A DNA stretch of 64,000 nucleotides, taken from contig NZ_CP028908.1 in NCBI RefSeq assembly GCF_024181725.1, positions 62,001 to 126,000 of the forward strand, given 5' to 3'. Source of the DNA: Bradyrhizobium sp. WD16 (lineage in GTDB: Bacteria > Pseudomonadota > Alphaproteobacteria > Rhizobiales > Xanthobacteraceae). Under the pieces are notes generated by a model. It was not told the origin of the DNA and did no database searches. It was given only the letters and a program-made list of their open reading frames with translations. Shown piece after piece: positions 1 through 64,000 of the stretch. The translations under genes and the position numbers were made by a program. How positions within the stretch are numbered: the stretch's first letter is position 1; every line of letters starts with the position of its first letter.

Positions 1-1
1 A

Positions 2-133
2 GGCCTGGGGATGAGAATTATTCAATCCTTCACCAGCCAGATCGGCGGTGAGCTGCGGTTCGGCTTTGGCAACCGCGGCAAGGGCGCGCGATTTACCGTG
101 TGGTTTCCCGCGCCGCCGGCAGCAGGCGATTAA
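2..133 (+). CDS. Sensor histidine kinase, C-terminal end (partial)
   Basis: An open frame enters from the left edge and stops with TAA at 131-133, giving 43 residues. The text GLGMRIIQSFTSQIGGEL followed by GKGARFTVWFP looks like the end of a histidine-kinase ATPase domain: the G2-box GLGM helix, then the last two strands. The spacing and the FTVWFP ending recall the HWE/HisKA_2 type common in alphaproteobacteria. The phosphoacceptor and sensor parts lie outside the window, so the signal is unknown. The next gene is Hsp20 165 bp on, so this may be part of a stress-response cluster. Family assignment is fair; subfamily is a guess. Confidence 0.6.
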   Translation, partial: GLGMRIIQSFTSQIGGELRFGFGNRGKGARFTVWFPAPPAAGD

Positions 134-218
134 CTGCTTTCGGGGCGGGAGGCAGGTTCAATTCGTCTCACGGGCCCCTTCGTCGATGCCGGCTCCGCCG
201 CGAAATCGCCCGGCCATT

Positions 219-232
219 TTGCGCTAAATCAA
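219..232 (+). promoter_or_regulatory. FixK/FNR-like box upstream of hsp20
   Basis: TTGCGCTAAATCAA fits the relaxed FixK2/FNR pattern TTG(A/C)-N6-TCAA and lies 65 bp before the Hsp20 start. That leaves room for a class-II arrangement with a start site near 267. This suggests induction under low oxygen. It rests on one degenerate match read by eye. Confidence 0.4.
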
Positions 233-297
233 GGCCGTCAAGGCCGCGAGGAGCACGCTGCCTTTCGGATATTTCTTTTTATCCATGGAGAGACCAG

Positions 298-792
298 ATG
301 AGCCTTCCGAGATTGTGGACCACCAGCCAGGAACTTGCATCCAACCCATTCAGGGCGATGCGCCGTGAAATGGAAAACGCGCTTCGCGCTTTCGATCAGG
401 GGTTGCCTTCTCCCAGTATCGGGGCCGGTGCGCCGGCAATCAATGTGGCGGAAACCAGGGATGCCTTCGAAGTCACGGCCGAACTTCCCGGCGTCGACGA
501 AAAAGATATCAAGGTCAGCCTGGACGGAAACCAGCTGGTCATCTCCGGCGAGAAGAAGGCGGAGAGCACCAAGGATGAAAAGGATTGGCACGTCGAGGAG
601 CGCAGCTACGGCTCGTTCTATCGATCGATCTCGCTGCCGTTCGAGCCGGACGAGGGAGCCGTCGAAGCTCATTTCGACAAGGGCGTGCTGCATCTCGCCA
701 TCAAGAAGCCCGCCAAGGCCGTGAAGACCACCAAGACGATCGATGTCAAGACGGGCGCTCCACCGAGCGCGAACCCTGCTAGTGCGGCTTAG
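298..792 (+). CDS. Hsp20/alpha-crystallin family small heat-shock protein
   Basis: A 164-aa ATP-independent holdase chaperone that binds unfolding proteins in the cytoplasm. ATG 298 was chosen because GGAG (287-290) sits 7 bp upstream and the product begins MSLPRLW; a longer upstream reading would add about 66 residues unlike the family. The alpha-crystallin domain spans roughly residues 45-145, with the typical ELPGVDEKDIKVSL stretch, the VISGEKK strand and the conserved GVLHL near the C-terminus, then a Lys-rich IDVK tail. The last four codons and the TAG stop are not family sequence: they are the first bases of repeat module A (779-856), so the natural C-terminus was probably trimmed or replaced by the repeat. 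A FixK-like box lies upstream. Confidence 0.92.
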   Translation: MSLPRLWTTSQELASNPFRAMRREMENALRAFDQGLPSPSIGAGAPAINVAETRDAFEVTAELPGVDEKDIKVSLDGNQLVISGEKKAESTKDEKDWHVEERSYGSFYRSISLPFEPDEGAVEAHFDKGVLHLAIKKPAKAVKTTKTIDVKTGAPPSANPASAA

Positions 793-930
793 GTCTCGCA
801 ATTGCCTACAGGGGCTTGCCGCAAAGGACAAAGGCAATTGCGAGACGCCACACTAGTGTGGTTTGGGATCTGACGCGCGTATGACGAACTCGCTCCAATG
901 CTGAACCGAGCGTCAGATCCACCGCACTAG
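779..930 (+). repeat. CTAG mosaic array 1: modules A-B
   Basis: Module A (779-856) has arms GTCTCGCAATTGCCT and its complement around a 20-nt loop containing TTGCCGCAA. Module B (853-930) has arms GGATCTGACGC / GCGTCAGATCC around a loop with CTCCAATGCTG. The two share one CTAG at 853-856, and a final CTAG ends the array at 927-930. Module A supplies the stop of hsp20. The same modules recur across the window. Confidence 0.9.
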
Positions 931-960
931 CGATCGCGCCGTCGTCATCGGGAGCGGAAA

Positions 961-1302
961 ATGGCCTTCTTGAAAAGAGAACTGCATCGTCAGGTAAGCG
1001 GCCCCGAGATCACCCACGAGGATCGCTGTTCCCTTGTCTTCGATACCGACAGCAAAAGCCTGTATGTCTTGCGAGAGGTGGCGCATCTGGAGACGGGCCT
1101 TGGGGGCTCGGTCGAATATCAAACAGCGACGATGGATATTGCGGACTATCTAACCCAAGGCGGTCAAACCGCTGGTCACCGCGAACTATGGCGTTTGCTG
1201 CGAGCGCTCTTCAATGAGGACGGCGACAACTCCGACTCCGAATGCGGGATATTACTTCGCCGCACCTCTTCACAGCCATCGGCCGATGAGCCTCGCACCT
1301 GA
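961..1302 (+). CDS. Hypothetical protein, 113 aa
   Basis: ATG 961 follows GGAGCGGAAA (ribosome site 951-954, 6 bp spacing) and lies 30 bp after a repeat array. The product starts MAFLKRELHRQVSG and is rich in charged residues, with no signal peptide or membrane segment. The middle part (LVFDTDSKSLYVLREVAHLE) reads like a compact alpha/beta fold, and the last 25 residues look disordered. I do not recognise the family. Similar small proteins sit beside Hsp20 and stress genes in related bacteria, but nothing here assigns a role. Confidence 0.6.
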   Translation: MAFLKRELHRQVSGPEITHEDRCSLVFDTDSKSLYVLREVAHLETGLGGSVEYQTATMDIADYLTQGGQTAGHRELWRLLRALFNEDGDNSDSECGILLRRTSSQPSADEPRT

Positions 1303-1562
1303 GCCGACCGTCTTGACGCGAGACAAGCGGAACATGCTGCCGGCCCACGGCCTCGGCTTTCCCGCCCGCTGGGCCGGCTTCTTCGCGGACCTTTCCAACC
1401 GCGTTCGATCGGGGCTCGATGACCAGGCCGGCGACGCCGAGGGTCTGTTCCAATAACCTGACGGTGACTGGTTCGATTTATATCAACCCCGCACGAGCCG
1501 GCCGATACGAGAATTCAACCGCTACTCGTCTCCGTGAGGAGAGGCGTCGTGGGAACTTGGAA
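1303..1562. other. Short region without a clear gene
   Basis: A small open frame at 1286-1456 (plus, 56 codons, starting MSLAPEPTVLTRDKRNM) overlaps the end of the previous gene. Its middle, GFPARWAGFFADLSNRVRSG, looks protein-like, so it may be a tiny gene or a remnant. I see no convincing ribosome site and no family. Confidence 0.25.
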
Positions 1563-1740
1563 GCGTTTTCCCGCGAAGAAAACGCGTTAAAACAAAAACC
1601 TAGTGTCCTGTCTCGTAGGCAATTGCGAGACCTAAGCCACACTTTGATTTTGCTAGCGTCCCGACGTCTCCGAATGACCGTGCGAGGGTGAGGCAAATGG
1701 GGCGATCATTCGGCGACGGGACACTAGCGCCTCCGCTCCG
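1563..1740 (+). repeat. CTAG mosaic array 2 (degenerate): C-A-linker-D-G
   Basis: A shortened C module (1563-1600, GCGTTTTCCCGCGAAG then AAAACGCGTTAAAACAAAAA) has lost its centre. It is followed by half of an A module (1600-1639), a linker CACTTTGATTTTG (1640-1652), a complete D module (1653-1727, arms GTCTCCGAATGA / TCATTCGGCGAC) and the first bases of a G module (1727-1740). The A half begins like a D module (CTAGTGTCCTGTCTC), consistent with recombination between modules. Confidence 0.75.
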
Positions 1741-1821
1741 AATAGATCACAGCCGCCAATCGCATTTGTTTGCGCCCACGGAAAGCTTCGGACTATAGTA
1801 CCGCATCGTTCAACCATCCTG

Positions 1822-2019
1822 ATGGAGATCGTCGTGCTTTCATTGATCATCGGCATTTTGATTATTGTCGTCATCGGCGCGATCTTGTTCTGGGTCATCG
1901 ACAAATTCTCTCCGGATCAACGCCTGGGATATCTCTTGAAGTTGCTGGTTGTGCTGGTGTGTTTGGGAGCGATCGTGGCTCGGGTGCTTCCGCTGCTCGG
2001 ATACCCGTCGGTGCTTTAG
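1822..2019 (+). CDS. Small two-helix membrane protein (65 aa)
   Basis: The 65-residue product MEIVVLSLIIGILIIVVIGA... has two hydrophobic segments (residues 2-24 and 38-58) separated by a polar turn DKFSPDQRLG, so it should be an inner-membrane hairpin. It resembles the short Thivi_2564-type membrane proteins found next to stress and envelope genes, but that is from memory. The upstream sequence lacks a strong Shine-Dalgarno site, so an alternative start is possible. It is followed 55 bp later by another small membrane protein, probably in the same transcript. Confidence 0.55.
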   Translation: MEIVVLSLIIGILIIVVIGAILFWVIDKFSPDQRLGYLLKLLVVLVCLGAIVARVLPLLGYPSVL

Positions 2020-2074
2020 AACAGGCGCGGCGCGTCAAATTGCTGCAATCGCGATAACTTCCGGGAGATTTGCA

Positions 2075-2230
2075 ATGGTTGTCGCCGCCAATCACATTGC
2101 GCCGATCGTCGCCCTCCTCGCCGGCGTCTTGATCCTGATCGTGCCGAGGCTGTTGAACTTCATCGTCGCCATCTACCTCATCGTGGTCGGCTTGATCGGA
2201 CTCAACGGCATCTACCATTTCGTCAGCTAG
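2075..2230 (+). CDS. DUF3096 family small membrane protein (51 aa)
   Basis: A 51-residue protein, MVVAANHIAPIVALLAGVLI..., with two closely spaced hydrophobic helices split by VPRLLN. It matches the DUF3096 pattern (PIVALLAGVLILIVPRLL, then YLIVVGLIGLNG). GGGAG (2062-2066) supports the ATG at 2075, 8 bp downstream. The function of the family is unknown. The stop TAG (2228-2230) is the opening CTAG of repeat module B, one of several genes here that end exactly at a module. Confidence 0.75.
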   Translation: MVVAANHIAPIVALLAGVLILIVPRLLNFIVAIYLIVVGLIGLNGIYHFVS

Positions 2231-2302
2231 CGCGGTGGATCTGACGCTCGTATCAGCATTGCAGCGAGTTCCTCGTACGAGCGTCAGATCCAAAACCGCA
2301 AC
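2227..2302 (+). repeat. Single B module
   Basis: Arms GGATCTGACGCTCGTA / TACGAGCGTCAGATCC enclose a loop with CAGCATTGCAGCGAG. The left end CTAG is intact and provides the DUF3096 stop; the right end (AAAACCGCAAC) has lost its CTAG. Confidence 0.85.
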
Positions 2303-2387
2303 TGCTGCAGCCGGACGATCGACAATCGATTTGAGGCGCGGTGGTCGCGATCGGCGCGGGCATGGTCGGCCGTCTTGGGGAATGCAT

Positions 2388-3266
2388 TCAGAAAATTTTC
2401 AGAATGCGAATTTGAGTCACAATGGCATTCTTGAAGCCGCCCGTTGCGCTTACATCCGTTCCGATCATGCCCTGGACCTGCAGCGTCTGGGTAACGAACG
2501 TATTGGCGAAGAGCCTCAACTGGTCTTCGCGGGTCTTCGTCAGTCCCGCGATGCCATTGAAATAAATCTGGCCGCCGAACGTTCCTGAATAGCCAAAGGA
2601 CACCGACGTTGCCTTGGAGACGGCGTATCGAAGATAGGCCTGCGTTTGCAGCGTGGGATCCTGCTTGACGCTGATCCCGTCGTTCGTGTGATCGCCGTAG
2701 AAGGACCCGTCAAGCGCGACATCCAGGAAAAAGCCGTTGCCGAGGCCCTGATTGATGCCGAGCTGCGGCGTGAACGTGAACGCCCCTGATCCGACCGACG
2801 CCTTGGTCGGGCTGTAGTTTCCGATCGGCAGGCCGAGATAGCCGGTGATCCCGATCGTCGTGCCGGTGGGATCGGCCGAGTGAATCGGAAAAAGGGTGGC
2901 GCCGAGAACAAGGTCGCCCAGTCCGTCGGCCTTCGCTAGGTCCGCGCCGCCGATCCGCGCCTGCGAGATCGCGCCGAACGGAACGAACGCCTGCAGGCCC
3001 CAGCCGACGCCTGCGGTCTCGCCGTAGTGGACCAATCGAGCGATGCCGATTGCGGCCTCACTCTTCGAATCGGGAAATGAATTTCCAGCCTTGTCGCGAA
3101 ACGAACTGGCGGACTGGTAGGTCAGATAAGCCAGGCCGATATTGGTACCCGCCGGCAGGTAGGTGTAGTCGCCTGGCGAAATGTCGATCGCCCTGGCCTC
3201 GCCCGCCATGGTCGCGCAGGCGAAGAGCGCGGCGAATGCGGCGGTGAGGCGAATGGATTGCTTCAT
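2388..3266 (-). CDS. Outer-membrane channel-like protein, phenol MetA-pathway (PF13557-type)
   Basis: A 292-aa exported protein. Residues 1-26 are a signal peptide ending AGEARA. The rest is a run of amphipathic beta strands with many Gly and aromatic residues (SFYGDHTNDG, VSFGYSGTFGGQIYF) and a terminal Phe (RILKIF), as expected for an outer-membrane barrel. The layout matches the transporter family annotated as putative MetA-pathway of phenol degradation, proteins thought to help hydrophobic substrates across the outer membrane. GGAGGGGAGAAC before the ATG is a strong ribosome site. It lies downstream of a broken GMC/aldehyde dehydrogenase region, so it may be left from an aromatic or alcohol oxidation cluster. 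Confidence 0.8.
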   Translation of the reverse strand: MKQSIRLTAAFAALFACATMAGEARAIDISPGDYTYLPAGTNIGLAYLTYQSASSFRDKAGNSFPDSKSEAAIGIARLVHYGETAGVGWGLQAFVPFGAISQARIGGADLAKADGLGDLVLGATLFPIHSADPTGTTIGITGYLGLPIGNYSPTKASVGSGAFTFTPQLGINQGLGNGFFLDVALDGSFYGDHTNDGISVKQDPTLQTQAYLRYAVSKATSVSFGYSGTFGGQIYFNGIAGLTKTREDQLRLFANTFVTQTLQVQGMIGTDVSATGGFKNAIVTQIRILKIF

Positions 3267-3486
3267 GTTCTCCCCTCCCAGACGAATGATATTCTGATGT
3301 TTTCTCAGGCCTCCGACGCATCGCCCATCATGCCAAGGGTATCACGCGACAAACAGCCCCCCATCGCAAAATAGACGATGCCGTCGACGATCGTGCACTT
3401 CGAAGCGACCGACAGCTGCTTGGGAACTTCCCTCAAATCCGTTATGAGCGACATTCCGATGTTCCTTCCGTTGCCGTCGCGGCCGT
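3267..3486 (-). other. Short reading frame between channel gene and GMC remnant
   Basis: On the minus strand a frame of about 60 codons (stop at 3305-3307) reads ...NIGMSLITDLREVPKQLS and KCTIVDGIVYFAMGG. It looks like real protein sequence and may be a further gene tail in the same broken region, but I do not recognise it and see no start codon with a ribosome site. Confidence 0.3.
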
Positions 3487-4140
3487 TCAGCCGCGCCGTG
3501 CATCTTCGCGGATCATAGCCGCAGCCTTTTCACCGATCATGATCACCGGAGCATTGGTATTGCCCCCGGCCGTCGTCGGCACGATGGACGCGTCCGCAAC
3601 GCGCAGGCCGGCGATTCCTTTGACCCGCAAACGAGCATCGACGATGGACATCGGATCGTCCGGTGGCCCATTTTGCATGTCCCGACGGGGTGATATTGAG
3701 TATCGGCGCGATTGCGGATATCGGCGGTCATGCCTTTGCCAGGGAACGCTCACCACGGTTGATGAAAGCGATGGCATCGTCAAGCGTGTCGCAGGCAACC
3801 ACCGGTAGAATCGACCCGAACAATTCCTCCCGCATGACCCGCATATCGGCCGTGCATCCGGTCACGATATGCATCGGCATGCGCCGGTGACGAGATGCCT
3901 CGTATGTGGCGCAGGGAATCACCCTGCCTCCCTTGCTCTTGGCATCCGCCAGCAACTCGTGAATGCGCGCCAAATGGCGGTCATTGACGACAGAGGTGTA
4001 ATCGGGGTTGCCCGCCACATCGTTGCCAAACAGGCGAGCGAAGCTGGCCCGACTTTCTCCGACGAAAGCATCCACCAATTCGCGCGGCACCAGAGCGTCG
4101 TCGGCTGCAAGCCGAGATCTTACCGTTGGAAAAACGTCCT
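3487..4140 (-). pseudogene. Chimeric remnant: coniferyl-type aldehyde dehydrogenase joined to GMC oxidoreductase tail
   Basis: Reading the minus strand from 4140, about 120 codons match the middle of a coniferyl-aldehyde dehydrogenase ([38 protein letters not shown]). At about 3735 the match stops and a GMC oxidoreductase C-terminus begins ([20 protein letters not shown]). A frameshift near 3665 then moves to [20 protein letters not shown] and the conserved [15 protein letters not shown] ending. So two genes were fused by deletion, one frame was broken, and the 5' side is cut off at 4141 by a D repeat module. No active enzyme is expected. Confidence 0.8.
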
Positions 4141-4306
4141 CTAGTGTCCCGTCTCCGAATTACCGCTTCGTTTGCCTCACCCTCGCACGGTCATTCGGAG
4201 ACATCGGGACACTAGCAAAATCAAAAAGCTAGTGTGGCTTCTGTCTCGCAATTGCCTACAAGGGCTTGCCGCAAAGGGCATAGGCAATTGCGAGACGCCA
4301 CACTAG
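4141..4306 (+). repeat. CTAG mosaic array 3: D-linker-A
   Basis: D (4141-4215, reverse orientation, arms GTCTCCGAATTACCG-like / TCATTCGGAGAC), linker CAAAATCAAAAAG (4216-4228), then A (4229-4306). The linker is attached to the arm of D that carries the extra CAT bulge, as in every other D with a linker. Confidence 0.9.
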
Positions 4307-4479
4307 GTGAAAACGTGCCATACTGCATCGTCTGACGTCTTGGGACGATCGAGCGTGTCTTTGGAGCAGCCCGCCGCCTTCTCGCCAATTCCCCCGCTTT
4401 CCGGTCGATACAGAACGGATATCGCCCGCCTGGAAATCCCCATGCTGGGGTTGGCCGGACTATTCGATGAAATGGCCGC

Positions 4480-4660
4480 CCAGGGTTGGCAGGCCTGTGA
4501 CCTCAGATTGTGGCGCGACCCCAGAGAGGTGGCGCACGCCGACGTCCCTAATGGGACGTTTCCTCCCAAGAGTTTCTACCCAACAGTTTCCTTCCAAGAC
4601 TGGTCGCGGTCGTCACGACCGTGCCCGCGACTTCGCCAGAAGTCGCGGGCGTTTTTTTTC
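4480..4660 (+). ncRNA. Candidate small RNA with anti-Shine-Dalgarno motifs
   Basis: No convincing protein is encoded between 4307 and 4748, yet a perfect intrinsic terminator on the plus strand ends at 4659. Upstream of it come a hairpin (4542-4559, ACGTCCC/GGGACGT with loop TAAT), an exposed TTTCCTCCC (4559-4567), a second pyrimidine patch TTTCCTTCC (4587-4595), and a short stem around CGGTCGTCACGACCG. Single-stranded CCUCC motifs between hairpins recall the suhB/cuckoo (alpha-r14) sRNAs of rhizobia. The 5' end is not defined, and the comparison is from memory. Confidence 0.4.
4623..4659 (+). terminator. Rho-independent terminator
   Basis: A 12-bp stem GCCCGCGACTTC / GAAGTCGCGGGC with loop GCCA is followed by G and eight Ts. 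It is oriented for a plus-strand transcript, so it cannot serve the minus-strand HU gene that follows. Confidence 0.88.
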
Positions 4661-4748
4661 TGCATCGTGCCCGGGGGGTGTCTGCCAACGGTGGGATAGA
4701 ATAACCCACGGTCAGACAAACGAACACGCCTCGACCGGCCCGCCCGCT

Positions 4749-5045
4749 TCAGACAGCGTCTTTGACAACCTTCAGGGGCGACGCCTTGACCGACTTGCTG
4801 GCTGGCTTGGCCGCGAACTCCATCGGCGCTTTCGTGAAAGGATTTATCCCGCTGCGGGCTTCGGTCGCCGGCTTGTTCACGACCGACATCTTGACGAAGC
4901 CGGGAATGACGAACTCGCCGGATTCGTTCAGCTCCTTGTAGCCGACGGTCGCCATCTGCTCGATAACGAGCTTGACGTCTGCCTTGGAAAGCTGCGTCCC
5001 CTCTGCAATTGCGTCAATCAACTGATTCTTGGTCATCTTGGCCAT
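4749..5045 (-). CDS. HU/IHF-family DNA-binding protein
   Basis: A 98-aa histone-like protein that bends and compacts DNA. The N-terminal helices MTKNQLIDAIAEGTQLSKADV and the beta arm (NPFTKAP, residues 67-73) follow the HU pattern, but the usual RNP motif in the arm is ARSGINPFTK. The C-terminus is an extra Lys/Ala-rich tail (KPASKSVKASPLKVVK), as in several rhizobial and Bdellovibrio-type HU variants. The start MAKMTKN is the first in-frame ATG. It stands alone between an sRNA candidate and the ndvB gene. It differs from the housekeeping hupB in the tail, so it is probably a paralogue. Confidence 0.85.
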   Translation of the reverse strand: MAKMTKNQLIDAIAEGTQLSKADVKLVIEQMATVGYKELNESGEFVIPGFVKMSVVNKPATEARSGINPFTKAPMEFAAKPASKSVKASPLKVVKDAV

Positions 5046-5260
5046 GGTCGATACCCTTGTGGACTCTCAGAATAATTTGAAGCGCATGAACGACGCGAAG
5101 CGCCTCGCCCGGTTTGAAGCGCGGCAGCGCCACGCAGCTCGCTCCTCGTTCATGCCTGTGGTCATGAAGTCAGGGCGCTTAAAACCTATCGAGGCCCAAA
5201 ACGCAAGCTTGCTCGGCGTTCGCTGACCTGCCACCCAACTTTCGTCCGGCGACGATGACA

Positions 5261-5321
5261 GCGTTTTCCCGCGAGGTGGATACCGGTTCGCGCGAAGAAA
5301 CCGCGTCAAAACAAAAACCTA
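5261..5321 (+). repeat. Single C module
   Basis: GCGTTTTCCCGCGAGGTGGA followed by TACCGGTTCGCGCGAAG and AAAACAAAAACCTA. This family resembles the rhizobial intergenic mosaic repeats often seen ending in AAAACCTAG. Its last bases CTA give the TAG stop of ndvB on the minus strand. Confidence 0.85.
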
Positions 5322-8300
5322 CCCCAGCCGGACTCGCAGCCGATGGATGGCGCCGTCATCCTCGAGGGGGACGGCGAGCGGCCGCGCGGCGATCCTCGCG
5401 CCATCGAGCTCCGCCGCCGCGACGCCTCGCTGCACGCTTTGCGGGTTCTCGACCAGGATCTCGTACCGTGACGAACCGTGGCGGAGCCTGATCTCGAAAC
5501 GCGGCCAGGACTTGGGAATGCAGGGATCGAGACGCAGAACACTGCCCTCGATGCGAAGTCCGAGGATGCACTCGATGCCGGCGCGCTGCATCCAGCCGGC
5601 CGAGCCCGTGTACCAGGTCCAGCCGCCGCGCCCGACATGACCGGGTGCGGCGTAGACGTCGGCGGCGACGACATAGGGCTCCACCTTGTAGCGGTGCATG
5701 TCGATGCGCGTGCGGGCGTGGTTGATCGGATTGAGTATCCAGAACAGCGCCGCCGCCTTGTCGCCATCGCCGAGGCCTGCAAAGGCCATCACGGACCACA
5801 GAGCGGCATGGGTATACTGGCCGCCATTCTCGCGCACGCCCGGCGGATAGCCCTTGATGTAACCAGGGTCGAGCGCCGAGCGGTCGAACGGCGGCGTGAA
5901 CAGCAACGCCAGGCCGTGGTGGTGCAGAATCAGCTCGCGGTCGAGCGCCCTCATGCCTTGGGCCGCGCGGTCGGGCTGCGCCGCGCCGGAGATCACGGCC
6001 CAGGATTGGGAAATCGAATCGATGCGGCACTCATCGTTCGTTGCCGAGCCCAGCGGAGTGCCGTCGTCGAACCAGCCGCGCCGATACCAGTCGCCGTCCC
6101 AGGCTTCGCTTTCCAGGCCAGTCGTCAGCGCCTGCATGTGCTTGCGCCAGTTCGCCGCCCGCGCTGCGTCGCCGCGCCCATCGGCGATGGTTGCGAAGAC
6201 GTCGAGAGTGGCGTGCAACAGCCAGCCGAGCCAGACGCTCTCGCCCCGGCCACCTTCGCCGACACGGTTCATGCCGTCGTTCCAATCGCCGCCGCCGATC
6301 AGCGGCAGGCCATGGCTGCCGACCGCCAGGCTCGCGTCCAGCGCCCGGGCACAATGCTCGTAGAGGCTGCCGCTCTCGTTCGAGACGGTCGGCTGGAAGA
6401 AGCTGTCGCTCTCGCCCGGCTCCAGCGTCTGGCCCGTCAGGAACGGGACGACTTCATCGAGCACGAGGGGGTCGGCGGCAACTCTCACATAGTGTGCGAC
6501 GGCGTAGGCGAGCCACACGCGGTCATCCGATATGCGCGTGCGCACGCCCTGGCCCGAGTGCGGGAGCCACCAGTGCTGGACGTCGCCCTCGACGAACTGG
6601 CGGCTCGCGGTCCTGAGGAGATGTTCGCGGGTGATCGACGGGCGGATCGTGGCGAGCGCCATGCAGTCCTGCAGCTGGTCCCGGAAGCCATAGGCGCCGC
6701 TGGCTTGATAGAAACCCGATCGCGCCCAGACACGGCAGGCGAGCGTCTGGTAGGCGAGCCAGCCGTTGAGCATGATGTCCATCGACCGGTCCGGTGTCTT
6801 GACCTGGACTGCGCCGGCGATCTCATCCCAAAATCCGCGGACCTCGGTGAGCACGGCGTCGAGGTCCGACCGACGGTAGCGCGCGATCAGCGACCGCGCC
6901 TCCGCCTCGTCCTGGGCATCGCCGAGGAAGAAGACGATTTCGGCAACACCGTTCGGCGCGATCTCGACCGTGGTCTGGAGAGCGGCGCAGGGATCCACCC
7001 CGGAGCCGACCCGCCCCGATAGCGAAGTCCCGTTGATCAGCGCCGCCGGCCAGGCGAGCGCGCCGTTGCGGCCGATGAACTCCCGGCGATCGCCCGTCCA
7101 GCTCGTCTGGCGCCCGGCCAGGTCCGCGAAGGCACAGCGCCTCGCGAAGGCCGGGTTCCACAGGTTGTTTGCAAGCATCGCCCCGCTGTCCGGATCGATG
7201 CGGGTGGTGATCGATGGCGCCGCCGCGCCGCGGGACGCGCCGAGAACCCATTCCACATATGCCGTCACCGACAGCCGTCTGGTGCGGCTCGAAAGATTGC
7301 GCATTCTCAAGCGCGAGATCTTCACCGGATCGGCGAGCGGCACATATTCCAGGAGCTCGGCGTCGATGCCCTGCGAGGTGTGCTCGAAACGGCTGTAACC
7401 CCAGCCATGGCGCGCCGAATAGGTCGCCGCTTCGTCCCGGATCGGCAACGCCGTGGGGCTCCACAGACGTCCGGTCTCCTCGTCCCGGAGATAGAAGGCC
7501 TGGCCCGGCTGATCTGTGACCGGGTCGTTGGACCAAGGCGTCAGCTGATGCTCGCGGCTGTTCACGGACCAGGCGTAACCGCCGCCTTCCGCGGACACCA
7601 GGAAACCGAAGTCGGGATTGGCGATCACGTTGATCCACGGCACCGGCGTCGATTGGCCCGGGCCGAGGACCGTGACGTATTCGCGGCCGCCCTCGGCGAA
7701 GCCGCCGAGGCTGTTGAAGTACTCCACGCCAGGGGGCCGTCGCGAGATCTGGAGCTCGGAAGCGGGCAGAGCACGCGGTGCCGTGACCCGGGGCAACGGC
7801 CTCGCCTCGGGCGCGCGTTGAAGCTGATCGGCGAGCCGTCCGCGCGCTCCGACCAGGATAATCCGCGCGACCGACGCAAGAAGGCCGACGGCCGACGGCG
7901 AGGTCAGGTCCGAGCGCAGCATGAAGGTGTGCCCGGGTGGCCCGTCTTCTCCAATCCGGGCCCGGGACTGGCTGGCCCTCACCATGGTTTCCAGCGCGCT
8001 CTGGAGATCCTGAACGTAGGAGGAAGCGAGCTCGTTGATGATCACGAGGTCCACCGCGAGCCGTTTCATCCGCCAATATTCCACCGCCTGGAGCGCCTCG
8101 CGCGCCACGTCGAGTTGGTCGAGGTCGGAGATGCGGACGAGGATGATCGGCAGATCGCCGGATATGCCCATGCCCCACAGACCCGGCTGCCCACCACTCC
8201 CGCTTTCGATGGCTTCCGACGGCGCGCGGAGCCCGGGCGCCGCATAGATCAGGTGCCCCGCCAGACGCTGGTAATGCCCGGCCTCGCCGCGCGTCACGCC

Positions 8301-11300
8301 GAGGTGGTGCAATTGCACTTGGGCTTGCGTCCAGGCGAGCGCGGCGGCGCGCTCGAAGGCGCCGACATCGTGGTGCTTGTCGGCAAGATCGAGGATCTCC
8401 TGGCGTGAGGAGGCGACCATCGTCCAGAAGTCGATTCGGGCCGTCGCGCCCGGCGCGATCCGCACCCGGCGGCGCAGGGCAAAGATCGGATCGAGCACCG
8501 CACCGGTCGAGCCGGAGAGAGGCCGGCCGCCCATCACTGCGCCCGGTGCGCGAATGCTGCCGCCGCGCCCCAGGAACCGCGCACGATCGGTCTCGAACTC
8601 GCGCTGGCCCGCCGCCATGCCGTCGACAACCGCCAGGTGCGCAGCCCATACCTGCGGTTCCGTGGGCGCCCGCCGCCGCCTCGTCGCCAATACGGCGCCG
8701 AGGCCGGCGAGATGCTCGGTCTCGATGAACAGTTTCGAGAATGCCGGGTGTGCCGCGTCTGCGGCCTGTGACGCCAGAACCAGTTCGACATAGGACGTCA
8801 CCTCGATCTCGCGCGGTTGGTCGCCGAGGTTGGCGATGGTCACGCGGCGCACTTCCGCATCGTCTTCGGCGGAAACCAGCACCTCCAGATTGGTCACCAG
8901 CGCCCCGTCCCGACGCGTGTACGCGGCGCGATCCTCGTTGTAGGTGACCTCGTACGCTTCAGGCTCGATCCCGATCGGCTGGTAGGTCGCCGACCAGACC
9001 TCGTCGCTCGCGATGTCCCTCAAGAAGATGTACGAGCCCCAGTCGTCGCAGGTGGCGTCCTCTCGCCAGCGCGTCACAGCCAGGTCGCGCCAGGCGCTGT
9101 AGCCGGACCCGGCCGCCGTAAGCATCACGGAGTAGCGGCCGTTCGACAACAGCTGCGTGGCCGGCGCAGCGCTGTACGGGCTGGCCTTTCGCCAGGTGCC
9201 GGGTCCTTCGATCTCGCGGATCCTGGCCGCCGACATCACATCCGAGACCAACGGCGGAGTGGCCGTGACCTCGCGCGGCACGCGCTCCTGCAGAAGCAAC
9301 TCGGTCGCTTCCACGATCGGCTCGGCATGGAAACGGTTTCGCATCAAGCCGTCCAGCAGGGCATCGGCGATCGCGGTGATCGTCATGCCTTGGTGGTGGG
9401 CCATGAAAGCGCGCACAATGGCGACGCGATCTCCGTCCGGGATCCGGGCTCGCGTGAAGTCCAGCGCCTCGTAGAAACCGTAACGGCCGCGGGCGCCGAG
9501 GGACTCGAGCCGCTCGAAGTTCCTTACTGCGGCCTGAGGATCGACCATGCACGCCAGAGCGGTGGCGTAGGGAGCGACCACCGCATTGTCCGCCAGCCCT
9601 CTCTTCAGGCCGAGACCCGGAATGCCGAAGTTGGAGTATTGGTACGTGAACTCCAGATCTTGCGCGTTGTAGGCGGACTCCGACACGCCCCAGGGCGCCC
9701 GCATCGTCGTTCCATACTCGATCTGGCGGCGGACGATCAGCCGATTGGTCTGCTCGATCAGGCTCTCGGCCGGCGCCCTCATGACGATGGAAGGCATCAG
9801 GTACTCGAACATCGAACCCGACCACGAGATCAGTGCCGCGCCGTTTGCGACCGCGGTCACCGCTCGGCCCAGCCGGAACCAATGCCGCGCCGGTGCGTCC
9901 CGCTTGGCGATGGCGAAGAAGCTTGCGAGCCTCGCCTCCGAGGCGAGAAGGTCATAACAACGCGGATCGAGCTCTCCCTCGGATGCCCGATATCCGATCG
10001 ACAGCAGCAGCCGGTCGGGGTCGAGCAGAAAGTCGAACTCCATCGACAGCGCCGTCGACCGCGCCGCCTCCTCCAGCGCCTTCAGCCGCGGCTCCAGCGC
10101 GGCTGCGCTGGTCGCGCGAAGATCGCGCCGGTGACTTTCTATGCAGGCACCGGCTGCATCCGCCCAGAACTGCAGGTCCGCGCCCGCCTGGTCGCTTTCT
10201 TCGAGAACGGTCTGATGGACGACGTCGGCCAGGGTCGCGGCCTGTTCGGAAAGGTCCGCAAACCGCCGTTCGATATCGATGCCGTCGGCGCTCGCCTGAA
10301 GCAGGCCGCAAGCCAGCCGTCCGATCTCGTCATCGAGCCGCCGCCATGACACCGCCTGGGACTTGCGCAGGTCGCGCAACCGGCGCGCCTCGTCCCGAAC
10401 GAGGTCGAGGGCATCCGCCACGCCCTGGAGGCGCTGCTGCTCCGCCACGGCCGAGGTGCGCCATTCACGGCAGGCGTTGGCGAGCGCGATCAGGTGTCCG
10501 GCGAGGTTCCCGCTGTCGACCGAGGACACGTATTGCGGATCGAGCGGGCGCAGGTCACGGGTATCGTACCAATTGAAGAAGTGGCCCCGGTGCTTCGCCA
10601 GCCGATCCATGGTCGCGAGCGTCGCCTCGAGCCGCTCCACGGCCTCGATGGTCCCGATCCATCCGAAGTCCCGCGCGCACGCGACCGACAACAGATAGAG
10701 GCCGATGTTGGTCGGCGATGTGCGATGGGCCAGCACGAACGCCGGAGCTTCCTGCAAATTGTCCGGCGGAAGCATGTTGTCGGTCGGTGTGACCGAGGCT
10801 TGGAAGAAGCGCCATGTCCTTCGGGCTATCCGGCGTAGACTGGCCGCGTCGGCCACGGCCAGCGGGCGCCGGCCCAAGACCCGGGGCGACAGGCTCGCCC
10901 AAAGGGCGACGATCGGAGAGGCGAACCAGGCGCCGGCGAACACGGCGGCCAAGGGCCAGGTTTGTCGTCCCCAGAACAGGGCCACGCCCATGGCCACGGC
11001 GCCGATGACCAGGGCCCCCGACATTCGCCGGTAGAAGCCCGGCATGCGTGGACGCGGCCCGGACGCGGCGTGGGCCGCGGGGACCCATTCGAGAAGGTTG
11101 CGGCGCGTAACCGCGAGCCGTACCAGGGTGCGAACGATTGCGTCCCCCATCAGCCAGGCCTGGTGCGCCAGGAAGACGACCATCAGGCCGGACTGGACAA
11201 GCGCGAGGCGCAGGTCCTCGCCCAGCGCCTGGACATGGCTGCGCAGCGTCACGCCGGGACGGCGCGGCGCGATCTCCGCGATCACGGGAATAAGCGGCGG

Positions 11301-13919
11301 CAGCACCATCGTCGACAGAACGAAGACCGTCCAGACCGCCGCTTCTTCAAGCGGCATCGCCCATCCTGCGATCAGCGCCGCGACAGTCGCCGGTGCAGCC
11401 AGCGACCGCCGCAGGTTATCGAGCATCTTCCAGCGGCCGATCGCGGGAACCGCCGACATCGGCCGATGATCGGGCCGACTGGGCCCACGTCCGAAGAGCC
11501 AGGGCAGCAGCTGCCAATCGCCACGCGCCCAGCGGTGGTGACGAACAGCGGCAACGTCGTAGCGAGGCGGAAAATCCTCCACCACCTCGACATCGGAGGC
11601 CAGGCCGGCGCGGGCGAATATCCCCTCGAACAGATCATGGCTGAGGAGCGTCGACTCGGGCACGCGTCCGTGCAGCGCCGCTTCGAAGGCGTCTACGTCG
11701 TAGATGCCCTTGCCCGTATAGGAGCCTTCACCGAAGAGGTCCTGGTACACGTCCGAGACCGCTGCGGCGTAGGGATCTATGCCGGTTGCGCGGGAGAACA
11801 CGCGCAGGAAGAGCGAACCTTCGCGTCCCACCGGCAGGGCCGGCGTAACCCTCGGCTGCAGGATACCGTAGCCTTCGACGACTCGCCCCAGATCTGCGTC
11901 GAAGCGCGGCCGGTTGAGAGGATGCGCCATCTTGCCGATGAGCCGTCCGACCGTCTCGCGCGGCAGCCGCGTGTCCGCATCGAGCGTAATGACGTAGCGC
12001 ACGTTATCGGGCACGGTCGAGGGCGCCACGAATGTGGTGTCCTTGGCGCCTCGCAGCAGCCGATTGAGCTCGCACAGCTTCCCGCGCTTTCGCTCCCACC
12101 CCATACAGCAGCCTTCGCTCTCGCTCCACACGCGCCGCCGATGCAGCAGCAGGAAGCGCTCGCCCCCCGGGGCGGGTCCGTAGCGTTGGTTCAGCCTCGC
12201 GATGCGCTGTTTCGCGGCAGTCAGCAGCTCATCGTCACCGTCCTCGCGCTCGCTTGGCGCATCGCGCCAATCGGACAGCAGTGCGAAATGAAGATCACCC
12301 TGAGCGCTTGCCAGGTAGTGGATCTCGAGCCTGCCGATCTGTTCCTCGATTTCCTTGAGCGAGGTCAGCAACGTCGGCACGGCGACAAGAGTGCGCAGGT
12401 CCGCGGTGACACCGCCACGCAGTTCGAGCGCCGGCAGCAAGGTGGCGCGGAAGCCTCGGGTGACGAGGTAGTTGACGAACGCAACGGCCAGGTCGATCGC
12501 CGGGACGATTCCGAGAATCCCGAGCAACAGCAGCCATTTCCACCCCAGGCCGCCCGATGCGGCGACGGACAACGGGACGGCCAGCAGGCCGGCTGCGACC
12601 ATCGCGCCGGAGCCGACATAGCCGCCGATTCCCAGCGCGCGATAGGCTCGCCGCGGCCAGCTCAGCGGAGAGGGCCTGAAACCGATCGCCACTTCGAACC
12701 CGGCCCGCCCGCCCGCGAAAAGATAGTAACCGGGATCTGTCAGGCGGAGGTCGCCGTCATCGGCACGCGCCTCGGACGCGTGCCTCGCCTTGTCCACCGC
12801 CGCGTGGGCAATCTCCAATTCGGTGAGCTCACAGCCGCGAGCGAGGTGTTCGACCGCGTCGCGATAGAGATTGCGCGACGGGAAATCCATGTGTTCGAAG
12901 GCGCTGCCGGCCTTGAAGACGTCATCGACCAGGCTGACGCGCTCGAACAGCTCCGTCCAATCGACATCGGTGATGAGGCGCATGCTGGTGATGATGTTTC
13001 GCACCGTGACGGTGCCGGCGACCTGCCTCTGGTGCTCGCCGCGGACGACGGCTTCGGCGGTCGTTCCCTGCCGGGCCAGTTGCGCGTCGAGCCACTCCAA
13101 CGCCGGCGCGATGCCGGGATCCTGGTCGCGCAAGCGATGGACCAGCTGCATGAGAAAACTGTCTGGGAACGTTGTCTCCGGATGCGGCGGAAGCACGGCG
13201 CCGGCTGGTTCGACGACGCGGCCGCCAGCCCCCAGCAACCGGTCCGCCACGATATCCGCGGCGCCGCGCCCGGCCCGGCTGTCGACGATGCGCTCGGCGA
13301 TCCGCCTGAGGTTCTCGACGAGCACGATGCGCAGGGTGGTCGCCACCGCCCACAGTTCGCCGATACTCAGCGGCTGCACGTCCTGATAGGCGCGCAGGTA
13401 GCGGCGTAGCACCTCCGGGTCGAAGAGGCTGTCGGTGTGGGCCACGTACGCCCACGCCACGCCGAGCACCCGCGGATACCCCGCGAAGGGTCCGCCGGCG
13501 AGCTTCGGCAGCTGCCGATAGTAGCCGGCCGGCAGATCCACCCGCACCTCGCGGATCTGCTTCTCCACCACGTGAAAGTTGTCGATCAGCCACTCGGCCG
13601 TCGGGGTGATGGCCGCCCCCGCATCGACAGCCTTGGCGACGTCGCGGTAGGCCGCCAGAAGCACAGCCTCGTTGTCGGCAAGCCTTGCCGTCAATGACGG
13701 GCCCTTGACGTGGTAGGGCACCACCGCTTGTGCGGAGGCAAGGCTGCGGGCGTGTTCTTCAAGCCGCTCGACGCTGAAGAGCTCGGACCGGATGGGAGCT
13801 CCGTCGTCCCACGGCGGGGACGATCCACGTGTCCCCAGCCATCGTCGAAACCGCAAGCTCAGCGCACGCTTGAGGCGAGGTCTGCGCCGGCCCGCGAAGT
13901 CATCGATCTCGACACGCAT
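5319..13919 (-). CDS. ndvB: Cyclic beta-1,2-glucan synthase
   Basis: A giant 2866-aa inner-membrane enzyme (family norm about 2800-2850) that primes, elongates and cyclises beta-1,2-glucan from UDP-glucose for the periplasm, needed for osmotic adaptation and host interaction in rhizobia. Order: N-terminal cytoplasmic part; hydrophobic segments around 430-485; a GT84 glycosyltransferase domain with DADTRLPRETVG near 647 and the processive RHHRWARGDWQLLPW motif near 798; more membrane segments about 830-1050; a glucoamylase-like domain; then two GH94 phosphorylase-like regions, with GGGDWNDGMN (catalytic Asp) near 2540. The C-terminus runs into a C repeat, which supplies the TAG stop. No ndvA-type exporter is next to it in this window. 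Long open frames on the opposite strand are codon-bias shadows. Confidence 0.96.
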   Translation of the reverse strand: MRVEIDDFAGRRRPRLKRALSLRFRRWLGTRGSSPPWDDGAPIRSELFSVERLEEHARSLASAQAVVPYHVKGPSLTARLADNEAVLLAAYRDVAKAVDAGAAITPTAEWLIDNFHVVEKQIREVRVDLPAGYYRQLPKLAGGPFAGYPRVLGVAWAYVAHTDSLFDPEVLRRYLRAYQDVQPLSIGELWAVATTLRIVLVENLRRIAERIVDSRAGRGAADIVADRLLGAGGRVVEPAGAVLPPHPETTFPDSFLMQLVHRLRDQDPGIAPALEWLDAQLARQGTTAEAVVRGEHQRQVAGTVTVRNIITSMRLITDVDWTELFERVSLVDDVFKAGSAFEHMDFPSRNLYRDAVEHLARGCELTELEIAHAAVDKARHASEARADDGDLRLTDPGYYLFAGGRAGFEVAIGFRPSPLSWPRRAYRALGIGGYVGSGAMVAAGLLAVPLSVAASGGLGWKWLLLLGILGIVPAIDLAVAFVNYLVTRGFRATLLPALELRGGVTADLRTLVAVPTLLTSLKEIEEQIGRLEIHYLASAQGDLHFALLSDWRDAPSEREDGDDELLTAAKQRIARLNQRYGPAPGGERFLLLHRRRVWSESEGCCMGWERKRGKLCELNRLLRGAKDTTFVAPSTVPDNVRYVITLDADTRLPRETVGRLIGKMAHPLNRPRFDADLGRVVEGYGILQPRVTPALPVGREGSLFLRVFSRATGIDPYAAAVSDVYQDLFGEGSYTGKGIYDVDAFEAALHGRVPESTLLSHDLFEGIFARAGLASDVEVVEDFPPRYDVAAVRHHRWARGDWQLLPWLFGRGPSRPDHRPMSAVPAIGRWKMLDNLRRSLAAPATVAALIAGWAMPLEEAAVWTVFVLSTMVLPPLIPVIAEIAPRRPGVTLRSHVQALGEDLRLALVQSGLMVVFLAHQAWLMGDAIVRTLVRLAVTRRNLLEWVPAAHAASGPRPRMPGFYRRMSGALVIGAVAMGVALFWGRQTWPLAAVFAGAWFASPIVALWASLSPRVLGRRPLAVADAASLRRIARRTWRFFQASVTPTDNMLPPDNLQEAPAFVLAHRTSPTNIGLYLLSVACARDFGWIGTIEAVERLEATLATMDRLAKHRGHFFNWYDTRDLRPLDPQYVSSVDSGNLAGHLIALANACREWRTSAVAEQQRLQGVADALDLVRDEARRLRDLRKSQAVSWRRLDDEIGRLACGLLQASADGIDIERRFADLSEQAATLADVVHQTVLEESDQAGADLQFWADAAGACIESHRRDLRATSAAALEPRLKALEEAARSTALSMEFDFLLDPDRLLLSIGYRASEGELDPRCYDLLASEARLASFFAIAKRDAPARHWFRLGRAVTAVANGAALISWSGSMFEYLMPSIVMRAPAESLIEQTNRLIVRRQIEYGTTMRAPWGVSESAYNAQDLEFTYQYSNFGIPGLGLKRGLADNAVVAPYATALACMVDPQAAVRNFERLESLGARGRYGFYEALDFTRARIPDGDRVAIVRAFMAHHQGMTITAIADALLDGLMRNRFHAEPIVEATELLLQERVPREVTATPPLVSDVMSAARIREIEGPGTWRKASPYSAAPATQLLSNGRYSVMLTAAGSGYSAWRDLAVTRWREDATCDDWGSYIFLRDIASDEVWSATYQPIGIEPEAYEVTYNEDRAAYTRRDGALVTNLEVLVSAEDDAEVRRVTIANLGDQPREIEVTSYVELVLASQAADAAHPAFSKLFIETEHLAGLGAVLATRRRRAPTEPQVWAAHLAVVDGMAAGQREFETDRARFLGRGGSIRAPGAVMGGRPLSGSTGAVLDPIFALRRRVRIAPGATARIDFWTMVASSRQEILDLADKHHDVGAFERAAALAWTQAQVQLHHLGVTRGEAGHYQRLAGHLIYAAPGLRAPSEAIESGSGGQPGLWGMGISGDLPIILVRISDLDQLDVAREALQAVEYWRMKRLAVDLVIINELASSYVQDLQSALETMVRASQSRARIGEDGPPGHTFMLRSDLTSPSAVGLLASVARIILVGARGRLADQLQRAPEARPLPRVTAPRALPASELQISRRPPGVEYFNSLGGFAEGGREYVTVLGPGQSTPVPWINVIANPDFGFLVSAEGGGYAWSVNSREHQLTPWSNDPVTDQPGQAFYLRDEETGRLWSPTALPIRDEAATYSARHGWGYSRFEHTSQGIDAELLEYVPLADPVKISRLRMRNLSSRTRRLSVTAYVEWVLGASRGAAAPSITTRIDPDSGAMLANNLWNPAFARRCAFADLAGRQTSWTGDRREFIGRNGALAWPAALINGTSLSGRVGSGVDPCAALQTTVEIAPNGVAEIVFFLGDAQDEAEARSLIARYRRSDLDAVLTEVRGFWDEIAGAVQVKTPDRSMDIMLNGWLAYQTLACRVWARSGFYQASGAYGFRDQLQDCMALATIRPSITREHLLRTASRQFVEGDVQHWWLPHSGQGVRTRISDDRVWLAYAVAHYVRVAADPLVLDEVVPFLTGQTLEPGESDSFFQPTVSNESGSLYEHCARALDASLAVGSHGLPLIGGGDWNDGMNRVGEGGRGESVWLGWLLHATLDVFATIADGRGDAARAANWRKHMQALTTGLESEAWDGDWYRRGWFDDGTPLGSATNDECRIDSISQSWAVISGAAQPDRAAQGMRALDRELILHHHGLALLFTPPFDRSALDPGYIKGYPPGVRENGGQYTHAALWSVMAFAGLGDGDKAAALFWILNPINHARTRIDMHRYKVEPYVVAADVYAAPGHVGRGGWTWYTGSAGWMQRAGIECILGLRIEGSVLRLDPCIPKSWPRFEIRLRHGSSRYEILVENPQSVQRGVAAAELDGARIAARPLAVPLEDDGAIHRLRVRLG

Positions 13920-14015
13920 GGTCGTGCGGCCCCTTCAACGTGGACCTGGCCGCCGGCCAGTCAGCGTCCCACACTCCCACCATTCGTCGGGAGCGGCCTC
14001 AAGCCGGGACGGATC

Positions 14016-14291
14016 TCATGGCCGCTTTCCGACGTTCGTGTCCGGAAGATGCTGCGGCTGACTCACGAACCTGGGAAACAACATACCCGTGTCCGCTGTG
14101 TCCGCCAGCGGCTCGCTCGGGACGGCCCCCTCGACAATGACTTCGGCGCACTCGCCATGGCAGCGGATGGCGCGGGCCAGACAGTTTGCCTCGCGGATCG
14201 CCATATCTCTCGACCAGAACGGCGTCATCATGCGTTTATCCATCCGGATGGCCCAGCCGTACTGCTCTTTGACAACGCAGAATGTAATCAT
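14016..14291 (-). CDS. Small hypothetical protein, 91 aa, with repeat-derived tail
   Basis: GGGGAGGTGCG before ATG 14291 is a strong ribosome site. The first 55 residues (MITFCVVKEQYGWAIRMDKR... CAEVIVEG) have the look of a compact domain seen in many rhizobial hypotheticals; I know no function. The last 22 or so residues (FPRFVSQPQHLPDTNVGKRP) are the translation of an F repeat module, so the ancestral stop was lost and the repeat is now coding. A perfect FixK-type box lies 114 bp upstream, suggesting low-oxygen control. Confidence 0.65.
   Translation of the reverse strand: MITFCVVKEQYGWAIRMDKRMMTPFWSRDMAIREANCLARAIRCHGECAEVIVEGAVPSEPLADTADTGMLFPRFVSQPQHLPDTNVGKRP
14021..14089 (+). repeat. 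Degenerate F module
   Basis: CTTTCCGACGTTCGTGTCCG, then loop AAGATGCTGCGGCTGA, then CTCACGAACCTGGGAAAC. It matches the F modules at 58556 and 61862 with several substitutions and lacks clean CTAG ends. It overlaps the 3' part of the minus-strand small gene and is translated there. Confidence 0.7.
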
Positions 14292-14404
14292 CGCACCTCC
14301 CCGCGAATGGGCTGCACGGAATTACGTACTTCGCTACCTCACGATGTGGCGAGCGATCGGAACCGCAGATGAGTTTCATTCAACCGCGTGACGAACCGGC
14401 GGAG

Positions 14405-14418
14405 TTGATCTACATCAA
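14405..14418 (-). promoter_or_regulatory. Perfect FixK/FNR box
   Basis: TTGATCTACATCAA is an exact TTGAT-N4-ATCAA palindrome. It lies 114 bp upstream of the minus-strand small gene (start 14291). It also falls inside a possible 33-codon plus-strand frame (14369-14470), so a coding coincidence is possible. Confidence 0.45.
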
Positions 14419-14453
14419 ATGTTCCGGCGGCTCCGATGACGCCGGTGAAGGCC

Positions 14454-14853
14454 GCGCGTTTGGGATCTGACGCGCGTACGACGAATTCACTGCAATGCTG
14501 ATACGAGCGCCAGATCCACCGCGCTAGTGTGGCGTCTCGCAATTGCCTACCGCCTTTGCGGCAAGCCTCTCGCAGGCAATTGCGAGACATAAGCCACACT
14601 AGTGTCCTGTTTCCAACGTTCGTATCCCATTGCAGCAGGCGCTCATACGAACGTTGGAAACAAGGGGACACTAGCATCATTATGATTCTAGTGTGGTTTT
14701 GGATCTGACGCGCGTTCGAAGAACTCGCTGCAATACTGAGACGAGCGTCAGATCCACCACACTAGCATTTTGATTTTGCTAGTGTCCTTATGTCTCCGAA
14801 TTACCGTGCGAGCGTGAGGCAAATGGGGCGGCAATTCGGAGACAGGACACTAG
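14454..14853 (+). repeat. CTAG mosaic array 4: B-A-E-linker-B-linker-D
   Basis: The longest uninterrupted array: B (14454-14527), A (14524-14602), E (14599-14674, arms TTTCCAACGTTCGTAT / ATACGAACGTTGGAAA), linker CATCATTATGATT (14675-14687), B (14688-14765), linker CATTTTGATTTTG (14766-14778), D (14779-14853). Adjacent modules share a single CTAG. The E-linker-B part is the reverse complement of the B-linker-E part at 27741-27907. Its last CTAG gives the TAG stop of the minus-strand DUF4238 gene. Confidence 0.93.
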
Positions 14854-15716
14854 CGGGTCGAAAGCCACTTCGCGGCAAGCGGGCCGTGCTGCGCGTCGGC
14901 GGCATAAATGAACTTTGCCGCGAGCATGGCGAGGGCACGGTTCATGGTCTTCACGATGAACTTCGGCGGCAGGCCGAGCAGCTGTTTCTTCTTGTTGGGG
15001 TCAGGGGACGCATAGAAGGCAAGCTTCGGCCCGATCGGAACATAGATCAGGCAACGCGGGTGCCGGATCGACCGGAATGTCTTGTACGGTCGGTCGGCGG
15101 TGATCAGGCTGATGCCGGCCGCCGCGAGGTCCGCCACCCACCAATGCATGTCGAGAATGATCCGGTGATAGTCGGGATTGCGCATCAGCTCGCTGATGAT
15201 CATCAGGCCGTAATTGGCGGATACAAACCGCGACAGATGATCGTCATCGACGCCGCCCTCGAACGCGGCGTGAACATCGCCCTCCCCGGCCCATTCGGGA
15301 CATTGCTGCTTCGCCGTCGCGAAGGCCCTCTCCATCACGCTTCGGGTCGGGGTTTGCTTGATGTCCGCGACGGCTTCCGGATTGCGGATCGGCAGCGAGA
15401 CGATGAACTGCGACCATGCGCGCCGCTCGTCCGGCGTCAGGGTCAGCGCGCTCCTTGCCGCCGTCATTTTCCGAAGCGCGACAGACGCCCGGTTGTCGAC
15501 ATCGGCGGTCACTTCCGTTTCGACCGCCTGCCGCACGCTCTCGTGCAGATGCGCCAGCGTATAGAGGTTCTCCTCGAAGCCGGTTGATCGTGGCGCGATG
15601 CGGCCCTCGACGACGCGGCCGGGAACGCGCCGGTAATACACGACGCGCCCGTCGCTGGCGCACCACCCCGACAGATAGAACTGCGGAATGTAATGGTGCT
15701 TCTTCGGCTCGTTCAT
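14850..15716 (-). CDS. DUF4238 domain-containing protein
   Basis: A 288-aa protein beginning MNEPKKHHYIPQFYLSGWC, the hallmark N-terminus of DUF4238. The start at 15716 was chosen because this motif is always at the very N-terminus; an upstream ATG adds 24 unrelated residues. The central part contains FIVSLPIRNPEAV and DMHWWVADL, and the later part SLITADRPYKTF, which fits the family's conserved D-R-P segment. The function is unknown; the family is patchily distributed and often sits in variable regions, so a defence or mobile-element role has been suspected but is not shown. The stop TAG lies in the terminal CTAG of the D repeat. Confidence 0.8.
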   Translation of the reverse strand: MNEPKKHHYIPQFYLSGWCASDGRVVYYRRVPGRVVEGRIAPRSTGFEENLYTLAHLHESVRQAVETEVTADVDNRASVALRKMTAARSALTLTPDERRAWSQFIVSLPIRNPEAVADIKQTPTRSVMERAFATAKQQCPEWAGEGDVHAAFEGGVDDDHLSRFVSANYGLMIISELMRNPDYHRIILDMHWWVADLAAAGISLITADRPYKTFRSIRHPRCLIYVPIGPKLAFYASPDPNKKKQLLGLPPKFIVKTMNRALAMLAAKFIYAADAQHGPLAAKWLSTR

Positions 15717-15815
15717 GGCGGACCCGCGCTCCCGTCTGCCTTCGGGCCAGGCCGGCATCACCATCGCTATATTACGCATTTCCGGCACGGCTCGTCACTG
15801 TCCGCCGCCGGCGTG

Positions 15816-15963
15816 GTCAATGGCATGCGCCAGCGCCCGGGGACTCGTCAGCGCGACGATGCATGAAGGGCACATCCTGAAGATGCACCCGCCGCTGGTA
15901 TTCTCGTCCGACGATGCTAAGCTGCTCGTCGCCGCCCTCGACGAGGTGCTGACGGCGCTGTAG
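15816..15963 (+). pseudogene. Class-III aminotransferase C-terminal fragment
   Basis: The last 34 codons read MHEGHILKMHPPLVFSSDDA then LVAALDEVL, typical of the end of class-III PLP aminotransferases (the pattern G-N-x-LK-x-x-PPLVF). The preceding VNGMRQR is in another frame, showing a one-base frameshift around 15837. Nothing upstream continues it, because the DUF4238 gene begins on the other strand. It is a remnant. Confidence 0.6.
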
Positions 15964-16177
15964 CGGACCCCGCCTGCAGCCTGCCAGCGCGGACGCGCGG
16001 GCGCACGCTTCCGGGAGAATACATCGCCCATGGCCAGTGGCAGGGAAGTTTTGGTTGCCGAATCCGATCTCGACTGTCGCCGATGGTCTTTGCGGGTCGA
16101 TCACGGACTGGACGTTGCCCCCGTCCGGCGTCGTAAAGTCGACGCCGCATCGTCTGGAAATCCTCGCTGATGCCGGA

Positions 16178-16270
16178 GCGTTTTCCCGCGAAGTGGATAC
16201 CGGTTCGCGCGAAGAAAACGCGTCAGAACAAAACCTGGAGCCTCCGCTCCGATTCCATCGGAGCGGAGGC
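16178..16270 (+). repeat. C-G mosaic repeat
   Basis: C (16178-16235, GCGTTTTCCCGCGAAGTGGA then TACCGGTTCGCGCGAAG) is followed directly by G (16236-16270), a near-perfect hairpin GCCTCCGCTCCGATTCCATC / GGAGCGGAGGC. It sits 32 bp before the ABC operon, so it could lie in that operon's leader. Confidence 0.85.
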
Positions 16271-16302
16271 CCGACCAGCTCATCAACGGCACAGGAGGAC
16301 GC

Positions 16303-17412
16303 ATGGAAGGCGGCGTGATCACGCCCGCGCCAGCTTTGGTGCGCTTTAGCGGCATCCAGAAGACCTACGACGGCGAGCACCTCGTGGTGAAGAACCTCGA
16401 CCTCGACATCAGGAAGGGCGAGTTCGTCACCCTGCTCGGCCCTTCGGGTTCGGGCAAGACGACGACGCTGATGATGCTGGCGGGCTTCGAGGTTCCGACC
16501 CATGGCGAGATCTACCTTGCCGACCGGCCCATCAAGAACATGCCGCCGCACAAGCGCGACATCGGCATGGTCTTCCAGAACTACGCCCTGTTTCCGCACC
16601 TGACGATCGAGGAAAACGTCGCCTTCCCGCTGTCCGTCCGCAAGATCGACAAGGGGGAGGCGCGGGAGCGCGTGCGGACGGCGCTGCGCATGATCAGGCT
16701 GGAAAACCTGGCGCACCGGCGGCCGGGGCAGCTGTCCGGCGGCCAGCAGCAGCGCGTCGCGCTGGCCCGCGCGCTGGTTTTCAACCCGCGTCTTGTGCTG
16801 ATGGACGAGCCGCTGGGCGCCCTGGACAAGCGCCTGCGCGAGCAAATGCAGCTTGAGATCAAGCAACTGCACGAGACGACGGGCATCACCGTCGTCTACG
16901 TCACCCACGACCAGGGCGAGGCGCTCACCATGTCGGACCGCATCGCCGTGTTCAACGACGGGATCGTGCAGCAGATCGACAAGCCCGACGCACTGTACGA
17001 GCGCCCGGTGAACAGCTTCGTCGCCAACTTCATCGGCGAGAACAACGTGCTGGCCGGCACCGTCGAAAATATCGAACGGGGATATTGCCGCGTCGCCCTG
17101 GCCGCCGGCGGCTCCGTCGTGGCCCGGGCGGTCAACGTGGCCGGCGCCGGCGCCGCCACCTCGCTGTCGGTGCGGCCGGAGCGGATCTCCATCCTCGCGG
17201 ACAGGGCCGCCACCGAGGGGCCGAACCGCCTGCCGGCAACGGTGCAGAACACCATCTACCTCGGCGACCACGCGCTGGCCGTGCTCCAGGTCGCCGGCAA
17301 CGGCGAGTTCATGGTCAAGCTTCAGCCGGGCGCCCACGGAGGCCTGAGCCATGGCCAATGCGTGTCCATCACCTTCCGCCCCGAGGACTGCCTGGCCCTT
17401 GATCCCGCATGA
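16303..17412 (+). CDS. Spermidine/putrescine-type ABC transporter, ATP-binding protein
   Basis: A 369-aa PotA-like ATPase that powers uptake through the two permeases that follow. Walker A GPSGSGKTT (about residues 47-55), the Q-loop region, signature LSGGQQQRVALARAL, Walker B LVLMDEPLGALD and the switch His in VTHDQGEAL are all present. The C-terminal third (SLSVRPERISIL) is a TOBE domain. AGGAGGACGC before ATG 16303 is a strong ribosome site. It is the first gene of a four-gene operon (ATPase, binding protein, two permeases). The substrate could be a polyamine or a related amine; the sequence alone does not decide. Confidence 0.93.
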   Translation: MEGGVITPAPALVRFSGIQKTYDGEHLVVKNLDLDIRKGEFVTLLGPSGSGKTTTLMMLAGFEVPTHGEIYLADRPIKNMPPHKRDIGMVFQNYALFPHLTIEENVAFPLSVRKIDKGEARERVRTALRMIRLENLAHRRPGQLSGGQQQRVALARALVFNPRLVLMDEPLGALDKRLREQMQLEIKQLHETTGITVVYVTHDQGEALTMSDRIAVFNDGIVQQIDKPDALYERPVNSFVANFIGENNVLAGTVENIERGYCRVALAAGGSVVARAVNVAGAGAATSLSVRPERISILADRAATEGPNRLPATVQNTIYLGDHALAVLQVAGNGEFMVKLQPGAHGGLSHGQCVSITFRPEDCLALDPA

Positions 17413-17497
17413 TCGAACGCAGCCGTCGGCTCCCGGGCGATCGGGCCTCGACGCATCACCTCCAGGACGCAACCCTGCACGAGAAGGAACGAAGACG

Positions 17498-18547
17498 ATG
17501 TCGAAGCTCGAGGTAGCGCTGGGATTCGTCGTGACGTTCAGCGCCGGCATTGCGCTGGCCACCGCCGCCCATGCGCGTGACCTGACCGTCGTGTCGTGGG
17601 GCGGCGCGTACCAGGATGCCCAGAAGAAGGTTTATTTCGAGCCGTTCAAGAAGCTGACCGGCGAGCCGATGAACGACGAGTCCTGGGACGGCGGCATCGG
17701 CGTGCTGCGCGCCAAGGTGCAGGGTGGCGCCGCCACCTGGGATGTCGTCCAGGTCGAGAGCGAGGAACTGGCCGCCGGCTGCGAGGAAGGCCTGTTCGAG
17801 AAGATCGATTACGCGAGGATCGGTGGCGAGGCCGCCTATCTGCCGCCGGCGGTCGACCCCTGCGGCGTCGGCGCCATCGTCTACGACTTCGTTCTCGGCT
17901 ACGACAAGGACAAGCTGAAGGACGCGCCGAAGAGCTGGGCCGACTTCTTCGACACCAGGACCTATCCGGGCAAGCGCAGCCTGCGTCAGGGCCCGAAGAC
18001 CACGCTGGAGATTGCCCTCATCGCCGACGGCGTCGCGCCGAGGGACGTCTACAAGGTGCTGGCCACCGACGAGGGCATCGAGCGCGCCTTCAAGAAGCTC
18101 GATACCATCAAGAACGACATTGTCTGGTGGAAGGCCGGCGCCCAGCCGCCGCAGCTGCTCGCGTCCGGCGAAGTGGCGATGGCTTCGGTCTACAACGGCC
18201 GCATCGACGCCGCGAACAAGAGCGAGAAGAAGAACTTCGGCATGGTATGGGATGGGGCGCTCTACACCCTCGACAGCTGGGTCATCCTGAAGGGCAGCCC
18301 GAACAGGGACGCCGCCTACAAGTTCCTGGACTTCGTCGGCAAGGCGGAGAACCAGGCCAGGCTGTCGGAGAACATTGCCTACGGCACCTCGAACAAGGAC
18401 GCTGTGGCCCTCCTGCCGCCGACCGTGCTGACGGACCTGCCGACCGCGCCGGACAACATGAAGAACGCCGTGGAGATCAACGTGACCTTCTGGCTGGAAA
18501 ATATCGACCGTCTGACCGAGCGCTTCAACAAGTGGGCGGCGAAATAG
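17498..18547 (+). CDS. ABC transporter periplasmic substrate-binding protein (PotD-type)
   Basis: A 349-aa exported binding protein. The start at 17498 follows GAAGGAACGAAG, and residues 1-27 form a signal peptide ending ATAAHARD; an upstream extension would bury it. The mature protein opens LTVVSWGGAYQDAQ, the usual first strand of polyamine-type extracellular binding proteins (family 1/8 fold), and contains DVVQVESEEL and the hinge YVFTLDSWVIL-like segment ALYTLDSWVILKGS. It is encoded between the ATPase and the permeases, so it delivers the ligand to them. Confidence 0.92.
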   Translation: MSKLEVALGFVVTFSAGIALATAAHARDLTVVSWGGAYQDAQKKVYFEPFKKLTGEPMNDESWDGGIGVLRAKVQGGAATWDVVQVESEELAAGCEEGLFEKIDYARIGGEAAYLPPAVDPCGVGAIVYDFVLGYDKDKLKDAPKSWADFFDTRTYPGKRSLRQGPKTTLEIALIADGVAPRDVYKVLATDEGIERAFKKLDTIKNDIVWWKAGAQPPQLLASGEVAMASVYNGRIDAANKSEKKNFGMVWDGALYTLDSWVILKGSPNRDAAYKFLDFVGKAENQARLSENIAYGTSNKDAVALLPPTVLTDLPTAPDNMKNAVEINVTFWLENIDRLTERFNKWAAK

Positions 18548-18681
18548 CCCGCTCCCAGGTGACCCGAGGGCGGTCGGCGCGAAGGGGGACAGGCAAAGGA
18601 CCGACACCGTGACCGTCTCTTCCCCTCCTCGCGGCATGCCCTGGAGCGGGTGCGAGAGATATTGATGAAAAGGCTCGACCG

Positions 18682-19944
18682 ATGACGGCTGCGCTCTTGA
18701 CCGGCGCCGACAAACCGACCGAGGTGCCGCTGAAGCGCCGCCTGAAACGGGCGGAGCGGGGGCGCCAGTTCAAGGCATTGGCGCTGATCCTGCCACTTCT
18801 CCTGTTCCTGCTCTTCACCTTCCTCGGTCCCCTCGCCGGCATGCTCCGGCGCTCGGCCGACGACTGGGAGGTGCGTCGGATCCTGCCGCACACGGTGGCG
18901 GCGCTGGCCGACTGGGACGGCAAGGACGTCCCGGACGAACAGGCCTTCGCGGCGCTGGCGGGCGACATCCAGGCGGCGCGCGCCGCCGCGACCGTCGCCA
19001 TCGCATCCAAGCGGCTGAACTACGCACTGAACGGCTTCCGCACCATCCTGGCCGGCACCGCGCGCAACCTGAAGGCTGTGCCGGCGCCCGGCACGGCCAC
19101 GGAGACGCTGCGCAGGATCAATCCGGCCTGGGGCGAACGCGCCACCTGGGCTGCGATCAAGGGCGCCAGTGGCCCAATGACCGGCTTCTACCTGCTGGCG
19201 GCGCTCGACCTGACCCGGAACGTGGACGGCGCGATCGTCGCGGCCTCGCCGGATCAGGCCATCTACCGCGACGTGTTCGCCCGCACCTTCGCCATCAGCT
19301 TCGGCGTCGCGGCGCTCTGCCTGATCCTGGGCTTCCCGGTCGCCTACCTGCTGGCGACGCTGCCGCCCGGCCGGTCGAACGTGCTTATGATCTTCGTTCT
19401 GCTGCCTTTCTGGACTTCGCTCCTGGTCCGGACCTGCGCCTGGATCGTGCTGTTGCAGCGCGAGGGCGTGGTCAACGACGGCTTGCGCTGGCTGGGCATC
19501 GTCGACGAGCCGCTGCGCCTGATCTACAACCGCTTCGGCGTCTATGTGGCGATGACCCACGTTTTGCTGCCCTTCATGATCCTGCCGCTCTACAGCAGCA
19601 TGAGGGCGATCTCGCCGGCCTATATGCGTGCCGCCGCATCGCTCGGCGCGTCGCCGGTCACCGCCTTCCTGCGGGTCTACCTGCCGCAGACGCTGCCCGG
19701 CATCGGGGCGGGAAGCCTGCTCGTCTTCATCCTGGCGCTCGGCTACTACATCACGCCGGCGCTCGTCGGCGGCGCCGCCGATCAAATGATCAGCTACTTC
19801 ATCGCCCTCAACACAACCGAAACGGCCAACTGGGGCCTGGCCTCGGCGCTGGGTGCGGTGCTGCTGCTCGCCACCCTGGTGCTGGCCGCCGTCTACGGAA
19901 AGCTGGTCCATGGGCAGCAAGTCACGGGAGGAATGAAGAATTGA
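18682..19944 (+). CDS. ABC transporter permease (PotB-type)
   Basis: A 420-aa inner-membrane subunit. It has one N-terminal membrane segment (residues 32-53), a long periplasmic loop of about 150 residues, then the five-helix BPD_transp_1 core starting near FARTFAISFGVAALCL. The EAA loop that docks on the ATPase is AYMRAAASLGASPVTAFLRV. The extended first loop is typical of the PotB/HtmB branch. The TGA overlaps the TTG start of the next permease, so the pair is translationally coupled. Confidence 0.92.
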   Translation: MTAALLTGADKPTEVPLKRRLKRAERGRQFKALALILPLLLFLLFTFLGPLAGMLRRSADDWEVRRILPHTVAALADWDGKDVPDEQAFAALAGDIQAARAAATVAIASKRLNYALNGFRTILAGTARNLKAVPAPGTATETLRRINPAWGERATWAAIKGASGPMTGFYLLAALDLTRNVDGAIVAASPDQAIYRDVFARTFAISFGVAALCLILGFPVAYLLATLPPGRSNVLMIFVLLPFWTSLLVRTCAWIVLLQREGVVNDGLRWLGIVDEPLRLIYNRFGVYVAMTHVLLPFMILPLYSSMRAISPAYMRAAASLGASPVTAFLRVYLPQTLPGIGAGSLLVFILALGYYITPALVGGAADQMISYFIALNTTETANWGLASALGAVLLLATLVLAAVYGKLVHGQQVTGGMKN

Positions 19945-20771
19945 GCGGCAACCCTTCCCCCCGCACGCCCAGCCAGCGCATCGCGTGGACCACGACCATT
20001 GTCGCATCCACGCTGGTGTTCATCTTCCTGATGGCGCCGATCCTGGCGATCATGCCGCTGTCGTTCAGCTCCGGCTCCTACCTGACCTATCCGCTGCCGG
20101 GCCTCTCGTTGCGCTGGTACCAGGACTTCATCAGTTCCCCACGCTGGATGACGTCGCTGAAGAACAGCATGATCATCGGCGTCGCCTCGGCCCTGCTGTC
20201 CATGGTGCTCGGCACCCTGGCCGCGCTGGGTCTCGCGCAGTGGAAGAGCAAGTTCAAGCCGCTGGTGCTGGCGGTGGTGCTGGCGCCGGTCGTCGTGCCC
20301 GGCGTCATCACCGCGGTCGGCCTGTACTTCTTCTTCGCCCCGATCGGGCTTACCGGCAGTTACCTGGGGTTGATCCTGGCCCACACCGCGTTGGCGACGC
20401 CCTTTGTCGTGATCACGGTCAGCGCAACGCTGCAGAGCTTCGATATGAACCTGGCGCGCGCCGCGGCCTCGCTCGGCGCCTCGCCGCTCTACGCTTTCCG
20501 CCGGGTGATCCTGCCGCTGATCCTGCCCGGCCTGGCGTCGGGCGCGCTGTTCGCCTTCGCGACCAGCTTCGATGAGGTGGTGATCGTGCTGTTCATGGCC
20601 GGGCCGGAGCAGCGCACCTTGCCCCGCGAGATGTTCAGCGGCATCCGCGAGAACATCAGCCCGACCATCACGGCGGCGGCGGTGATCCTGACGACGGTGT
20701 CGGTCATCCTGCTCGCCACCATGGAAGGCTTGCGCCGGCGCAACGAACGGCTGAAGGGCGGCAACGCTTGA
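19941..20771 (+). CDS. ABC transporter permease (PotC-type)
   Basis: A 276-aa second permease with six membrane helices and the EAA motif NLARAAASLGASPLYAFRRV. The start is a TTG at 19941 that overlaps the previous stop (ATTGA), preceded by GGGAGGAATG; no ATG is better placed, and the family length (about 265-275) agrees. The heterodimer with the preceding permease forms the translocation path. Confidence 0.92.
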   Translation: MSGNPSPRTPSQRIAWTTTIVASTLVFIFLMAPILAIMPLSFSSGSYLTYPLPGLSLRWYQDFISSPRWMTSLKNSMIIGVASALLSMVLGTLAALGLAQWKSKFKPLVLAVVLAPVVVPGVITAVGLYFFFAPIGLTGSYLGLILAHTALATPFVVITVSATLQSFDMNLARAAASLGASPLYAFRRVILPLILPGLASGALFAFATSFDEVVIVLFMAGPEQRTLPREMFSGIRENISPTITAAAVILTTVSVILLATMEGLRRRNERLKGGNA

Positions 20772-20872
20772 TCGGCTTCCGTCGCCGTCGCCGGCGCGGC
20801 GTCATCGCTCTCGGCGTCTGATCGCCGGTTTTCCCGTCGGCGCGCCGATGGGACGCGGACCCGGGCTACGGT

Positions 20873-22201
20873 TCATTCCACCCTCGCCGGATCGCGAAGC
20901 GGATGCGGGGCGCATTCGACGACAGCGACGATCTGATTGATTTCGAGAAGCGGCCGGGAAAAGAAACCGAGGAGACTGACGCATCCGCCGGCCAGCCCCA
21001 TGACGACGAACAGCCAGCGAATCCCGATCAACTCGCCGAGCGGCGTGGCGATCGCCAGGCCGACGGGCGCCGCCAGGCCCATGATCGTGCTCAGGAGCGA
21101 AAGGACGCGGCCCTGCAAATGATTGGGCACCGTCATCTGCAGCAGGGCGGTGAGGGGGGCGTCACCCATGACGAAGGTGATGCCGCTCACGGCCCACCAT
21201 ATCAGCGCCAGCCAAAACAGATGGCCGGGCATCAGCCCGGCAAGCGCAAGGCTGAAACACGAGACGGCGAGCCCCCACAAGATCCATCGCATCTGTGGCC
21301 GACGAGCGAGCATCGTCATCGCGATGCCGCCGGCCAGCATGCCGACGCCGCCCAGGCCTTCCATCAGGGCCACCTCGCCGACGCCGCCGCCGAAGTGCTC
21401 CTTGACGAGAAGCGGCACGAGGGTCGCCGACGGCATGATGACGAGCACGACCCCGCCAAGCAACCCGTAGAGCCGACGCAGGCCCGGGTCATCCCGGACC
21501 AGATGCACGCCCTCCCTGAATTCGGCCCACAGGCTGGTCTTCCCCGCCGGGCGTGTGACCGGCTGCGGGATGCGATAGATCAACAGCGGAATAATTCCAA
21601 GCACGGCAGTCCCGACGTCGATGCCAAGCGCCAGACCGAGCGGCAGCACGCTGATCGCAGTCGCACCCAAAGGGGCGGCGGCAATCGTCATCAGGGCCAG
21701 CAGTGTCTGGTTCAGTCCCGCTGCGCGCGGAAGGAAGTTCGACGGCACCAGCATGGCCGTGCTGGACCCGGCCGCCGGGGTCTGGAAGGCCTGCATGGCG
21801 CTGCGGATGAACATCATCGCATAGACGTGCCAGAGCTCGATCCGACCGGTGAGAAACAGCGCGATCAGCGCCGACATGCAGAGCGCGCTGATGGCATCGG
21901 CGCCGATCATCAACAGGCGGCGGCTATAGCGATCGGCGAACGTTCCCCCGAGCGGACCGAGGAGTGCTTGGGGCAGCAGTGCGGCGAAGCCGGCCGAGGC
22001 CAACGCGGCGACGCTGCCGGTCGTATCGGCAATCCACCACAGCAGGACGAACTGTGTCAGCGCCGACCCGACCAGGGAAAGCGCCTGTCCGATAAAGATC
22101 GCCCAATAGCGCGGCTGCCAGCCGGGTCCCGGACCGGTTGCCGAAGGACGGTCGATCGCCGAGCCCGGCGCGAATTTGGAAGTCTCGACACGACTGGTCA
22201 T
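20873..22201 (-). CDS. MFS transporter (EntS/DrugA-type)
   Basis: A 442-aa member of the major facilitator superfamily with about twelve membrane helices. The first helix begins YWAIFIGQALSLVGSALTQF, the typical opening of the MFS_3/enterobactin-exporter (EntS) and macrolide-efflux group, and loop 2-3 has GPLGGTFADRYSRR. I chose 22201 because GGGGGTGG precedes it; a start at 22231 would add ten residues. Substrate unknown. It is convergent with the ABC operon and lies just downstream of the RND operon, in the same direction, with 140 bp between them. Confidence 0.85.
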   Translation of the reverse strand: MTSRVETSKFAPGSAIDRPSATGPGPGWQPRYWAIFIGQALSLVGSALTQFVLLWWIADTTGSVAALASAGFAALLPQALLGPLGGTFADRYSRRLLMIGADAISALCMSALIALFLTGRIELWHVYAMMFIRSAMQAFQTPAAGSSTAMLVPSNFLPRAAGLNQTLLALMTIAAAPLGATAISVLPLGLALGIDVGTAVLGIIPLLIYRIPQPVTRPAGKTSLWAEFREGVHLVRDDPGLRRLYGLLGGVVLVIMPSATLVPLLVKEHFGGGVGEVALMEGLGGVGMLAGGIAMTMLARRPQMRWILWGLAVSCFSLALAGLMPGHLFWLALIWWAVSGITFVMGDAPLTALLQMTVPNHLQGRVLSLLSTIMGLAAPVGLAIATPLGELIGIRWLFVVMGLAGGCVSLLGFFSRPLLEINQIVAVVECAPHPLRDPARVE

Positions 22202-22340
22202 ACCACCCCCGGACCGCGACATCTGCGACAAGCCGCTGATTGCGCGAAAACGGCAATCGCGGTCAAGGCGCTGCGGAGCATCGGCGGCCGCTTGCCCCGG
22301 CGCCGCCCGCGCAAATTCGCAAATGCCTCTCCCGCACGCC

Positions 22341-25300
22341 TCATTCGGCCGCCTCGTTCGCGCCAGCCGCGACCTTCCTGTTGCGCGAGCCGAACCGTTT
22401 CATCACGACGACGTAGAAGACCGGCACGAACAGGACCGCGAGGACGGTGGCGGAGAGCATGCCGCCGAACACCCCGGTTCCGATCGCATGCTGGGTCTCG
22501 GCGCTGGCGCCCCGCGCGAGCATCAGCGGGACGACGCCGAGGGCGAAGGCAAGCGACGTCATCAGGATCGGCCGCAGCCGGAGCCGGGCAGCCTCGACGA
22601 CGGCGTCCCCGAATTCCCGCCCCTCCGCAACCAGGCTCCTGGCGAACTCGATGATGAGGATCGCGTTCTTGGCCGACAGCCCGATGACGGTGATCAGCCC
22701 GACCTTGAAGAACACATCGTTTTCAAGCCCGCGAATCTGAACGGCGAGGACGGCGCCGACAATGCCGAGAGGCACGACCAGCATGACCGAAAGCGGGATC
22801 GACCAGCTTTCATACAGAGCCGCCAAGACCAGAAACACCACCAGCATCGACAGCGCGAGCAGGATCGGCGCCTGCGACGCGGAATCCTTCTCCTGCAGCG
22901 ACTGTCCGGTCCATTCGACCACGAAGCCGGCCGGAAGCCGGGCGGCGAGCCGCTCCATCTCCGCCATGGCGTCGCCGCTGGAGACGCCTGGCGCGGCGTT
23001 GCCGGCAACGCGCGCCGCGGGATAGCCGTTGTAACGCACGAGTTGAAGCGGCTCCTCGCCCCACACCGGTGTGATCACCTCCGACAACGACACCATGCCC
23101 CCGGCGTTGTTGCGGACATGGAGCTTCAGAACATCGTCGATCTGCATGCGGTTTGGCGCATCCGCCTGCACGATCACCTGCTGCAGCCGTCCGGCATTCG
23201 GAAAATCGTTCACATAGGTCGACCCCATCGCCGCGGTCAGGGTGTCGCTGATCATGGCGAAAGACACGCCGAGGGCTTCGGCCTTCTGGCGGTCGATCTT
23301 CAGCCTCACGCTCGGTCCGTTCGGCAGACCTTCGGGATAGACGCCGCTGACGAGTGTGCTTTGCGCGGCAAGCTGCAGCAGTTTGGCTTGAGCCGCCATC
23401 AGTGCGGAATGGTCGCGACCGGCGCGGTCTTCAAGCCGCAGCGAGAACCCGCTGGAGGTGCCCAGGGCCTCGATCGCCGGCGGTTTCATGCTCATGACCG
23501 TGCCCTCGGGAACCTTGGCCATCGCCGCGGTGGCGGCGGCGACCTCGTCGCCGACGCTCGCCTCCCGTTCGCTCCAATCCTTGAGGCTCGTGAACGACAT
23601 CGCCGCGTTCGATCCGGAGCCGGAGAAGCCAAAGCCGATGATGGACGTGTTGCCGGCAACGGCCGGCCGCGTGGCGACGTAAGCATCGTATTGCTTGACG
23701 ATGTCCAGGGTTCGTTCGGCCGTCGCGTCGGCCGGCAGCGTGAAGCTCGTCATGAAGTTGCCCTGATCCTCCACCGGGACGAACGATGACGGCAACCGCA
23801 TGTAGCCGTAGGCGAGCACGGCGACGATGACGGCATAAAGAACCATCATGCGCCCCGTCCTGCGGACCAGCGCCGCGACCCAGCCGGCGTAACCTTCCGT
23901 CATCCGGTTGAAAGTCCGGTTGAACCAGCCGAAGAAGCCTTTCTTCTCGTGATGGCCGGCGCCGATCGGCTTGAGCAGCGTGGCGCAGAGCGCGGGAGTC
24001 AGCGTCAGCGCCAGGAACGCTGAAAACAGGATCGACACCGCCATCGACAGGGTGAACTGCCGATAGATCGCGCCGACCGAGCCGCTCGCCAGTCCCATCG
24101 GAATGAACACTGCGGACAGAACGAGGGTAATTCCGATGATCGCGCCGATAATCTCCTTCATTGCCTTCCGGGCGGCTTCTTTCGGCGGCAGGCCCTCGGC
24201 CGCCATGATCCGTTCGACGTTCTCGACCACGACGATCGCGTCGTCGACGACGATACCGATCGCGAGGACCATGCCGAACATCGTCAGCACGTTGATCGAA
24301 TATCCGGCCATCCACATCACCGAGAAGGTTCCGAGCAGCGCGATCGGCGCAACGATGGCCGGGATCAGCGTGTATCGGATGTTCTGGAGGAACAGCAGCA
24401 TCACCAGAAAGACGAGCGCCATGGCCTCGATCAGCGTATGGACGACCTTCTCGATCGAGATCTTCACGAAGGGGGCGGTATCGAAGGCGATGGCATAGCT
24501 CATCCCTTCCGGCATGGCCGGCGCGAGTTCGGCAAGGCGCGCATAGACGGCCGCGGCGGCGCGGACGGCATTGGCGCCCGGCGCCAACTGGATGCCTGCG
24601 GCCGTGGCCGGCTTGCCATTTTCACGGGTCGCAAAGCCCGTGCTCTGCGCGCCGAGTTCGACGCGGGCGACATCGCCCAAAACCAGCTTGGAGCCGTCAC
24701 TTTCGGCGCGCAGAACGATCGCCCTGAACTCCTCGGGCGTCTGCAGCTGTCCGTGCACGGTCAGCGGAATACTGACTTTCTGTCCGGAGACCGTCGGCTC
24801 CGCGCCCACCCTGCCCGGCGCGATCTGGGCGTTCTGCGCCTGGATCGCACCCGTGATCTGGGCAGGCGACAGCGAATGGGAAACCAGCTTGGCGGGGTCG
24901 ACCCATACGCGCATCGCCGTTTCGGAACCGAAGGTCTGGACGCGGCCGACGCCTTCCACGCGCTTCAGCTCCTGCACGATGCGCCGCGCCATATAATCGC
25001 CGAGCGCGAGTTCGTCGTACTCGCCGTTGCGCGAGCTGAGCGTCACGATCATCAGGAAGTCGGAGGCGGCCGATTCGACGGTGACGCCCATGCGACGAAC
25101 CGCCTCGGGAAGGCGCGGTTCAATCGCCTTGAGACGGTTCTGGACGTCGACCTGGGCCAGGTCGGCAGCGGTGCCCGGCTTGAACGTCGCGGTGATGCTT
25201 GCGGTGCCGGATGTATCGACGGTCGATTCGAAATAGAGCAGGTTCTTGACGCTCGACAATTCCCTTTCGATCAGCATGACGACGCTGTCGTTGATCGTCT

Positions 25301-25463
25301 GCGGTGTCGCCCCCGTATACGTCGCATAGATGCTCACACTGGGGGGAGCGATCGTCGGAAAGCGCGACACCGGAAGCTGCGTCACGGCGATTGCGCCGAC
25401 CAGCGCGATGAAGATCGCGATGACCCAGGCGAACACGGGGCGATCGATGAAGAACTGGGACAT
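22341..25463 (-). CDS. RND multidrug efflux pump, inner-membrane transporter (AcrB/HAE1 type)
   Basis: A 1040-aa proton-driven exporter that works as a trimer with a periplasmic adaptor and an outer-membrane channel. It starts MSQFFIDRPVFAWVIAIFIA, has twelve predicted membrane helices in two halves, and carries the paired proton-relay Asp in GIVVDDAIVVVENVERI. The conserved PVEDQGNF stretch precedes the second periplasmic domain. The adaptor gene is upstream with an 18-bp gap. No outer-membrane TolC-like gene is present here. A motif shared with the two-component system at 29.6 kb lies upstream of the operon. Confidence 0.95.
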   Translation of the reverse strand: MSQFFIDRPVFAWVIAIFIALVGAIAVTQLPVSRFPTIAPPSVSIYATYTGATPQTINDSVVMLIERELSSVKNLLYFESTVDTSGTASITATFKPGTAADLAQVDVQNRLKAIEPRLPEAVRRMGVTVESAASDFLMIVTLSSRNGEYDELALGDYMARRIVQELKRVEGVGRVQTFGSETAMRVWVDPAKLVSHSLSPAQITGAIQAQNAQIAPGRVGAEPTVSGQKVSIPLTVHGQLQTPEEFRAIVLRAESDGSKLVLGDVARVELGAQSTGFATRENGKPATAAGIQLAPGANAVRAAAAVYARLAELAPAMPEGMSYAIAFDTAPFVKISIEKVVHTLIEAMALVFLVMLLFLQNIRYTLIPAIVAPIALLGTFSVMWMAGYSINVLTMFGMVLAIGIVVDDAIVVVENVERIMAAEGLPPKEAARKAMKEIIGAIIGITLVLSAVFIPMGLASGSVGAIYRQFTLSMAVSILFSAFLALTLTPALCATLLKPIGAGHHEKKGFFGWFNRTFNRMTEGYAGWVAALVRRTGRMMVLYAVIVAVLAYGYMRLPSSFVPVEDQGNFMTSFTLPADATAERTLDIVKQYDAYVATRPAVAGNTSIIGFGFSGSGSNAAMSFTSLKDWSEREASVGDEVAAATAAMAKVPEGTVMSMKPPAIEALGTSSGFSLRLEDRAGRDHSALMAAQAKLLQLAAQSTLVSGVYPEGLPNGPSVRLKIDRQKAEALGVSFAMISDTLTAAMGSTYVNDFPNAGRLQQVIVQADAPNRMQIDDVLKLHVRNNAGGMVSLSEVITPVWGEEPLQLVRYNGYPAARVAGNAAPGVSSGDAMAEMERLAARLPAGFVVEWTGQSLQEKDSASQAPILLALSMLVVFLVLAALYESWSIPLSVMLVVPLGIVGAVLAVQIRGLENDVFFKVGLITVIGLSAKNAILIIEFARSLVAEGREFGDAVVEAARLRLRPILMTSLAFALGVVPLMLARGASAETQHAIGTGVFGGMLSATVLAVLFVPVFYVVVMKRFGSRNRKVAAGANEAAE

Positions 25464-25481
25464 GATGCTGAGGCTGTACTG

Positions 25482-26648
25482 TCAGTCGGCGGCCTGCGCG
25501 GCGGTCGCGCTGAAGGGCACGGCATCGACGACCGCGTCGTTCTTCGCGCGTTCCTGTCCTTGCACCACCACCGTCTCGCCGGCTTGCAGGCCGGACGTCA
25601 CGATGTAGCGCCGGTCCACAATCTCGCCGAGACCGACCACGCGCAGCGCGGCCCGCTTGCGATCGTCGACGACGACGAGTTGCGGCGTTCCGGCCGGATC
25701 TCGGACCACCGCCTCCTGCGGCACCAACAACGCATTGTGTCTGACGCCGCGCGGCATTCGGGCGCGGACGTACATGCCCGGAAGCAGGATCCGATCCGGA
25801 TTTTGAACCTCGACACGGACCGTGACACTTCCCGTGCCGGGATCGACGCTGATATCTGAGAACAATGCGCGGCCCGTGACCGGATACGCCTTGCCGCTGG
25901 CGGCGACAATCGCCACCGGCAGCTTGGAGGCGTCGTCGAGTTGCCCCGACCGGCCGGCCTCCCGGATCGCGTCGATCCGGGAGGCCGGCTGGCGGACATC
26001 GACATAGACCTGGTCGATCTGCTGGATGGTCGCCAGAGGAGTCGTCGAGGACACCGATGCGAGCGCGCCTTCGCTGACCAGGGCCTGCCCGGTTCGTCCC
26101 GAGATCGGCGCCCGAACCGTTGCAAACGCCAGATCGAGGTTCTTGCGCTGGAGCGCTGCCTGGGCTTCCGCGACATTTGCCTTCGCCTGAGCGACATCCG
26201 CCGCGGCGTCGTCATAGGCCTCGCGGCTGATCGCATTGGTTGGCACCAGTTGCTTTGCGCGGTCGAACCTGCCTTGGGCGCGGACCAGCCCCGCTTCGAC
26301 GCGCTGAAGCGCCGCAACCGCGCTGCCGACCTCTGCCTTGAAGGCGTCGGAATTGATTTGAAACATCGCCTGGCCGGCCTCGACCTCGGCGCCCTGCTCG
26401 AACAGCCGCTTTTCGAGGATTCCACCAACCTGCGGCCTGATCTCCGCGGTTCGGAACGCCGCGACCCGCCCCGGCAACTCGTCGACAAGGATCACTGTTT
26501 CCGGTTTGACCGACAAGACGGTGACGCGCGCCGGCGGCGCTCCAACCTGCGCGCTGGTTTCGTCGGATTGCGGCTGGCCGCAGCCCGCCAGGCCAAGCGC
26601 CGCCAGGATAGCGAGCAAGCTGCCGGGAGAACGAAGTTGAGACGTCAT
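25482..26648 (-). CDS. RND efflux periplasmic adaptor (MFP) lipoprotein
   Basis: A 388-aa adaptor that links the RND pump to an outer-membrane channel. Residues 1-23 are a lipoprotein signal ending in the lipobox LAGC, so Cys23 should be lipidated. The family order is visible: barrel-sandwich start with PGRVAAFRTAEIRPQVGGIL, a long alpha hairpin (residues about 95-165, Ala/Gln rich), then the beta-barrel and membrane-proximal parts. It is first in the operon with the pump. The 5' region contains the 26-bp motif at 26728-26753, 80 bp before the start. Confidence 0.93.
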   Translation of the reverse strand: MTSQLRSPGSLLAILAALGLAGCGQPQSDETSAQVGAPPARVTVLSVKPETVILVDELPGRVAAFRTAEIRPQVGGILEKRLFEQGAEVEAGQAMFQINSDAFKAEVGSAVAALQRVEAGLVRAQGRFDRAKQLVPTNAISREAYDDAAADVAQAKANVAEAQAALQRKNLDLAFATVRAPISGRTGQALVSEGALASVSSTTPLATIQQIDQVYVDVRQPASRIDAIREAGRSGQLDDASKLPVAIVAASGKAYPVTGRALFSDISVDPGTGSVTVRVEVQNPDRILLPGMYVRARMPRGVRHNALLVPQEAVVRDPAGTPQLVVVDDRKRAALRVVGLGEIVDRRYIVTSGLQAGETVVVQGQERAKNDAVVDAVPFSATAAQAAD

Positions 26649-26727
26649 TCATGGATCCGCATCGGCGGCAGTGCGACCAACGCACGGCCCCGTCACCGCC
26701 GATTGCCGCGCGACCGTTGGCGTCTCG

Positions 26728-26753
26728 TCGAGATTGTGTGGAGATTTGGCGGA
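26728..26753. promoter_or_regulatory. Putative response-regulator operator (copy 1)
   Basis: The core TGTGTGGAGATTTGGCGGA is nearly the same as one at 29563-29588; 23 of 26 aligned positions agree. It lies between the divergent RND operon (start 26648) and cytochrome b561 gene (start 26962). The reverse strand holds TCTCCACACAATC, partly like the BaeR box core TCTCCAT. Confidence 0.45.
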
Positions 26754-26961
26754 CGCACCTCCCGATGATTGAAACGGGAGTGGTTCGAACCGGTCGTGGT
26801 CCTTGAAACGTTGCCGCCCCATGCCGCGGCGCGCGCAGATTTCATCATCGGTCGCGGGATACGCTGCCCAACAATCGACACTAAGGAACCACACAGCTGC
26901 GGATTGGTGGGATGCGTGTTGTTCGATGGCATTTCGCCCGTCCAAGCAGGGAATGCAAAGC

Positions 26962-27519
26962 ATGATCCACGACGTTCAACCAACGATCGATAGATATCCG
27001 GCAACGCTGCGGATCCTGCATTGTGTGCGGGCCGTGTTGATCATCGGCCTGATCGCCGCTGGCTGGACCATGACCGTGCTGAACGACGCCGTTGCGTCGA
27101 AATACGACTTTCTCTATCCTTGGCACAAATCCTTCGGCGTGCTGGTGTTCCTGATCGTCCTTGCGCAGCTTGCGATCCGCGGGCTGTCGCGCTTGCCCGG
27201 ACCGGCGCCGCTCCCTGCCCACGAGAAGATGCTGTCGCAGGCCGTGCACGTCACGATGTATGCGCTGCTGCTGATCGTCCCGCTCATGGGCTATGCGATG
27301 TCCAGTTCCTACACCCATAGCGACGGGGTATTTTTCTTCGGCATTCACGTTCCTGAGCTTCTGCCGAAGAACGACGACCGGTTCAGAGTGTTCCAGTTGC
27401 TGCACAAGACGCTCGCCTACAGCCTGCTGGCGCTGATCGCATTGCATGTCATCGGCGCGTTGAAGCACCGTTTTTTCGACAAGGACCGGCGCACCGACGT
27501 TCTGCCGCGCATGATGTGA
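26962..27519 (+). CDS. Cytochrome b561 family protein
   Basis: A 185-aa di-heme inner-membrane protein with four helices, in the YodB/CybB group, thought to shuttle electrons from quinol to superoxide or other acceptors. Heme-ligand His candidates are in YPWHKSFGVL (helix 2) and in the pair LLHKTLAY...ALHVIGALKH (helix 4). ATG 26962 was chosen over upstream starts because AGGGAATG precedes it and the length matches the family. It is divergent from the RND operon and shares its upstream region. Confidence 0.88.
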   Translation: MIHDVQPTIDRYPATLRILHCVRAVLIIGLIAAGWTMTVLNDAVASKYDFLYPWHKSFGVLVFLIVLAQLAIRGLSRLPGPAPLPAHEKMLSQAVHVTMYALLLIVPLMGYAMSSSYTHSDGVFFFGIHVPELLPKNDDRFRVFQLLHKTLAYSLLALIALHVIGALKHRFFDKDRRTDVLPRMM

Positions 27520-27573
27520 ATCGGGTGCCGTCCCCGCGCCGACGGCCGGGGACGGGCGCTTCAAAGCTCACAG

Positions 27574-27669
27574 GAGATGCGCCACATCGCCGCAATGCTC
27601 GAGGCCGGCGATCCTGCTGCGGCCCGGCAGGCGGCGAAAGCGCATGTCGGACAGGCGCGCAGCGGCCTA
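27574..27669 (+). pseudogene. GntR-family FCD-domain regulator, C-terminal remnant
   Basis: The frame reads EMRHIAAMLEAGDPAAARQA then AKAHVGQARSGL, matching the last helix of FCD-type GntR regulators (H-x-x-I-x-x-A-I/L-x-x-GD-x-x-AA). It begins without a domain before it and runs straight into an A module at 27667. Only the tail survives. Confidence 0.55.
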
Positions 27670-27995
27670 GTGTGGCGTCTCGCAATTGCCTATGCCCTTT
27701 GCGGCAAGCCCCTGTAGGCAATTGCGAGACATAAGCCACACTAGTGTGGTGGATCTGACGCTCGTTTCAGTATTGCAGCGAGTTCTTCGAACGAGCGTCA
27801 GATCCAAAACCACACTAGAATCATAATGATGCTAGTGTCCCCTTGTTTCCAACGTTCGTATGAGCGCCTGCTGCAATGGGATACGAACGTTGGAAACAGG
27901 ACACTAGCACTTTGATTTTGCTAGTGTCCTGATGTCTCCGAATGACCGTGCGAGGGTGAGGCAAACGAAGCGGTAATTCGGAGACAGGACACTAG
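27667..27995 (+). repeat. CTAG mosaic array 5: A-B-linker-E-linker-D
   Basis: A (27667-27744), B (27741-27818), linker AATCATAATGATG (27819-27831), E (27832-27907), linker CACTTTGATTTTG (27908-27920), D (27921-27995). Neighbours share one CTAG. The B-linker-E stretch is the mirror of that in array 4. Confidence 0.93.
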
Positions 27996-28105
27996 AGAGA
28001 TCGCAGCCCAATTGCAGGCACACCGAACGCCCGTCGACCTCGTCGGAAGCCGCGTCCCGGCGATCGATGGCGCTTTCGATCCGCGACGGCTCGGCGCCGA
28101 CCGCT

Positions 28106-28603
28106 CTACCAGTCGTCGAAATCGTGCCCATTGTCGTCGTGCAGCATCGCACCGTAGATGCTTTCTTCCGAACCCGGGATATCGATCGCGTCGAGGTGTT
28201 TCCGGTAAAATGCTATGGGCCCTACGCCGCCGATGATCGCATAGGCATATTCCGCTTCCCGCATGCCCCGCAGGGTGGCGAAGAGGAGCGCCTCGCCGAT
28301 GCCCTGGCCGCGAGCAGCCTTCGCCACTCCCGTAGGACCGAAGAAGCCGCGCATCGAGCAGTCCGCGCAGGCGAAGCCCAGCAACTCGTTCTTCCGCGCT
28401 GCGATCCAGATCATCACCGGGGAGCGCGTGAAAGCGCGTGTGGCTTCGCTCACCCAGGGGCTGTCGAAATGCTTTTCGATCCAGGGAAGCACGACATGCG
28501 CCTCCGCCGCCATTGCGCGACGAACCGTAATCCCGTGGGACGCGATCTTCTCCTCCGTGCGAACGTCGGGAAGATCATAGAGACGGACGAGGAGGTCACT
28601 CAT
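28106..28603 (-). CDS. GNAT family N-acetyltransferase
   Basis: A 165-aa acetyltransferase. The start at 28603 follows CCAGGAGAGCC; an upstream ATG adds 34 residues rich in Arg/His with no family match. The acetyl-CoA loop is AKAARGQGIGEALL (R/Q-x-x-G-x-G/A motif) at about residues 110-123, after the strand LLGFACADCSMRGFF. The C-terminal YRKHLDAIDIPGSE fits the GNAT strand 6-7 region. Substrate unknown. Confidence 0.82.
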   Translation of the reverse strand: MSDLLVRLYDLPDVRTEEKIASHGITVRRAMAAEAHVVLPWIEKHFDSPWVSEATRAFTRSPVMIWIAARKNELLGFACADCSMRGFFGPTGVAKAARGQGIGEALLFATLRGMREAEYAYAIIGGVGPIAFYRKHLDAIDIPGSEESIYGAMLHDDNGHDFDDW

Positions 28604-28744
28604 GGACTGGCTCTCCTGGAGCAATGACGAGATCGGTTGCACGCCGATGCTACCGATGTGTCGATCATCACCGACATGTCGCCGGCGCCGACCGGAGATC
28701 TTCATGTGGGTCAGCGCGGAAAGACTGCTGCGCGACGCCGAGTT

Positions 28745-28888
28745 CTAGTGTGACGTCTCCGAATGACCGTGCGAGCATGAGGCAAATGGAGCGGTAATTC
28801 GGAGACAGGACACTAGTGTCCCTTTGTTTCCAACGTTCGTAGAAGCGCCTGCTGCAAAGGAATACGAACGTTGGAAACGGGACACTAG
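28745..28888 (+). repeat. CTAG mosaic array 6: D-E
   Basis: D (28745-28816) and E (28813-28888) share a CTAG and have no linker. In E the top of the stem has changed on both sides (CGTAGAAG...AAGGAATACG). Its last CTAG provides the stop of the SH3b gene. Confidence 0.9.
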
Positions 28889-29385
28889 TCGTTGTCCGGC
28901 GAAGGCTCGCTTTCGGGAGCGGCGTGGTCATCGTCCCAATTGTCGCGCCAGCCGGGTGGATCGCCGTCGTCCCCCCAGTGATATCCATCCCAGTGGTCGA
29001 TTTCCCCGTAGAAGCCATAGTCACGATAGTTGTCGTGCCAGTAACTGACGACGTTGAACGTCACGATCGGGATCTCCGACTGCGCCGCATAGGCAGGAAC
29101 ATACACCCGGCGCGCCTCGTGAACGAACTGAACGTGCGCCCCCGACACCCAGCCACGAACCCCGGATGCGCTCACGTCGCACCATCTATAATTTGCCAGA
29201 CAGCCGTAAATCGTCAGAGACGATCCGGCCGCCAACCTCCGGACTGCCGGAAACCGAATACTTGGCCCGGAGCGGATGTTGAGATTCACGACGGAATATC
29301 CCTCGTGAGTTCCAGCGTGGCCCTCGCCGGCAAAGGCGACGAGGAGAGCCAAGGCGATTGCACAAATAGCGCGATGATTTTTCAT
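28885..29385 (-). CDS. Secreted SH3b-domain protein
   Basis: A 166-aa exported protein. The start at 29385 gives a signal peptide (residues 1-24, ending GEGHA); a longer frame upstream reaches 29517 but buries it. Residues 30-82 form a bacterial SH3 domain (VNLNIRSGPSIRFPAVRRL, GSSLTIYGC, GVRGWVSGAHVQF), a fold that binds cell-wall peptides. The second half is rich in Tyr, Trp, Asp and Gly (WHDNYRDYGFYGEIDHWDGY) and ends in an acidic tail. It may act in the periplasm on peptidoglycan. The TAG stop is in the terminal CTAG of an E module. Confidence 0.82.
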   Translation of the reverse strand: MKNHRAICAIALALLVAFAGEGHAGTHEGYSVVNLNIRSGPSIRFPAVRRLAAGSSLTIYGCLANYRWCDVSASGVRGWVSGAHVQFVHEARRVYVPAYAAQSEIPIVTFNVVSYWHDNYRDYGFYGEIDHWDGYHWGDDGDPPGWRDNWDDDHAAPESEPSPDND

Positions 29386-29562
29386 AGTTATCCAACTGAA
29401 GGGCATCGAACTGACGCGCCGGGTGGGGTTGCGGCCGGCACCACGCCTCGCCCCCTGCATTTGCCCCGCAAATGTCGGCGCCGCGTCGAGACTGCATGAA
29501 GATTTCGCCGAGAGCATCTATGCCGGTTCGCCGCCTCATCGTCGGCGACGATCAATCGACCA

Positions 29563-29588
29563 TCGAGAATGTATGGAGATTTGGTGGA
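29563..29588. promoter_or_regulatory. Putative response-regulator operator (copy 2)
   Basis: TGTATGGAGATTTGGTGGA, almost the same as at 26728-26753, lies 77 bp before the response regulator. The complement contains TCTCCATACATTC, close to the BaeR-box core. This suggests autoregulation of the two-component system. Confidence 0.45.
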
Positions 29589-29665
29589 GAAGGGCCATAT
29601 TAGGTCGACGGGAAGCGCTCGCCCGTGCCAAGAGACCGCATCCGATGGATTTTTGAAGTGTTCCG

Positions 29666-30352
29666 ATGAACGCCCTCGTTCTCATTGCCGAAGATGAACC
29701 GCAAATCAGCGAAATCCTCGACGCTTATCTGACGCGCGAGGGCTTCCGCACGGTCTGCGCCGGCGACGGTCGAACCGCACTCGACCTGCATCTCGCGCTG
29801 AAACCGGATCTCATCCTTCTCGACGTCACGATGCCGCGCCTCGATGGTTGGGACGTGTTGGCCGAAGTCCGCCGCCGTGGCGATACGGCGGTCATCATGA
29901 TCACCGCTCTTGACCAGGATATTGACCGCCTGCAGGGACTACGCATCGGGGCCGATGACTATGTCGTCAAGCCGTTCAATCCTGTCGAGGTGGTCGCCCG
30001 CACCAAGGCGGTGCTGCGGCGGGTTGGTCAGTCAGGCGCTGGCGGCGTGCTTCGTGTCAACGGCGTCACAATCGATCTCGACAGTCACCTTGTAAACACC
30101 GTGGTGGATGGAACGGCGCAGCCGCTGCCGCTCACGCTCACCGAATTCCGCCTGTTGGCTCATATGGCGCGAACACCGACCAAGGCCTTCACGCGAAGCG
30201 AACTCGTCGACGCCTGCCTTCCCGGCAGCGACGCCCTCGAGCGGACGGTGGACAGCCATATCAGCAATCTTCGCAAAAAACTGGGCGAGGCCGGCGCGCC
30301 CGGCATGCTATCCGGTGTCCGCGGCATCGGCTATCGATTGGCCGCGATATGA
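29666..30352 (+). CDS. OmpR-family response regulator (AdeR/BaeR-like)
   Basis: A 228-aa transcription factor. The receiver domain has acidic pair ED (residues 9-10), phospho-acceptor Asp53 in LLDVTMPRLDGW, Thr in MITALDQDIDRL and Lys in VVKPFNPVEVVAR. The C-terminal winged helix (Trans_reg_C, residues about 130-225) ends RKKLGEAGAPG... GVRGIGYRLA. The receiver closely follows AdeR/BaeR, regulators of RND efflux pumps. Its last four bases overlap the kinase start (ATGA). Copy 2 of the shared motif lies upstream and copy 1 near the RND operon. Confidence 0.93.
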   Translation: MNALVLIAEDEPQISEILDAYLTREGFRTVCAGDGRTALDLHLALKPDLILLDVTMPRLDGWDVLAEVRRRGDTAVIMITALDQDIDRLQGLRIGADDYVVKPFNPVEVVARTKAVLRRVGQSGAGGVLRVNGVTIDLDSHLVNTVVDGTAQPLPLTLTEFRLLAHMARTPTKAFTRSELVDACLPGSDALERTVDSHISNLRKKLGEAGAPGMLSGVRGIGYRLAAI

Positions 30353-31449
30353 AGCGGCATCGCCTGAGCAGGCAGATCATGGTCTCGATGAGCGTCGTGG
30401 CGACCATCGCGATGCTGATCGTCTTCGTCGGCTCGTTCATTTTCTACGGAATATACCTTAGCTATTTTCCCCCGCCTCCCGGATCGCCTTCGCTTCTTCC
30501 GGAGGCGCCCGACCTGATGCTGATCGCATTCTTCCTTCTTATCGGATTGGCTCTTGCCATCATGGTCGCGCTTCGGCTGGCGAAGCGGATTCTGGCTCCG
30601 CTGAATTCCCTGGCGGAAACTGCACGCAAGATAGCTGCGGGCGACCTGTCGGCGCGTGCGTCTCCCGGCGACCGCTCGCTCGGCGAGACCGCCCAGCTGG
30701 TGGACGATTTCAATGCGATGGCGCAGAGGCTCCAGGATATCGCCGAAGACATGATTGCATGGAACGCAACGATCGCGCACGAGCTCAGGACCCCCCTGAC
30801 CGTCTTGAAGGGGCGCCTTCAAGGTATCGCCGACGGTATTTTCGCTCCCGACGAGGCATTGATCCGCAATCTCCTGCTGCATGTCGACGGGCTCTCGCGG
30901 CTCGTCGGCGACTTGCGGACCGTCACGCTGGCCGACGGCGGTCACCTGGACCTCAGGATAGAGACGATTGAACTCGCCGCAGAAATCCGTAGCGTCGCCG
31001 ACCTGCTGGAGCCGTCACTCGTGAAAGCCGGCTTTTCGCTCGACGTCACGCTGATCGATCTGGTCGTTCGCGGCGATGGCGTTCGTATTCGCCAGGCGCT
31101 GCTCGCCCTTCTCGACAACGCACAGCGTTATGCTCGACCCGGCTCCATCGAACTCTCGACTCTGAAATCGGGCAACTCGGCAATCATCCGGGTCGAGGAT
31201 GAGGGGCCCGGGTTGTCGCCGGAATTCGCCAAGCGCGCCTTCAAGCCGTTCGCGCGGAGCGAACCATCGCGCGCCCACCGCCTCGGCGGATCGGGCCTGG
31301 GACTATCCGTCGTTCGCGCAATTGCCGAGGCGCATGGCGGACACGCCGCGTACCGAAGATCCTCGCGCGGGGGCGCCGTCTTCGAGATCACACTTCCGCT
31401 TGAAGGCTGTGAGCCCGATATCGCGCCCGATGCGTCGATTCAATCCTAG
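30349..31449 (+). CDS. Sensor histidine kinase (AdeS/BaeS-like)
   Basis: A 366-aa inner-membrane kinase, translationally coupled to the regulator. Two membrane helices (residues about 10-35 and 58-80) flank a very short periplasmic loop (PPPPGSPSLLPEAPD), then HAMP and the H-box WNATIAHELRTPLTVLKG with the phosphorylated His. The N-box is LLALLDNAQRYARPGS, G1 VEDEGPGLSP and G2 GGSGLGLSVV. The short loop suggests sensing within the membrane. The protein ends SIQS with TAG from repeat module B. Confidence 0.93.
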   Translation: MKRHRLSRQIMVSMSVVATIAMLIVFVGSFIFYGIYLSYFPPPPGSPSLLPEAPDLMLIAFFLLIGLALAIMVALRLAKRILAPLNSLAETARKIAAGDLSARASPGDRSLGETAQLVDDFNAMAQRLQDIAEDMIAWNATIAHELRTPLTVLKGRLQGIADGIFAPDEALIRNLLLHVDGLSRLVGDLRTVTLADGGHLDLRIETIELAAEIRSVADLLEPSLVKAGFSLDVTLIDLVVRGDGVRIRQALLALLDNAQRYARPGSIELSTLKSGNSAIIRVEDEGPGLSPEFAKRAFKPFARSEPSRAHRLGGSGLGLSVVRAIAEAHGGHAAYRRSSRGGAVFEITLPLEGCEPDIAPDASIQS

Positions 31450-31520
31450 TGCGGTGGATCTGACGCTCGTTCGAAGAATTCGCTCCAATGCCGAAACGAG
31501 CGTCGGATCCACCGCACTCG
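31446..31520 (+). repeat. Single B module
   Basis: Arms GGATCTGACGCTCGTT / AACGAGCGTCGGATCC with loop CGCTCCAATGCCG. The opening CTAG gives the kinase stop; the far end is CTCG in place of CTAG. Confidence 0.85.
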
Positions 31521-31631
31521 TCTAATCCCTCGGATCGCCCCGTTTCAATTCATGCGCGAGGCTGGGAAATTCGCCTGCAAGCTGCTGATTTCCAGGCGCG
31601 TTTCGTTAATGGAATTCCAGTCAAAAAATGC

Positions 31632-31637
31632 TATATT
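31632..31637 (+). promoter_or_regulatory. Possible -10 element for a leaderless antitoxin transcript
   Basis: TATATT lies six bases before ATG 31644, and no Shine-Dalgarno site is present, so transcription could start at the start codon. There is no clear -35. Read by eye only. Confidence 0.25.
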
Positions 31638-31643
31638 ATGCGC

Positions 31644-31886
31644 ATGGAAAAGCTGACCGCCCCCTCGACCGCTGAGCACATCCGGACTCTTGCCCGGACG
31701 TATCACGTCTCCTACTCCGAGGGTCCAAACGACCTCCTTGCTCACCACATGTCACGTCTGGCCGGGGATATGGTTGAACTCGATGAGATCGAGCGGCTAT
31801 TGATCGGCTTGCAGCGCGCAAACCGGATCACACGCGTGGAAATGATCCAACTTCAGGCCCGCTATCTACACGAAGCCAAGCTGTGA
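31644..31886 (+). CDS. Putative antitoxin of a Fic-type toxin-antitoxin pair
   Basis: An 80-aa helical protein (MEKLTAPSTAEHIRTLARTY ... LDEIERLLIGLQRANRITRV). Its TGA overlaps the GTG start of a Fic-like frame, so the two were translated together, the usual order for Fic antitoxins. ATG 31638 is an alternative start. The two central helices could dimerise, and the C-terminal LIGLQRANRIT would cover the toxin. I do not recognise a named antitoxin family. Confidence 0.55.
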   Translation: MEKLTAPSTAEHIRTLARTYHVSYSEGPNDLLAHHMSRLAGDMVELDEIERLLIGLQRANRITRVEMIQLQARYLHEAKL

Positions 31887-31984
31887 CATTTGATCCGTTC
31901 GGCGACTTCGAAACGCGCGGCTACCTACGTAATCTTGCCGAAGAGAAGGATCCCGCCATCATCAGAAGGCTGGAGCAGGTCAGT
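31883..31984 (+). pseudogene. Fic/DOC toxin, N-terminal fragment
   Basis: GTG 31883 opens MTFDPFGDFETRGYLRNLAE then EKDPAIIRRLEQ, the start of Fic-family cell-filamentation proteins. After about 33 codons the similarity ends where a minus-strand MltR-like gene begins (stop at 31980). The HPFxxGNGR active-site region is absent, so no AMP-transferase activity is possible. Confidence 0.6.
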
Positions 31985-32384
31985 CGAGCGGAGCGACGTG
32001 CTGAATGGTGCCGTCCTCTTGAATGCCGCGGCGCTGAAACTGCCACGCAGCGAAGAAGTCGAGGCACGTATTCCAATAAAGCGAGCGAGGGTCTGCCGTC
32101 GCCGCGTCGGGAAACATGTCGCTTCGGCGTTGAACCAAGCTGAGTTTTCTGCACATGGCAGCGACTTCCGGGTGCTTGAAGTCTATTTGATGCATGCTGT
32201 GGGCGAAAATATTTCGGACGCGGTTTACAATCCTAAGATCATCGCGAGAAGGCTTCTCGATAAGCCGGACGGCATAGGCGAGAGTTATTTTGGCCGATGC
32301 CGTGGCCAAAAAGCCGTTCTGAGCGCCGCCAAAAAAACGGCTCTCCTCGTCTTTGTCGATACGCATGCGCTCCCGGATGACCAT
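31980..32384 (-). CDS. MltR-like protein, short N-terminus (probable remnant)
   Basis: A 134-aa frame containing NGFLATASAKITLAYAVRL then DDLRIVNRVRNIFAHS, the core pattern of the mannitol-repressor (MltR)-like family. Full members have another 40 or so residues before this; here the sequence starts MVIRERMRIDKDEES and upstream stops block a longer frame. It abuts the Fic fragment at its 3' end and an IS1380 transposase on the other side, so it is probably a stranded piece. Confidence 0.5.
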   Translation of the reverse strand: MVIRERMRIDKDEESRFFGGAQNGFLATASAKITLAYAVRLIEKPSRDDLRIVNRVRNIFAHSMHQIDFKHPEVAAMCRKLSLVQRRSDMFPDAATADPRSLYWNTCLDFFAAWQFQRRGIQEDGTIQHVAPLD

Positions 32385-32555
32385 TTCTAGCCCGATCTAT
32401 TCACGACGACCAACGTCTGTAGGTCGTTTCGGCGCATTTCGGATTTCAAGCGCGCGCCGTCATTCGGATATTTCACCGTCATGACGAACCTTACCTTGGC
32501 GAACGCGCTGGAGGAAACGGGGGGGGTGGGATCGTTGGGGCTCACGCCCCGCCTT

Positions 32556-33899
32556 TTACGGGCCGCGAGGCATCAGCGCGGCGGGCAATCCGCGGAACAA
32601 ATCGGCTTCCGGACAACAGGCGGCGAAGGCGAGACGCACGCGACTGGCCGTCTCGACGACCCGGGCGGCGACCTTGATCAGCCGGAGCCGCAGCGTCGCG
32701 AACTCCGCTTTCGCCAGATCCCGGACCTTGGGAATGGCGTCGCGCACAGCGAGCATCAGCCAGTATGCCGTCGTGTGCAGCACGAGACGCACTTGATTGG
32801 CAATGGCGGAACGGCAGGACGTGCGATCGGACGCCAACTGCGTCTTGTGCAGCTTGATCAGGTTCTCGGCCTGTCCGCGCGCGCAATACAGGCTGTCGTA
32901 TAGCCACTCGGGCGAGCCGTATTCGAGATTGGTGACGACGAAGCGGATGTCGAGACCGAGCTTCGTCGCCTCGATGCGGGCGACGGCGCGCCGCTCGCGG
33001 TTCCATGATTTGGCCTTGTGGCGCGTCTGCGCATAATCGCGCACGACCGGCTTGTCGGATACGGCGCGTTCGGTGCGGACGGCGTCGGCGACCTCGTCCA
33101 CCTTCTTCGACAACGGCTTCGAGCCGGGAAGACCGAAGACGTAATCGACGCCATTGTCCTCGCACCACGCCATCGCCTCCGGTCGTGCGTAATGGCCGTC
33201 GCCGCGGAAGGTGATGCGGGTCCTGGTCCAGCACCGGCGAATGCGCCGGACGAGGCGGCGCAGATGAGCGCGCACCTCGACGCCGGACGGCGTCTTGCCG
33301 GGCCGCAGCACGACCGCGACGGGTCGGCTGCGTTCGGTGTCGTAGACATGGATCGGCAGGAAACAGCGCTCGTCATAATGGGCGTTGAACAGCGACAGTT
33401 GCTGATGGCCGTGCACGACATCGCAGGTGTCGTCGATGTCCAGAATGACCGACGCCGGCTCGCGTTCGTAGGAGGCCATCCATTGATCCACGAGCGCGTA
33501 GGTCAGCCGGATGGCGTCCTTCAGCGAAGGCGCGTTCTCCAGCCGCGACAGGGTCGGCTGCAAACACAGGTCCGCGCCGCTATCGGCAAGCCGCCCGCAC
33601 GCCAGCTTGAACGCGGGATCGGTGCGCAGGCAATCCAGATCGTCGGCGTCCTCGTAGCCGCAGGCGATCGCGAAGGTGCGGGCCCGGATCATGTCGGCGA
33701 GTGTATGCGTAATCCTGGAGGGGTTGCGCCGGTCCGGAAAAGCACGGGCAAGTCGATCGGCAATCCCCAGACGACGCTCGGCCATCGCCAGCAGCATGAC
33801 GCCGCCATCCGAGGTCAGGCGACCGCCGTCGAAATCGGCTGTGACTTTCTTGCGCGAGACGGCTGGAAACGAGAACGGCAGAATCGTAGTGTCGGTCAT
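32556..33899 (-). CDS. IS1380-family transposase
   Basis: A 447-aa DDE transposase. The start MTDTTILPFSFP at 33899 is the usual one; a longer frame begins at 33950. N-terminal features: FDGGRLTSDGGVMLLAMAERR. Catalytic segments: VILDIDDTCDVVHGHQQ (first Asp), FRGDGHYARPEAM (second Asp) and the C-terminal region with the Glu near ARGQAENLIKLHK. The gene is intact. I could not identify terminal inverted repeats by eye, so the element limits (roughly 32,500-33,990) are open. It separates the MltR remnant from the nuclease-like operon. Confidence 0.92.
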   Translation of the reverse strand: MTDTTILPFSFPAVSRKKVTADFDGGRLTSDGGVMLLAMAERRLGIADRLARAFPDRRNPSRITHTLADMIRARTFAIACGYEDADDLDCLRTDPAFKLACGRLADSGADLCLQPTLSRLENAPSLKDAIRLTYALVDQWMASYEREPASVILDIDDTCDVVHGHQQLSLFNAHYDERCFLPIHVYDTERSRPVAVVLRPGKTPSGVEVRAHLRRLVRRIRRCWTRTRITFRGDGHYARPEAMAWCEDNGVDYVFGLPGSKPLSKKVDEVADAVRTERAVSDKPVVRDYAQTRHKAKSWNRERRAVARIEATKLGLDIRFVVTNLEYGSPEWLYDSLYCARGQAENLIKLHKTQLASDRTSCRSAIANQVRLVLHTTAYWLMLAVRDAIPKVRDLAKAEFATLRLRLIKVAARVVETASRVRLAFAACCPEADLFRGLPAALMPRGP

Positions 33900-34021
33900 G
33901 GCGGGCGTGGCTGGCTCGATGCGTCGAAATGGATTGGCGTAAGCAACCAAATCCTACGCTGTATCAGGCCTCTACGCCACGCTCGCCAGCCTCAAAACAC
34001 TCGCCTCATGAATAAGAGCGG

Positions 34022-36304
34022 TTAGATGCCCAGCGAGGCGACCAGAGGCTTGCGTTTCTGAACGCAGACAGCCGCTTCGTAAGGAAGGTCCCACCTTTCC
34101 GTACACCGCGCGAAAAGAACAACAGCCCGGCCTCCACTGGCATCGAGAGCCTGATTGGCAAGTTGCTCCAGTGATTGCTTAAGTTGGGGTCGGAGCTGCT
34201 CAGGAAAGACATAAAACCCGACACGTGCTTTGTGCTCTTGTGACGGCTGGATCTGCATGGAACTGACATATTCCGGGTCGCGATAGTTCTTCCGGACCAT
34301 GGTGCGCAATTTGTCGAGTGAGCGCTCTATGCGGCGCTGCTCCGAAGGATTTGCCGCGCCGAGCAAGTGAATGCCGACGGTTGTCCAACCCATGGGCCGC
34401 TTCTCATTCAGCCGATCGATGATCTGCGTGAAGAGAGGACTCAGCATTGCCTTAGGCTTTGGTGCGGTAATCCCGGCATTCAGGGCGTTGTAGTAGCGGT
34501 CGATAGGGCCGGACAGGCCTGCAACATTGAAAAGCAGGTCTTTGTCCGGAAGAACGAAGTTGAAGCCGTTATCAAGATAGATACCGAGATAGTCCAGCTC
34601 GTCGCCGAGCAGATGATGGGCCTTCTGGAAATAGTTACGCTCGTTCAAGTAGTGCAACAGCAGGAGCGGCTTATCGAGAATGTCGACGATGCAGAGAAGA
34701 TCGGCAATCAGCAGCGTCGGTGCGAGCTCGTGATCCTCCGGCACCCAGCCGACCTTTTTGAATTCGGCTTCAGCCGAGCTGAGCACCGAAAGATCGTCGA
34801 GCGTAACGGACAGCCGTATAACCCGGTCGACTGACGCCGGATCAATCCCTAATCCCGCTGTAATGGCGACTGACTCTTGATCTCCCGCTTGCGCCCTAGC
34901 AATCACGTTGGCAAGTCGCTCCGACTGTATCGAAGGATCGAGAACCATCTCCTGGATATGACGTTTGACGCGGGCGGGTGCTCCACGCAGGCCTTCTGGT
35001 GTTAGCCGGTTTGCCTTCGCCTCTGCGGCAATCACGGTCCGATCGATAACGACCAGGACGTCCGTCTCGAAGCCCTGATCGCCAAGTTTCCAGGTGGCGC
35101 CGGGCGTTATCTTCGCGCCCGGAAGCGCAGATCGCAAGGTCGTTTCGAGTTTCTCCTGGAGATATGAGGAGCGTGTTTTTTCCACGGCCTTCTTGAGCCC
35201 CGCAGCGCGTGCGAGCCGCTCCATGATGCGATGGATATGGCTGAACACGGCCATGGGAATCGGCAGGAAGAAGCGATCTTCGAGATCAATTGCCGGTGTT
35301 TCCCAGACAGGATTTCCGAGAAACAGATACTCGGTCTTGGCTTCCGAAAGAGAACCCGGTTTAAGCGAAATGGCCCGCAAGATTTTTTCGACCACTTGCG
35401 GCGAGCGGCCAGACAATTGTGCGAGGCCGTCGGGTGTAAATGTGCCGAATTCGGCGATCCGCAGGTCGTAGTGAGACATCACGAACGCCTTGGCGCTGTC
35501 CAGGTCAATCCCCGGCATGGCCGCAAGCATCTTCTCCGGATCTCCAACGAGACCCGGCACATTTTGAAAGTAGAGCCGGAAGATCTGCCGGGGATTTCGT
35601 CCTCGAAGAACCCGGCGAAACCGTCCCCAATGTTCCGTTTGCCGCCGTTCGTACTCACGCAGGGCGCAATGCATCACCTCGATCAGGTCCGTACAACTGA
35701 ACCCATGATGCGCGACAAAAGAGGCATCGAGCGCCCCATAGAGCTCTTTCGAAATCTGGATGACGGAGAGAAAGTGCGCCCAGTTGCGCACCGCCATCGT
35801 GTGAAGGCGAATGCGCTCCTGTAATTCGAGAACAGCCAGCTCTTGCGGGTCGGATATTTTCTGGCCGTCGAGCGTTCGCTCCAAAAAGAAAGTATCTGAC
35901 AGCTTCGGCATGCTGTCGAAGACGGTCTGCATGACGTGCGGGCGCACGGGAGCCGGTCCCCACTGGTCCAGGGGAATGGACAGAACAATTGCCTGAAGAA
36001 GCTCGGCGTGGTGTTGCAGGACGTCGGCGACGGGCTTGCCCCTGGAGCTGTCCTCAGACCCAAATGTCAGAAGCCCGTACCCGGCGTAGCAGGCGAGGAT
36101 TCCAACAGGGTCATGGTGGCAAAGCTGGTCTTTGACGAGCTCGAGTGTCTTGGGAAACTCGGCCACCGCAGCCAAGGCCGCTTCCGTCATGGCGGCTTTG
36201 AGCTTCGGATAATGTTCCTCGGGTACAGAAAATGTGTCGAACCTGATTTTGGAACGTTCTTCCTTGCGTTTGCCTGCCTTGTGCCGCCGATTTCGTTTGC
36301 TCAT
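34022..36304 (-). CDS. PD-(D/E)XK nuclease-like protein of unknown function (760 aa)
   Basis: A large soluble protein with a basic N-terminus (SKRNRRHKAGKRKEE). Helical regions fill residues about 30-330, including FTPDGLAQLSGRSPQVV. Near 383-430 there is a restriction-endonuclease fold signature: helix YLQEKLETTLRSALPG, then FETDVLVVIDRTVIAAEAK with Asp415, Glu428 and Lys430 placed like PD-(D/E)XK. About 330 residues follow with no recognised domain. The gene is last of a minus-strand operon, 3 bp after an 84-aa gene. Accessory location beside transposases and toxin remnants suggests a defence or mobile-element role; this is inference. Codon use is less GC-biased than core genes. Confidence 0.7.
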   Translation of the reverse strand: MSKRNRRHKAGKRKEERSKIRFDTFSVPEEHYPKLKAAMTEAALAAVAEFPKTLELVKDQLCHHDPVGILACYAGYGLLTFGSEDSSRGKPVADVLQHHAELLQAIVLSIPLDQWGPAPVRPHVMQTVFDSMPKLSDTFFLERTLDGQKISDPQELAVLELQERIRLHTMAVRNWAHFLSVIQISKELYGALDASFVAHHGFSCTDLIEVMHCALREYERRQTEHWGRFRRVLRGRNPRQIFRLYFQNVPGLVGDPEKMLAAMPGIDLDSAKAFVMSHYDLRIAEFGTFTPDGLAQLSGRSPQVVEKILRAISLKPGSLSEAKTEYLFLGNPVWETPAIDLEDRFFLPIPMAVFSHIHRIMERLARAAGLKKAVEKTRSSYLQEKLETTLRSALPGAKITPGATWKLGDQGFETDVLVVIDRTVIAAEAKANRLTPEGLRGAPARVKRHIQEMVLDPSIQSERLANVIARAQAGDQESVAITAGLGIDPASVDRVIRLSVTLDDLSVLSSAEAEFKKVGWVPEDHELAPTLLIADLLCIVDILDKPLLLLHYLNERNYFQKAHHLLGDELDYLGIYLDNGFNFVLPDKDLLFNVAGLSGPIDRYYNALNAGITAPKPKAMLSPLFTQIIDRLNEKRPMGWTTVGIHLLGAANPSEQRRIERSLDKLRTMVRKNYRDPEYVSSMQIQPSQEHKARVGFYVFPEQLRPQLKQSLEQLANQALDASGGRAVVLFARCTERWDLPYEAAVCVQKRKPLVASLGI

Positions 36305-36307
36305 GCG

Positions 36308-36562
36308 CTACCTTAGCAACAAGCGGACTCGCGGAATATCGCCATGCTTGCGATTTCCGCCAATCGACTGCGGCCTATTCCAGAAAAATTCGCGATTGCC
36401 GGTAGCGGCTTCGGCGTACTGATCGATGGCAATGATGATGGCCTGCACATGATGGTAGCACCATCCCTCATGGACGCCGATGCGCCTGACTTCCGCCAGT
36501 ACTTTGAGAAATGGAGGCTGGTCGGTGCTGTCGGTGAAATACTTCAGTTCACGCATCACCAT
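36308..36562 (-). CDS. Hypothetical protein, 84 aa (nuclease operon)
   Basis: MVMRELKYFTDSTDQPPFLK... an 84-residue protein with HEGWCYHHVQAIIIAIDQYA in the middle. It overlaps the preceding 77-aa gene by 7 bp and ends 3 bp before the 760-aa nuclease-like gene, so all three are co-translated. The His/Cys-rich CYHH could bind metal, but this is a guess. No family recognised. Confidence 0.65.
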   Translation of the reverse strand: MVMRELKYFTDSTDQPPFLKVLAEVRRIGVHEGWCYHHVQAIIIAIDQYAEAATGNREFFWNRPQSIGGNRKHGDIPRVRLLLR

Positions 36563-36789
36563 CTCCGACCACCCAGCACCTTGCCCTTGACCGGCCCCGG
36601 CTGAAGCTTCTTCAGGGCGTCGCGTTGAGCGCAGAGATTTTCGATTTTGGCCTGCATGCGCGCGAGCAGCGCCTCGGCTGACGCCGTGGCAACACCGGCC
36701 CGCTGAAGCAGAAGGATCTCCCTGCGCTGCCGACCGACCTGCGAGCGCATGCGCTCGATTTCACCCCGGATGAAGTCAATGTCCGGCAT
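36556..36789 (-). CDS. Hypothetical coiled-coil protein, 77 aa (nuclease operon)
   Basis: The first gene of the three-gene minus-strand operon. Residues 5-60 (DFIRGEIERMRSQVGRQRRE ... ALLARMQAKIENLCAQRDAL) form a continuous amphipathic helix typical of a coiled coil, and the C-terminus is basic (GKVLGGRRW). Similar short proteins occur in rhizobial islands in my memory. It may scaffold or regulate the products of the two genes downstream. Confidence 0.65.
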   Translation of the reverse strand: MPDIDFIRGEIERMRSQVGRQRREILLLQRAGVATASAEALLARMQAKIENLCAQRDALKKLQPGPVKGKVLGGRRW

Positions 36790-36879
36790 GTCCCGCTTCT
36801 CAAACCTGGAATAAAGTCATGAGAACAAAAACGGAACATAAAATCAAGTTAAACGTTGGGAGAAGCAGCGGAGGCAGAA

Positions 36880-37077
36880 ATGGCCAACAACAACACCGAG
36901 AAAGACCCCGAGGACTGGGTTTCCGGGGATGATCCGATGACCGGGGCACAAGCCTCATACCTGAAGACCCTCAGCGAACAGGCCCATAAGCCCGATCCGA
37001 CGGGGAAGAAACTCACCAAGGCCGAGGCATCCGAGCTGATCGACCGGCTCCGCGAAGAAGCCGGTCTGGAAAAGTAG
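36880..37077 (+). CDS. DUF3072 family protein
   Basis: A 65-aa protein, MANNNTEKDPEDWVSGDDPM, then TGAQASYLKTLSEQA and KKLTKAEASELIDRLRE, the whole DUF3072 pattern. The start at 36880 follows CGGAGGCAGAA; an upstream ATG at 36856 adds eight residues without a better site. It is divergent from the nuclease operon. Function unknown; the second half looks like a SAP- or helix-hairpin-type DNA-binding fold. Confidence 0.85.
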   Translation: MANNNTEKDPEDWVSGDDPMTGAQASYLKTLSEQAHKPDPTGKKLTKAEASELIDRLREEAGLEK

Positions 37078-37282
37078 CCGCATCGTCCACAGACGCTGGG
37101 AACAGGTGGACAAGCCGAAGCTCCTCCATTTGCGAATCCCTGCCTTGTGGTAGCCCGCCGGAACGGGAGGCGGGCTATCCGGATTCGTCCCGCGTGGTAG
37201 GAGCGATCCGATGCCATTACGGTGACATTGCACTCAATAGCACCAATATTCATTTGGTTGCGGGTTCAAAAGGTTCCTGAAA

Positions 37283-37319
37283 TAAAAAGCCCCTGAAATC
37301 TTCACGATTTCAAGGGCTT
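37283..37319 (-). terminator. Rho-independent terminator downstream of tRNA-fMet remnant
   Basis: On the minus strand, AAGCCCTTGAAATC / GATTTCAGGGGCTT with one mismatch and a 5-nt loop, then TTTTTATT. It lies just after the 3' end of the tRNA fragment, so it is the original tRNA terminator. Confidence 0.8.
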
Positions 37320-37328
37320 AAATTTACC

Positions 37329-37381
37329 TGGTTGCGGGGATAGGATTTGAACCTACGACCTTCAGATTATGAGCCTGACGA
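37329..37381 (-). pseudogene. 3' fragment of initiator tRNA-fMet (attachment-site remnant)
   Basis: The minus strand reads TCGTCAGGCTCATAATCTGA, then AGGTCGTAGGTTCAAATCCT and ATCCCCGCAACCA: anticodon arm with CAT, T arm, acceptor 3' strand and CCA of initiator tRNA-Met. The 5' half (acceptor 5' strand and D arm) is missing; sequence beyond 37381 is unrelated. Such 3' tRNA pieces are typical attachment-site copies left by tyrosine-recombinase islands. Confidence 0.75.
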
Positions 37382-37442
37382 TCCAGATGGATGCAGCCAC
37401 TCGCAATGGCTGCAAATCGCCGCGGTCACCAACCGACTCGTT

Positions 37443-37731
37443 CTTATAGCGTGATCGACTCGTTCTTAAAGTGTCGGCATAGGCTGTTGCGCCACGAGCC
37501 GTCCCCAGATGGCGTAGCGCTTGGGCCAGAAACCTTCGCCCTCGTCGTAGAAGCGCTGCGCCTCCCGGTTCACCACAACCCCGAGCGAAACACAGTCGAT
37601 GCGGGTGCAGATGCCGCCGTCGTAGAGCGGCGCGCGGGCATCGATCGCGACGCAATGAGCCTGCGTCGGGTCGCCGATCGCGTCGGCACCGGCGTCCAGC
37701 ATGAACTTCAGCAGCACACCCCGACTCCCGA
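37443..37731 (-). pseudogene. FAD-dependent tricarballylate dehydrogenase (TcuA) fragment
   Basis: The minus-strand frame carries QAHCVAIDARAPLYDGGICT then RIDCVSLGVVVNREAQRFYD and WPKRYAIWGRLVAQQP, a well-conserved internal stretch of TcuA-type flavoproteins. It lacks the FAD-binding N-terminus (cut by the IS5 element at 37738) and the C-terminal part, replaced by MPTL-stop. Not functional. Confidence 0.75.
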
Positions 37732-37737
37732 GCTAGA

Positions 37738-38582
37738 GCCTGTCCTCAATTAGAGGATTCCCAAGCAGATTATCGCATGATTCATAGGCGGTCAGCTGAT
37801 TCGGAGCTGACCAAATGCGCCGCTACGCCCTTCGGGACGATCAATGGGATAGGATCAAGGATATTTTGCCCGGACGTGAAGGGCATGTAGGGGTCACGGC
37901 CAAAGACAATCGGCTGTTTGTAGAAGCGGTGATCTACCGCTATCGAGCCGGGATCCCTTGGCGAGATTTGCCCGAACGCTTCGGCGATCCGATCAAGATA
38001 CATACGCGTTTTTCGCGCTGGACGAAGAGCGGGGTGTGGAAGAAGCTGTTTAAGATGCTGGCGAGCGATGCCGACAATGAGTACGCGATGATCGACAGCA
38101 CGATCGTGCGGGCGCATCAGCACAGTGCCGGCGCACAAAAAAAGACGGCGAAAACCAAGCTATCGGGCGCAGCAAAGGCGGGCTGAGCACCAAGATCCAT
38201 GCGCTTGTCGATGCCCTGGGCAATCCGCTGGACTTCATCCTGACGCCCGGCCAAGCCCATGATCTGGAGGGCGCCGATGCACTGCTGCCCGACATGGCGG
38301 CCGACGCCTTATTGGCAGACAAGGCCTTCGACGCCGACGAACGGGTGATTGCCCCGTTGCTGGCACGGGGAAAGTCGGTCGTGATCCCGCCCAGGCGCCA
38401 CCGGCAGCTCCAGCGCGATTTCGACAAGCACGCCTATAAGGCACGCCATCTCATCGAGAATTTCTTCTGCAAGCTCAAGCAATACCGCGCCATCGCTACC
38501 CGCTACGACAAAACCGCCAGAAATTTCCTCGCCGCAATCCACCTCGCGGCGGTTATCATCTGGCTCAATTGAGGACAGGCCT
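37738..38582 (+). mobile_element. IS5-family insertion sequence
   Basis: Terminal inverted repeats GCCTGTCCTCAATT at 37738 and its complement ending 38582 enclose a two-frame transposase. A CTAG lies directly before the left end (37733-37736), but the right flank is CTTA, so I cannot show a clean target duplication. The element has cut the tricarballylate dehydrogenase fragment. Confidence 0.88.
37815..38572 (+). CDS. IS5-family transposase, expressed by -1 frameshift
   Basis: The first frame (37815-38186) encodes MRRYALRDDQWDRIKDILPG and contains AMIDSTIVRAHQH, with the first catalytic Asp. At an A7-G slippery run (38137-38143) a shift by -1 leads to GGLSTKIHALVDALGNPLDF, LLADKAFDADERVIAP (second Asp) and the end HLIENFFCKLKQYRAIATRY, with the catalytic Glu. 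Programmed frameshifting on such a run is usual in the IS427-type elements. The joint product would be about 252 residues and looks intact. Confidence 0.88.
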
Positions 38583-38627
38583 TAATGCCGGGAGGTCGAA
38601 TCTTCTCAATGAGTTAGGTATTTGCTG

Positions 38628-38702
38628 GCTGGGGCGGGAGGGTTCGAACCTCCGCATGGTGGAATCAAAATCCACTGCCTTACCACTTGGCGACGCCCCA
38701 AT
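38628..38702 (-). tRNA. tRNA-Gln (TTG)
   Basis: The minus strand begins TGGGGCGTCGCCAAGTGGTA and ends CCTCCCGCCCCAGCCA. Acceptor 7 bp, D arm GCC/GGC, anticodon arm GTGGA-TTTTGAT-TCCAC with anticodon TTG, T arm GGAGG-TTCGAAC-CCTCC, and an encoded CCA. All stems pair. Confidence 0.97.
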
Positions 38703-39265
38703 GGCCCGGAGGCGGCGGGGCAGTGCCGCGCGGGGTCTCTCAGGCTGCGCCGGTGTATCGTGCAAGGTGGGCGATTTCAAGCGCGCCGGCCCGGCAAGGC
38801 CCTTGGCTGTTATGCCCCCTGGGCCAGCCAAGGGGCGGAAAAACCGGCGGATTTGGCATCGGGGATCGGCATCCCGCGCGCTCCCCCGCCATTCCCCGCC
38901 GTGGAGGGCTCCCGCCCCTGAAGATCGGCTCGGCCGGGAGCGGGCCCGCCGATCCGGCTGCCATTGTTCGAGGGCCGGAGCAGAAGTCCGGCGGGCCACC
39001 CGGCTCCGCCGCCCCGTCGCCGCCCGCGCCCCCATCCGGTCCACGCTCCTGCCGCCTTCCCCGCGCCCGCCGCCCCGCGACCAAGGGCCGGGCGCTTTGT
39101 GTCACCCTGGCGGATGATTTCGCCGCCTGACCTCTATATAGCAGGCGCCATCACGGGCTCGCCCGGCCGTGGCCCGGCCGGACCGGACAAGGTCCGGACC
39201 CGATCGCCGCCGGGCCGGCGCCGCAACGACGCCGACGCTTCAATGAATTCGAGGAGGACACCCCC
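38703..39265. other. Gene-free GC-rich stretch
   Basis: Between tRNA-Gln and the acyl-CoA dehydrogenase I see no credible gene. Open frames here come from very high GC content. A purine-rich ribosome site (GAGGAGGAC at 39250-39258) at the end belongs to the next gene. Confidence 0.5.
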
Positions 39266-41038
39266 ATGACCTATCGCGCGCCCATCCAGGACATGCTGCT
39301 CGCGCTCAACCATGGCGCCGGCCTGCTGGACGCGGTCAAGGCGGGCCATCTCGGCGATTATGACGCCGAGATGAGCGCGGCGATCATCGAGGAGGCCGGC
39401 CGCTTCGCCTCCGATGTGCTGGCGCCGCTCAACAAGGTCGGCGACCAGAACGGCGTCAAGCTCGAGGCCGGCGAGGTCACCACCGCGCCGGGCTGGCCCG
39501 ACGCCTACAAGCGCTGGACGGAAGGCGGCTGGAACGCGGTCGCCGCCAGCGAGGCATGGGGCGGCCAGGGCCTGCCCACCGCCATCAACGCCGCCTGCAC
39601 CGAGATCTGGAGCGCCTCGAACATGGCCTTCGGCCTGTGCCCGCTGCTCACCGCCAGCGCCATCGAGGCCCTGGAGGCCCACGGCAGCGAGGCGCTCAAG
39701 AAGCTCTATCTGGCAAAGCTCGTCTCCGGCGAATGGCCGGGCACCATGCAACTCACCGAGCCGCACGCCGGCTCCGACGTCGGCGCGCTGCGCAGCCGCG
39801 CCGAGCGCGCCGGCGACGGCACCTATCGCCTCTCCGGCACCAAGATCTTCATCACCTATGGCGAGCACGACATGAGCGACAACATCGTTCATTTCGTCCT
39901 CGCCCGCCTGCCCGACGCGCCCGCCGGCACCAAGGGCATCTCGCTGTTCCTGGTGCCGAAATTCCTGGTCAACGCCGACGGCTCGCTGGGCGCGCGCAAC
40001 GACATCCATGCGAGCGGCGTCGAGCACAAGCTCGGCATCCACGCCTCGCCGACCTGCACCATGACCATGGGCGACAAGGGCGGCGCCATCGGCTTCCTGA
40101 TCGGCGAGGAAAATCGCGGCATGGCCTGCATGTTCACCATGATGAATCAGGCCCGCCTCGGCGTCGGCCTGCAGGGGGTCGGCATCGCCGACCGCGCCTA
40201 TCAGCAGGCGCTGGCCTATGCGCAGGAGCGGCGCCAGGGCAAGGCGCCGGGCAGCAAGAGCGAGGGCCTCGACCCGATCATCCGCCATCCGGACATCAAG
40301 CGCATGCTGATGCAGATGCGCTCGCTGACCGCCGCGGCCCGCACCATCTGCTATTGCACCGCCGTCGCCCTCGACATCTCCCACCGCGCCGAGGACCCAT
40401 TGGTGCGCGCCACCGCGGCCGCCCGCGCCGCGCTGCTCACCCCGATCGCCAAGGCCTTCTCCACCGACATCGGCAACGAGGTCACCTCGCTCGGCGTCCA
40501 GATCCATGGCGGCATGGGCTTCATCGAGGAGACCGGCGCGGCCCAGCACTATCGCGACGCCCGCATCACCGCGATCTACGAGGGCACCAACGGCATCCAA
40601 TCGATCGATCTCGTCACCCGCAAGCTCGCGGCGCAGGGCGGCGCCGCGGTGTTCGCGCTGATCGAGGAGATGAGCGGGATCGCCGGCGAGGTCGAGCGCT
40701 CCAACAATCCCGCCTTCGGCACCACCGCGCCCAGGCTGCGCGAGGCCATCGCGGCGCTGGAGCGCACCAGCCGCTGGCTGCTGGATCGCCTCGCCTCGGC
40801 TCCCGCCGAGGCGCTGGCCGGCGCCACGCCCTATCTGCGATTGTTCGGCTCGACGCTCGGCGGCTGCCTGCTCGCGAAGGAGGCGCTGGCCGCCGGCTCG
40901 CAAGGGCTCGACGGCCGCTATGCGACGCTGGCGCGGTTCTTCGCCGAGAATGTCACGGTGCAGGCCGGCGCGCTCGCGCGCAGCGTCACCGACGGCGCCG
41001 AGGCGGTCAACGGCGCCGACGCCGTGCTGGTGGCGTGA
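39266..41038 (+). CDS. Acyl-CoA dehydrogenase (long, with C-terminal extension)
   Basis: A 590-aa FAD enzyme that desaturates acyl-CoA thioesters. It belongs to the long DmdC/AcdA-type branch (about 590-600 aa). Signature QLTEPHAGSDVGALRS binds FAD and substrate, and the catalytic Glu lies in ITAIYEGTNGIQSIDL, after IHGGMGFIEETGAAQHYRDA. The last 120 residues form the extra helical domain. GGAGGA precedes the ATG. It is followed by an enoyl-CoA hydratase gene 560 bp on, which fits beta-oxidation. Substrate not predictable. Confidence 0.94.
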   Translation: MTYRAPIQDMLLALNHGAGLLDAVKAGHLGDYDAEMSAAIIEEAGRFASDVLAPLNKVGDQNGVKLEAGEVTTAPGWPDAYKRWTEGGWNAVAASEAWGGQGLPTAINAACTEIWSASNMAFGLCPLLTASAIEALEAHGSEALKKLYLAKLVSGEWPGTMQLTEPHAGSDVGALRSRAERAGDGTYRLSGTKIFITYGEHDMSDNIVHFVLARLPDAPAGTKGISLFLVPKFLVNADGSLGARNDIHASGVEHKLGIHASPTCTMTMGDKGGAIGFLIGEENRGMACMFTMMNQARLGVGLQGVGIADRAYQQALAYAQERRQGKAPGSKSEGLDPIIRHPDIKRMLMQMRSLTAAARTICYCTAVALDISHRAEDPLVRATAAARAALLTPIAKAFSTDIGNEVTSLGVQIHGGMGFIEETGAAQHYRDARITAIYEGTNGIQSIDLVTRKLAAQGGAAVFALIEEMSGIAGEVERSNNPAFGTTAPRLREAIAALERTSRWLLDRLASAPAEALAGATPYLRLFGSTLGGCLLAKEALAAGSQGLDGRYATLARFFAENVTVQAGALARSVTDGAEAVNGADAVLVA

Positions 41039-41101
41039 GCAGAACGAGCTGGGCCTCCGCGTCTTCCCTTGCGGAGGCTCTGTAAAGTCGGGATGCCCGC
41101 G

Positions 41102-41400
41102 ACCGGTCTTCGCCTTCGGCTTCGACCCGGCACACCGGTCTTCGCCTTCGGCTTCGACCCGGCCCAATGGCCGGGCGCGCCGACGCTTCTTAGCGAAGGC
41201 GGGCAAGCGCCGGCATGACGACCGAGTGGGTGGGTGGCGCGCACGGCGCCACTGCACATTCTGCCGTCGTCCGCCGCGAAGGCGGCGGACCCAGTACACC
41301 GTGTGGGCGAGGGAGGGCACAACGTCAACCGCCTCGCGCCATTGCACCGACACGGCGTGCTGGGTCGCCCCGACGAGCCGGGCGATGACGAAGGAGAGCG
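41102..41400. repeat. Short tandem repeat and dispersed GC-rich palindromic repeat (family H)
   Basis: A 32-bp unit (CCGGTCTTCGCCTTCGGCTT...) is repeated twice at 41102-41165. Beyond it, GTCGTCCGCCGCGAAGGCGG then CGGACCCAGTA (41266-41297) and CTGGGTCGCCCCGACGAGCC then GGGCGATGAC (41361-41391) form long inverted pieces. A related copy lies at 45287-45412. The remaining 200 bp up to 41600 hold no recognisable gene. Confidence 0.6.
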
Positions 41401-41601
41401 AGGCGCCGTCGCCGGCCGACGAAGCTCAGCCGCATTGCGCTCCCACCCGCATCCCCCTCGTCCCTGCCCTGCAACGATCATCCCTTCGGCGCGGTTTCGC
41501 CGCGGCGCCAAATGCTCTAGCCTTGGTGCAACAAAGACGCCTGGCGTAACAAGACGCTGGGCAATGCGCCGGGATGCCGCCGGTGGGGACATGACGAGAC
41601 A

Positions 41602-42357
41602 ATGACCGAGCATGTGATCGTTTCGGACGAGGAAATGGTCCGCACCATCAGGTTGCGGCGTCCGCAGAAGAAAAATGCCCTGACCCAGGCGATGTATGGC
41701 GCCATGAGCCATGCCATCGACACCGCCCAGAACAATCCGGATATCCGCTGCCTGATCATCACCGGCGGATCGGGCGTCTTCACCGCCGGCAACGACGTCC
41801 ATGATTACGTGGCAGCGACGCCCGACAAGACCGAGCGGCCGAGCAATGCATTAAAGTTCCTGCATTCGCTGGTGCAGAACATCAAGCCGATCATCGCCGC
41901 GGTCGACGGCATCGCGGTGGGCATGGGCACGGTGATGCTGCTCCACTGCGACTATGTCCTCGCCAGCACCAGCGCGCGCTTCTCCACCCCGTTCATCAAT
42001 TTCGCCGTGGTGCCCGAAGGCGCCTCGAGCCTGCTGATGCCGCTCAACATGGGCTATCAGCGGGCCTTCGCCATGCTCGCCATGGGCCGCAGCCTCGACG
42101 CCGAAGAGGCCCGCACCGCCGGCTTCGTCAACGAGGTGGTGGCGGCGGGCCACGCCGAGGTCGAGGCCCGCAAGGCGGCGCGCGAGATCTGCGCGCTGTC
42201 GCCGGAAGCGGTGGCGATCACCCGCAAGCTGCTGCGCCTGCCGCCCGACGAGATGATGCGGCGCATCGAACTGGAGGGCCACCTGTTCGGCGAGCGGATG
42301 CGCTCGCCCGAGGCCATCGCCGCCTTCGACGCCTTTCTCGCCCGCGAAAAACATTGA
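41602..42357 (+). CDS. Enoyl-CoA hydratase/isomerase family protein
   Basis: A 251-aa crotonase-fold enzyme acting on enoyl-CoA. The two oxyanion-hole segments are GVFTAGNDVHDY and VDGIAVGMGTVMLLHCDYVL, and a Glu stands in the catalytic place in FAVVPEGASSLLMP. The usual first catalytic Glu (near residue 105) is less clear, so the reaction may be isomerase-like. It pairs with the upstream acyl-CoA dehydrogenase in fatty-acid or related degradation. The next gene (histone-deacetylase-like) follows in the same direction. Confidence 0.9.
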   Translation: MTEHVIVSDEEMVRTIRLRRPQKKNALTQAMYGAMSHAIDTAQNNPDIRCLIITGGSGVFTAGNDVHDYVAATPDKTERPSNALKFLHSLVQNIKPIIAAVDGIAVGMGTVMLLHCDYVLASTSARFSTPFINFAVVPEGASSLLMPLNMGYQRAFAMLAMGRSLDAEEARTAGFVNEVVAAGHAEVEARKAAREICALSPEAVAITRKLLRLPPDEMMRRIELEGHLFGERMRSPEAIAAFDAFLAREKH

Positions 42358-42489
42358 CTTGAGAACCACATTGACCGCCCCTGCCGTCCGGCAGGATAAT
42401 TCAGCGGCGCGCCGGGCCATCGTCCGATCCGGCATTCCGAACCGGACACGACGGCTGACGGCGGAAGAGCCGAGGGAACACGAACGCTG

Positions 42490-43419
42490 ATGACGACGCT
42501 CCTGGTGACCCATTCCGCCTGCCTCGAACATGTCGTGCCGCACGGTCATCCCGAGCGCCCCGACCGCCTGCGCGCCATCGAGCTCGGCCTCGGCGCCGAC
42601 CGCTTCAAGCCGCTGCGCCGGGTCGAGGCCGCGATCGGCAATCTCGATCACATCGCGCTGTGCCACAGCGAGCATTACGTCAGCGAACTCGAGCTGATGG
42701 CGCCGAAGGAAGGCCTCGCCTTCATCGACGGCGACACCTCGATGTCGCCCGGCACCTGGGAGGCGGCGCTGCGCTGCGTCGGCGGCGCCACCATGGCGGT
42801 GGACGCGGTGATGAAGGGCGAGGTCGACAACGCCTTCGTCTGCACCCGCCCGCCAGGCCACCATGCCGAGGCCGCCAAGCCCATGGGCTTCTGCTTCTTC
42901 GACAACGCGGCGATCGCCGCGCGCTATGCCCAGCGCCAGTACGGCATCTCCCGAGCCGCAATCGTCGATTTCGACGTCCATCACGGCAACGGCAGCCAGG
43001 ACATCTTCTGGGCGGACGCCTCGGTGATGTATTGTTCCACCCACGAGATGCCGCTGTTTCCCGGCACCGGCGCCGCCTCCGAGCGCGGCGAGCACGACAC
43101 CATCGTCAACGCGCCGCTGCGGCCGGGCGACGGCGGCAGCCAGTTCCGCGCGGCCTTCACCAACGTCATCCTGCCCCAGCTGCGCAAATTCGCCCCGGAA
43201 ATGATCGTGATCTCGGCCGGCTTCGACGCCCATTGGCGCGACCCGCTGGCCAATATCCAGCTCCAGGAAAGCGACTACACCTGGGTGACCCAGCAGGTCA
43301 TGGAACTTGCCGCTTCGTCGGCGGCGGGACGAATTGTATCGGTGCTGGAGGGCGGTTATGATCTCCAGGCCCTGAAGGATTCTGTCGGCGCCCATGTCGC
43401 GGCGCTCATGGGCACCTGA
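42490..43419 (+). CDS. Histone deacetylase family protein
   Basis: A 309-aa zinc hydrolase of the arginase/deacetylase fold. It begins with a short N-terminal strand, then HPERPDRLRAIELG. The active site shows RPPGHHAEAAKPMGFCFFDN (His pair), VDFDVHHGNGSQDIFW (Zn-binding Asp and His) and ISAGFDAHWRDPLANIQL (second Zn Asp). Bacterial members act as acetylpolyamine or other amidohydrolases. It precedes xseB, a gene order common in rhizobia. GAGGGAACACGAACGCTG precedes the ATG. Confidence 0.92.
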   Translation: MTTLLVTHSACLEHVVPHGHPERPDRLRAIELGLGADRFKPLRRVEAAIGNLDHIALCHSEHYVSELELMAPKEGLAFIDGDTSMSPGTWEAALRCVGGATMAVDAVMKGEVDNAFVCTRPPGHHAEAAKPMGFCFFDNAAIAARYAQRQYGISRAAIVDFDVHHGNGSQDIFWADASVMYCSTHEMPLFPGTGAASERGEHDTIVNAPLRPGDGGSQFRAAFTNVILPQLRKFAPEMIVISAGFDAHWRDPLANIQLQESDYTWVTQQVMELAASSAAGRIVSVLEGGYDLQALKDSVGAHVAALMGT

Positions 43420-43520
43420 GGTCGTTCCGCCTCGGGTGCGCCGCTTCGGGCTTCGCCGTCATCCGTTGACGACACCATACAGACTAGCAGAGCGGCACCG
43501 CCGCCCGCCGGGGATCCGCC

Positions 43521-43772
43521 ATGGCCGACAACACCAATGCCGACGTCAAGCGCCTGAGCTTCGAGCGCGCCATCGAGGAACTCGAATCGATCGTCAAGCG
43601 CCTCGAAGAGGGCAAGGTGCCGCTGGAGGAATCGGTCGCGATCTATGAGCGCGGCGAGGCCCTCAAGCGGCGCTGCGACGAACTCTTGCGCCAGGCCGAG
43701 GCCCGGGTCGACAAGATCACCACCGACGCCTCGGGCCAGGTGACCGGAACCGAGCCGCTCGACGTTCAGTGA
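43521..43772 (+). CDS. xseB: Exodeoxyribonuclease VII small subunit
   Basis: An 83-aa small subunit that forms the arm around the large XseA subunit and helps degrade single-stranded DNA. The pattern LSFERAIEELESIVKRLEEG then VPLEESVAIYERGEALKRRC is the full XseB signature. The N-terminus is a short polar tail. Its stop TGA overlaps the ATG of the next gene (TGATG). The large subunit is not in the window. Confidence 0.95.
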   Translation: MADNTNADVKRLSFERAIEELESIVKRLEEGKVPLEESVAIYERGEALKRRCDELLRQAEARVDKITTDASGQVTGTEPLDVQ

Positions 43773-44995
43773 TGGTCGAGGCCGGGGCGGCGACCGCGCG
43801 CGAAGGCGCCGCCGTGCGGCGGCGCCATATCGTCTATGTGCAGGGCTACGATCCGCGCGGCCTCGCGCAGTACTATCGCATGTTCCGCACCGAGCTGCGC
43901 AAATACGCCGCGCTGAACGGCGTCGCCGCCAGCGCCGGCCGGCCGGTCGTCGACGACGCCAAGGCGATGGCCTCCTGGACCATCGAGACCGCCGGCGACG
44001 GCTGGCAGACCACGACGCGCTACGACTTCCTGCGCTGGGAAGAGCTGATCAAGCGCGACCTCGAACGCCCCATGGCCCGCACCGTCGCGGTCGCCACCAC
44101 CTGTTTCCTGCGCCTCGTCTTCAACGGCGTCATCGCCCGCTTCGCCCGCGCCCATTGGCGCTTCGCGATCTTTGCCAGCTACCCCTACATCATGCTGACG
44201 CTCGAGGCGGCGCTGGCGCTGCTGGCCGGCTGGCTGGGCTTCGCCGGCCTCGCTCATGTCGGCGCGCCGCGGCCGCTCGCCGTTCTCGGCGCCGCCGCGC
44301 TGTTCGTGGCGGTGCTCGCCCTCCTGCTCGAGCGCCTCGAGAAGACGACTTACGTCCTCTATCTGATGGCGGACTGGATCTTCACCTTCGAATTCGCCCG
44401 TGGCCGGCGGCCCGACTGGGACGCCCGCATCGATCAGTTCGCCCGCGCCATCGTCGACGCGGTGGCGGCAAGCGACGCCGACGAATTCGTCGTCGTCGGC
44501 CACAGTTCGGGATCGTTTCTCGGGCTGGAGGTGCTGGCGCGCGCCTTCGAGATCGATCCCGCGCTCGGCCGCCGCGGGCCGCGCCTCGCCTTCCTCACCC
44601 TCGGCGGCAACCTGCCGATCGTCGGCTTCCACCGCCAGGCCAAGCCGTTCCGGGCGCGGCTGGCGCGCCTCGCCACCGAGCCGTCGCTGACCTGGATCGA
44701 CTTCCAGTCGCGCAAGGACGTGATGAACTTCTATCCGTTCGATCCGGTGGCCGGCCACGGCCTTTCGCTCGACGCGCCGCGCTGCAACCCGAAGATCGTC
44801 GGCGTGCGCTTTCGCGACGTCATCGCGCCGGAGCACTATGCCGCCTTCCGCCGCGACTTCTTCCGGGTGCACTTCCAGTTCGTCATGGCCAATGAGCGCA
44901 AGGCCGCCTACGACTACTTCGACATGATGTGCGGCCCCGGCCCGATCGCCGCCGCCGCCTCCGCGCAGCCGGCGCAGCTGGTGCGGTGGATCTGA
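43772..44995 (+). CDS. Membrane-anchored alpha/beta-hydrolase-like protein
   Basis: A 407-aa protein. After RRRHIVYVQGYDPRGLAQYY (first strand and oxyanion loop of a hydrolase) come two hydrophobic segments around residues 130-190 (FASYPYIMLTLEAALALLAG), then a second core with VVVGHSSGSFLG, a G-x-S-x-G-like nucleophile elbow (Ser in GHSSG). ATG 43772 overlaps the xseB stop. The substrate is unknown; lipid or ester is likely. The C-terminus LVRWI and its TGA stop come from a B repeat at 44978, so the original end was replaced. Confidence 0.75.
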   Translation: MVEAGAATAREGAAVRRRHIVYVQGYDPRGLAQYYRMFRTELRKYAALNGVAASAGRPVVDDAKAMASWTIETAGDGWQTTTRYDFLRWEELIKRDLERPMARTVAVATTCFLRLVFNGVIARFARAHWRFAIFASYPYIMLTLEAALALLAGWLGFAGLAHVGAPRPLAVLGAAALFVAVLALLLERLEKTTYVLYLMADWIFTFEFARGRRPDWDARIDQFARAIVDAVAASDADEFVVVGHSSGSFLGLEVLARAFEIDPALGRRGPRLAFLTLGGNLPIVGFHRQAKPFRARLARLATEPSLTWIDFQSRKDVMNFYPFDPVAGHGLSLDAPRCNPKIVGVRFRDVIAPEHYAAFRRDFFRVHFQFVMANERKAAYDYFDMMCGPGPIAAAASAQPAQLVRWI

Positions 44996-45265
44996 CGCTC
45001 GTATCAGTGTTGCAGCGAGCTCTTCATACGAGCGTCAGATCCAAAACCGCACTAGTGTCCCGTCTCCGAATTACCGCTACGTTTGCCTCGCACTCGCACG
45101 GTCATTCGGAGACATAGGGACACGAGCAAAATCAAAGTGCTAGTGTGGCTTATGTCTCGCAATTGCCTACGAGAGGCTTGCCGCGAAGGCGGTAGGCAAT
45201 TGCGAGACGCCACACTAGAATTATGATCATTGCTAGTGTCCCATTGGTTCTAACGTTCGTATGGG
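44978..45265 (+). repeat. CTAG mosaic array 7: B-D-linker-A-linker-E (truncated)
   Basis: B (44978-45055, left end CTGG), D (45052-45126, right end CGAG), linker CAAAATCAAAGTG (45127-45139), A (45140-45218), linker AATTATGATCATTG (45219-45232), then only the left arm of E (45233-45265, TCTAACGTTCGTATG). E is cut where unrelated sequence starts. Confidence 0.9.
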
Positions 45266-45280
45266 GCAGCGCGGCGCGTC

Positions 45281-45412
45281 ATTTACCGCTGTCGTCCCCC
45301 GCTTTAAGCGGGGGATCCAGTATCCCAGAGCATTTTGAGGGAGCGTACCGTCACCACTGTCCGCGCCAACCAACATCCGTCCGGTCGAGCCGGACGATGA
45401 CGGCGGCGATCG
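45281..45412. repeat. Dispersed palindromic repeat (family H)
   Basis: GTCGTCCCCCGCTTTAAGCG then GGGGATCCAGTATCC forms one hairpin and CCGGTCGAGCCGGACGATGA closes the element about 90 bp later. The same layout occurs at 41266-41391 with CCGCCGCGAAGGCGGCGG at the core. Confidence 0.6.
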
Positions 45413-45573
45413 GGTTACGAACGCTTCGTTCGCGAACCGAGGCCCCCGCACCCCATCAGCGACAGACCGGGTTCCCTGCTGTGGTATAGCATCCGCCAGC
45501 GGTGATTCCCGGCTGCGGCGGCCTGTCGAAACCCGATCCTGCCGGCCGATGCACGCTGATGGAGATGAAGAGA

Positions 45574-46806
45574 ATGACCGGGGGCGTCAGGGTGGTGGAA
45601 CGGACATCGGTGCTGGCGGGCGTTGTCGGCACCGCGCTGCTGCTCGCCGGCTGCAACGACAAGAACCAGTATGCGGCGCCGCCGCCCGCCAGGGTGACCG
45701 TCGCCTCCCCGACGCAGATGCCGGTCACCCTCTATGCGGAATTCACCGGCAATACCGCGCCGCTCGCCGCGGTCGACCTCGAGGCGCGCGTCCAGGGCTT
45801 CCTGACGACGATCGGCTTCCGCGACGGCGAGGCCGTCAAGCAGGACCGCGTCCTGTTCGAGATCGAGAAGGACCAGTACCAGGCCCAGGTCGACCTGCAG
45901 CAGGCGCAGGTCGACAGCGCCAGGGCCCAGCAGGCCAACGCCCAGCGCGAATATGAGCGGCAGGCGACGCTCGGCCAGAAGGAAGTGTCGAGCCAGCGTT
46001 CGGTGGACGACGCCAGGACCAAGCTCGACATGGCCAATGCGACGCTGGCCGCCGGCGAGGCCAGCCTCAAGCTGGCGCAGACCTCGCTCGGCTACACCAC
46101 GGTGCGCGCGCCGTTCAACGGCGTCGTGACCCGCCATCTCGCCGAGGTCGGCTCGCTCGTCGGCCAGTCCGGCGCGACCAAGCTCGCCACCATCCTCCAG
46201 GTCGATCCGATCTACGTCTATTTCACCATGTCCGAGCAGCAGCAGATCGACATGCGCGACGCCCTGGCAAAGCAAGGCAGGACGCTGAAGGACCTGCGCG
46301 AGAAGCGCGAGGACCAGGCGGTCGAGGTCGCGCTCGCGGCCGACGCGGCGTTTCAATACAAGGGCAGGATCGACTACATCGCCCCGCAGCTCGACGCCGG
46401 CACCGGCACGCTGCAACTGCGCGGCATCTTCGACAACAAGGACGTCGCGCTGGTGCCGGGCCTGTTCGTGCGGGTGCGCGTGCCCATCGGCAAGATCGAC
46501 AAGGCCCTGCTCGTCAACGACACCGCGGTGATGTCCAACCAGACCGGCAGCTACGTCATGGTGGTCGGCAAGGACAACGTGGTGGCGCAGAAACCGGTGA
46601 CGACCGGCCCGGTCGAAGGTCAGCTGCGCGTCATCACCGGCGGGCTCGACGCCGGCGACAAGGTGGTGATCGGCTCGGTCCAGCGCGCCGTCGCCGGCAA
46701 CACCGTCGATCCGGTGGCGGGCGCCATGGCCGCGGCCCGCGACGGGGCGAAGCCCGCCCCCGCGGCGCTGATCCCGGGCGCGACGTCCAGGCCGACCAAC
46801 CCTTAA
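45574..46806 (+). CDS. RND efflux periplasmic adaptor (MFP) lipoprotein
   Basis: A 410-aa adaptor. ATG 45574 follows GGAGATGAAGAGA and gives a lipoprotein signal with lipobox LLAGC; earlier ATGs at 45559 and 45565 are possible. The core shows EFTGNTAPLAAVDLEARVQG, a long alpha-hairpin with repeated heptads (QVDLQQAQVDSARAQQANAQ), a lipoyl-like GYTTVRAPFNGVVTRHL and a barrel domain. It lies 27 bp upstream of the pump. It is not close to the adaptor at 25.5 kb, so the two pumps are independent systems. Confidence 0.93.
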   Translation: MTGGVRVVERTSVLAGVVGTALLLAGCNDKNQYAAPPPARVTVASPTQMPVTLYAEFTGNTAPLAAVDLEARVQGFLTTIGFRDGEAVKQDRVLFEIEKDQYQAQVDLQQAQVDSARAQQANAQREYERQATLGQKEVSSQRSVDDARTKLDMANATLAAGEASLKLAQTSLGYTTVRAPFNGVVTRHLAEVGSLVGQSGATKLATILQVDPIYVYFTMSEQQQIDMRDALAKQGRTLKDLREKREDQAVEVALAADAAFQYKGRIDYIAPQLDAGTGTLQLRGIFDNKDVALVPGLFVRVRVPIGKIDKALLVNDTAVMSNQTGSYVMVVGKDNVVAQKPVTTGPVEGQLRVITGGLDAGDKVVIGSVQRAVAGNTVDPVAGAMAAARDGAKPAPAALIPGATSRPTNP

Positions 46807-46833
46807 GTTCACCGGCGCACGAGGCGGCTCATC

Positions 46834-49800
46834 ATGTTCTCGCGGTTCTTCATCGAACGGCCGGTGCTGTCCAACACCCTGGCGTTTCTCATCGTGCTGG
46901 TGGGCGCGCTGGCGATGACCAGCCTGCCGGTGTCGCAGTATCCCAACGTGGTGCCGCCGACCGTGTCGGTGACCGCGACCTATCCCGGCGCCAGCGCCCG
47001 CACCGTGATGGACACCATCGCCCTGCCCGTCGAGCAGCAGGTCAACGGCGTCGACCACATGATCTACATGCAGTCGACCAGCGCCAGCGACGGCAGCTAC
47101 AGCCTCGTCGTCAGCTTCGACATCGGCACCGATCCGGACATGGCCCAGGTGCTGGTGCAGAACCGCGTCTCGCTGGCGACCGCCCAGCTGCCGACGGCGG
47201 TCGCGGCGCAGGGCCTCACTGTCCAGAAGAAGTCGACCTCGATCCTCAAGTTCATCAATCTCCAGGCATCGGACGGCCGCTACGACAACCTGTTCCTCGC
47301 CAACTACGCCAAGATCTATCTCGAGAACGAGCTGGCGCGCGTGCCCGGCGTCGGCAGCGTCACCGTGCTCGGAGCCGGCTCCTACGCCATGCGGATCTGG
47401 CTCGACCCGGACCGGCTGCAGAGCTATGGCCTGACCCCGAGCGACGTCACCACGGCGATCCAGCAGCAGAACAACGAGGTGACCGCCGGCCTCGTCGGCG
47501 CACCGCCGACCCCGGCCATGGTCAACTTCCAGTACGTCCTCAACGTCACCGGGCGGTTCAGCGACACCACCGACTTCGAGAACATCGTCGTCAAGGCGGC
47601 GAGCGCCGGCGGCGGCCGCATCGTCCGCATCCGCGACCTCGGCCGGGTCGAGCTCGGCGCGGCGTCCTACGGCCAGACCGCGACGCTGGACGGCAAGCCG
47701 TCGGCCGCGATCGCGATCTCCCAGCTCACCGGCGCCAACGCCCTGACCGTGGCCGAAGGCGTCGACGCCAAGATGGCGGAGCTGGCAAGGGCCTTCCCGG
47801 CCGGCCTCGGCTACAAGGTGTCGTTCGACAGCACCAAATTCGTCACCGCCTCGATCCGCGAGGTCTACGAGACGCTGATCATCGCCGCGGCGCTGGTGCT
47901 GATCGTGATCCTGCTCTTCCTGCAGGACTGGCGGGCGATGCTGGTGCCGGCGACCACGGTGCCGGTGACCATCATCGGCGCGTTCGCCGTCATGGCGCTG
48001 CTCGGCTTCACCGTCAACACCACGAGCCTGTTCGCCCTGGTGCTCGCCATCGGCATCGTCGTCGACGACGCCATCGTCATCGTCGAGGGCGTGTCCCGTC
48101 ACCTCGACGCCGGGATGTCGAGCCGCGAGGCCGCGGTCAAGGCGATGTCCGAACTGTTCGGTCCCGTCATCGGCATCACCCTCGTCCTGATGGCGGTGTT
48201 CCTCCCCGCGGCCACCCTCGCCGGCCTGACCGGCAAGATGTACCAGCAGTTCGCCCTCGTCATCGCCGCCACCGCGGTGATCTCGGCGGTCAATGCGGTG
48301 ACGCTGAAGCCCACCCAGTGCGCGCTGTGGCTGAAGAAGACGGTGCCGCCGGGCGAGCGCAACATCGTCTATCGCGCCTTCAACGCCGGCTACGGCCGCA
48401 CCGAGGCGCTCTATACGGCGCTGATCGGCCGGCTCGTCGCCTTCAGTCTGCCGGTCGCGGTGGCCGGGCTCGGCCTGATCGGCCTCGCCTTCTACAGCCT
48501 GTCGACCGTGCCGACGGGATTTCTGCCCGACGAGGACCAGGGCTATTTCATCGTCAGCCTCAACCTGCCCGATGCCGCCTCGGCGCAGCGCAGCGAGACC
48601 GCGGTGGCGGCGGCGGTCAAGCTGGTGCAGGCGATCGACGGCGTCGACAACGTCATCGGCGTCTCGGGCATCTCGCCGCTCGACAACAACGCAACGCTCT
48701 ACAATGCCGGCATGCTCTACGTCGTGCTCAAGGACTGGGACGCGCGCCGGGGCGCCGAGCTGAGCATCGCCGGCATCACCGCCAAGGCGCGCAAGGCGCT
48801 GGCGGGCATGGAGACCGCCGTCGCCCAGATCATGCTGCCGCCGCCGATCCAGGGCGTGGGCAACAGCAGCGGTTTTACGATGATGCTGGAGGGAAAGGAC
48901 GGCAGCACCGACTTCGTCGCGCTGCAGAATGCCGCGGACCAGCTGGCGGCGAACGCCTCGACCCAGTCGGGGCTCGGCCATGTCGCCTCTGGCTTCAAGG
49001 GGAATGTGAAGCAGCTGCGGCTGGTGGTCGACCGGGTCAAGGCGGAAACCCTCGGCCTCACGGTCGGCCAGGTGTTCGCGGCGCTCGAGAGCTATGTCGG
49101 CTCGAGCTACGTCAACCAGTTCAACAAATACAACAACGTCTTCAAGGTCTATGTCCAGGCCGACGCCGCCTTCCGCCTCAAGCCCGACGACATCCTCAAG
49201 CTCAAGGTCAAGGGCGCCGGCGGCGCCATGGTGCCGCTCGGCACGGTCGCCTCGATCAGGGACGAGGTCGGCCCGCCGCTGATCACGCTCTACAATCTCT
49301 ATCCCGCGGCAACCATCACCGGCAGCGCCGGGGCGGGCTTCAGCTCCGGCGAAGCCATGACGCTGATGAACGAGGTCGCGGCCCAATCGCTGCCGTCCGG
49401 CATGGGCACGGCCTGGACCGGCATGTCCTATCAGGAGCAGGTGGTCGGCAACCAGATCTACCGCGTCTTCGCCATCGCGCTGCTGCTCGTCTATTTCGTC
49501 CTCGCCGGGCAGTACGAGAGCTGGCTGCAGCCGCTGGCGGTGATCCTCGCCGTGCCGCTGACGCTGCTCGGCACGGTCGCGGCCCTCCAGGCGAGCGGCC
49601 TGCCGAACAACCTCTATACCCAGATCGGTATCGTGCTGCTGATCGCGCTCGCGGCCAAGAACGCCATCCTGGTGGTGGAGTATGCACGCGAGAAGCGCGC
49701 CGAAGGCATGGAGATCGCAGCGGCGGCAATCGAGGCGGCGCGCCTGCGCTTCCGGCCCATCCTGATGACCTCGTTCGCGTTCATCTTCGGCATGCTGCCG

Positions 49801-49983
49801 CTCGTCTTCGCCACCGGCGCCGGTGCCGGCGCCCGGGTGTCGATCGGCGTCGCGGTGGTCAGCGGCATGCTCGCCTCCACCTTCCTCGCCGTGCTGTTCG
49901 TACCGCCGTTTTTCGTCGTCCTGGAACGGCTCGGCGCGCACCTCGCGGCCAGGAAGGCGGAGAAGGCCGTCAGCGCGAGCTGA
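46834..49983 (+). CDS. RND multidrug efflux pump, inner-membrane transporter (HAE1 type)
   Basis: A 1049-aa pump with the usual start MFSRFFIERPVLSNTLAFLI, two repeated six-helix halves, the proton-relay pair in GIVVDDAIVIVEGVSRHL and the pore-domain segment VPTGFLPDEDQGYF. It is closer to the MexF/BpeF type than the pump at 22.3 kb. The gene lies between xseB-hydrolase and dxs, a place where rhizobial genomes usually have dxs directly, and arrays of repeats mark the upstream junction. A very long frame on the opposite strand (45415-50202) is a shadow. Confidence 0.95.
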   Translation: MFSRFFIERPVLSNTLAFLIVLVGALAMTSLPVSQYPNVVPPTVSVTATYPGASARTVMDTIALPVEQQVNGVDHMIYMQSTSASDGSYSLVVSFDIGTDPDMAQVLVQNRVSLATAQLPTAVAAQGLTVQKKSTSILKFINLQASDGRYDNLFLANYAKIYLENELARVPGVGSVTVLGAGSYAMRIWLDPDRLQSYGLTPSDVTTAIQQQNNEVTAGLVGAPPTPAMVNFQYVLNVTGRFSDTTDFENIVVKAASAGGGRIVRIRDLGRVELGAASYGQTATLDGKPSAAIAISQLTGANALTVAEGVDAKMAELARAFPAGLGYKVSFDSTKFVTASIREVYETLIIAAALVLIVILLFLQDWRAMLVPATTVPVTIIGAFAVMALLGFTVNTTSLFALVLAIGIVVDDAIVIVEGVSRHLDAGMSSREAAVKAMSELFGPVIGITLVLMAVFLPAATLAGLTGKMYQQFALVIAATAVISAVNAVTLKPTQCALWLKKTVPPGERNIVYRAFNAGYGRTEALYTALIGRLVAFSLPVAVAGLGLIGLAFYSLSTVPTGFLPDEDQGYFIVSLNLPDAASAQRSETAVAAAVKLVQAIDGVDNVIGVSGISPLDNNATLYNAGMLYVVLKDWDARRGAELSIAGITAKARKALAGMETAVAQIMLPPPIQGVGNSSGFTMMLEGKDGSTDFVALQNAADQLAANASTQSGLGHVASGFKGNVKQLRLVVDRVKAETLGLTVGQVFAALESYVGSSYVNQFNKYNNVFKVYVQADAAFRLKPDDILKLKVKGAGGAMVPLGTVASIRDEVGPPLITLYNLYPAATITGSAGAGFSSGEAMTLMNEVAAQSLPSGMGTAWTGMSYQEQVVGNQIYRVFAIALLLVYFVLAGQYESWLQPLAVILAVPLTLLGTVAALQASGLPNNLYTQIGIVLLIALAAKNAILVVEYAREKRAEGMEIAAAAIEAARLRFRPILMTSFAFIFGMLPLVFATGAGAGARVSIGVAVVSGMLASTFLAVLFVPPFFVVLERLGAHLAARKAEKAVSAS

Positions 49984-50295
49984 TCGCGCCGCCCGCCGGG
50001 ACCCTGATCCCGCCACGAATTGAACCCTTTGCTTACCAAACCGACAAATGGAACCGAGCCCGGAGGGAACCCGGCGCGCTCCTTCCCCTTGTGAATGCAT
50101 TGGCTTGCTTGCCGCTTTGGTGTAAGTCTCTGCACCATCTTGCCATTTTGTGCATTGCGCGGTTCGGCGACGCTCGGGGAACGGCTCGCGCGCAGAGACC
50201 ATGAGATGGCGTCACGTCCGGCGGCCGACGGCCGCATCCACGGGCAACGCTCCGCTCTTGTTCCGGGGCTGCCAACGACCCGAAGGAAGACCATT

Positions 50296-52218
50296 TTGTC
50301 GGCATCCAGCTCCACGCCCCTCCTCGACACCTGCCCCACCCCGCACGAATTGCGCATGCTCAAGCCCGAGCAGCTCCGCCAGCTCGCCGACGAGCTGCGC
50401 CAAGAGACCATCAGCGCGGTTTCGGTGACAGGCGGCCATCTCGGCGCCGGCCTCGGCGTCGTCGAGCTCACGGTGGCGCTGCATTACGTCTTCAACACGC
50501 CGGCCGACCGGCTGATCTGGGACGTCGGCCACCAGGCCTATCCGCACAAGATCCTCACCGGCCGGCGCAGCCGCATCCGCACTCTGCGCCAGGGCGGCGG
50601 CCTGTCCGGCTTCACCAAGCGCTCGGAGAGCGAATACGACCCGTTCGGCGCGGCGCACTCCTCGACGTCGATCTCCGCCGGCCTCGGCATGGCAGTGGCG
50701 CGCGACCTCGCGCAGAAGAAGAACAACGTGGTCGCGGTGATCGGCGACGGCTCGATGTCGGCGGGCATGGCCTACGAGGCCATGAACAATGCCGGCGCCA
50801 TGGACTCGCGCCTCATCGTCATCCTCAACGACAACGACATGTCGATCGCGCCACCGGTCGGCGCCATGTCGGCCTATCTCGCGCGACTGATGTCAGGACA
50901 CACCTACCAGTCGATCCGAGAGGTCGCCAAGAACATCGCCCACAAGCTGCCGAAATTCTTCGAGGAGCGTGCCATGCGCGCCGAGGAATACGCCCGCGGC
51001 ATGGTCACCGGCGGAACGCTGTTCGAGGAACTCGGCTTCTTCTACGTCGGGCCGATCGACGGCCACAATCTCGACCACCTGCTACCGGTCCTCGCCAATG
51101 TGCGCGACGCCAAGAACGGGCCCATCCTCGTCCATGTCGTCACCCAGAAGGGCAAGGGCTATGCGCCCGCCGAGGCTTCCGCCGACAAGTATCACGGCGT
51201 CGTCAAGTTCGATGTCGCCACCGGCACCCAGGCCAAGGCCAAGTCGAACGCGCCGTCCTACACCCGCGTGTTCGGCCAGAGCCTGATCAAGGAGGCGCAC
51301 AAGGACGACAAGATCGTCGCCATCACGGCGGCGATGCCCGGCGGCACCGGCGTCGACATGTTCGGCAAGGTGTTCCCGACACGCACCTTCGACGTCGGCA
51401 TCGCCGAGCAGCACGCGGTGACCTTCGCCGCCGGCCTCGCCACCGAGGGCTTCAAGCCGTTCTGCGCGATCTATTCCACCTTCCTGCAGCGCGGCTACGA
51501 CCAGGTGGTGCACGACGTCGCCATCCAGCACCTTCCGGTGCGCTTCGCCATCGATCGCGCCGGCCTCGTCGGCGCCGACGGCGCGACCCATGCCGGCGCC
51601 TTCGACAACGCCTATCTCGGCTGCCTGCCCGGCTTCGTCATCATGGCGGCTGCCGACGAGGCCGAACTGGTCCACATGGTGGCGACCCAGGTCGCGATCA
51701 ACGACGCGCCAAGCGCGCTGCGCTATCCGCGCGGCGAAGGCCGCGGCGTCGAAATGCCGGAATTCGGCGTGCCGCTCGAGATCGGCAAGGGCCGCGTGCT
51801 GCGTCAGGGCTCCAAGGTGGCGCTGCTGTCCTTCGGCACCCGACTCGGCGAATGCCTCAAGGCCGCCGACGAGCTCGATGCCCACGGCCTGTCCGCCACG
51901 GTCGCCGATGCGCGCTTCATGAAGCCGCTCGACATCGATCTCGTGACGCGGCTCGCGCGCGAGCACCAGATCCTGATCACCATCGAGGAAGGCTCGATCG
52001 GCGGCTTCGGCTCCCATGTGCTGCAGACGCTGGCCGATCACGGCATGCTCGACAACGGCCTGCGGGTACGCGCCATGGTGCTACCCGACGCGTTCCTCGA
52101 CCATGACACGCCGGCGGCGATGTATGCCAAGGCCGGCCTCGATGCCAAGGCGATCGTCGTCAAGGCCTTCGAGGCGCTGGGCCGCGAGATGAAGGCCGAA
52201 ACCGGCCGCCTCGCCTGA
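50296..52218 (+). CDS. dxs: 1-deoxy-D-xylulose-5-phosphate synthase
   Basis: A 640-aa thiamine-diphosphate enzyme that joins pyruvate and glyceraldehyde-3-phosphate, the first step of the MEP isoprenoid pathway. I chose TTG 50296 (ribosome site GAAGGAAGA, frame start [13 protein letters not shown]) because it gives the family length; a frame from 50095 would add 67 residues. ThDP/Mg motif: [18 protein letters not shown]; pyrimidine domain: [18 protein letters not shown]; catalytic Glu in [16 protein letters not shown]. Together with tlyA and the RNA methylase downstream it forms the conserved rhizobial dxs cluster. Confidence 0.97.
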
Positions 52219-52226
52219 CCGCAGCG

Positions 52227-52958
52227 ATGACCGAGCGCCAGCGCGCCGATCTGCTCCTGGTCGCGCGCGGCCTGTTCGACAGCCGGGCCCAGGCCCGCGC
52301 CGCGATCGAGGCAGGGATGGTCAGCGCCAACGGCCGCAAGATCGGAAAACCCTCCGAACTCCTGGCGCCCGACGCGGCCGTCATCGCGGCGGCGGCTCAT
52401 CCCTGGGCGTCGCGCGGCGGCGTCAAGCTCGACGGCGCGCTGGCACGCTACCCCCTGCCGGTCGCCGGCCACGCCTGCCTCGATGTCGGCGCCTCCACCG
52501 GCGGCTTCACCGACGTCCTGCTGGCGCACGGCGCCCGGCATGTTGATGCGGTGGATGTCGGCCACAGCCAGATGCACGAGCGGCTGCGGTCCGATCCGCG
52601 CGTCCGCGTGCTGGAGCACACGGACATCCGCAAGCTCGCGCCAGACAACCTGTCCGAACGGCCCGATATCGTCGTGATCGACGTCAGCTTCATCTCGCTC
52701 AAGCACGTACTGCCGGCGGCGCTCGGCTGCGCCGCGCGACCGACTTTCCTTTTGGCGCTGATCAAGCCGCAATTCGAGGCCGAGCGCCGGCATCTGAAGA
52801 AGGGTATCGTCCGCGACGCCGCAGTGCACGACCAGGTGTGCCGGGACATCGTGGCGCTGGCGCAGGCGCTCGGCTGCGGCGAGATCGAGGTATTTTCCTC
52901 CTCGATCACCGGTGGCGACGGCAACCGCGAGTTTTTTCTGGGAGCGCGCCGTGACTGA
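52227..52958 (+). CDS. tlyA: TlyA family rRNA (cytidine-2'-O)-methyltransferase
   Basis: A 243-aa SAM enzyme that methylates rRNA riboses. An N-terminal S4 domain ([20 protein letters not shown], residues 4-60) is followed by an FtsJ-type fold with SAM motif [20 protein letters not shown] and the catalytic Asp/Lys region [15 protein letters not shown]. It starts 9 bp after dxs and overlaps the next gene by 8 bp, so all three are one operon. Confidence 0.93.
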
Positions 52959-54189
52959 ACGCCTCGTCATCGACCATGTCGGTCACCGCGGCGACGGTGT
53001 CGCAATGATCGAGGAGCGCACCGTCTATGTGCCGGGCGCGCTCGCTGGCGAAGAGGTGGTGGTCGAAGCCATCCCCGGCCATCCCGAGCGGCTGCGCCTC
53101 GTCGTCGTGGAACGCGCCAGCACCGAGCGCATCGCCCCGTTCTGTCCCCATTTCGGCGCCTGCGGCGGCTGCGCCATCCAGCACTGGCAGATGGGGGCCT
53201 ATCGCGCCTGGAAGCGCGACATCGTCGTCACCGCGCTGCGCCAGGCCAGCATCGACTGCGCGGTCAACGAGCTGATCGACGCTCACGGCAGTGGCCGGCG
53301 CCGCATCACTGCCCATGCCCGTCGCGGCCGCGACGGCGTCTGGCGCTCCGGTTTTGCCGCCGCCGCGAGCCACGACATCGTCGCCATCGATCATTGCCCG
53401 GTGCTCGAGGGTGCGCTCAACGACGCCTTCGCCGCCGCCAACGCCATTGCGCAGGCGCTCGCCGCGGGCGGCAAGCCGCTCGACATCCAGGTCACCGCCA
53501 CGCTCAACGGTCTCGACATCGACATCCGCGGCTCCGGACCGCTGCCGCCCAATACGGCGCTGGCCCTGACGCGCCTCGCCACGACGCACCGCATCGCGCG
53601 GCTGACGCGCCACGGCGAACTCGTGGTGCAGCATGCCCCGCCACAGATCCGCATGGGCAAGGCCGTCGTGACGCTGCCGCCGGGCTCGTTCCTGCAGGCG
53701 ACGGACGCCGGCGAGGAGACGTTGGCGCGCCTCGTCGGCGAGGCGATCGGCAAGGCCCGGCACGTCATGGATCTGTTCTGCGGCGTCGGCCCCTTCGCGC
53801 TGCGCCTTGCCGAACGCGCCCGCGTCACCGCCTTCGACAGCGATGCCGGCGCGATCGCAGCGCTCGCAAAGGCGGCGGCGACCGTTCGCGGGCTCAAACC
53901 GATCACGGCAACCGCGCGCGACCTGTTCCGGCGCCCGCTGGTCGCGGCCGAACTACGCGAGGTCGACGCGGTGGTGTTTGATCCGCCGCGCCAGGGGGCG
54001 CAGACCCAGGCGAGCCAACTCGCGGCGAGCAAGGTGCCGCTTGTTATCGCGGTGTCATGCAATCCGGCGAGCTTCGCCCGCGATGCGCGCTTGCTGCTCG
54101 ACGGCGGCTATCGCTGCAACGGTGTCACCCCGGTCGACCAGTTCCGCCACAGTCCCCATGTCGAACTGGTCGCGCAGTTCGTGCGGTGA
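52951..54189 (+). CDS. Class I SAM-dependent RNA (uracil-5) methyltransferase (RlmD/TrmA type)
   Basis: A 412-aa protein starting at GTG 52951 after GGGAGCGCG, inside the end of tlyA. An N-terminal TRAM-like part ([20 protein letters not shown]) is followed by a 4Fe-4S cluster ([15 protein letters not shown], two of the usual four Cys spacing), a SAM motif [17 protein letters not shown], the FDPPRQGAQ motif and the nucleophile Cys in [14 protein letters not shown]. The target (23S rRNA U1939 or other) cannot be told from sequence. Confidence 0.92.
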
Positions 54190-54378
54190 CGCGCTGCCGA
54201 CGTTGCTGGCGGAGAGGGGGAAGGCGCCAACACAGCGAGCTGTCGTGCTCCAGGTTGCGCTGCCATGTGCCGGGTATCCCCTCTTTGTTGTAGTTCAGGA
54301 TGGAAGGCGGGGTGGCCGGGACAAGGCGGCCATTGACCGCAGAGTATCGGGGCGCCTTTGTAGAACCGAAACGCCCGC
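54190..54378. other. Short intergenic stretch
   Basis: About 190 bp between the RNA methylase stop and the convergent DUF1194 stop. I see no terminator with a T run and no gene here. Confidence 0.4.
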
Positions 54379-55221
54379 TCACCTCCCCCAGCGGTCCTGC
54401 CATATCCTCTCGCCGATCGAGCACAGCACTCGCGGCTCGCCGGCAGCCGCGGCCGGGACGACGCGCGGCGGCTCCGGCCTGAGCCCGGCGACCTCCTGCA
54501 CCAGCTTGGTGCGGATCGCCTCCTTGAAGGTCTCGCGGGTCTGGATTGGCACGACGAAGGAGCCGATGCCACCAGTCACGCAATCCTCGTAGTAGTAGTC
54601 GAGGTGATCGATATCCATGGTCGAATAGGTCGGCGCCTTGAGCATAATCGGCAGGCCGTTGATGGTGATGCCGCGAGCCAAAGCCGCGTCGCGTGCCTCC
54701 GTCACCGGCGGCCCCGAGTTGTTCGGCCCGTCGCCCGAGATGTCGATGACCCGGCGCAAGCCGCGATGACCGCTGTCATCGAACAGCGGCACGGCGAAGT
54801 TGATCGCCCCCGAGATCGAGGTGCGCGAGGCGCGGCGCAGCGGCGCGTTGTGGATCTCGGCAGAGAGCGCGTCCGCCGCTTCCGGACCGTCGACGACGCG
54901 CCAGGGCACGATAATCTTCTGATCGCCCGCGGCCGCCCATTCGAAATAGGTGACGACGATACGGCCGTTCGGCCCCTGCTTGAGGGCCTGGAGAAACTCC
55001 CTGGACGTGATCGCTTCCGCATAGCCCTCGCGCTGCAACGCGAGTTCGTCGATATCCATGGAGTAGGAGACGTCGACCGCGAGCACCAATTCGACGTCGA
55101 CCGCAGGCTGCGCCGTCTCCCCGGCGGCAAGCTTGCTCGTTGGTGCGGCGACGCTCGAGACGTCGGCGCTGGTCATCATGCCGATGGCGACAGCCGCGGC
55201 AATTGCGAGCCATTGGCGCAT
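54379..55221 (-). CDS. DUF1194 domain protein (VWA-like, exported)
   Basis: A 280-aa protein. The start at 55221 (MRQWLAIAAAVAIGMMTSAD) gives a signal peptide; the frame extends upstream but without one. The DUF1194 core is a VWA-like fold with metal-site DVSYSMDIDELALQREGYAE and ISGDGPNNSGPPVTEARDAA. Related proteins are secreted and of unknown function. It is convergent with the RNA methylase and divergent from the chemoreceptor. Confidence 0.85.
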   Translation of the reverse strand: MRQWLAIAAAVAIGMMTSADVSSVAAPTSKLAAGETAQPAVDVELVLAVDVSYSMDIDELALQREGYAEAITSREFLQALKQGPNGRIVVTYFEWAAAGDQKIIVPWRVVDGPEAADALSAEIHNAPLRRASRTSISGAINFAVPLFDDSGHRGLRRVIDISGDGPNNSGPPVTEARDAALARGITINGLPIMLKAPTYSTMDIDHLDYYYEDCVTGGIGSFVVPIQTRETFKEAIRTKLVQEVAGLRPEPPRVVPAAAAGEPRVLCSIGERIWQDRWGR

Positions 55222-55589
55222 GCGGCCCTCCGCTTCGACTACCCGGAGCGATGCTGGCACGAGCCCGCTCGATGCGCAAAGCAACAATATTGCGAACCGT
55301 CGGGACGCCGCCTGCCATCGCAGACAGCAGAATCTGCTTACTAAATTACCATTATACCAGTTTTTCCCGCTGATTTACTATGCATTTATAGAAAACGGTC
55401 ATGATTGCACGGCGAATGCTGGTGCGAACGTGCCTGGCCCCGAGTCGCCGATCCGGACCATCTGTCGGGGCGGCCCCGCCCGGTCGGCGTGCGGCCATTC
55501 GACTGGAACTTACTCTCGTGCAGCGCCGGTTGCGCTTCAGCTACCGACCTTCGAGCGTCGAAGAAGGCGCAAGCCAAGGAAGCATTTTC

Positions 55590-57272
55590 ATGTTTGCCAA
55601 TATGTCGATCCGCACCAAGATCATTGCCGCCCTCTCCTTGCTGTTCGTGGCGATGACCTTCATGGGCGTCTTCGCCTTCGTGCAGATGCGCGCCATCAAT
55701 GCCTCCGCGCAGGAAATCCAGACCAACTGGATGCCGAGCGTGCGTTGGCTGAGCGAATTGCGGATCCAGTCGGCCCGCTACCGCGCCATTCTGCGCGACC
55801 ACATGCTCATCACCGAGCCCAAGGCCAAAGCCTCGATCGACAAGAATCTCGAAGTCCGCGTTCGCGAGTTCGACAAGGCGGTGACCATGTATCTGCCGCT
55901 GATCAGTTCGCCGGAGGAACGCGCGCAGTTCGACGAACTGCGCAAGCTGTGGGCGCAGTACCGCCAGGCGGCCGACGAAGTCATCGCGCTGTCCACCAAG
56001 GGCGACTTCGCCCAGGCGGTGATCGTGAACACCGACAAGGCGACGCCGCCCGGCCGCGCCATGGACGACGTGCTGTCCAAGCTGGTAGCGCTGAATGACA
56101 AGGGCGCGGAAGTCGCCGGCGCCAAGGCCAATTCCGACTACGCCTTGGCCATCGCCGTACTGCTCGGCACGCTCGCCGCCGCCATTGCGCTCAGCCTCGG
56201 CGCGGCCATCTATCTGGTGAGCGATATCGGCCGCGGCATCGATTCCGTGATCAAGCCGATGCGCGCGCTGGCCGGCGGCGATCTCACCGCCGAGGTGCCG
56301 CAGCAGGGCGGACACACCGAGATCGGCCAGATCGCCGGAAATCTGCAGGTCTTCAAGGAAGCGCTCATCGCCAAGCAGGCAGCGGATACCGCCGCAGCCG
56401 CGGACGCGGCGCACAAGGTCGCCCGCGCCCAGAAGGTCGACCAGCTCACCCGCAACTTCGAGTCCATGATCGGCGAGATGGTCCAGTCGCTGTCATCGTC
56501 GTCGACCGAGTTGGAAGCCTCCGCCGCGACCCTGACGCAGACCTCGGAAGTCACCCAACGACTTTCCGGCTCGGCCGCCTCCGCCTCGCAGGAAGTGTCG
56601 GAGAACGTCCAGTCGGTGGCCGGCGCCACCGAAGAGATCACCTCTTCGGTGCGAGAGATCAGCCGGCAGGTGCAGGAGGCAAGCCGCGTCGCCGGCGAGG
56701 CCGTGCGCCAGGCCGAGCAGACCGACGGCAGCATCGCCGCGCTATCCCAGGCGGCGTCGCGGATCGGTGACGTGATTCGGCTAATCACCGCCGTGGCCGA
56801 ACAGACCAACTTGCTGGCGCTGAACGCCACCATCGAGGCGGCCCGGGCGGGCGAGGCCGGTCGCGGCTTCGCGGTGGTCGCAAGCGAGGTCAAGGCGCTG
56901 GCGACGCAGACCGCCAAGGCCACCGACGAGATTACCGCGCAGATCGCCGGGATGCAGTCGGCCACTGAACAGTCGGTGAGCAACATCAAGGAGATCGGTC
57001 ACACCATCTCGCTGATCTCGGAAATCTCCTCGGCGATCGCCGCCGCGGTCGAAGAGCAGGGCGCAGCCACCCAGGAAATCGCGCGCAATGTGCAGAATTC
57101 GGCTCATCTGAGCATGCGCGTCGCCAATGACGTCACCGAAGTCAGCCGCGGCACCGGCGAGACCGGCGCCGCCTCCGGCGAAGTGCTCACGGCAGCGAAA
57201 TCGCTATCGGTGGAAAGCACGCGGCTCAAAACCGAAGTGCAGAAATTCCTTGACGCGGTCCGGGCCGCGTAA
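55590..57272 (+). CDS. Methyl-accepting chemotaxis protein
   Basis: A 560-aa chemoreceptor. TM1 spans 9-30, a four-helix-bundle sensor (about 32-182) lies in the periplasm, TM2 spans 184-210, then HAMP, and a long coiled coil with the hairpin tip [20 protein letters not shown] then [17 protein letters not shown] at 398-434. There is no C-terminal CheR-binding pentapeptide. The start at 55590 ([12 protein letters not shown]) follows AAGGAAG; an upstream reading from 55401 adds 63 non-family residues. Ligand unknown. Confidence 0.93.
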
Positions 57273-57296
57273 GCCCGTCTTCTCCCCCAGGAATCC

Positions 57297-57330
57297 AAAA
57301 GGGCGCCGCGAGGCGCCCTTTGTTTTTTGT
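57297..57330 (+). terminator. Rho-independent terminator of the chemoreceptor gene
   Basis: AAAGGGCGCC-GCG-AGGCGCCCTTT followed by GTTTTTTG. It is oriented for the plus strand, 25 bp after the stop. Confidence 0.88.
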
Positions 57331-57371
57331 CGAGATTAGTGGCCCGTCAGATACCCGCGCCTGCAGACAGA

Positions 57372-58457
57372 TCAGCCCACCTGGCCGCGATGGCGCAGGA
57401 AATGGTCGGCGATCACGCAGGCGACCATGGCCTCACCGACCGGCACCGCACGAATGCCGACGCAAGGATCGTGACGGCCCTTGGTGAGGATGTCGGTGTC
57501 GTGGCCCTTGCGGTCGACGGTGCGGCGCGGCGTCAGGATTGACGAGGTCGGCTTGACCGCGAAGCGCGCGACGACCGCCTGGCCGGTGGAAATGCCACCA
57601 AGGATGCCGCCGGCGCGGTTGGAGGTGAAGACCGGGCCGTGATTGCCCATCCTCATCTCATCGGCATTCTCCTCGCCGGTGAGTTCGGCGGCACCGAAGC
57701 CGGCGCCGATCTCGACGCCCTTAACCGCATTGATGCTCATCAGCGCGGCGGCAAGATCGCTGTCGAGCTTGCCATAGATCGGCGCGCCGAGCCCCGCCGG
57801 CACGCCATCGGCGACCACTTCCAGCACCGCGCCAATGGAGGAGCCATTCTTGCGGATGCCGTCGAGGTAATCGGCGAAGCGCGCCGCCGCCTCCTGGTCA
57901 GGACAGAAGAATGGGTTGCGGTCGACCTCGTCCCAATCCCATTTGGCGCGGTCGATCTTGTGCGGTCCGATCTGAACCAGCGCGCCGCGCACCTTCAGAC
58001 CCGGCACGACCTTGCGGGCCACGGCACCGGCGGCGACCCGCGTCGCGGTCTCGCGCGCCGAGGAACGGCCGCCGCCGCGATAATCGCGGATGCCGTACTT
58101 CGCCTCGTAGGTGAAGTCGGCGTGGCCAGGGCGGAATTTGTCCTTGATGTCGGAATAGTCCTTGGAGCGCTGGTCGGTATTCTCGATCAGCAGCGCGATC
58201 GGCGTGCCGGTGGTGACCTGAAGGCCGTTCGCTTCGTCGACCATCACCCCGGACAGGATCTTGACCACGTCCGCTTCCTGGCGCTGGGTGGTAAAGCGCG
58301 ACTGGCCGGGCCGGCGGCGGTCGAGATCGCGCTGGATCTCCTCGACGGTGAGCGGCAGCCGCGGCGGGCAACCGTCGACGACGCAGCCGATCGCCGGCCC
58401 GTGGCTCTCGCCGAAGGTCGTCACTCTGAAGAGATGGCCGAAGGTGTTGAACGACAT
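57372..58457 (-). CDS. aroC: Chorismate synthase
   Basis: A 361-aa enzyme that makes chorismate from EPSP with reduced FMN, the last step of the shikimate pathway. ATG 58457 gives [20 protein letters not shown]. Signatures: [53 protein letters not shown] and [14 protein letters not shown]. The gene is followed on the same strand (lower coordinates) by no other gene; upstream are PGAM and fabI. Confidence 0.97.
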
Positions 58458-58555
58458 CGCAAACCGCCAGAACCTGAGAGGTGTGTCGTAACGCGCAAGG
58501 CCCTGACGGGTCAATTCGCATCATCGAGAGCCAACGCCCGCCCAAGGCACCGACA

Positions 58556-58630
58556 CTGGCACCCCGTTTCCGAAGTTCGTGAGCCAGTTGCGGCACCTTC
58601 CGGACACGAACTTCGGAAAGCGGGCACTAG
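58556..58630 (+). repeat. Single F module
   Basis: GTTTCCGAAGTTCGTG, loop AGCCAGTTGCGGCACCTTCC, then CACGAACTTCGGAAAG. Left end CTGG, right end CTAG (58627-58630). The latter gives the TAG stop of the PGAM gene on the minus strand. Confidence 0.88.
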
Positions 58631-59226
58631 CCGTGCCTGCTCCAGGTGCCGCCGGCAAAGAGATAGACAACGCCCTGCTCGATGAAGAGGTCGACCGCGG
58701 CGCGAGGCTCGATCAGCCCGAGCTCGACCATCACCGCCCGCATGGTACCACCATGGGCGACCACCACGGTGTCGCCGGTCAGCGTTGCCAGCCAGCCGCG
58801 AACCCGTTTGGTGAGATCGGCGTAGCTTTCGCCGCCAGGGGGCGCCACGCTCCACTTGTCACGTTCGCGCGCTGCGAAGATCTCGGGTGAGATCGCCCGC
58901 GCCTCGGTCAGCGTCGAACCCTCCCAGTCGCCATAGGCGACCTCGCGCAAGCGATCATCGAGGCCGTAATCGCCGGGGGCGAGGTCAAGGCCGCCGCGCA
59001 GAAGTTCCATGGTCTGGCGCGCCCGGCCGAGCGGGCTGGCGACGAAAGGCAGGCGCTGCGCCTGGAGCTGCCGCTTGGTCAGCAGGTCGCGCAGAACGAG
59101 CGCCGCCGCCAGCGCCTGCTGCCGGCCGCGCTCGTTGAGCGGAATGTCGCGGTGCCCCTGCAGGCGGCCGGCCGCGTTCCATTCGGTCTGGCCGTGACGG
59201 ACGTAATAGATCACCGGCACCGCCAT
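58627..59226 (-). CDS. Histidine phosphatase family (PGAM-like) protein
   Basis: A 199-aa phosphatase or mutase. The catalytic His lies in VIYYVRHGQTEWNAAGRLQG, the second motif in ASPLGRARQTMEL, the Glu in VAYGDWEGSTLTEA and the second His in VVVAHGGTMRAVMVEL. It overlaps no neighbour but is adjacent to fabI in the same direction (8 bp). The stop lies in the CTAG of an F module. Confidence 0.92.
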   Translation of the reverse strand: MAVPVIYYVRHGQTEWNAAGRLQGHRDIPLNERGRQQALAAALVLRDLLTKRQLQAQRLPFVASPLGRARQTMELLRGGLDLAPGDYGLDDRLREVAYGDWEGSTLTEARAISPEIFAARERDKWSVAPPGGESYADLTKRVRGWLATLTGDTVVVAHGGTMRAVMVELGLIEPRAAVDLFIEQGVVYLFAGGTWSRHG

Positions 59227-59234
59227 GGCACGCC

Positions 59235-60053
59235 TCAGTCGCCGCCGAGGGCGATGTCCGGCGCGTCGGGATGCTTCATGCCGACCACGTGATAGCCGCT
59301 GTCGACATGATGGACCTCGCCGGTGACGCCGCGCGAAAGGTCGGAGAGCAGGTAGAGTGCGCTATCGCCGACCTCGTCGATGGTCACGTTTCGACGCAGC
59401 GGCGCATTGGCCTCTGTCCATTTCAGCATCTGGCGCAGATCGCTGATGCCCGAGGCGGCCAGCGTCTTGATGACGCCGGCGGAAATCGCATTGACGCGAA
59501 TGCTCTTGCCGCCGAGATCGGCGGCTAGATAGCGCACCGAGGCTTCGAGCGCGGCCTTGGCGACACCCATGACATTGTAGCGCGGCATCCACTTCTCGGC
59601 ACCGTAGTAGGTCAGCGTCACGATCGAGCCGCCATCGGTCATCAAGTGCTCGGCACGCTGGGCGATGGCGGTCAGCGAAAAGCAGCTGATCATCATGGTC
59701 TTGCTGAAATTGTCCGCCGTGGTGTCGACGTAACGGCCGTCGAGCTGGTCCTTGTCCGAGAAGGCGATGGCATGGACGATGAAATCGAGCCTGCCCCACG
59801 CCTCCTTGACCGCGGCGAACACAGCATCGATCGAGGCCTCGTCGGTAACATCGCAATGGCCAAACAGCGTGGCGCCGAGTTCGGTCGCGAGCGGCTCGAC
59901 GCGTTTCTTCAGCGCCTCGCCCTGCCAGGTCAGGCCCACTTCGGCTCCGGCGTTGCGGCAGGCCCGCGCGATCCCGTAGGCGATCGAGCGGTTGTTCGCC
60001 ACCCCGAGGACGATACCCCGCTTTCCCTTCATCAGCCCGGCATAGTCAGCCAT
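59235..60053 (-). CDS. fabI: Enoyl-[acyl-carrier-protein] reductase (NADH)
   Basis: A 272-aa SDR-fold enzyme that completes fatty-acid elongation. Start MADYAGLMKGKRGIVLGVAN at 60053. NAD motif GVANNRSIAYGIA; catalytic Tyr-x6-Lys in YNVMGVAKAALEAS with an earlier Tyr in TYYGAEK, as in FabI rather than ordinary FabG. The triclosan/NAD-site region IVHAIAFSDKDQLDG is intact. Confidence 0.95.
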   Translation of the reverse strand: MADYAGLMKGKRGIVLGVANNRSIAYGIARACRNAGAEVGLTWQGEALKKRVEPLATELGATLFGHCDVTDEASIDAVFAAVKEAWGRLDFIVHAIAFSDKDQLDGRYVDTTADNFSKTMMISCFSLTAIAQRAEHLMTDGGSIVTLTYYGAEKWMPRYNVMGVAKAALEASVRYLAADLGGKSIRVNAISAGVIKTLAASGISDLRQMLKWTEANAPLRRNVTIDEVGDSALYLLSDLSRGVTGEVHHVDSGYHVVGMKHPDAPDIALGGD

Positions 60054-60167
60054 TGCACTCGAACTCCCGACCGGTTTGCAAAATGGGCCCCTCCATGGCA
60101 CAGCCGCCCCCCTGCTTCAAGCGCGACAGGCTGCGGAATAGACAGGGATTTCCGGTGTTTTCACACT

Positions 60168-60447
60168 GGAGCCCTCTCCGCTCCGATGGCATCGGAGCGG
60201 AGGCTCTAGTGTGGCGTCTCGCAATTGCCTACCGCCTTTGCGGCAAGCCTCTCGTAGGCAATTGCGAGACATAAGCCACACTAGCTTTTTGATTTTGCTA
60301 GTGTCCTGATGTCTCCGAATTACCGTGCGAGGGTGAGGCAAACGAAGCGGTAATTCGGAGACAGGACACTAGTGTGGCGTCTCGCAATTGCCTACCGCCT
60401 TCGCGGCAACCCTCTCGTAGGCAATTGCGAGACATAAGCCACACTAG
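60168..60447 (+). repeat. CTAG mosaic array 8 (left part): G-A-linker-D-A
   Basis: G (60168-60206), A (60206-60284), linker CTTTTTGATTTTG (60285-60297), D (60298-60372), A (60369-60447). The array continues beyond the IS3 element at 61714: the next base C plus ACTTTGATTTTG there make a normal linker. Confidence 0.92.
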
Positions 60448-60476
60448 CTGATCTTCCCCCGAAAAAATGGACAGGG

Positions 60477-61337
60477 TTAAGCAGCTTTTAGTTCCATCGC
60501 GATCGGGCTGATGTAGCCGATGGCCGAATGGCGACGGATACGATTATAGAAGCCCTCGATATAGGCAAAGATATCCCGTCTGGCTTCCTCGCGTGTCGCA
60601 TAGTGGCGGTGATGGACGAGCTCGGTTTTGAGCGTGTGGAAGAAGCTCTCCATCGGAGCGTTGTCGTAGCAGTTGCCCTTGCGGCTCATCGAGGCTCTGA
60701 GTCCGGCGGACTGGATCATCTTTCGGTAATCGGCCGAGGCATATTGAACGCCGCGATCGGAATGGTGGATCAGGCCTGGACCAGGCCGCTGCACCGCGAT
60801 GGCCATCTTCAATGCGGCCAACGGCAGGTCGGTGCGTAGATGATCCTCCATCGCCCAGCCGACGATTTTGCGGCTGTAGAGATCCATAACGGTGGCCAGA
60901 TAGAGCCAGCCCTGATCGGTCTCTACATAGGTGATGTCGGCCAGCCAAATCCGGTTCGGCGCGGCGGCGATGAAGTTGCGGTCGAGCAGATTTGGAGCGA
61001 TCGGGAGATCGTGCCGGCTGTCGGTGGTCCGCACCCGGCGCGGCCGCGCCATAATGGCCCTGATCCCGTGATGGCGCATCAATCGCTCGATACGGCCACG
61101 GCTCGCCCCATGGCCCTGAGCCTTCAGTTCTTCATGGATGCGCGGGCTGCCGTAGCGTCCGTGGTTGTCGCGATGGACCTGTTGGATGTCGTCCAGGAGC
61201 TCACGATTGGCAGCGGTCCGCCGGCTCGGCGGGCGCGAGCGCCAAGCATAATAGCCGGCCGGCGATACCTCGAGCACGTCGCACATGAGTCTTACCGGAT
61301 AGTCGGCGCGGCGATCTTCGATGAAGCGAAATCTCAT
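60477..61337 (-). CDS. IS3-family transposase OrfB (DDE)
   Basis: A 286-aa catalytic unit: HTH_21 start (MRFRFIEDRRADYPVRLMCD), then an rve core with WLADITYVETDQG (first Asp), HHSDRGVQYASADYRKM (second Asp) and NAPMESFFHTLKTELV (Glu). Its ATG overlaps the OrfA stop by 4 bp. A run of six As then G just before (61367-61373) allows -1 frameshifting to make OrfAB. Confidence 0.95.
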   Translation of the reverse strand: MRFRFIEDRRADYPVRLMCDVLEVSPAGYYAWRSRPPSRRTAANRELLDDIQQVHRDNHGRYGSPRIHEELKAQGHGASRGRIERLMRHHGIRAIMARPRRVRTTDSRHDLPIAPNLLDRNFIAAAPNRIWLADITYVETDQGWLYLATVMDLYSRKIVGWAMEDHLRTDLPLAALKMAIAVQRPGPGLIHHSDRGVQYASADYRKMIQSAGLRASMSRKGNCYDNAPMESFFHTLKTELVHHRHYATREEARRDIFAYIEGFYNRIRRHSAIGYISPIAMELKAA

Positions 61338-61654
61338 TTCGGAACTCCAGCAAAGATCGCGATCGACTTTTTTAAAATGTCACGCTCCATGCGCAGCCGC
61401 TCGTTCTCTCGCTGCAAACGGGCGATCTCTGCCGCGTGATCCGCCGACGGCAGCGTCGCCTGCGTTGTGGGGCGCCGCGCCGCCGCCGTCGGTTCTCGCC
61501 CAGCCCCACGAAGTTCAACCCAGCGCCGCAACACGGAATCGCGCAGGCCAAGTTCCTTGGCCACCGACCCGATCGAGCGGCCGCTCGAAGCAACCAGATC
61601 GACCGCTTGCCGCTTGTAGTCGTCCGTAAACGACCGACGTTGACGTGTTTCCAT
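61334..61654 (-). CDS. IS3-family transposase OrfA
   Basis: A 106-aa HTH protein: METRQRRSFTDDYKRQAVDL, then SIGSVAKELGLRDSVLRRWV (recognition helix) and a leucine-zipper end NERLRMERDILKKSIAIF. It binds the element ends and fuses with OrfB by frameshifting. Intact. Confidence 0.94.
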   Translation of the reverse strand: METRQRRSFTDDYKRQAVDLVASSGRSIGSVAKELGLRDSVLRRWVELRGAGREPTAAARRPTTQATLPSADHAAEIARLQRENERLRMERDILKKSIAIFAGVPK

Positions 61655-61713
61655 CCGACACCTCCTGGCTCTCTGAGCCTACTACAGGTGTCCATCAATT
61701 CGGAGGAGGTTCA

Positions 61714-61939
61714 AGCACTTTGATTTTGCTAGTGTCCCTATGTCTCCGAATGACCGTGCGAGCGTGAGGCAAACGAAGCGGTAATTCGGAGACGGGACAC
61801 TAGGTTTTTGTTTTGACGCGTTTTCCTCGCGCGAACCGGTATCCACTTCGCGGGAAACGCTCTAGTGCCCTTTGCTTTCCGAAGTTCGTGTCCGGAAGAT
61901 GCCGCAACTGACTCACGAACTTCGGAAACAGGGTACCAG
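61714..61939 (+). repeat. CTAG mosaic array 8 (right part): linker-D-C-F
   Basis: Linker remainder (61714-61728), D (61729-61803), C in reverse orientation (61800-61865, AAACCTAG side first), F (61862-61939, arms TTTCCGAAGTTCGTG / CACGAACTTCGGAAA). The last end is CCAG in place of CTAG. With the left part and the IS3 removed, the array was G-A-D-A-D-C-F. Confidence 0.9.
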
Positions 61940-61968
61940 GTTGGTGAGCGAGTATCCGCAGGACCGCC

Positions 61969-62457
61969 ATGAACGCGTTTCGACAGAGCATCGAAAGCCT
62001 GATCCCCTCGCTGCGGCGCTATGCGCGGGCGCTCGCCCGCGACCGCGATCTCGCCGACGACCTGGTCCAGGACACACTGGTGCGCGCACTGCGCTCCGAG
62101 CGCCTGTTCATCGGCGGCGACCTGCGGAGCTGGCTCTATACCATCCTGACCAATCTCAATCGCAACCGGCGCCGCTCGCTGGCCCGTCGCCCGGTCTTCA
62201 CCGTGCTCGGCGACGGCCCCGCGGAGGCCAGCGGCACCGAGGCCGAGAGCCGCGACATCGCTGCCGCGCTGGCGTCGCTCGCCGAAGACCAGCGCGCGGT
62301 GTTGCTGCTGGTGGTGCTGGAAGGGCTGAGCTACCGCGAGGTCGCCGACATCCAGGGCGTGCCCATCGGCACGGTGATGTCGCGCCTCGCCCGCGCCCGC
62401 GCCCATGTCAGATCCTGCCTCGACGGCGAGCGTCCGGCATTGCGGCGGGTGAAATGA
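61969..62457 (+). CDS. ECF RNA polymerase sigma factor
   Basis: A 162-aa sigma factor. Region 2 (residues about 12-75) has DLADDLVQDTLVRALRSERL and DLRSWLYTILTNLNRNRRRS; region 4 (105-155) has LAEDQRAVLLLVVLEGLSYR then EVADIQGVPIGTVMSRLARA, the helix-turn-helix for the -35. AGGACC precedes ATG 61969. It is followed 42 bp later by an anti-sigma factor gene, so the pair likely answers an envelope or oxidative signal. It starts just after a repeat array. Confidence 0.95.
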   Translation: MNAFRQSIESLIPSLRRYARALARDRDLADDLVQDTLVRALRSERLFIGGDLRSWLYTILTNLNRNRRRSLARRPVFTVLGDGPAEASGTEAESRDIAAALASLAEDQRAVLLLVVLEGLSYREVADIQGVPIGTVMSRLARARAHVRSCLDGERPALRRVK

Positions 62458-62499
62458 CACGAAGATGGATACGAGCATGAGACAGCAAGGAGACCGGCG

Positions 62500-63264
62500 A
62501 TGAGCGAACGCGACATCCCCGTCACCGAGGACGAATTGCACGCCTTCGTCGACGGCGAATTGCCCGCAGAGCGCAGAACCGCCGTCGAGGCCTGGCTTTC
62601 GAACCATGCCGAGGATGCCGATCGGGTCCGCGCCTGGCGCGTGATAGGCGAGGAGTTGCACCGGCGTTTCGATGCCGTCGCCGATGAGGTGGTGCCGCGG
62701 CGGCTCGATCCAGAGCGGCTGGTATGGCGCTCGCGACGCCGGCTGTGGGCTGCGGTCGCCGCAGCGGCCCTCGCCTTCGTGGTCGGCAGCGGCGCCGGGT
62801 GGATGGCGCGTAACGCAGTCGCCGGCAGCATCCGTCCCTTGGAGATGCTGCGCGAGGAGGCCGTCACCGCCCATAATCTCTATACTGGCGAGGCACGGCA
62901 TCCGATCGAGGTCGGCGGACATGAGGATCACCTGTTGCCGTGGCTGTCCAAACGCGTCGGCACCACGCTGCGCCCGCCGGACCTCACGGCCTTCGGATTC
63001 AGGCTCCTCGGCGGCCGGCTGCTGCCGGGCCCGAGCGCGCCGGCGGCGCTGTTCATGTACGAGAGCGCTTCGGGCGAGCGGGTGACGCTCTATTGCACGC
63101 CGCTGAAGACGACGTCGACGTCGCCGAGCTACAAGAACGCCGGTGCCACCGGTTCGGTGGAATGGACGCAGGACGATTACGGCTGGGTGGTCAGCGGCCC
63201 GTCCGACCGGGAACAATTGAAGATGGTGGCAAAGGCGGCCTATTCGCAGATCGAGACGCGGTGA
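62500..63264 (+). CDS. Anti-sigma factor (membrane-bound)
   Basis: A 254-aa protein. The N-terminal cytoplasmic part (VTEDELHAFVDGELPAERRT ... SNHAEDADRV, about 1-80) is an anti-sigma domain of the ASD type without the HxxxCxxC zinc motif. One membrane helix LWAAVAAAALAFVVGSGAGW follows at about 82-101, and the rest is periplasmic with a DUF-like fold (EDHLLPWLSKRVGTTL). It should hold the upstream sigma factor until a signal removes it. Confidence 0.9.
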   Translation: MSERDIPVTEDELHAFVDGELPAERRTAVEAWLSNHAEDADRVRAWRVIGEELHRRFDAVADEVVPRRLDPERLVWRSRRRLWAAVAAAALAFVVGSGAGWMARNAVAGSIRPLEMLREEAVTAHNLYTGEARHPIEVGGHEDHLLPWLSKRVGTTLRPPDLTAFGFRLLGGRLLPGPSAPAALFMYESASGERVTLYCTPLKTTSTSPSYKNAGATGSVEWTQDDYGWVVSGPSDREQLKMVAKAAYSQIETR

Positions 63265-63369
63265 ACGGCGCGAGCGGCGGCGATCATTCGGCCCACACCT
63301 GCATGGCGCGACCAGCACGCGCGGAACGATTCCGCGACCGCCTCCATTATCGTGGCAAGACCCGTTCCA

Positions 63370-63655
63370 CCCTGTTTCCGAAGTTCGTGTAAGAGGTCGC
63401 CGCGATGTTGCATGAACTTCGAAAAGCGGGCACTGACGCTCGTACGACGAATTCGCTGCAATGCTGATACGAGCGTCAGATCCACCGCACTAGTGTCCTG
63501 TCTCGAATTACCGCCCCATTTGCCTCACGCTCGCACGGTAATTCGGAGACATAAAGGACACTAGCAAAATCAAAAAGCTAGTGTGGCTTATGTCTCGCAA
63601 TTGCCTACAGGGGCTTGCCGCAAAGGGCATAGGCAATTGCGAGACGCCGCACTAG
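63370..63655 (+). repeat. CTAG mosaic array 9: F-B-D-linker-A
   Basis: F (63370-63433, CTGTTTCCGAAGTTCGTG ... ATGAACTTCGAAAAGC) runs into a B module that has lost its left arm start (63431-63493). Then D (63490-63564), linker CAAAATCAAAAAG (63565-63577) and A (63578-63655). The F-B join looks like recombination between modules. Confidence 0.88.
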
Positions 63656-63930
63656 AGACAACACCGTCATGGTTCCAGTCGCCGCGAAGGATCACCGGGC
63701 CGAAGGGCCCCTCAGCCCGCGTCGCCGACAGCATCGCGGTGGAGATCATGGCCGACCTCGCGACGCGGCTCGAGCGGCATCAACGCAAACGCGCAACCGG
63801 GCGTAGCACAGTCGAGCACACCGAAATTGCGAAGCACGACGCCGGCCCGGCGCCCGGGGCTACATCAGACAGTGCCCGGTCGGGAATCGGCGATCAGCTG
63901 ATCAATTGAAACACACCGCGCAGGCTGGCC
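63656..63930. other. Gene-free or decayed stretch
   Basis: A plus-strand frame here (VADSIAVEIMADLATRLERHQ...) starts inside a repeat and has no ribosome site. No family recognised; possibly a fragment. Confidence 0.3.
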
Positions 63931-64000
63931 TCAGCGCAGCCGGCCGGTGTCTCGCTGGGCGGCGAGCCAGGCCGAGAGCGGCTGCGACTGCCCCTTGCCG
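63931..64000 (-). CDS. C-terminal end of a gene continuing off the window
   Basis: The minus strand ends QPLSAWLAAQRDTGRLR with TGA at 63931-63933. Only about 22 codons are visible, which is too little to name a family. Confidence 0.35.
   Translation of the reverse strand, partial: GKGQSQPLSAWLAAQRDTGRLR

Follow-up and report, generated by a model that had tools for sequence, protein, structure and literature searches.

Paired CTAG-bounded hairpins of Bradyrhizobium sp. WD16 form a self-nesting repeat element, probably a MITE of the IS630 type

The CTAG-bounded hairpins dispersed through the genome of Bradyrhizobium sp. WD16 (G000) are arranged in pairs, each forming an element of ~167 bp, A-N13-D or E-N13-B, with CTAG at both of its ends and flanking a 13-nt spacer. 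In our judgement these repeats are very probably a non-autonomous DNA transposon of the IS630/Tc1-mariner type (a MITE), with four copies of the terminal repeat and with ends that rebuild its own target. The stretch of DNA analysed, here called the window, comprises 64,000 nucleotides (bases 62001-126000) of the 5.945-Mb single-contig genome.

Hairpin pairs, their spacer and nesting

The census covered 644 kb of the genome, made up of the window, 20 kb next to it and 28 further 20-kb stretches (560 kb when taken alone), and gave 61 hits for family A, 57 for D, 43 for B, 35 for E, 5 for F and 8 for C. For the window itself the counts of the initial annotation (A 9, B 8, D 9, E 4, F 4 and C 4) were reproduced identically by blastn, and the separate family G that it listed was not identified there.

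Neighbouring units less than 40 nt apart were separated by exactly 13 nt at 76 of the 117 gaps of this census and by exactly -4 nt at 36, meaning in the latter case that one CTAG is common to both units, while 63 of the 79 spacer junctions joined A to D or E to B in a single relative orientation. Using a parser that strips complete pairs, nested ones included, we recovered 68 pairs in 79 arrays, which take up 136 of the 196 units and leave 60 outside parsed pairs. By comparison, shuffling the unit labels 2,000 times yielded on average 1.4 pairs (maximum 7), and 2,000 shuffles restricted to within arrays yielded 17.8 (maximum 29). The modules had been proposed to join in any order and orientation, but the arrays follow a strict pairing grammar with nesting, by which the single hairpin was ruled out as the unit.

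Seven arrays are nested, with E-B within A-D or A-D within E-B, at either of the inner CTAGs. The site at 14454-14853 is such a case, reading on the forward strand as a truncated B followed by A [E-N13-B] N13-D. Here the B hairpin (14458-14527), truncated at its left end, has its right CTAG in common with an A hairpin (14524-14602), the left half of an A-N13-D element that is split by a complete E-N13-B element of 167 bp (14599-14765, 183.5 bits); the latter lies nested at the inner CTAG that separates A from the spacer of the split element, and has its own AT-rich 13-nt spacer at 14675-14687 with CTAG on either side. The 13-nt spacer of the split A-D element follows at 14766-14778, and its right half, a D hairpin, at 14779-14853. 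A second nested array on the forward strand (27667-27995) is an A-D element with B'-E' (27741-27907) nested at the inner CTAG after A, and on the reverse strand B' and a partial E' enclose D'-A' (45052-45218) at 44978-45263, an array that the parser missed because its outer spacer has 14 nt.

The window also contains simpler arrangements. A complete A-D element (D' N13 A') lies at 4141-4306 on the reverse strand, an A-N13-D element joined to a further A by a common CTAG at 60206-60447 on the forward strand, and a partial B joined to a complete D'-N13-A' (63490-63655) at 63416-63655. A' and B are joined by a common CTAG at 779-930, a partial A and a D occupy 1600-1727, a single B hairpin is found at 2227-2300 (reverse strand), and a D hairpin with spacer-like flanks at 61729-61803 (forward strand).

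The arms of the different families had been described as differing entirely, yet A-D and E-B pairs can be aligned to each other as well as to relatives in the genus, and there is no split between the relatives matching one kind of pair and those matching the other (64-66% identity for A-D and 68-70% for E-B). Among 18 E-B pairs of 167 bp the mean pairwise identity was 0.93. Judged from these alignments A, B, D and E are the halves of two related two-hairpin elements. F is a lone hairpin whose arm resembles, by eye, the GTGCCC-type left hairpins of other genomes. F occurs in the window singly at 61862-61940 (forward strand), at 58556-58630 (reverse strand), and as remnants at 14024-14087 (forward strand) and 63369-63434 (reverse strand).

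Copy number, spread and unoccupied sites

The modules recur well outside the window, as the mosaic-element view of the initial annotation had implied. The 560-kb spread sample holds 152 units of families A, B, D and E, from which 54 pairs were parsed, with densities of 0 to 23 units per 20 kb, which extrapolates to ~1,600 units and ~570 pairs genome-wide; moreover, all 150 of the G000 candidates scored match the two-hairpin model, in agreement with a dispersed, modular, CTAG-sharing element present in well over 100 copies. A single grammar accounts for most of an extrapolated ~1,600-unit repeat landscape in one genome. At the gathering score of Rfam the window matched two tRNAs only, with no family match for the modules, so that the suggested search for a known Rfam family returned none.

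CTAG itself is concentrated in these repeats. In the 644 kb, 300 of 400 CTAG lie inside the 17.6 kb hit in the census (the modules together with C, F and two pieces of IS), giving 17 per kb versus 0.16 per kb elsewhere, and in the 560-kb sample the figure is 229 of 321. The window has 53 CTAG, modules included, where 74 would be expected from its trinucleotides and 209 from its base composition. With CTAG so rare in the remainder of the genome, the four CTAGs of the element itself would be frequent landing sites.

A search of relatives with a covariance model, as the initial annotation had advised, showed that the pair is widespread. With model R1, built from pairs of this genus only, it was found in 64 of 119 genomes of the family at E<=1e-6, with up to 23 candidates scored in each, and these carriers represent 31 of 47 genera. 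Across the order, with E<=1e-8 and no more than 11 candidates scored per genome, 39 of 249 genomes contained it, 34 of them in 13 other families. When 150 candidates were scored in each of nine carriers, between 17 and 149 matched. Eight plasmid records, from Labrenzia and Roseibium, were matched too, while the plasmid search gave no match for the window array or for locus L102; the copy on plasmid pTHAF187b_a of Labrenzia sp. THAF187b aligns over all 167 bases at 74% identity, and it has a spacer of 13 nt and a CTAG at either end.

Since the two genus mates of G000, at 74% and 72% identity to a 2-kb stretch of the window, were judged too distant, we used sister pairs of other genera to look for unoccupied sites. 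The joined flanks of 20 of 46 insertions were queried against 22 genomes of the same genera, and 39 loci were read among the matches listed, 30 of them from that search and nine as further stretches. Of these, 24 alignments span the junction, for 11 insertions. The unoccupied site is exactly CTAG in 13 alignments, covering 7 of the 11 insertions; in 3 it is TTAG, and the other 8 have different letters. The CTAG contained in the query may favour this reading in the alignment. Around four of the 13 CTAG sites the alignment is ungapped for 20 nt to the left and right, in the best case with 98.7% identity over 224 nt, and the other nine have gaps in the flanks nearby; we take these unoccupied sites as probably orthologous to the occupied ones. 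The empty sites anticipated by the initial annotation are supported for sister genomes by these alignments. One insertion (L163 of G114) is also filled in G074.

With CTAG at both ends of the element and a single CTAG in the unoccupied sites, a duplication of TA and one of CTAG look alike. An element with G as its first base and C as its last, inserted at C^TA^G with duplication of TA, would rebuild CTAG at both junctions, and we favour TA as the sequence duplicated. Recombination or replication slippage among short palindromes, with no transposition at all, could produce arrays such as the tandem A-D-A-D repeats seen in the census. It would not readily give the nested order A[E-B]D and its converse, the differing flanks, or unoccupied sites with a single CTAG, and we regard it as a very remote alternative to the transposon reading.

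Hairpin structure and the position of stop codons

The CTAG-bounded hairpins that were first recognised by inspection are real, and they fold far better than shuffles, with a folding z of -13.5 for one E-B pair (as DNA) and of -11.0 for one A-D pair (as RNA). Among 146 near-full-length G000 units in which the core motif could be located in each of the two arms, 145 (A 50/50, B 28/28, D 48/49 and E 19/19) have one arm whose core is 3-4 nt more distant from CTAG than that of the other; a further 25 units are without an exact core on at least one arm. In A-D and E-B pairs it is the arm with the displaced core that faces the spacer.

The comparison across genomes started from 91 model matches on both strands, which came down to 46 places when the better strand was kept for each; L091 (own genome) and L093 (match close to a contig end) were omitted from this set. 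Of these 46 pairs (~167 bp, 24 genomes), 39 start and 41 end with CTAG, and 38 contain C(T/C)AG-N13-C(T/C)AG, with the spacer consensus CAAnTnTATGATT. Judged by eye, their outer tips look matched to each other (GTGTCC with GTGTGG, GTGCCC with GTGCCG, GTGGTCC with GTGGAGC), and the left and right outer arm cores agree at 9.62 of 14 positions within elements versus 8.52 of 14 between them, the maximum of 5,000 shuffles being 9.18. An alignment (A3) was made from 32 of the 46 pairs, from other genomes of the order, and two window pairs, with the remaining 14 dropped by hand under no fixed rule, several of them near-identical to retained rows. In all 34 aligned pairs the bulge (2-5 nt) is on the inner arm; hairpin 1 has 4-5 unpaired nt on its inner side versus one on the outer, and hairpin 2 has 2-4 on its inner side with no alignment column on the outer. 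Both loops seem, by eye, to keep a GCnGC or GCnGCAA-like motif across genomes (alignments A1 and A3).

The arms of the hairpins change in concert. Among 21 pairs of the genus (20 distinct) 97.6% of the cells are paired and 27 of 46 base pairs show double changes, versus at most 41.8% and at most 6 in slid controls. Across the order, the 34-pair alignment has 98.3% of its cells paired and double changes in 34 of 48 pairs, with a covariation score of 0.427 versus 0.133 when shuffled and at most 0.092 when slid. Any of three processes would suffice to explain this pattern, namely selection on the fold, template switching from arm to arm, or selection that keeps both arms as binding sites. That the bulge has persisted would speak against plain homogenisation of the arms.

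A second feature with a possible bearing on host function is the position of the outer CTAG. In the window it provides the TAG of a kinase-like ORF, of a phosphoglycerate-mutase-like ORF (both named by eye), of an ORF ending at 28885, and of a minus-strand frame of 314 codons at 14850, the last of these being the outer CTAG of the D hairpin at 14779-14853. The single B hairpin at 31446-31520 (forward strand) has in its left CTAG the stop of the histidine-kinase-like ORF 30349-31449, and the D and E' hairpins joined by a common CTAG at 28745-28888 have in their outer CTAG (28885-28888) the stop of a minus-strand ORF; the F hairpin at 58556-58630 does the same with its CTAG at 58627-58630 for the minus-strand ORF 58627-59226. 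In the Labrenzia copy the last CTAG contains the stop of an annotated SDR oxidoreductase gene.

Among the 153 outer ends tested in G000, 104 are an intact CTAG, and 19 of these close a frame of at least 200 codons, versus 4 and 10 in the other two frames. At a length of at least 100 codons the numbers are 26 versus 10 and 24, so that the excess over one control frame vanishes, while in other genomes 31 of 79 close such a frame versus 14 and 10. CTAG distant from modules in G000 showed no stop bias at this length (37, 36 and 48 of 188 strand-ends).

Both the covariation across the order and the stop codons, including the annotated one in the terminal CTAG of the Labrenzia plasmid copy, would be expected of a conserved structured RNA, or of a 3'-UTR or terminator module kept for its host function, whose mobility is incidental. 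Against this reading, the element is absent at matching sites of sister genomes, its copies are nested in one another, the stop excess in G000 is lost against one control frame at the lower length threshold, and the arms are copies of one repeat, which template switching could also keep matched. Furthermore, the stop is preserved when an element inserts at C-TAG, so the stop codons are most simply accounted for by harmless insertions having survived, and we consider a conserved RNA quite improbable as the primary explanation. A role of the element in mRNA 3' ends is nonetheless possible. More speculatively, and with a rather small chance of being right, the two-hairpin fold with its bulges may itself be under selection in a mobile transposon, which would then act as a 3'-UTR module spreading via C-TAG stops with the protein unaltered, its double hairpin ending or protecting transcripts, and also as a safe landing pad that draws IS630 elements away from genes.

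IS630 elements, a likely mobiliser and related systems

G000 has 34 DDE_3 matches, which belong to three elements labelled here alpha (15 copies, ends GAGCAGACTCC), beta (10 copies, ends GTCGCCCGATTC) and gamma (9 copies of 1,184 bp, 8 of them identical and one at 99.9%, ends CTAGTGTTCCGTCTCGCAAAT / CTAGTGTCCTGACTCTCAATTGCC), the last assigned to IS630 by NCBIfam and to DDE_3 by Pfam. Of their 66 distinct ends, 62 are at CTAG and 4 at TTAG, and 42 adjoin a module, a spacer, or a C or F repeat, so that the IS copies and the hairpin elements occupy the same kind of site; a few IS630 ends adjoin another IS at a common CTAG, and at L030 and L034 IS630 elements of different groups stand side by side with one CTAG in common.

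The outer arms of the element resemble the ends of these insertion sequences. Beyond TAG, the gamma end agrees with the outer arms of A and D at 15 of 22 positions each, a value equalled by one of 3,846 background sites in either case, and in G069 an arm of the element agrees at 19 of 22 positions (0 of 3,846 background sites) with the end of that genome's own IS, a gamma relative with a protein 46% identical. The likeness of the B arm to the G069 IS is weak (13 of 22, reached by 4 of 3,846 background sites), and all six arm-to-IS comparisons were chosen as the best-looking. Against the IS ends compared, the inner arms with their bulge (A, D and E) reach at most 9 of 22 in ungapped alignment. 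CTAGTGTCC is also the start of the gamma relatives from a Beijerinckiaceae bacterium and from a Bradyrhizobium sp. No autonomous IS with E- or B-like ends was found in G000.

These likenesses suggest how the element may move. Each hairpin would consist of two inverted copies of an IS630-like terminal repeat, giving four per element, with the outer two intact and the inner two carrying an insertion of 2-5 nt, that is, the bulge. By moving the GTGTNN-type tip off the core, the bulge may disable the inner ends, and the pair would then be mobile as one. An IS630-family transposase acting in trans would cut the outer ends and insert the pair at C^TA^G with duplication of TA. Landing within an existing copy would create head-to-tail chains, nested elements and IS630 copies inside arrays, and landing in a C-TAG stop codon would leave the stop intact. 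Against this account, a close gamma relative (E<=1e-40) was found in only 11 of 33 element-rich genomes, versus 1 of 20 non-carriers (Fisher p 0.016, uncorrected for kinship). The 33 carriers are the genomes with at least 17 matches, among the 64 with any and with G000 excluded; 20 non-carriers were compared and 35 others left out. In the 22 of the 33 carriers that have no gamma relative at this threshold, the mobiliser must be gone, more distant or something else. The one non-carrier with such a relative, G038 (L120, L124, L127 and L129-L137), offers a natural contrast, with 12 gamma-transposase relatives and no two-hairpin element at the threshold used.

REP/BIME hairpins are bulged as well. 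As described in PMC3733652, REP/BIME sequences are palindromes of 20-40 bp, present in high copy number (in Bradyrhizobium too) and often paired, with a GTAG/CGTC tag at one end, and the GTAG-tagged REPs have an associated tyrosine transposase (RAYT). Paired hairpins with a tetranucleotide recall this arrangement, and the element could accordingly be a palindrome of this kind moved as a single strand by an HUH (Y1/RAYT) transposase, with CTAG replacing the GTAG tag. If such an element carried CTAG at its terminus, HUH transposition could likewise leave CTAG at both ends, and G000 has a single Y1_Tnp match (REP-transposase-like), at G000:C1:55793-56113, 6 kb upstream of the window. Y1_Tnp was found in 11 of 33 carriers versus 4 of 20 non-carriers (p 0.23), making it no better a guide than the gamma relatives. 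Since, moreover, the element has CTAG at both ends, where the GTAG tag of REPs is one-ended, and since its ends are inverted repeats like those of IS630, whose copies occupy the same CTAG sites, we think mobilisation by an HUH enzyme improbable and an IS630-type transposon the better account.

Within the IS630 family, the Shigella IS630 is reported to insert preferentially into the TA of CTAG (Tenzen and Ohtsubo 1991, cited in PMC2170065), and ISY100 is described as moving by cut-and-paste with TA duplication (PMC2170065). They share with our element the CTAG target (IS630) and, by NCBIfam, the transposase family of gamma, but are autonomous, whereas the element described here is 167 bp of hairpins without a gene. 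The nearest described relative is RUP of Streptococcus pneumoniae, given in PMC2229807 and PMC3049150 as a 107-bp MITE attributed to IS630-Spn1, with 9-bp terminal repeats and 108-110 copies. RUP is likewise a high-copy intergenic repeat with TA at its ends and terminal repeats like those of a resident IS630, but it is described as a simple 107-bp repeat, in contrast to an element with two hairpins, four repeats, inner bulges, a 13-nt spacer, self-nesting and an order-wide distribution. The kind of element is known. We found no description of the paired-hairpin build, the grammar or the spread in the open literature searched, from which most subscription papers were absent, and a literature search with literal element sequences gave no relevant title among the matches listed. 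In eukaryotes, multimers of the plant Stowaway and Tourist MITEs arise by self-insertion at a target rebuilt by the ends of the element.

The element is a clear example of a transposon-like sequence making its own targets, whose arrays can be read as records of insertion order. It also lends itself to natural tests of the way in which unlike end copies determine the unit that moves, and of whether scarcity of CTAG in bacterial genomes channels transposons into stop codons and old elements, and the covariance model can be used to annotate the family.

Family C, a 57-bp repeat (AGCGTTTTCCCGCGAAGTGG...), occurs in the window at 1568-1597, 5260-5316, 16177-16233 and 61806-61861; it sometimes adjoins hairpin modules, two IS630 copies adjoin it too, and its likeness to the hairpins is no greater than that of shuffled C. 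Between two module arrays lies, by eye, an IS3-type transposase-like ORF (60477-61337, reverse strand), and in G047 (C72, L117) a gamma-transposase relative contains two in-frame TAG codons.
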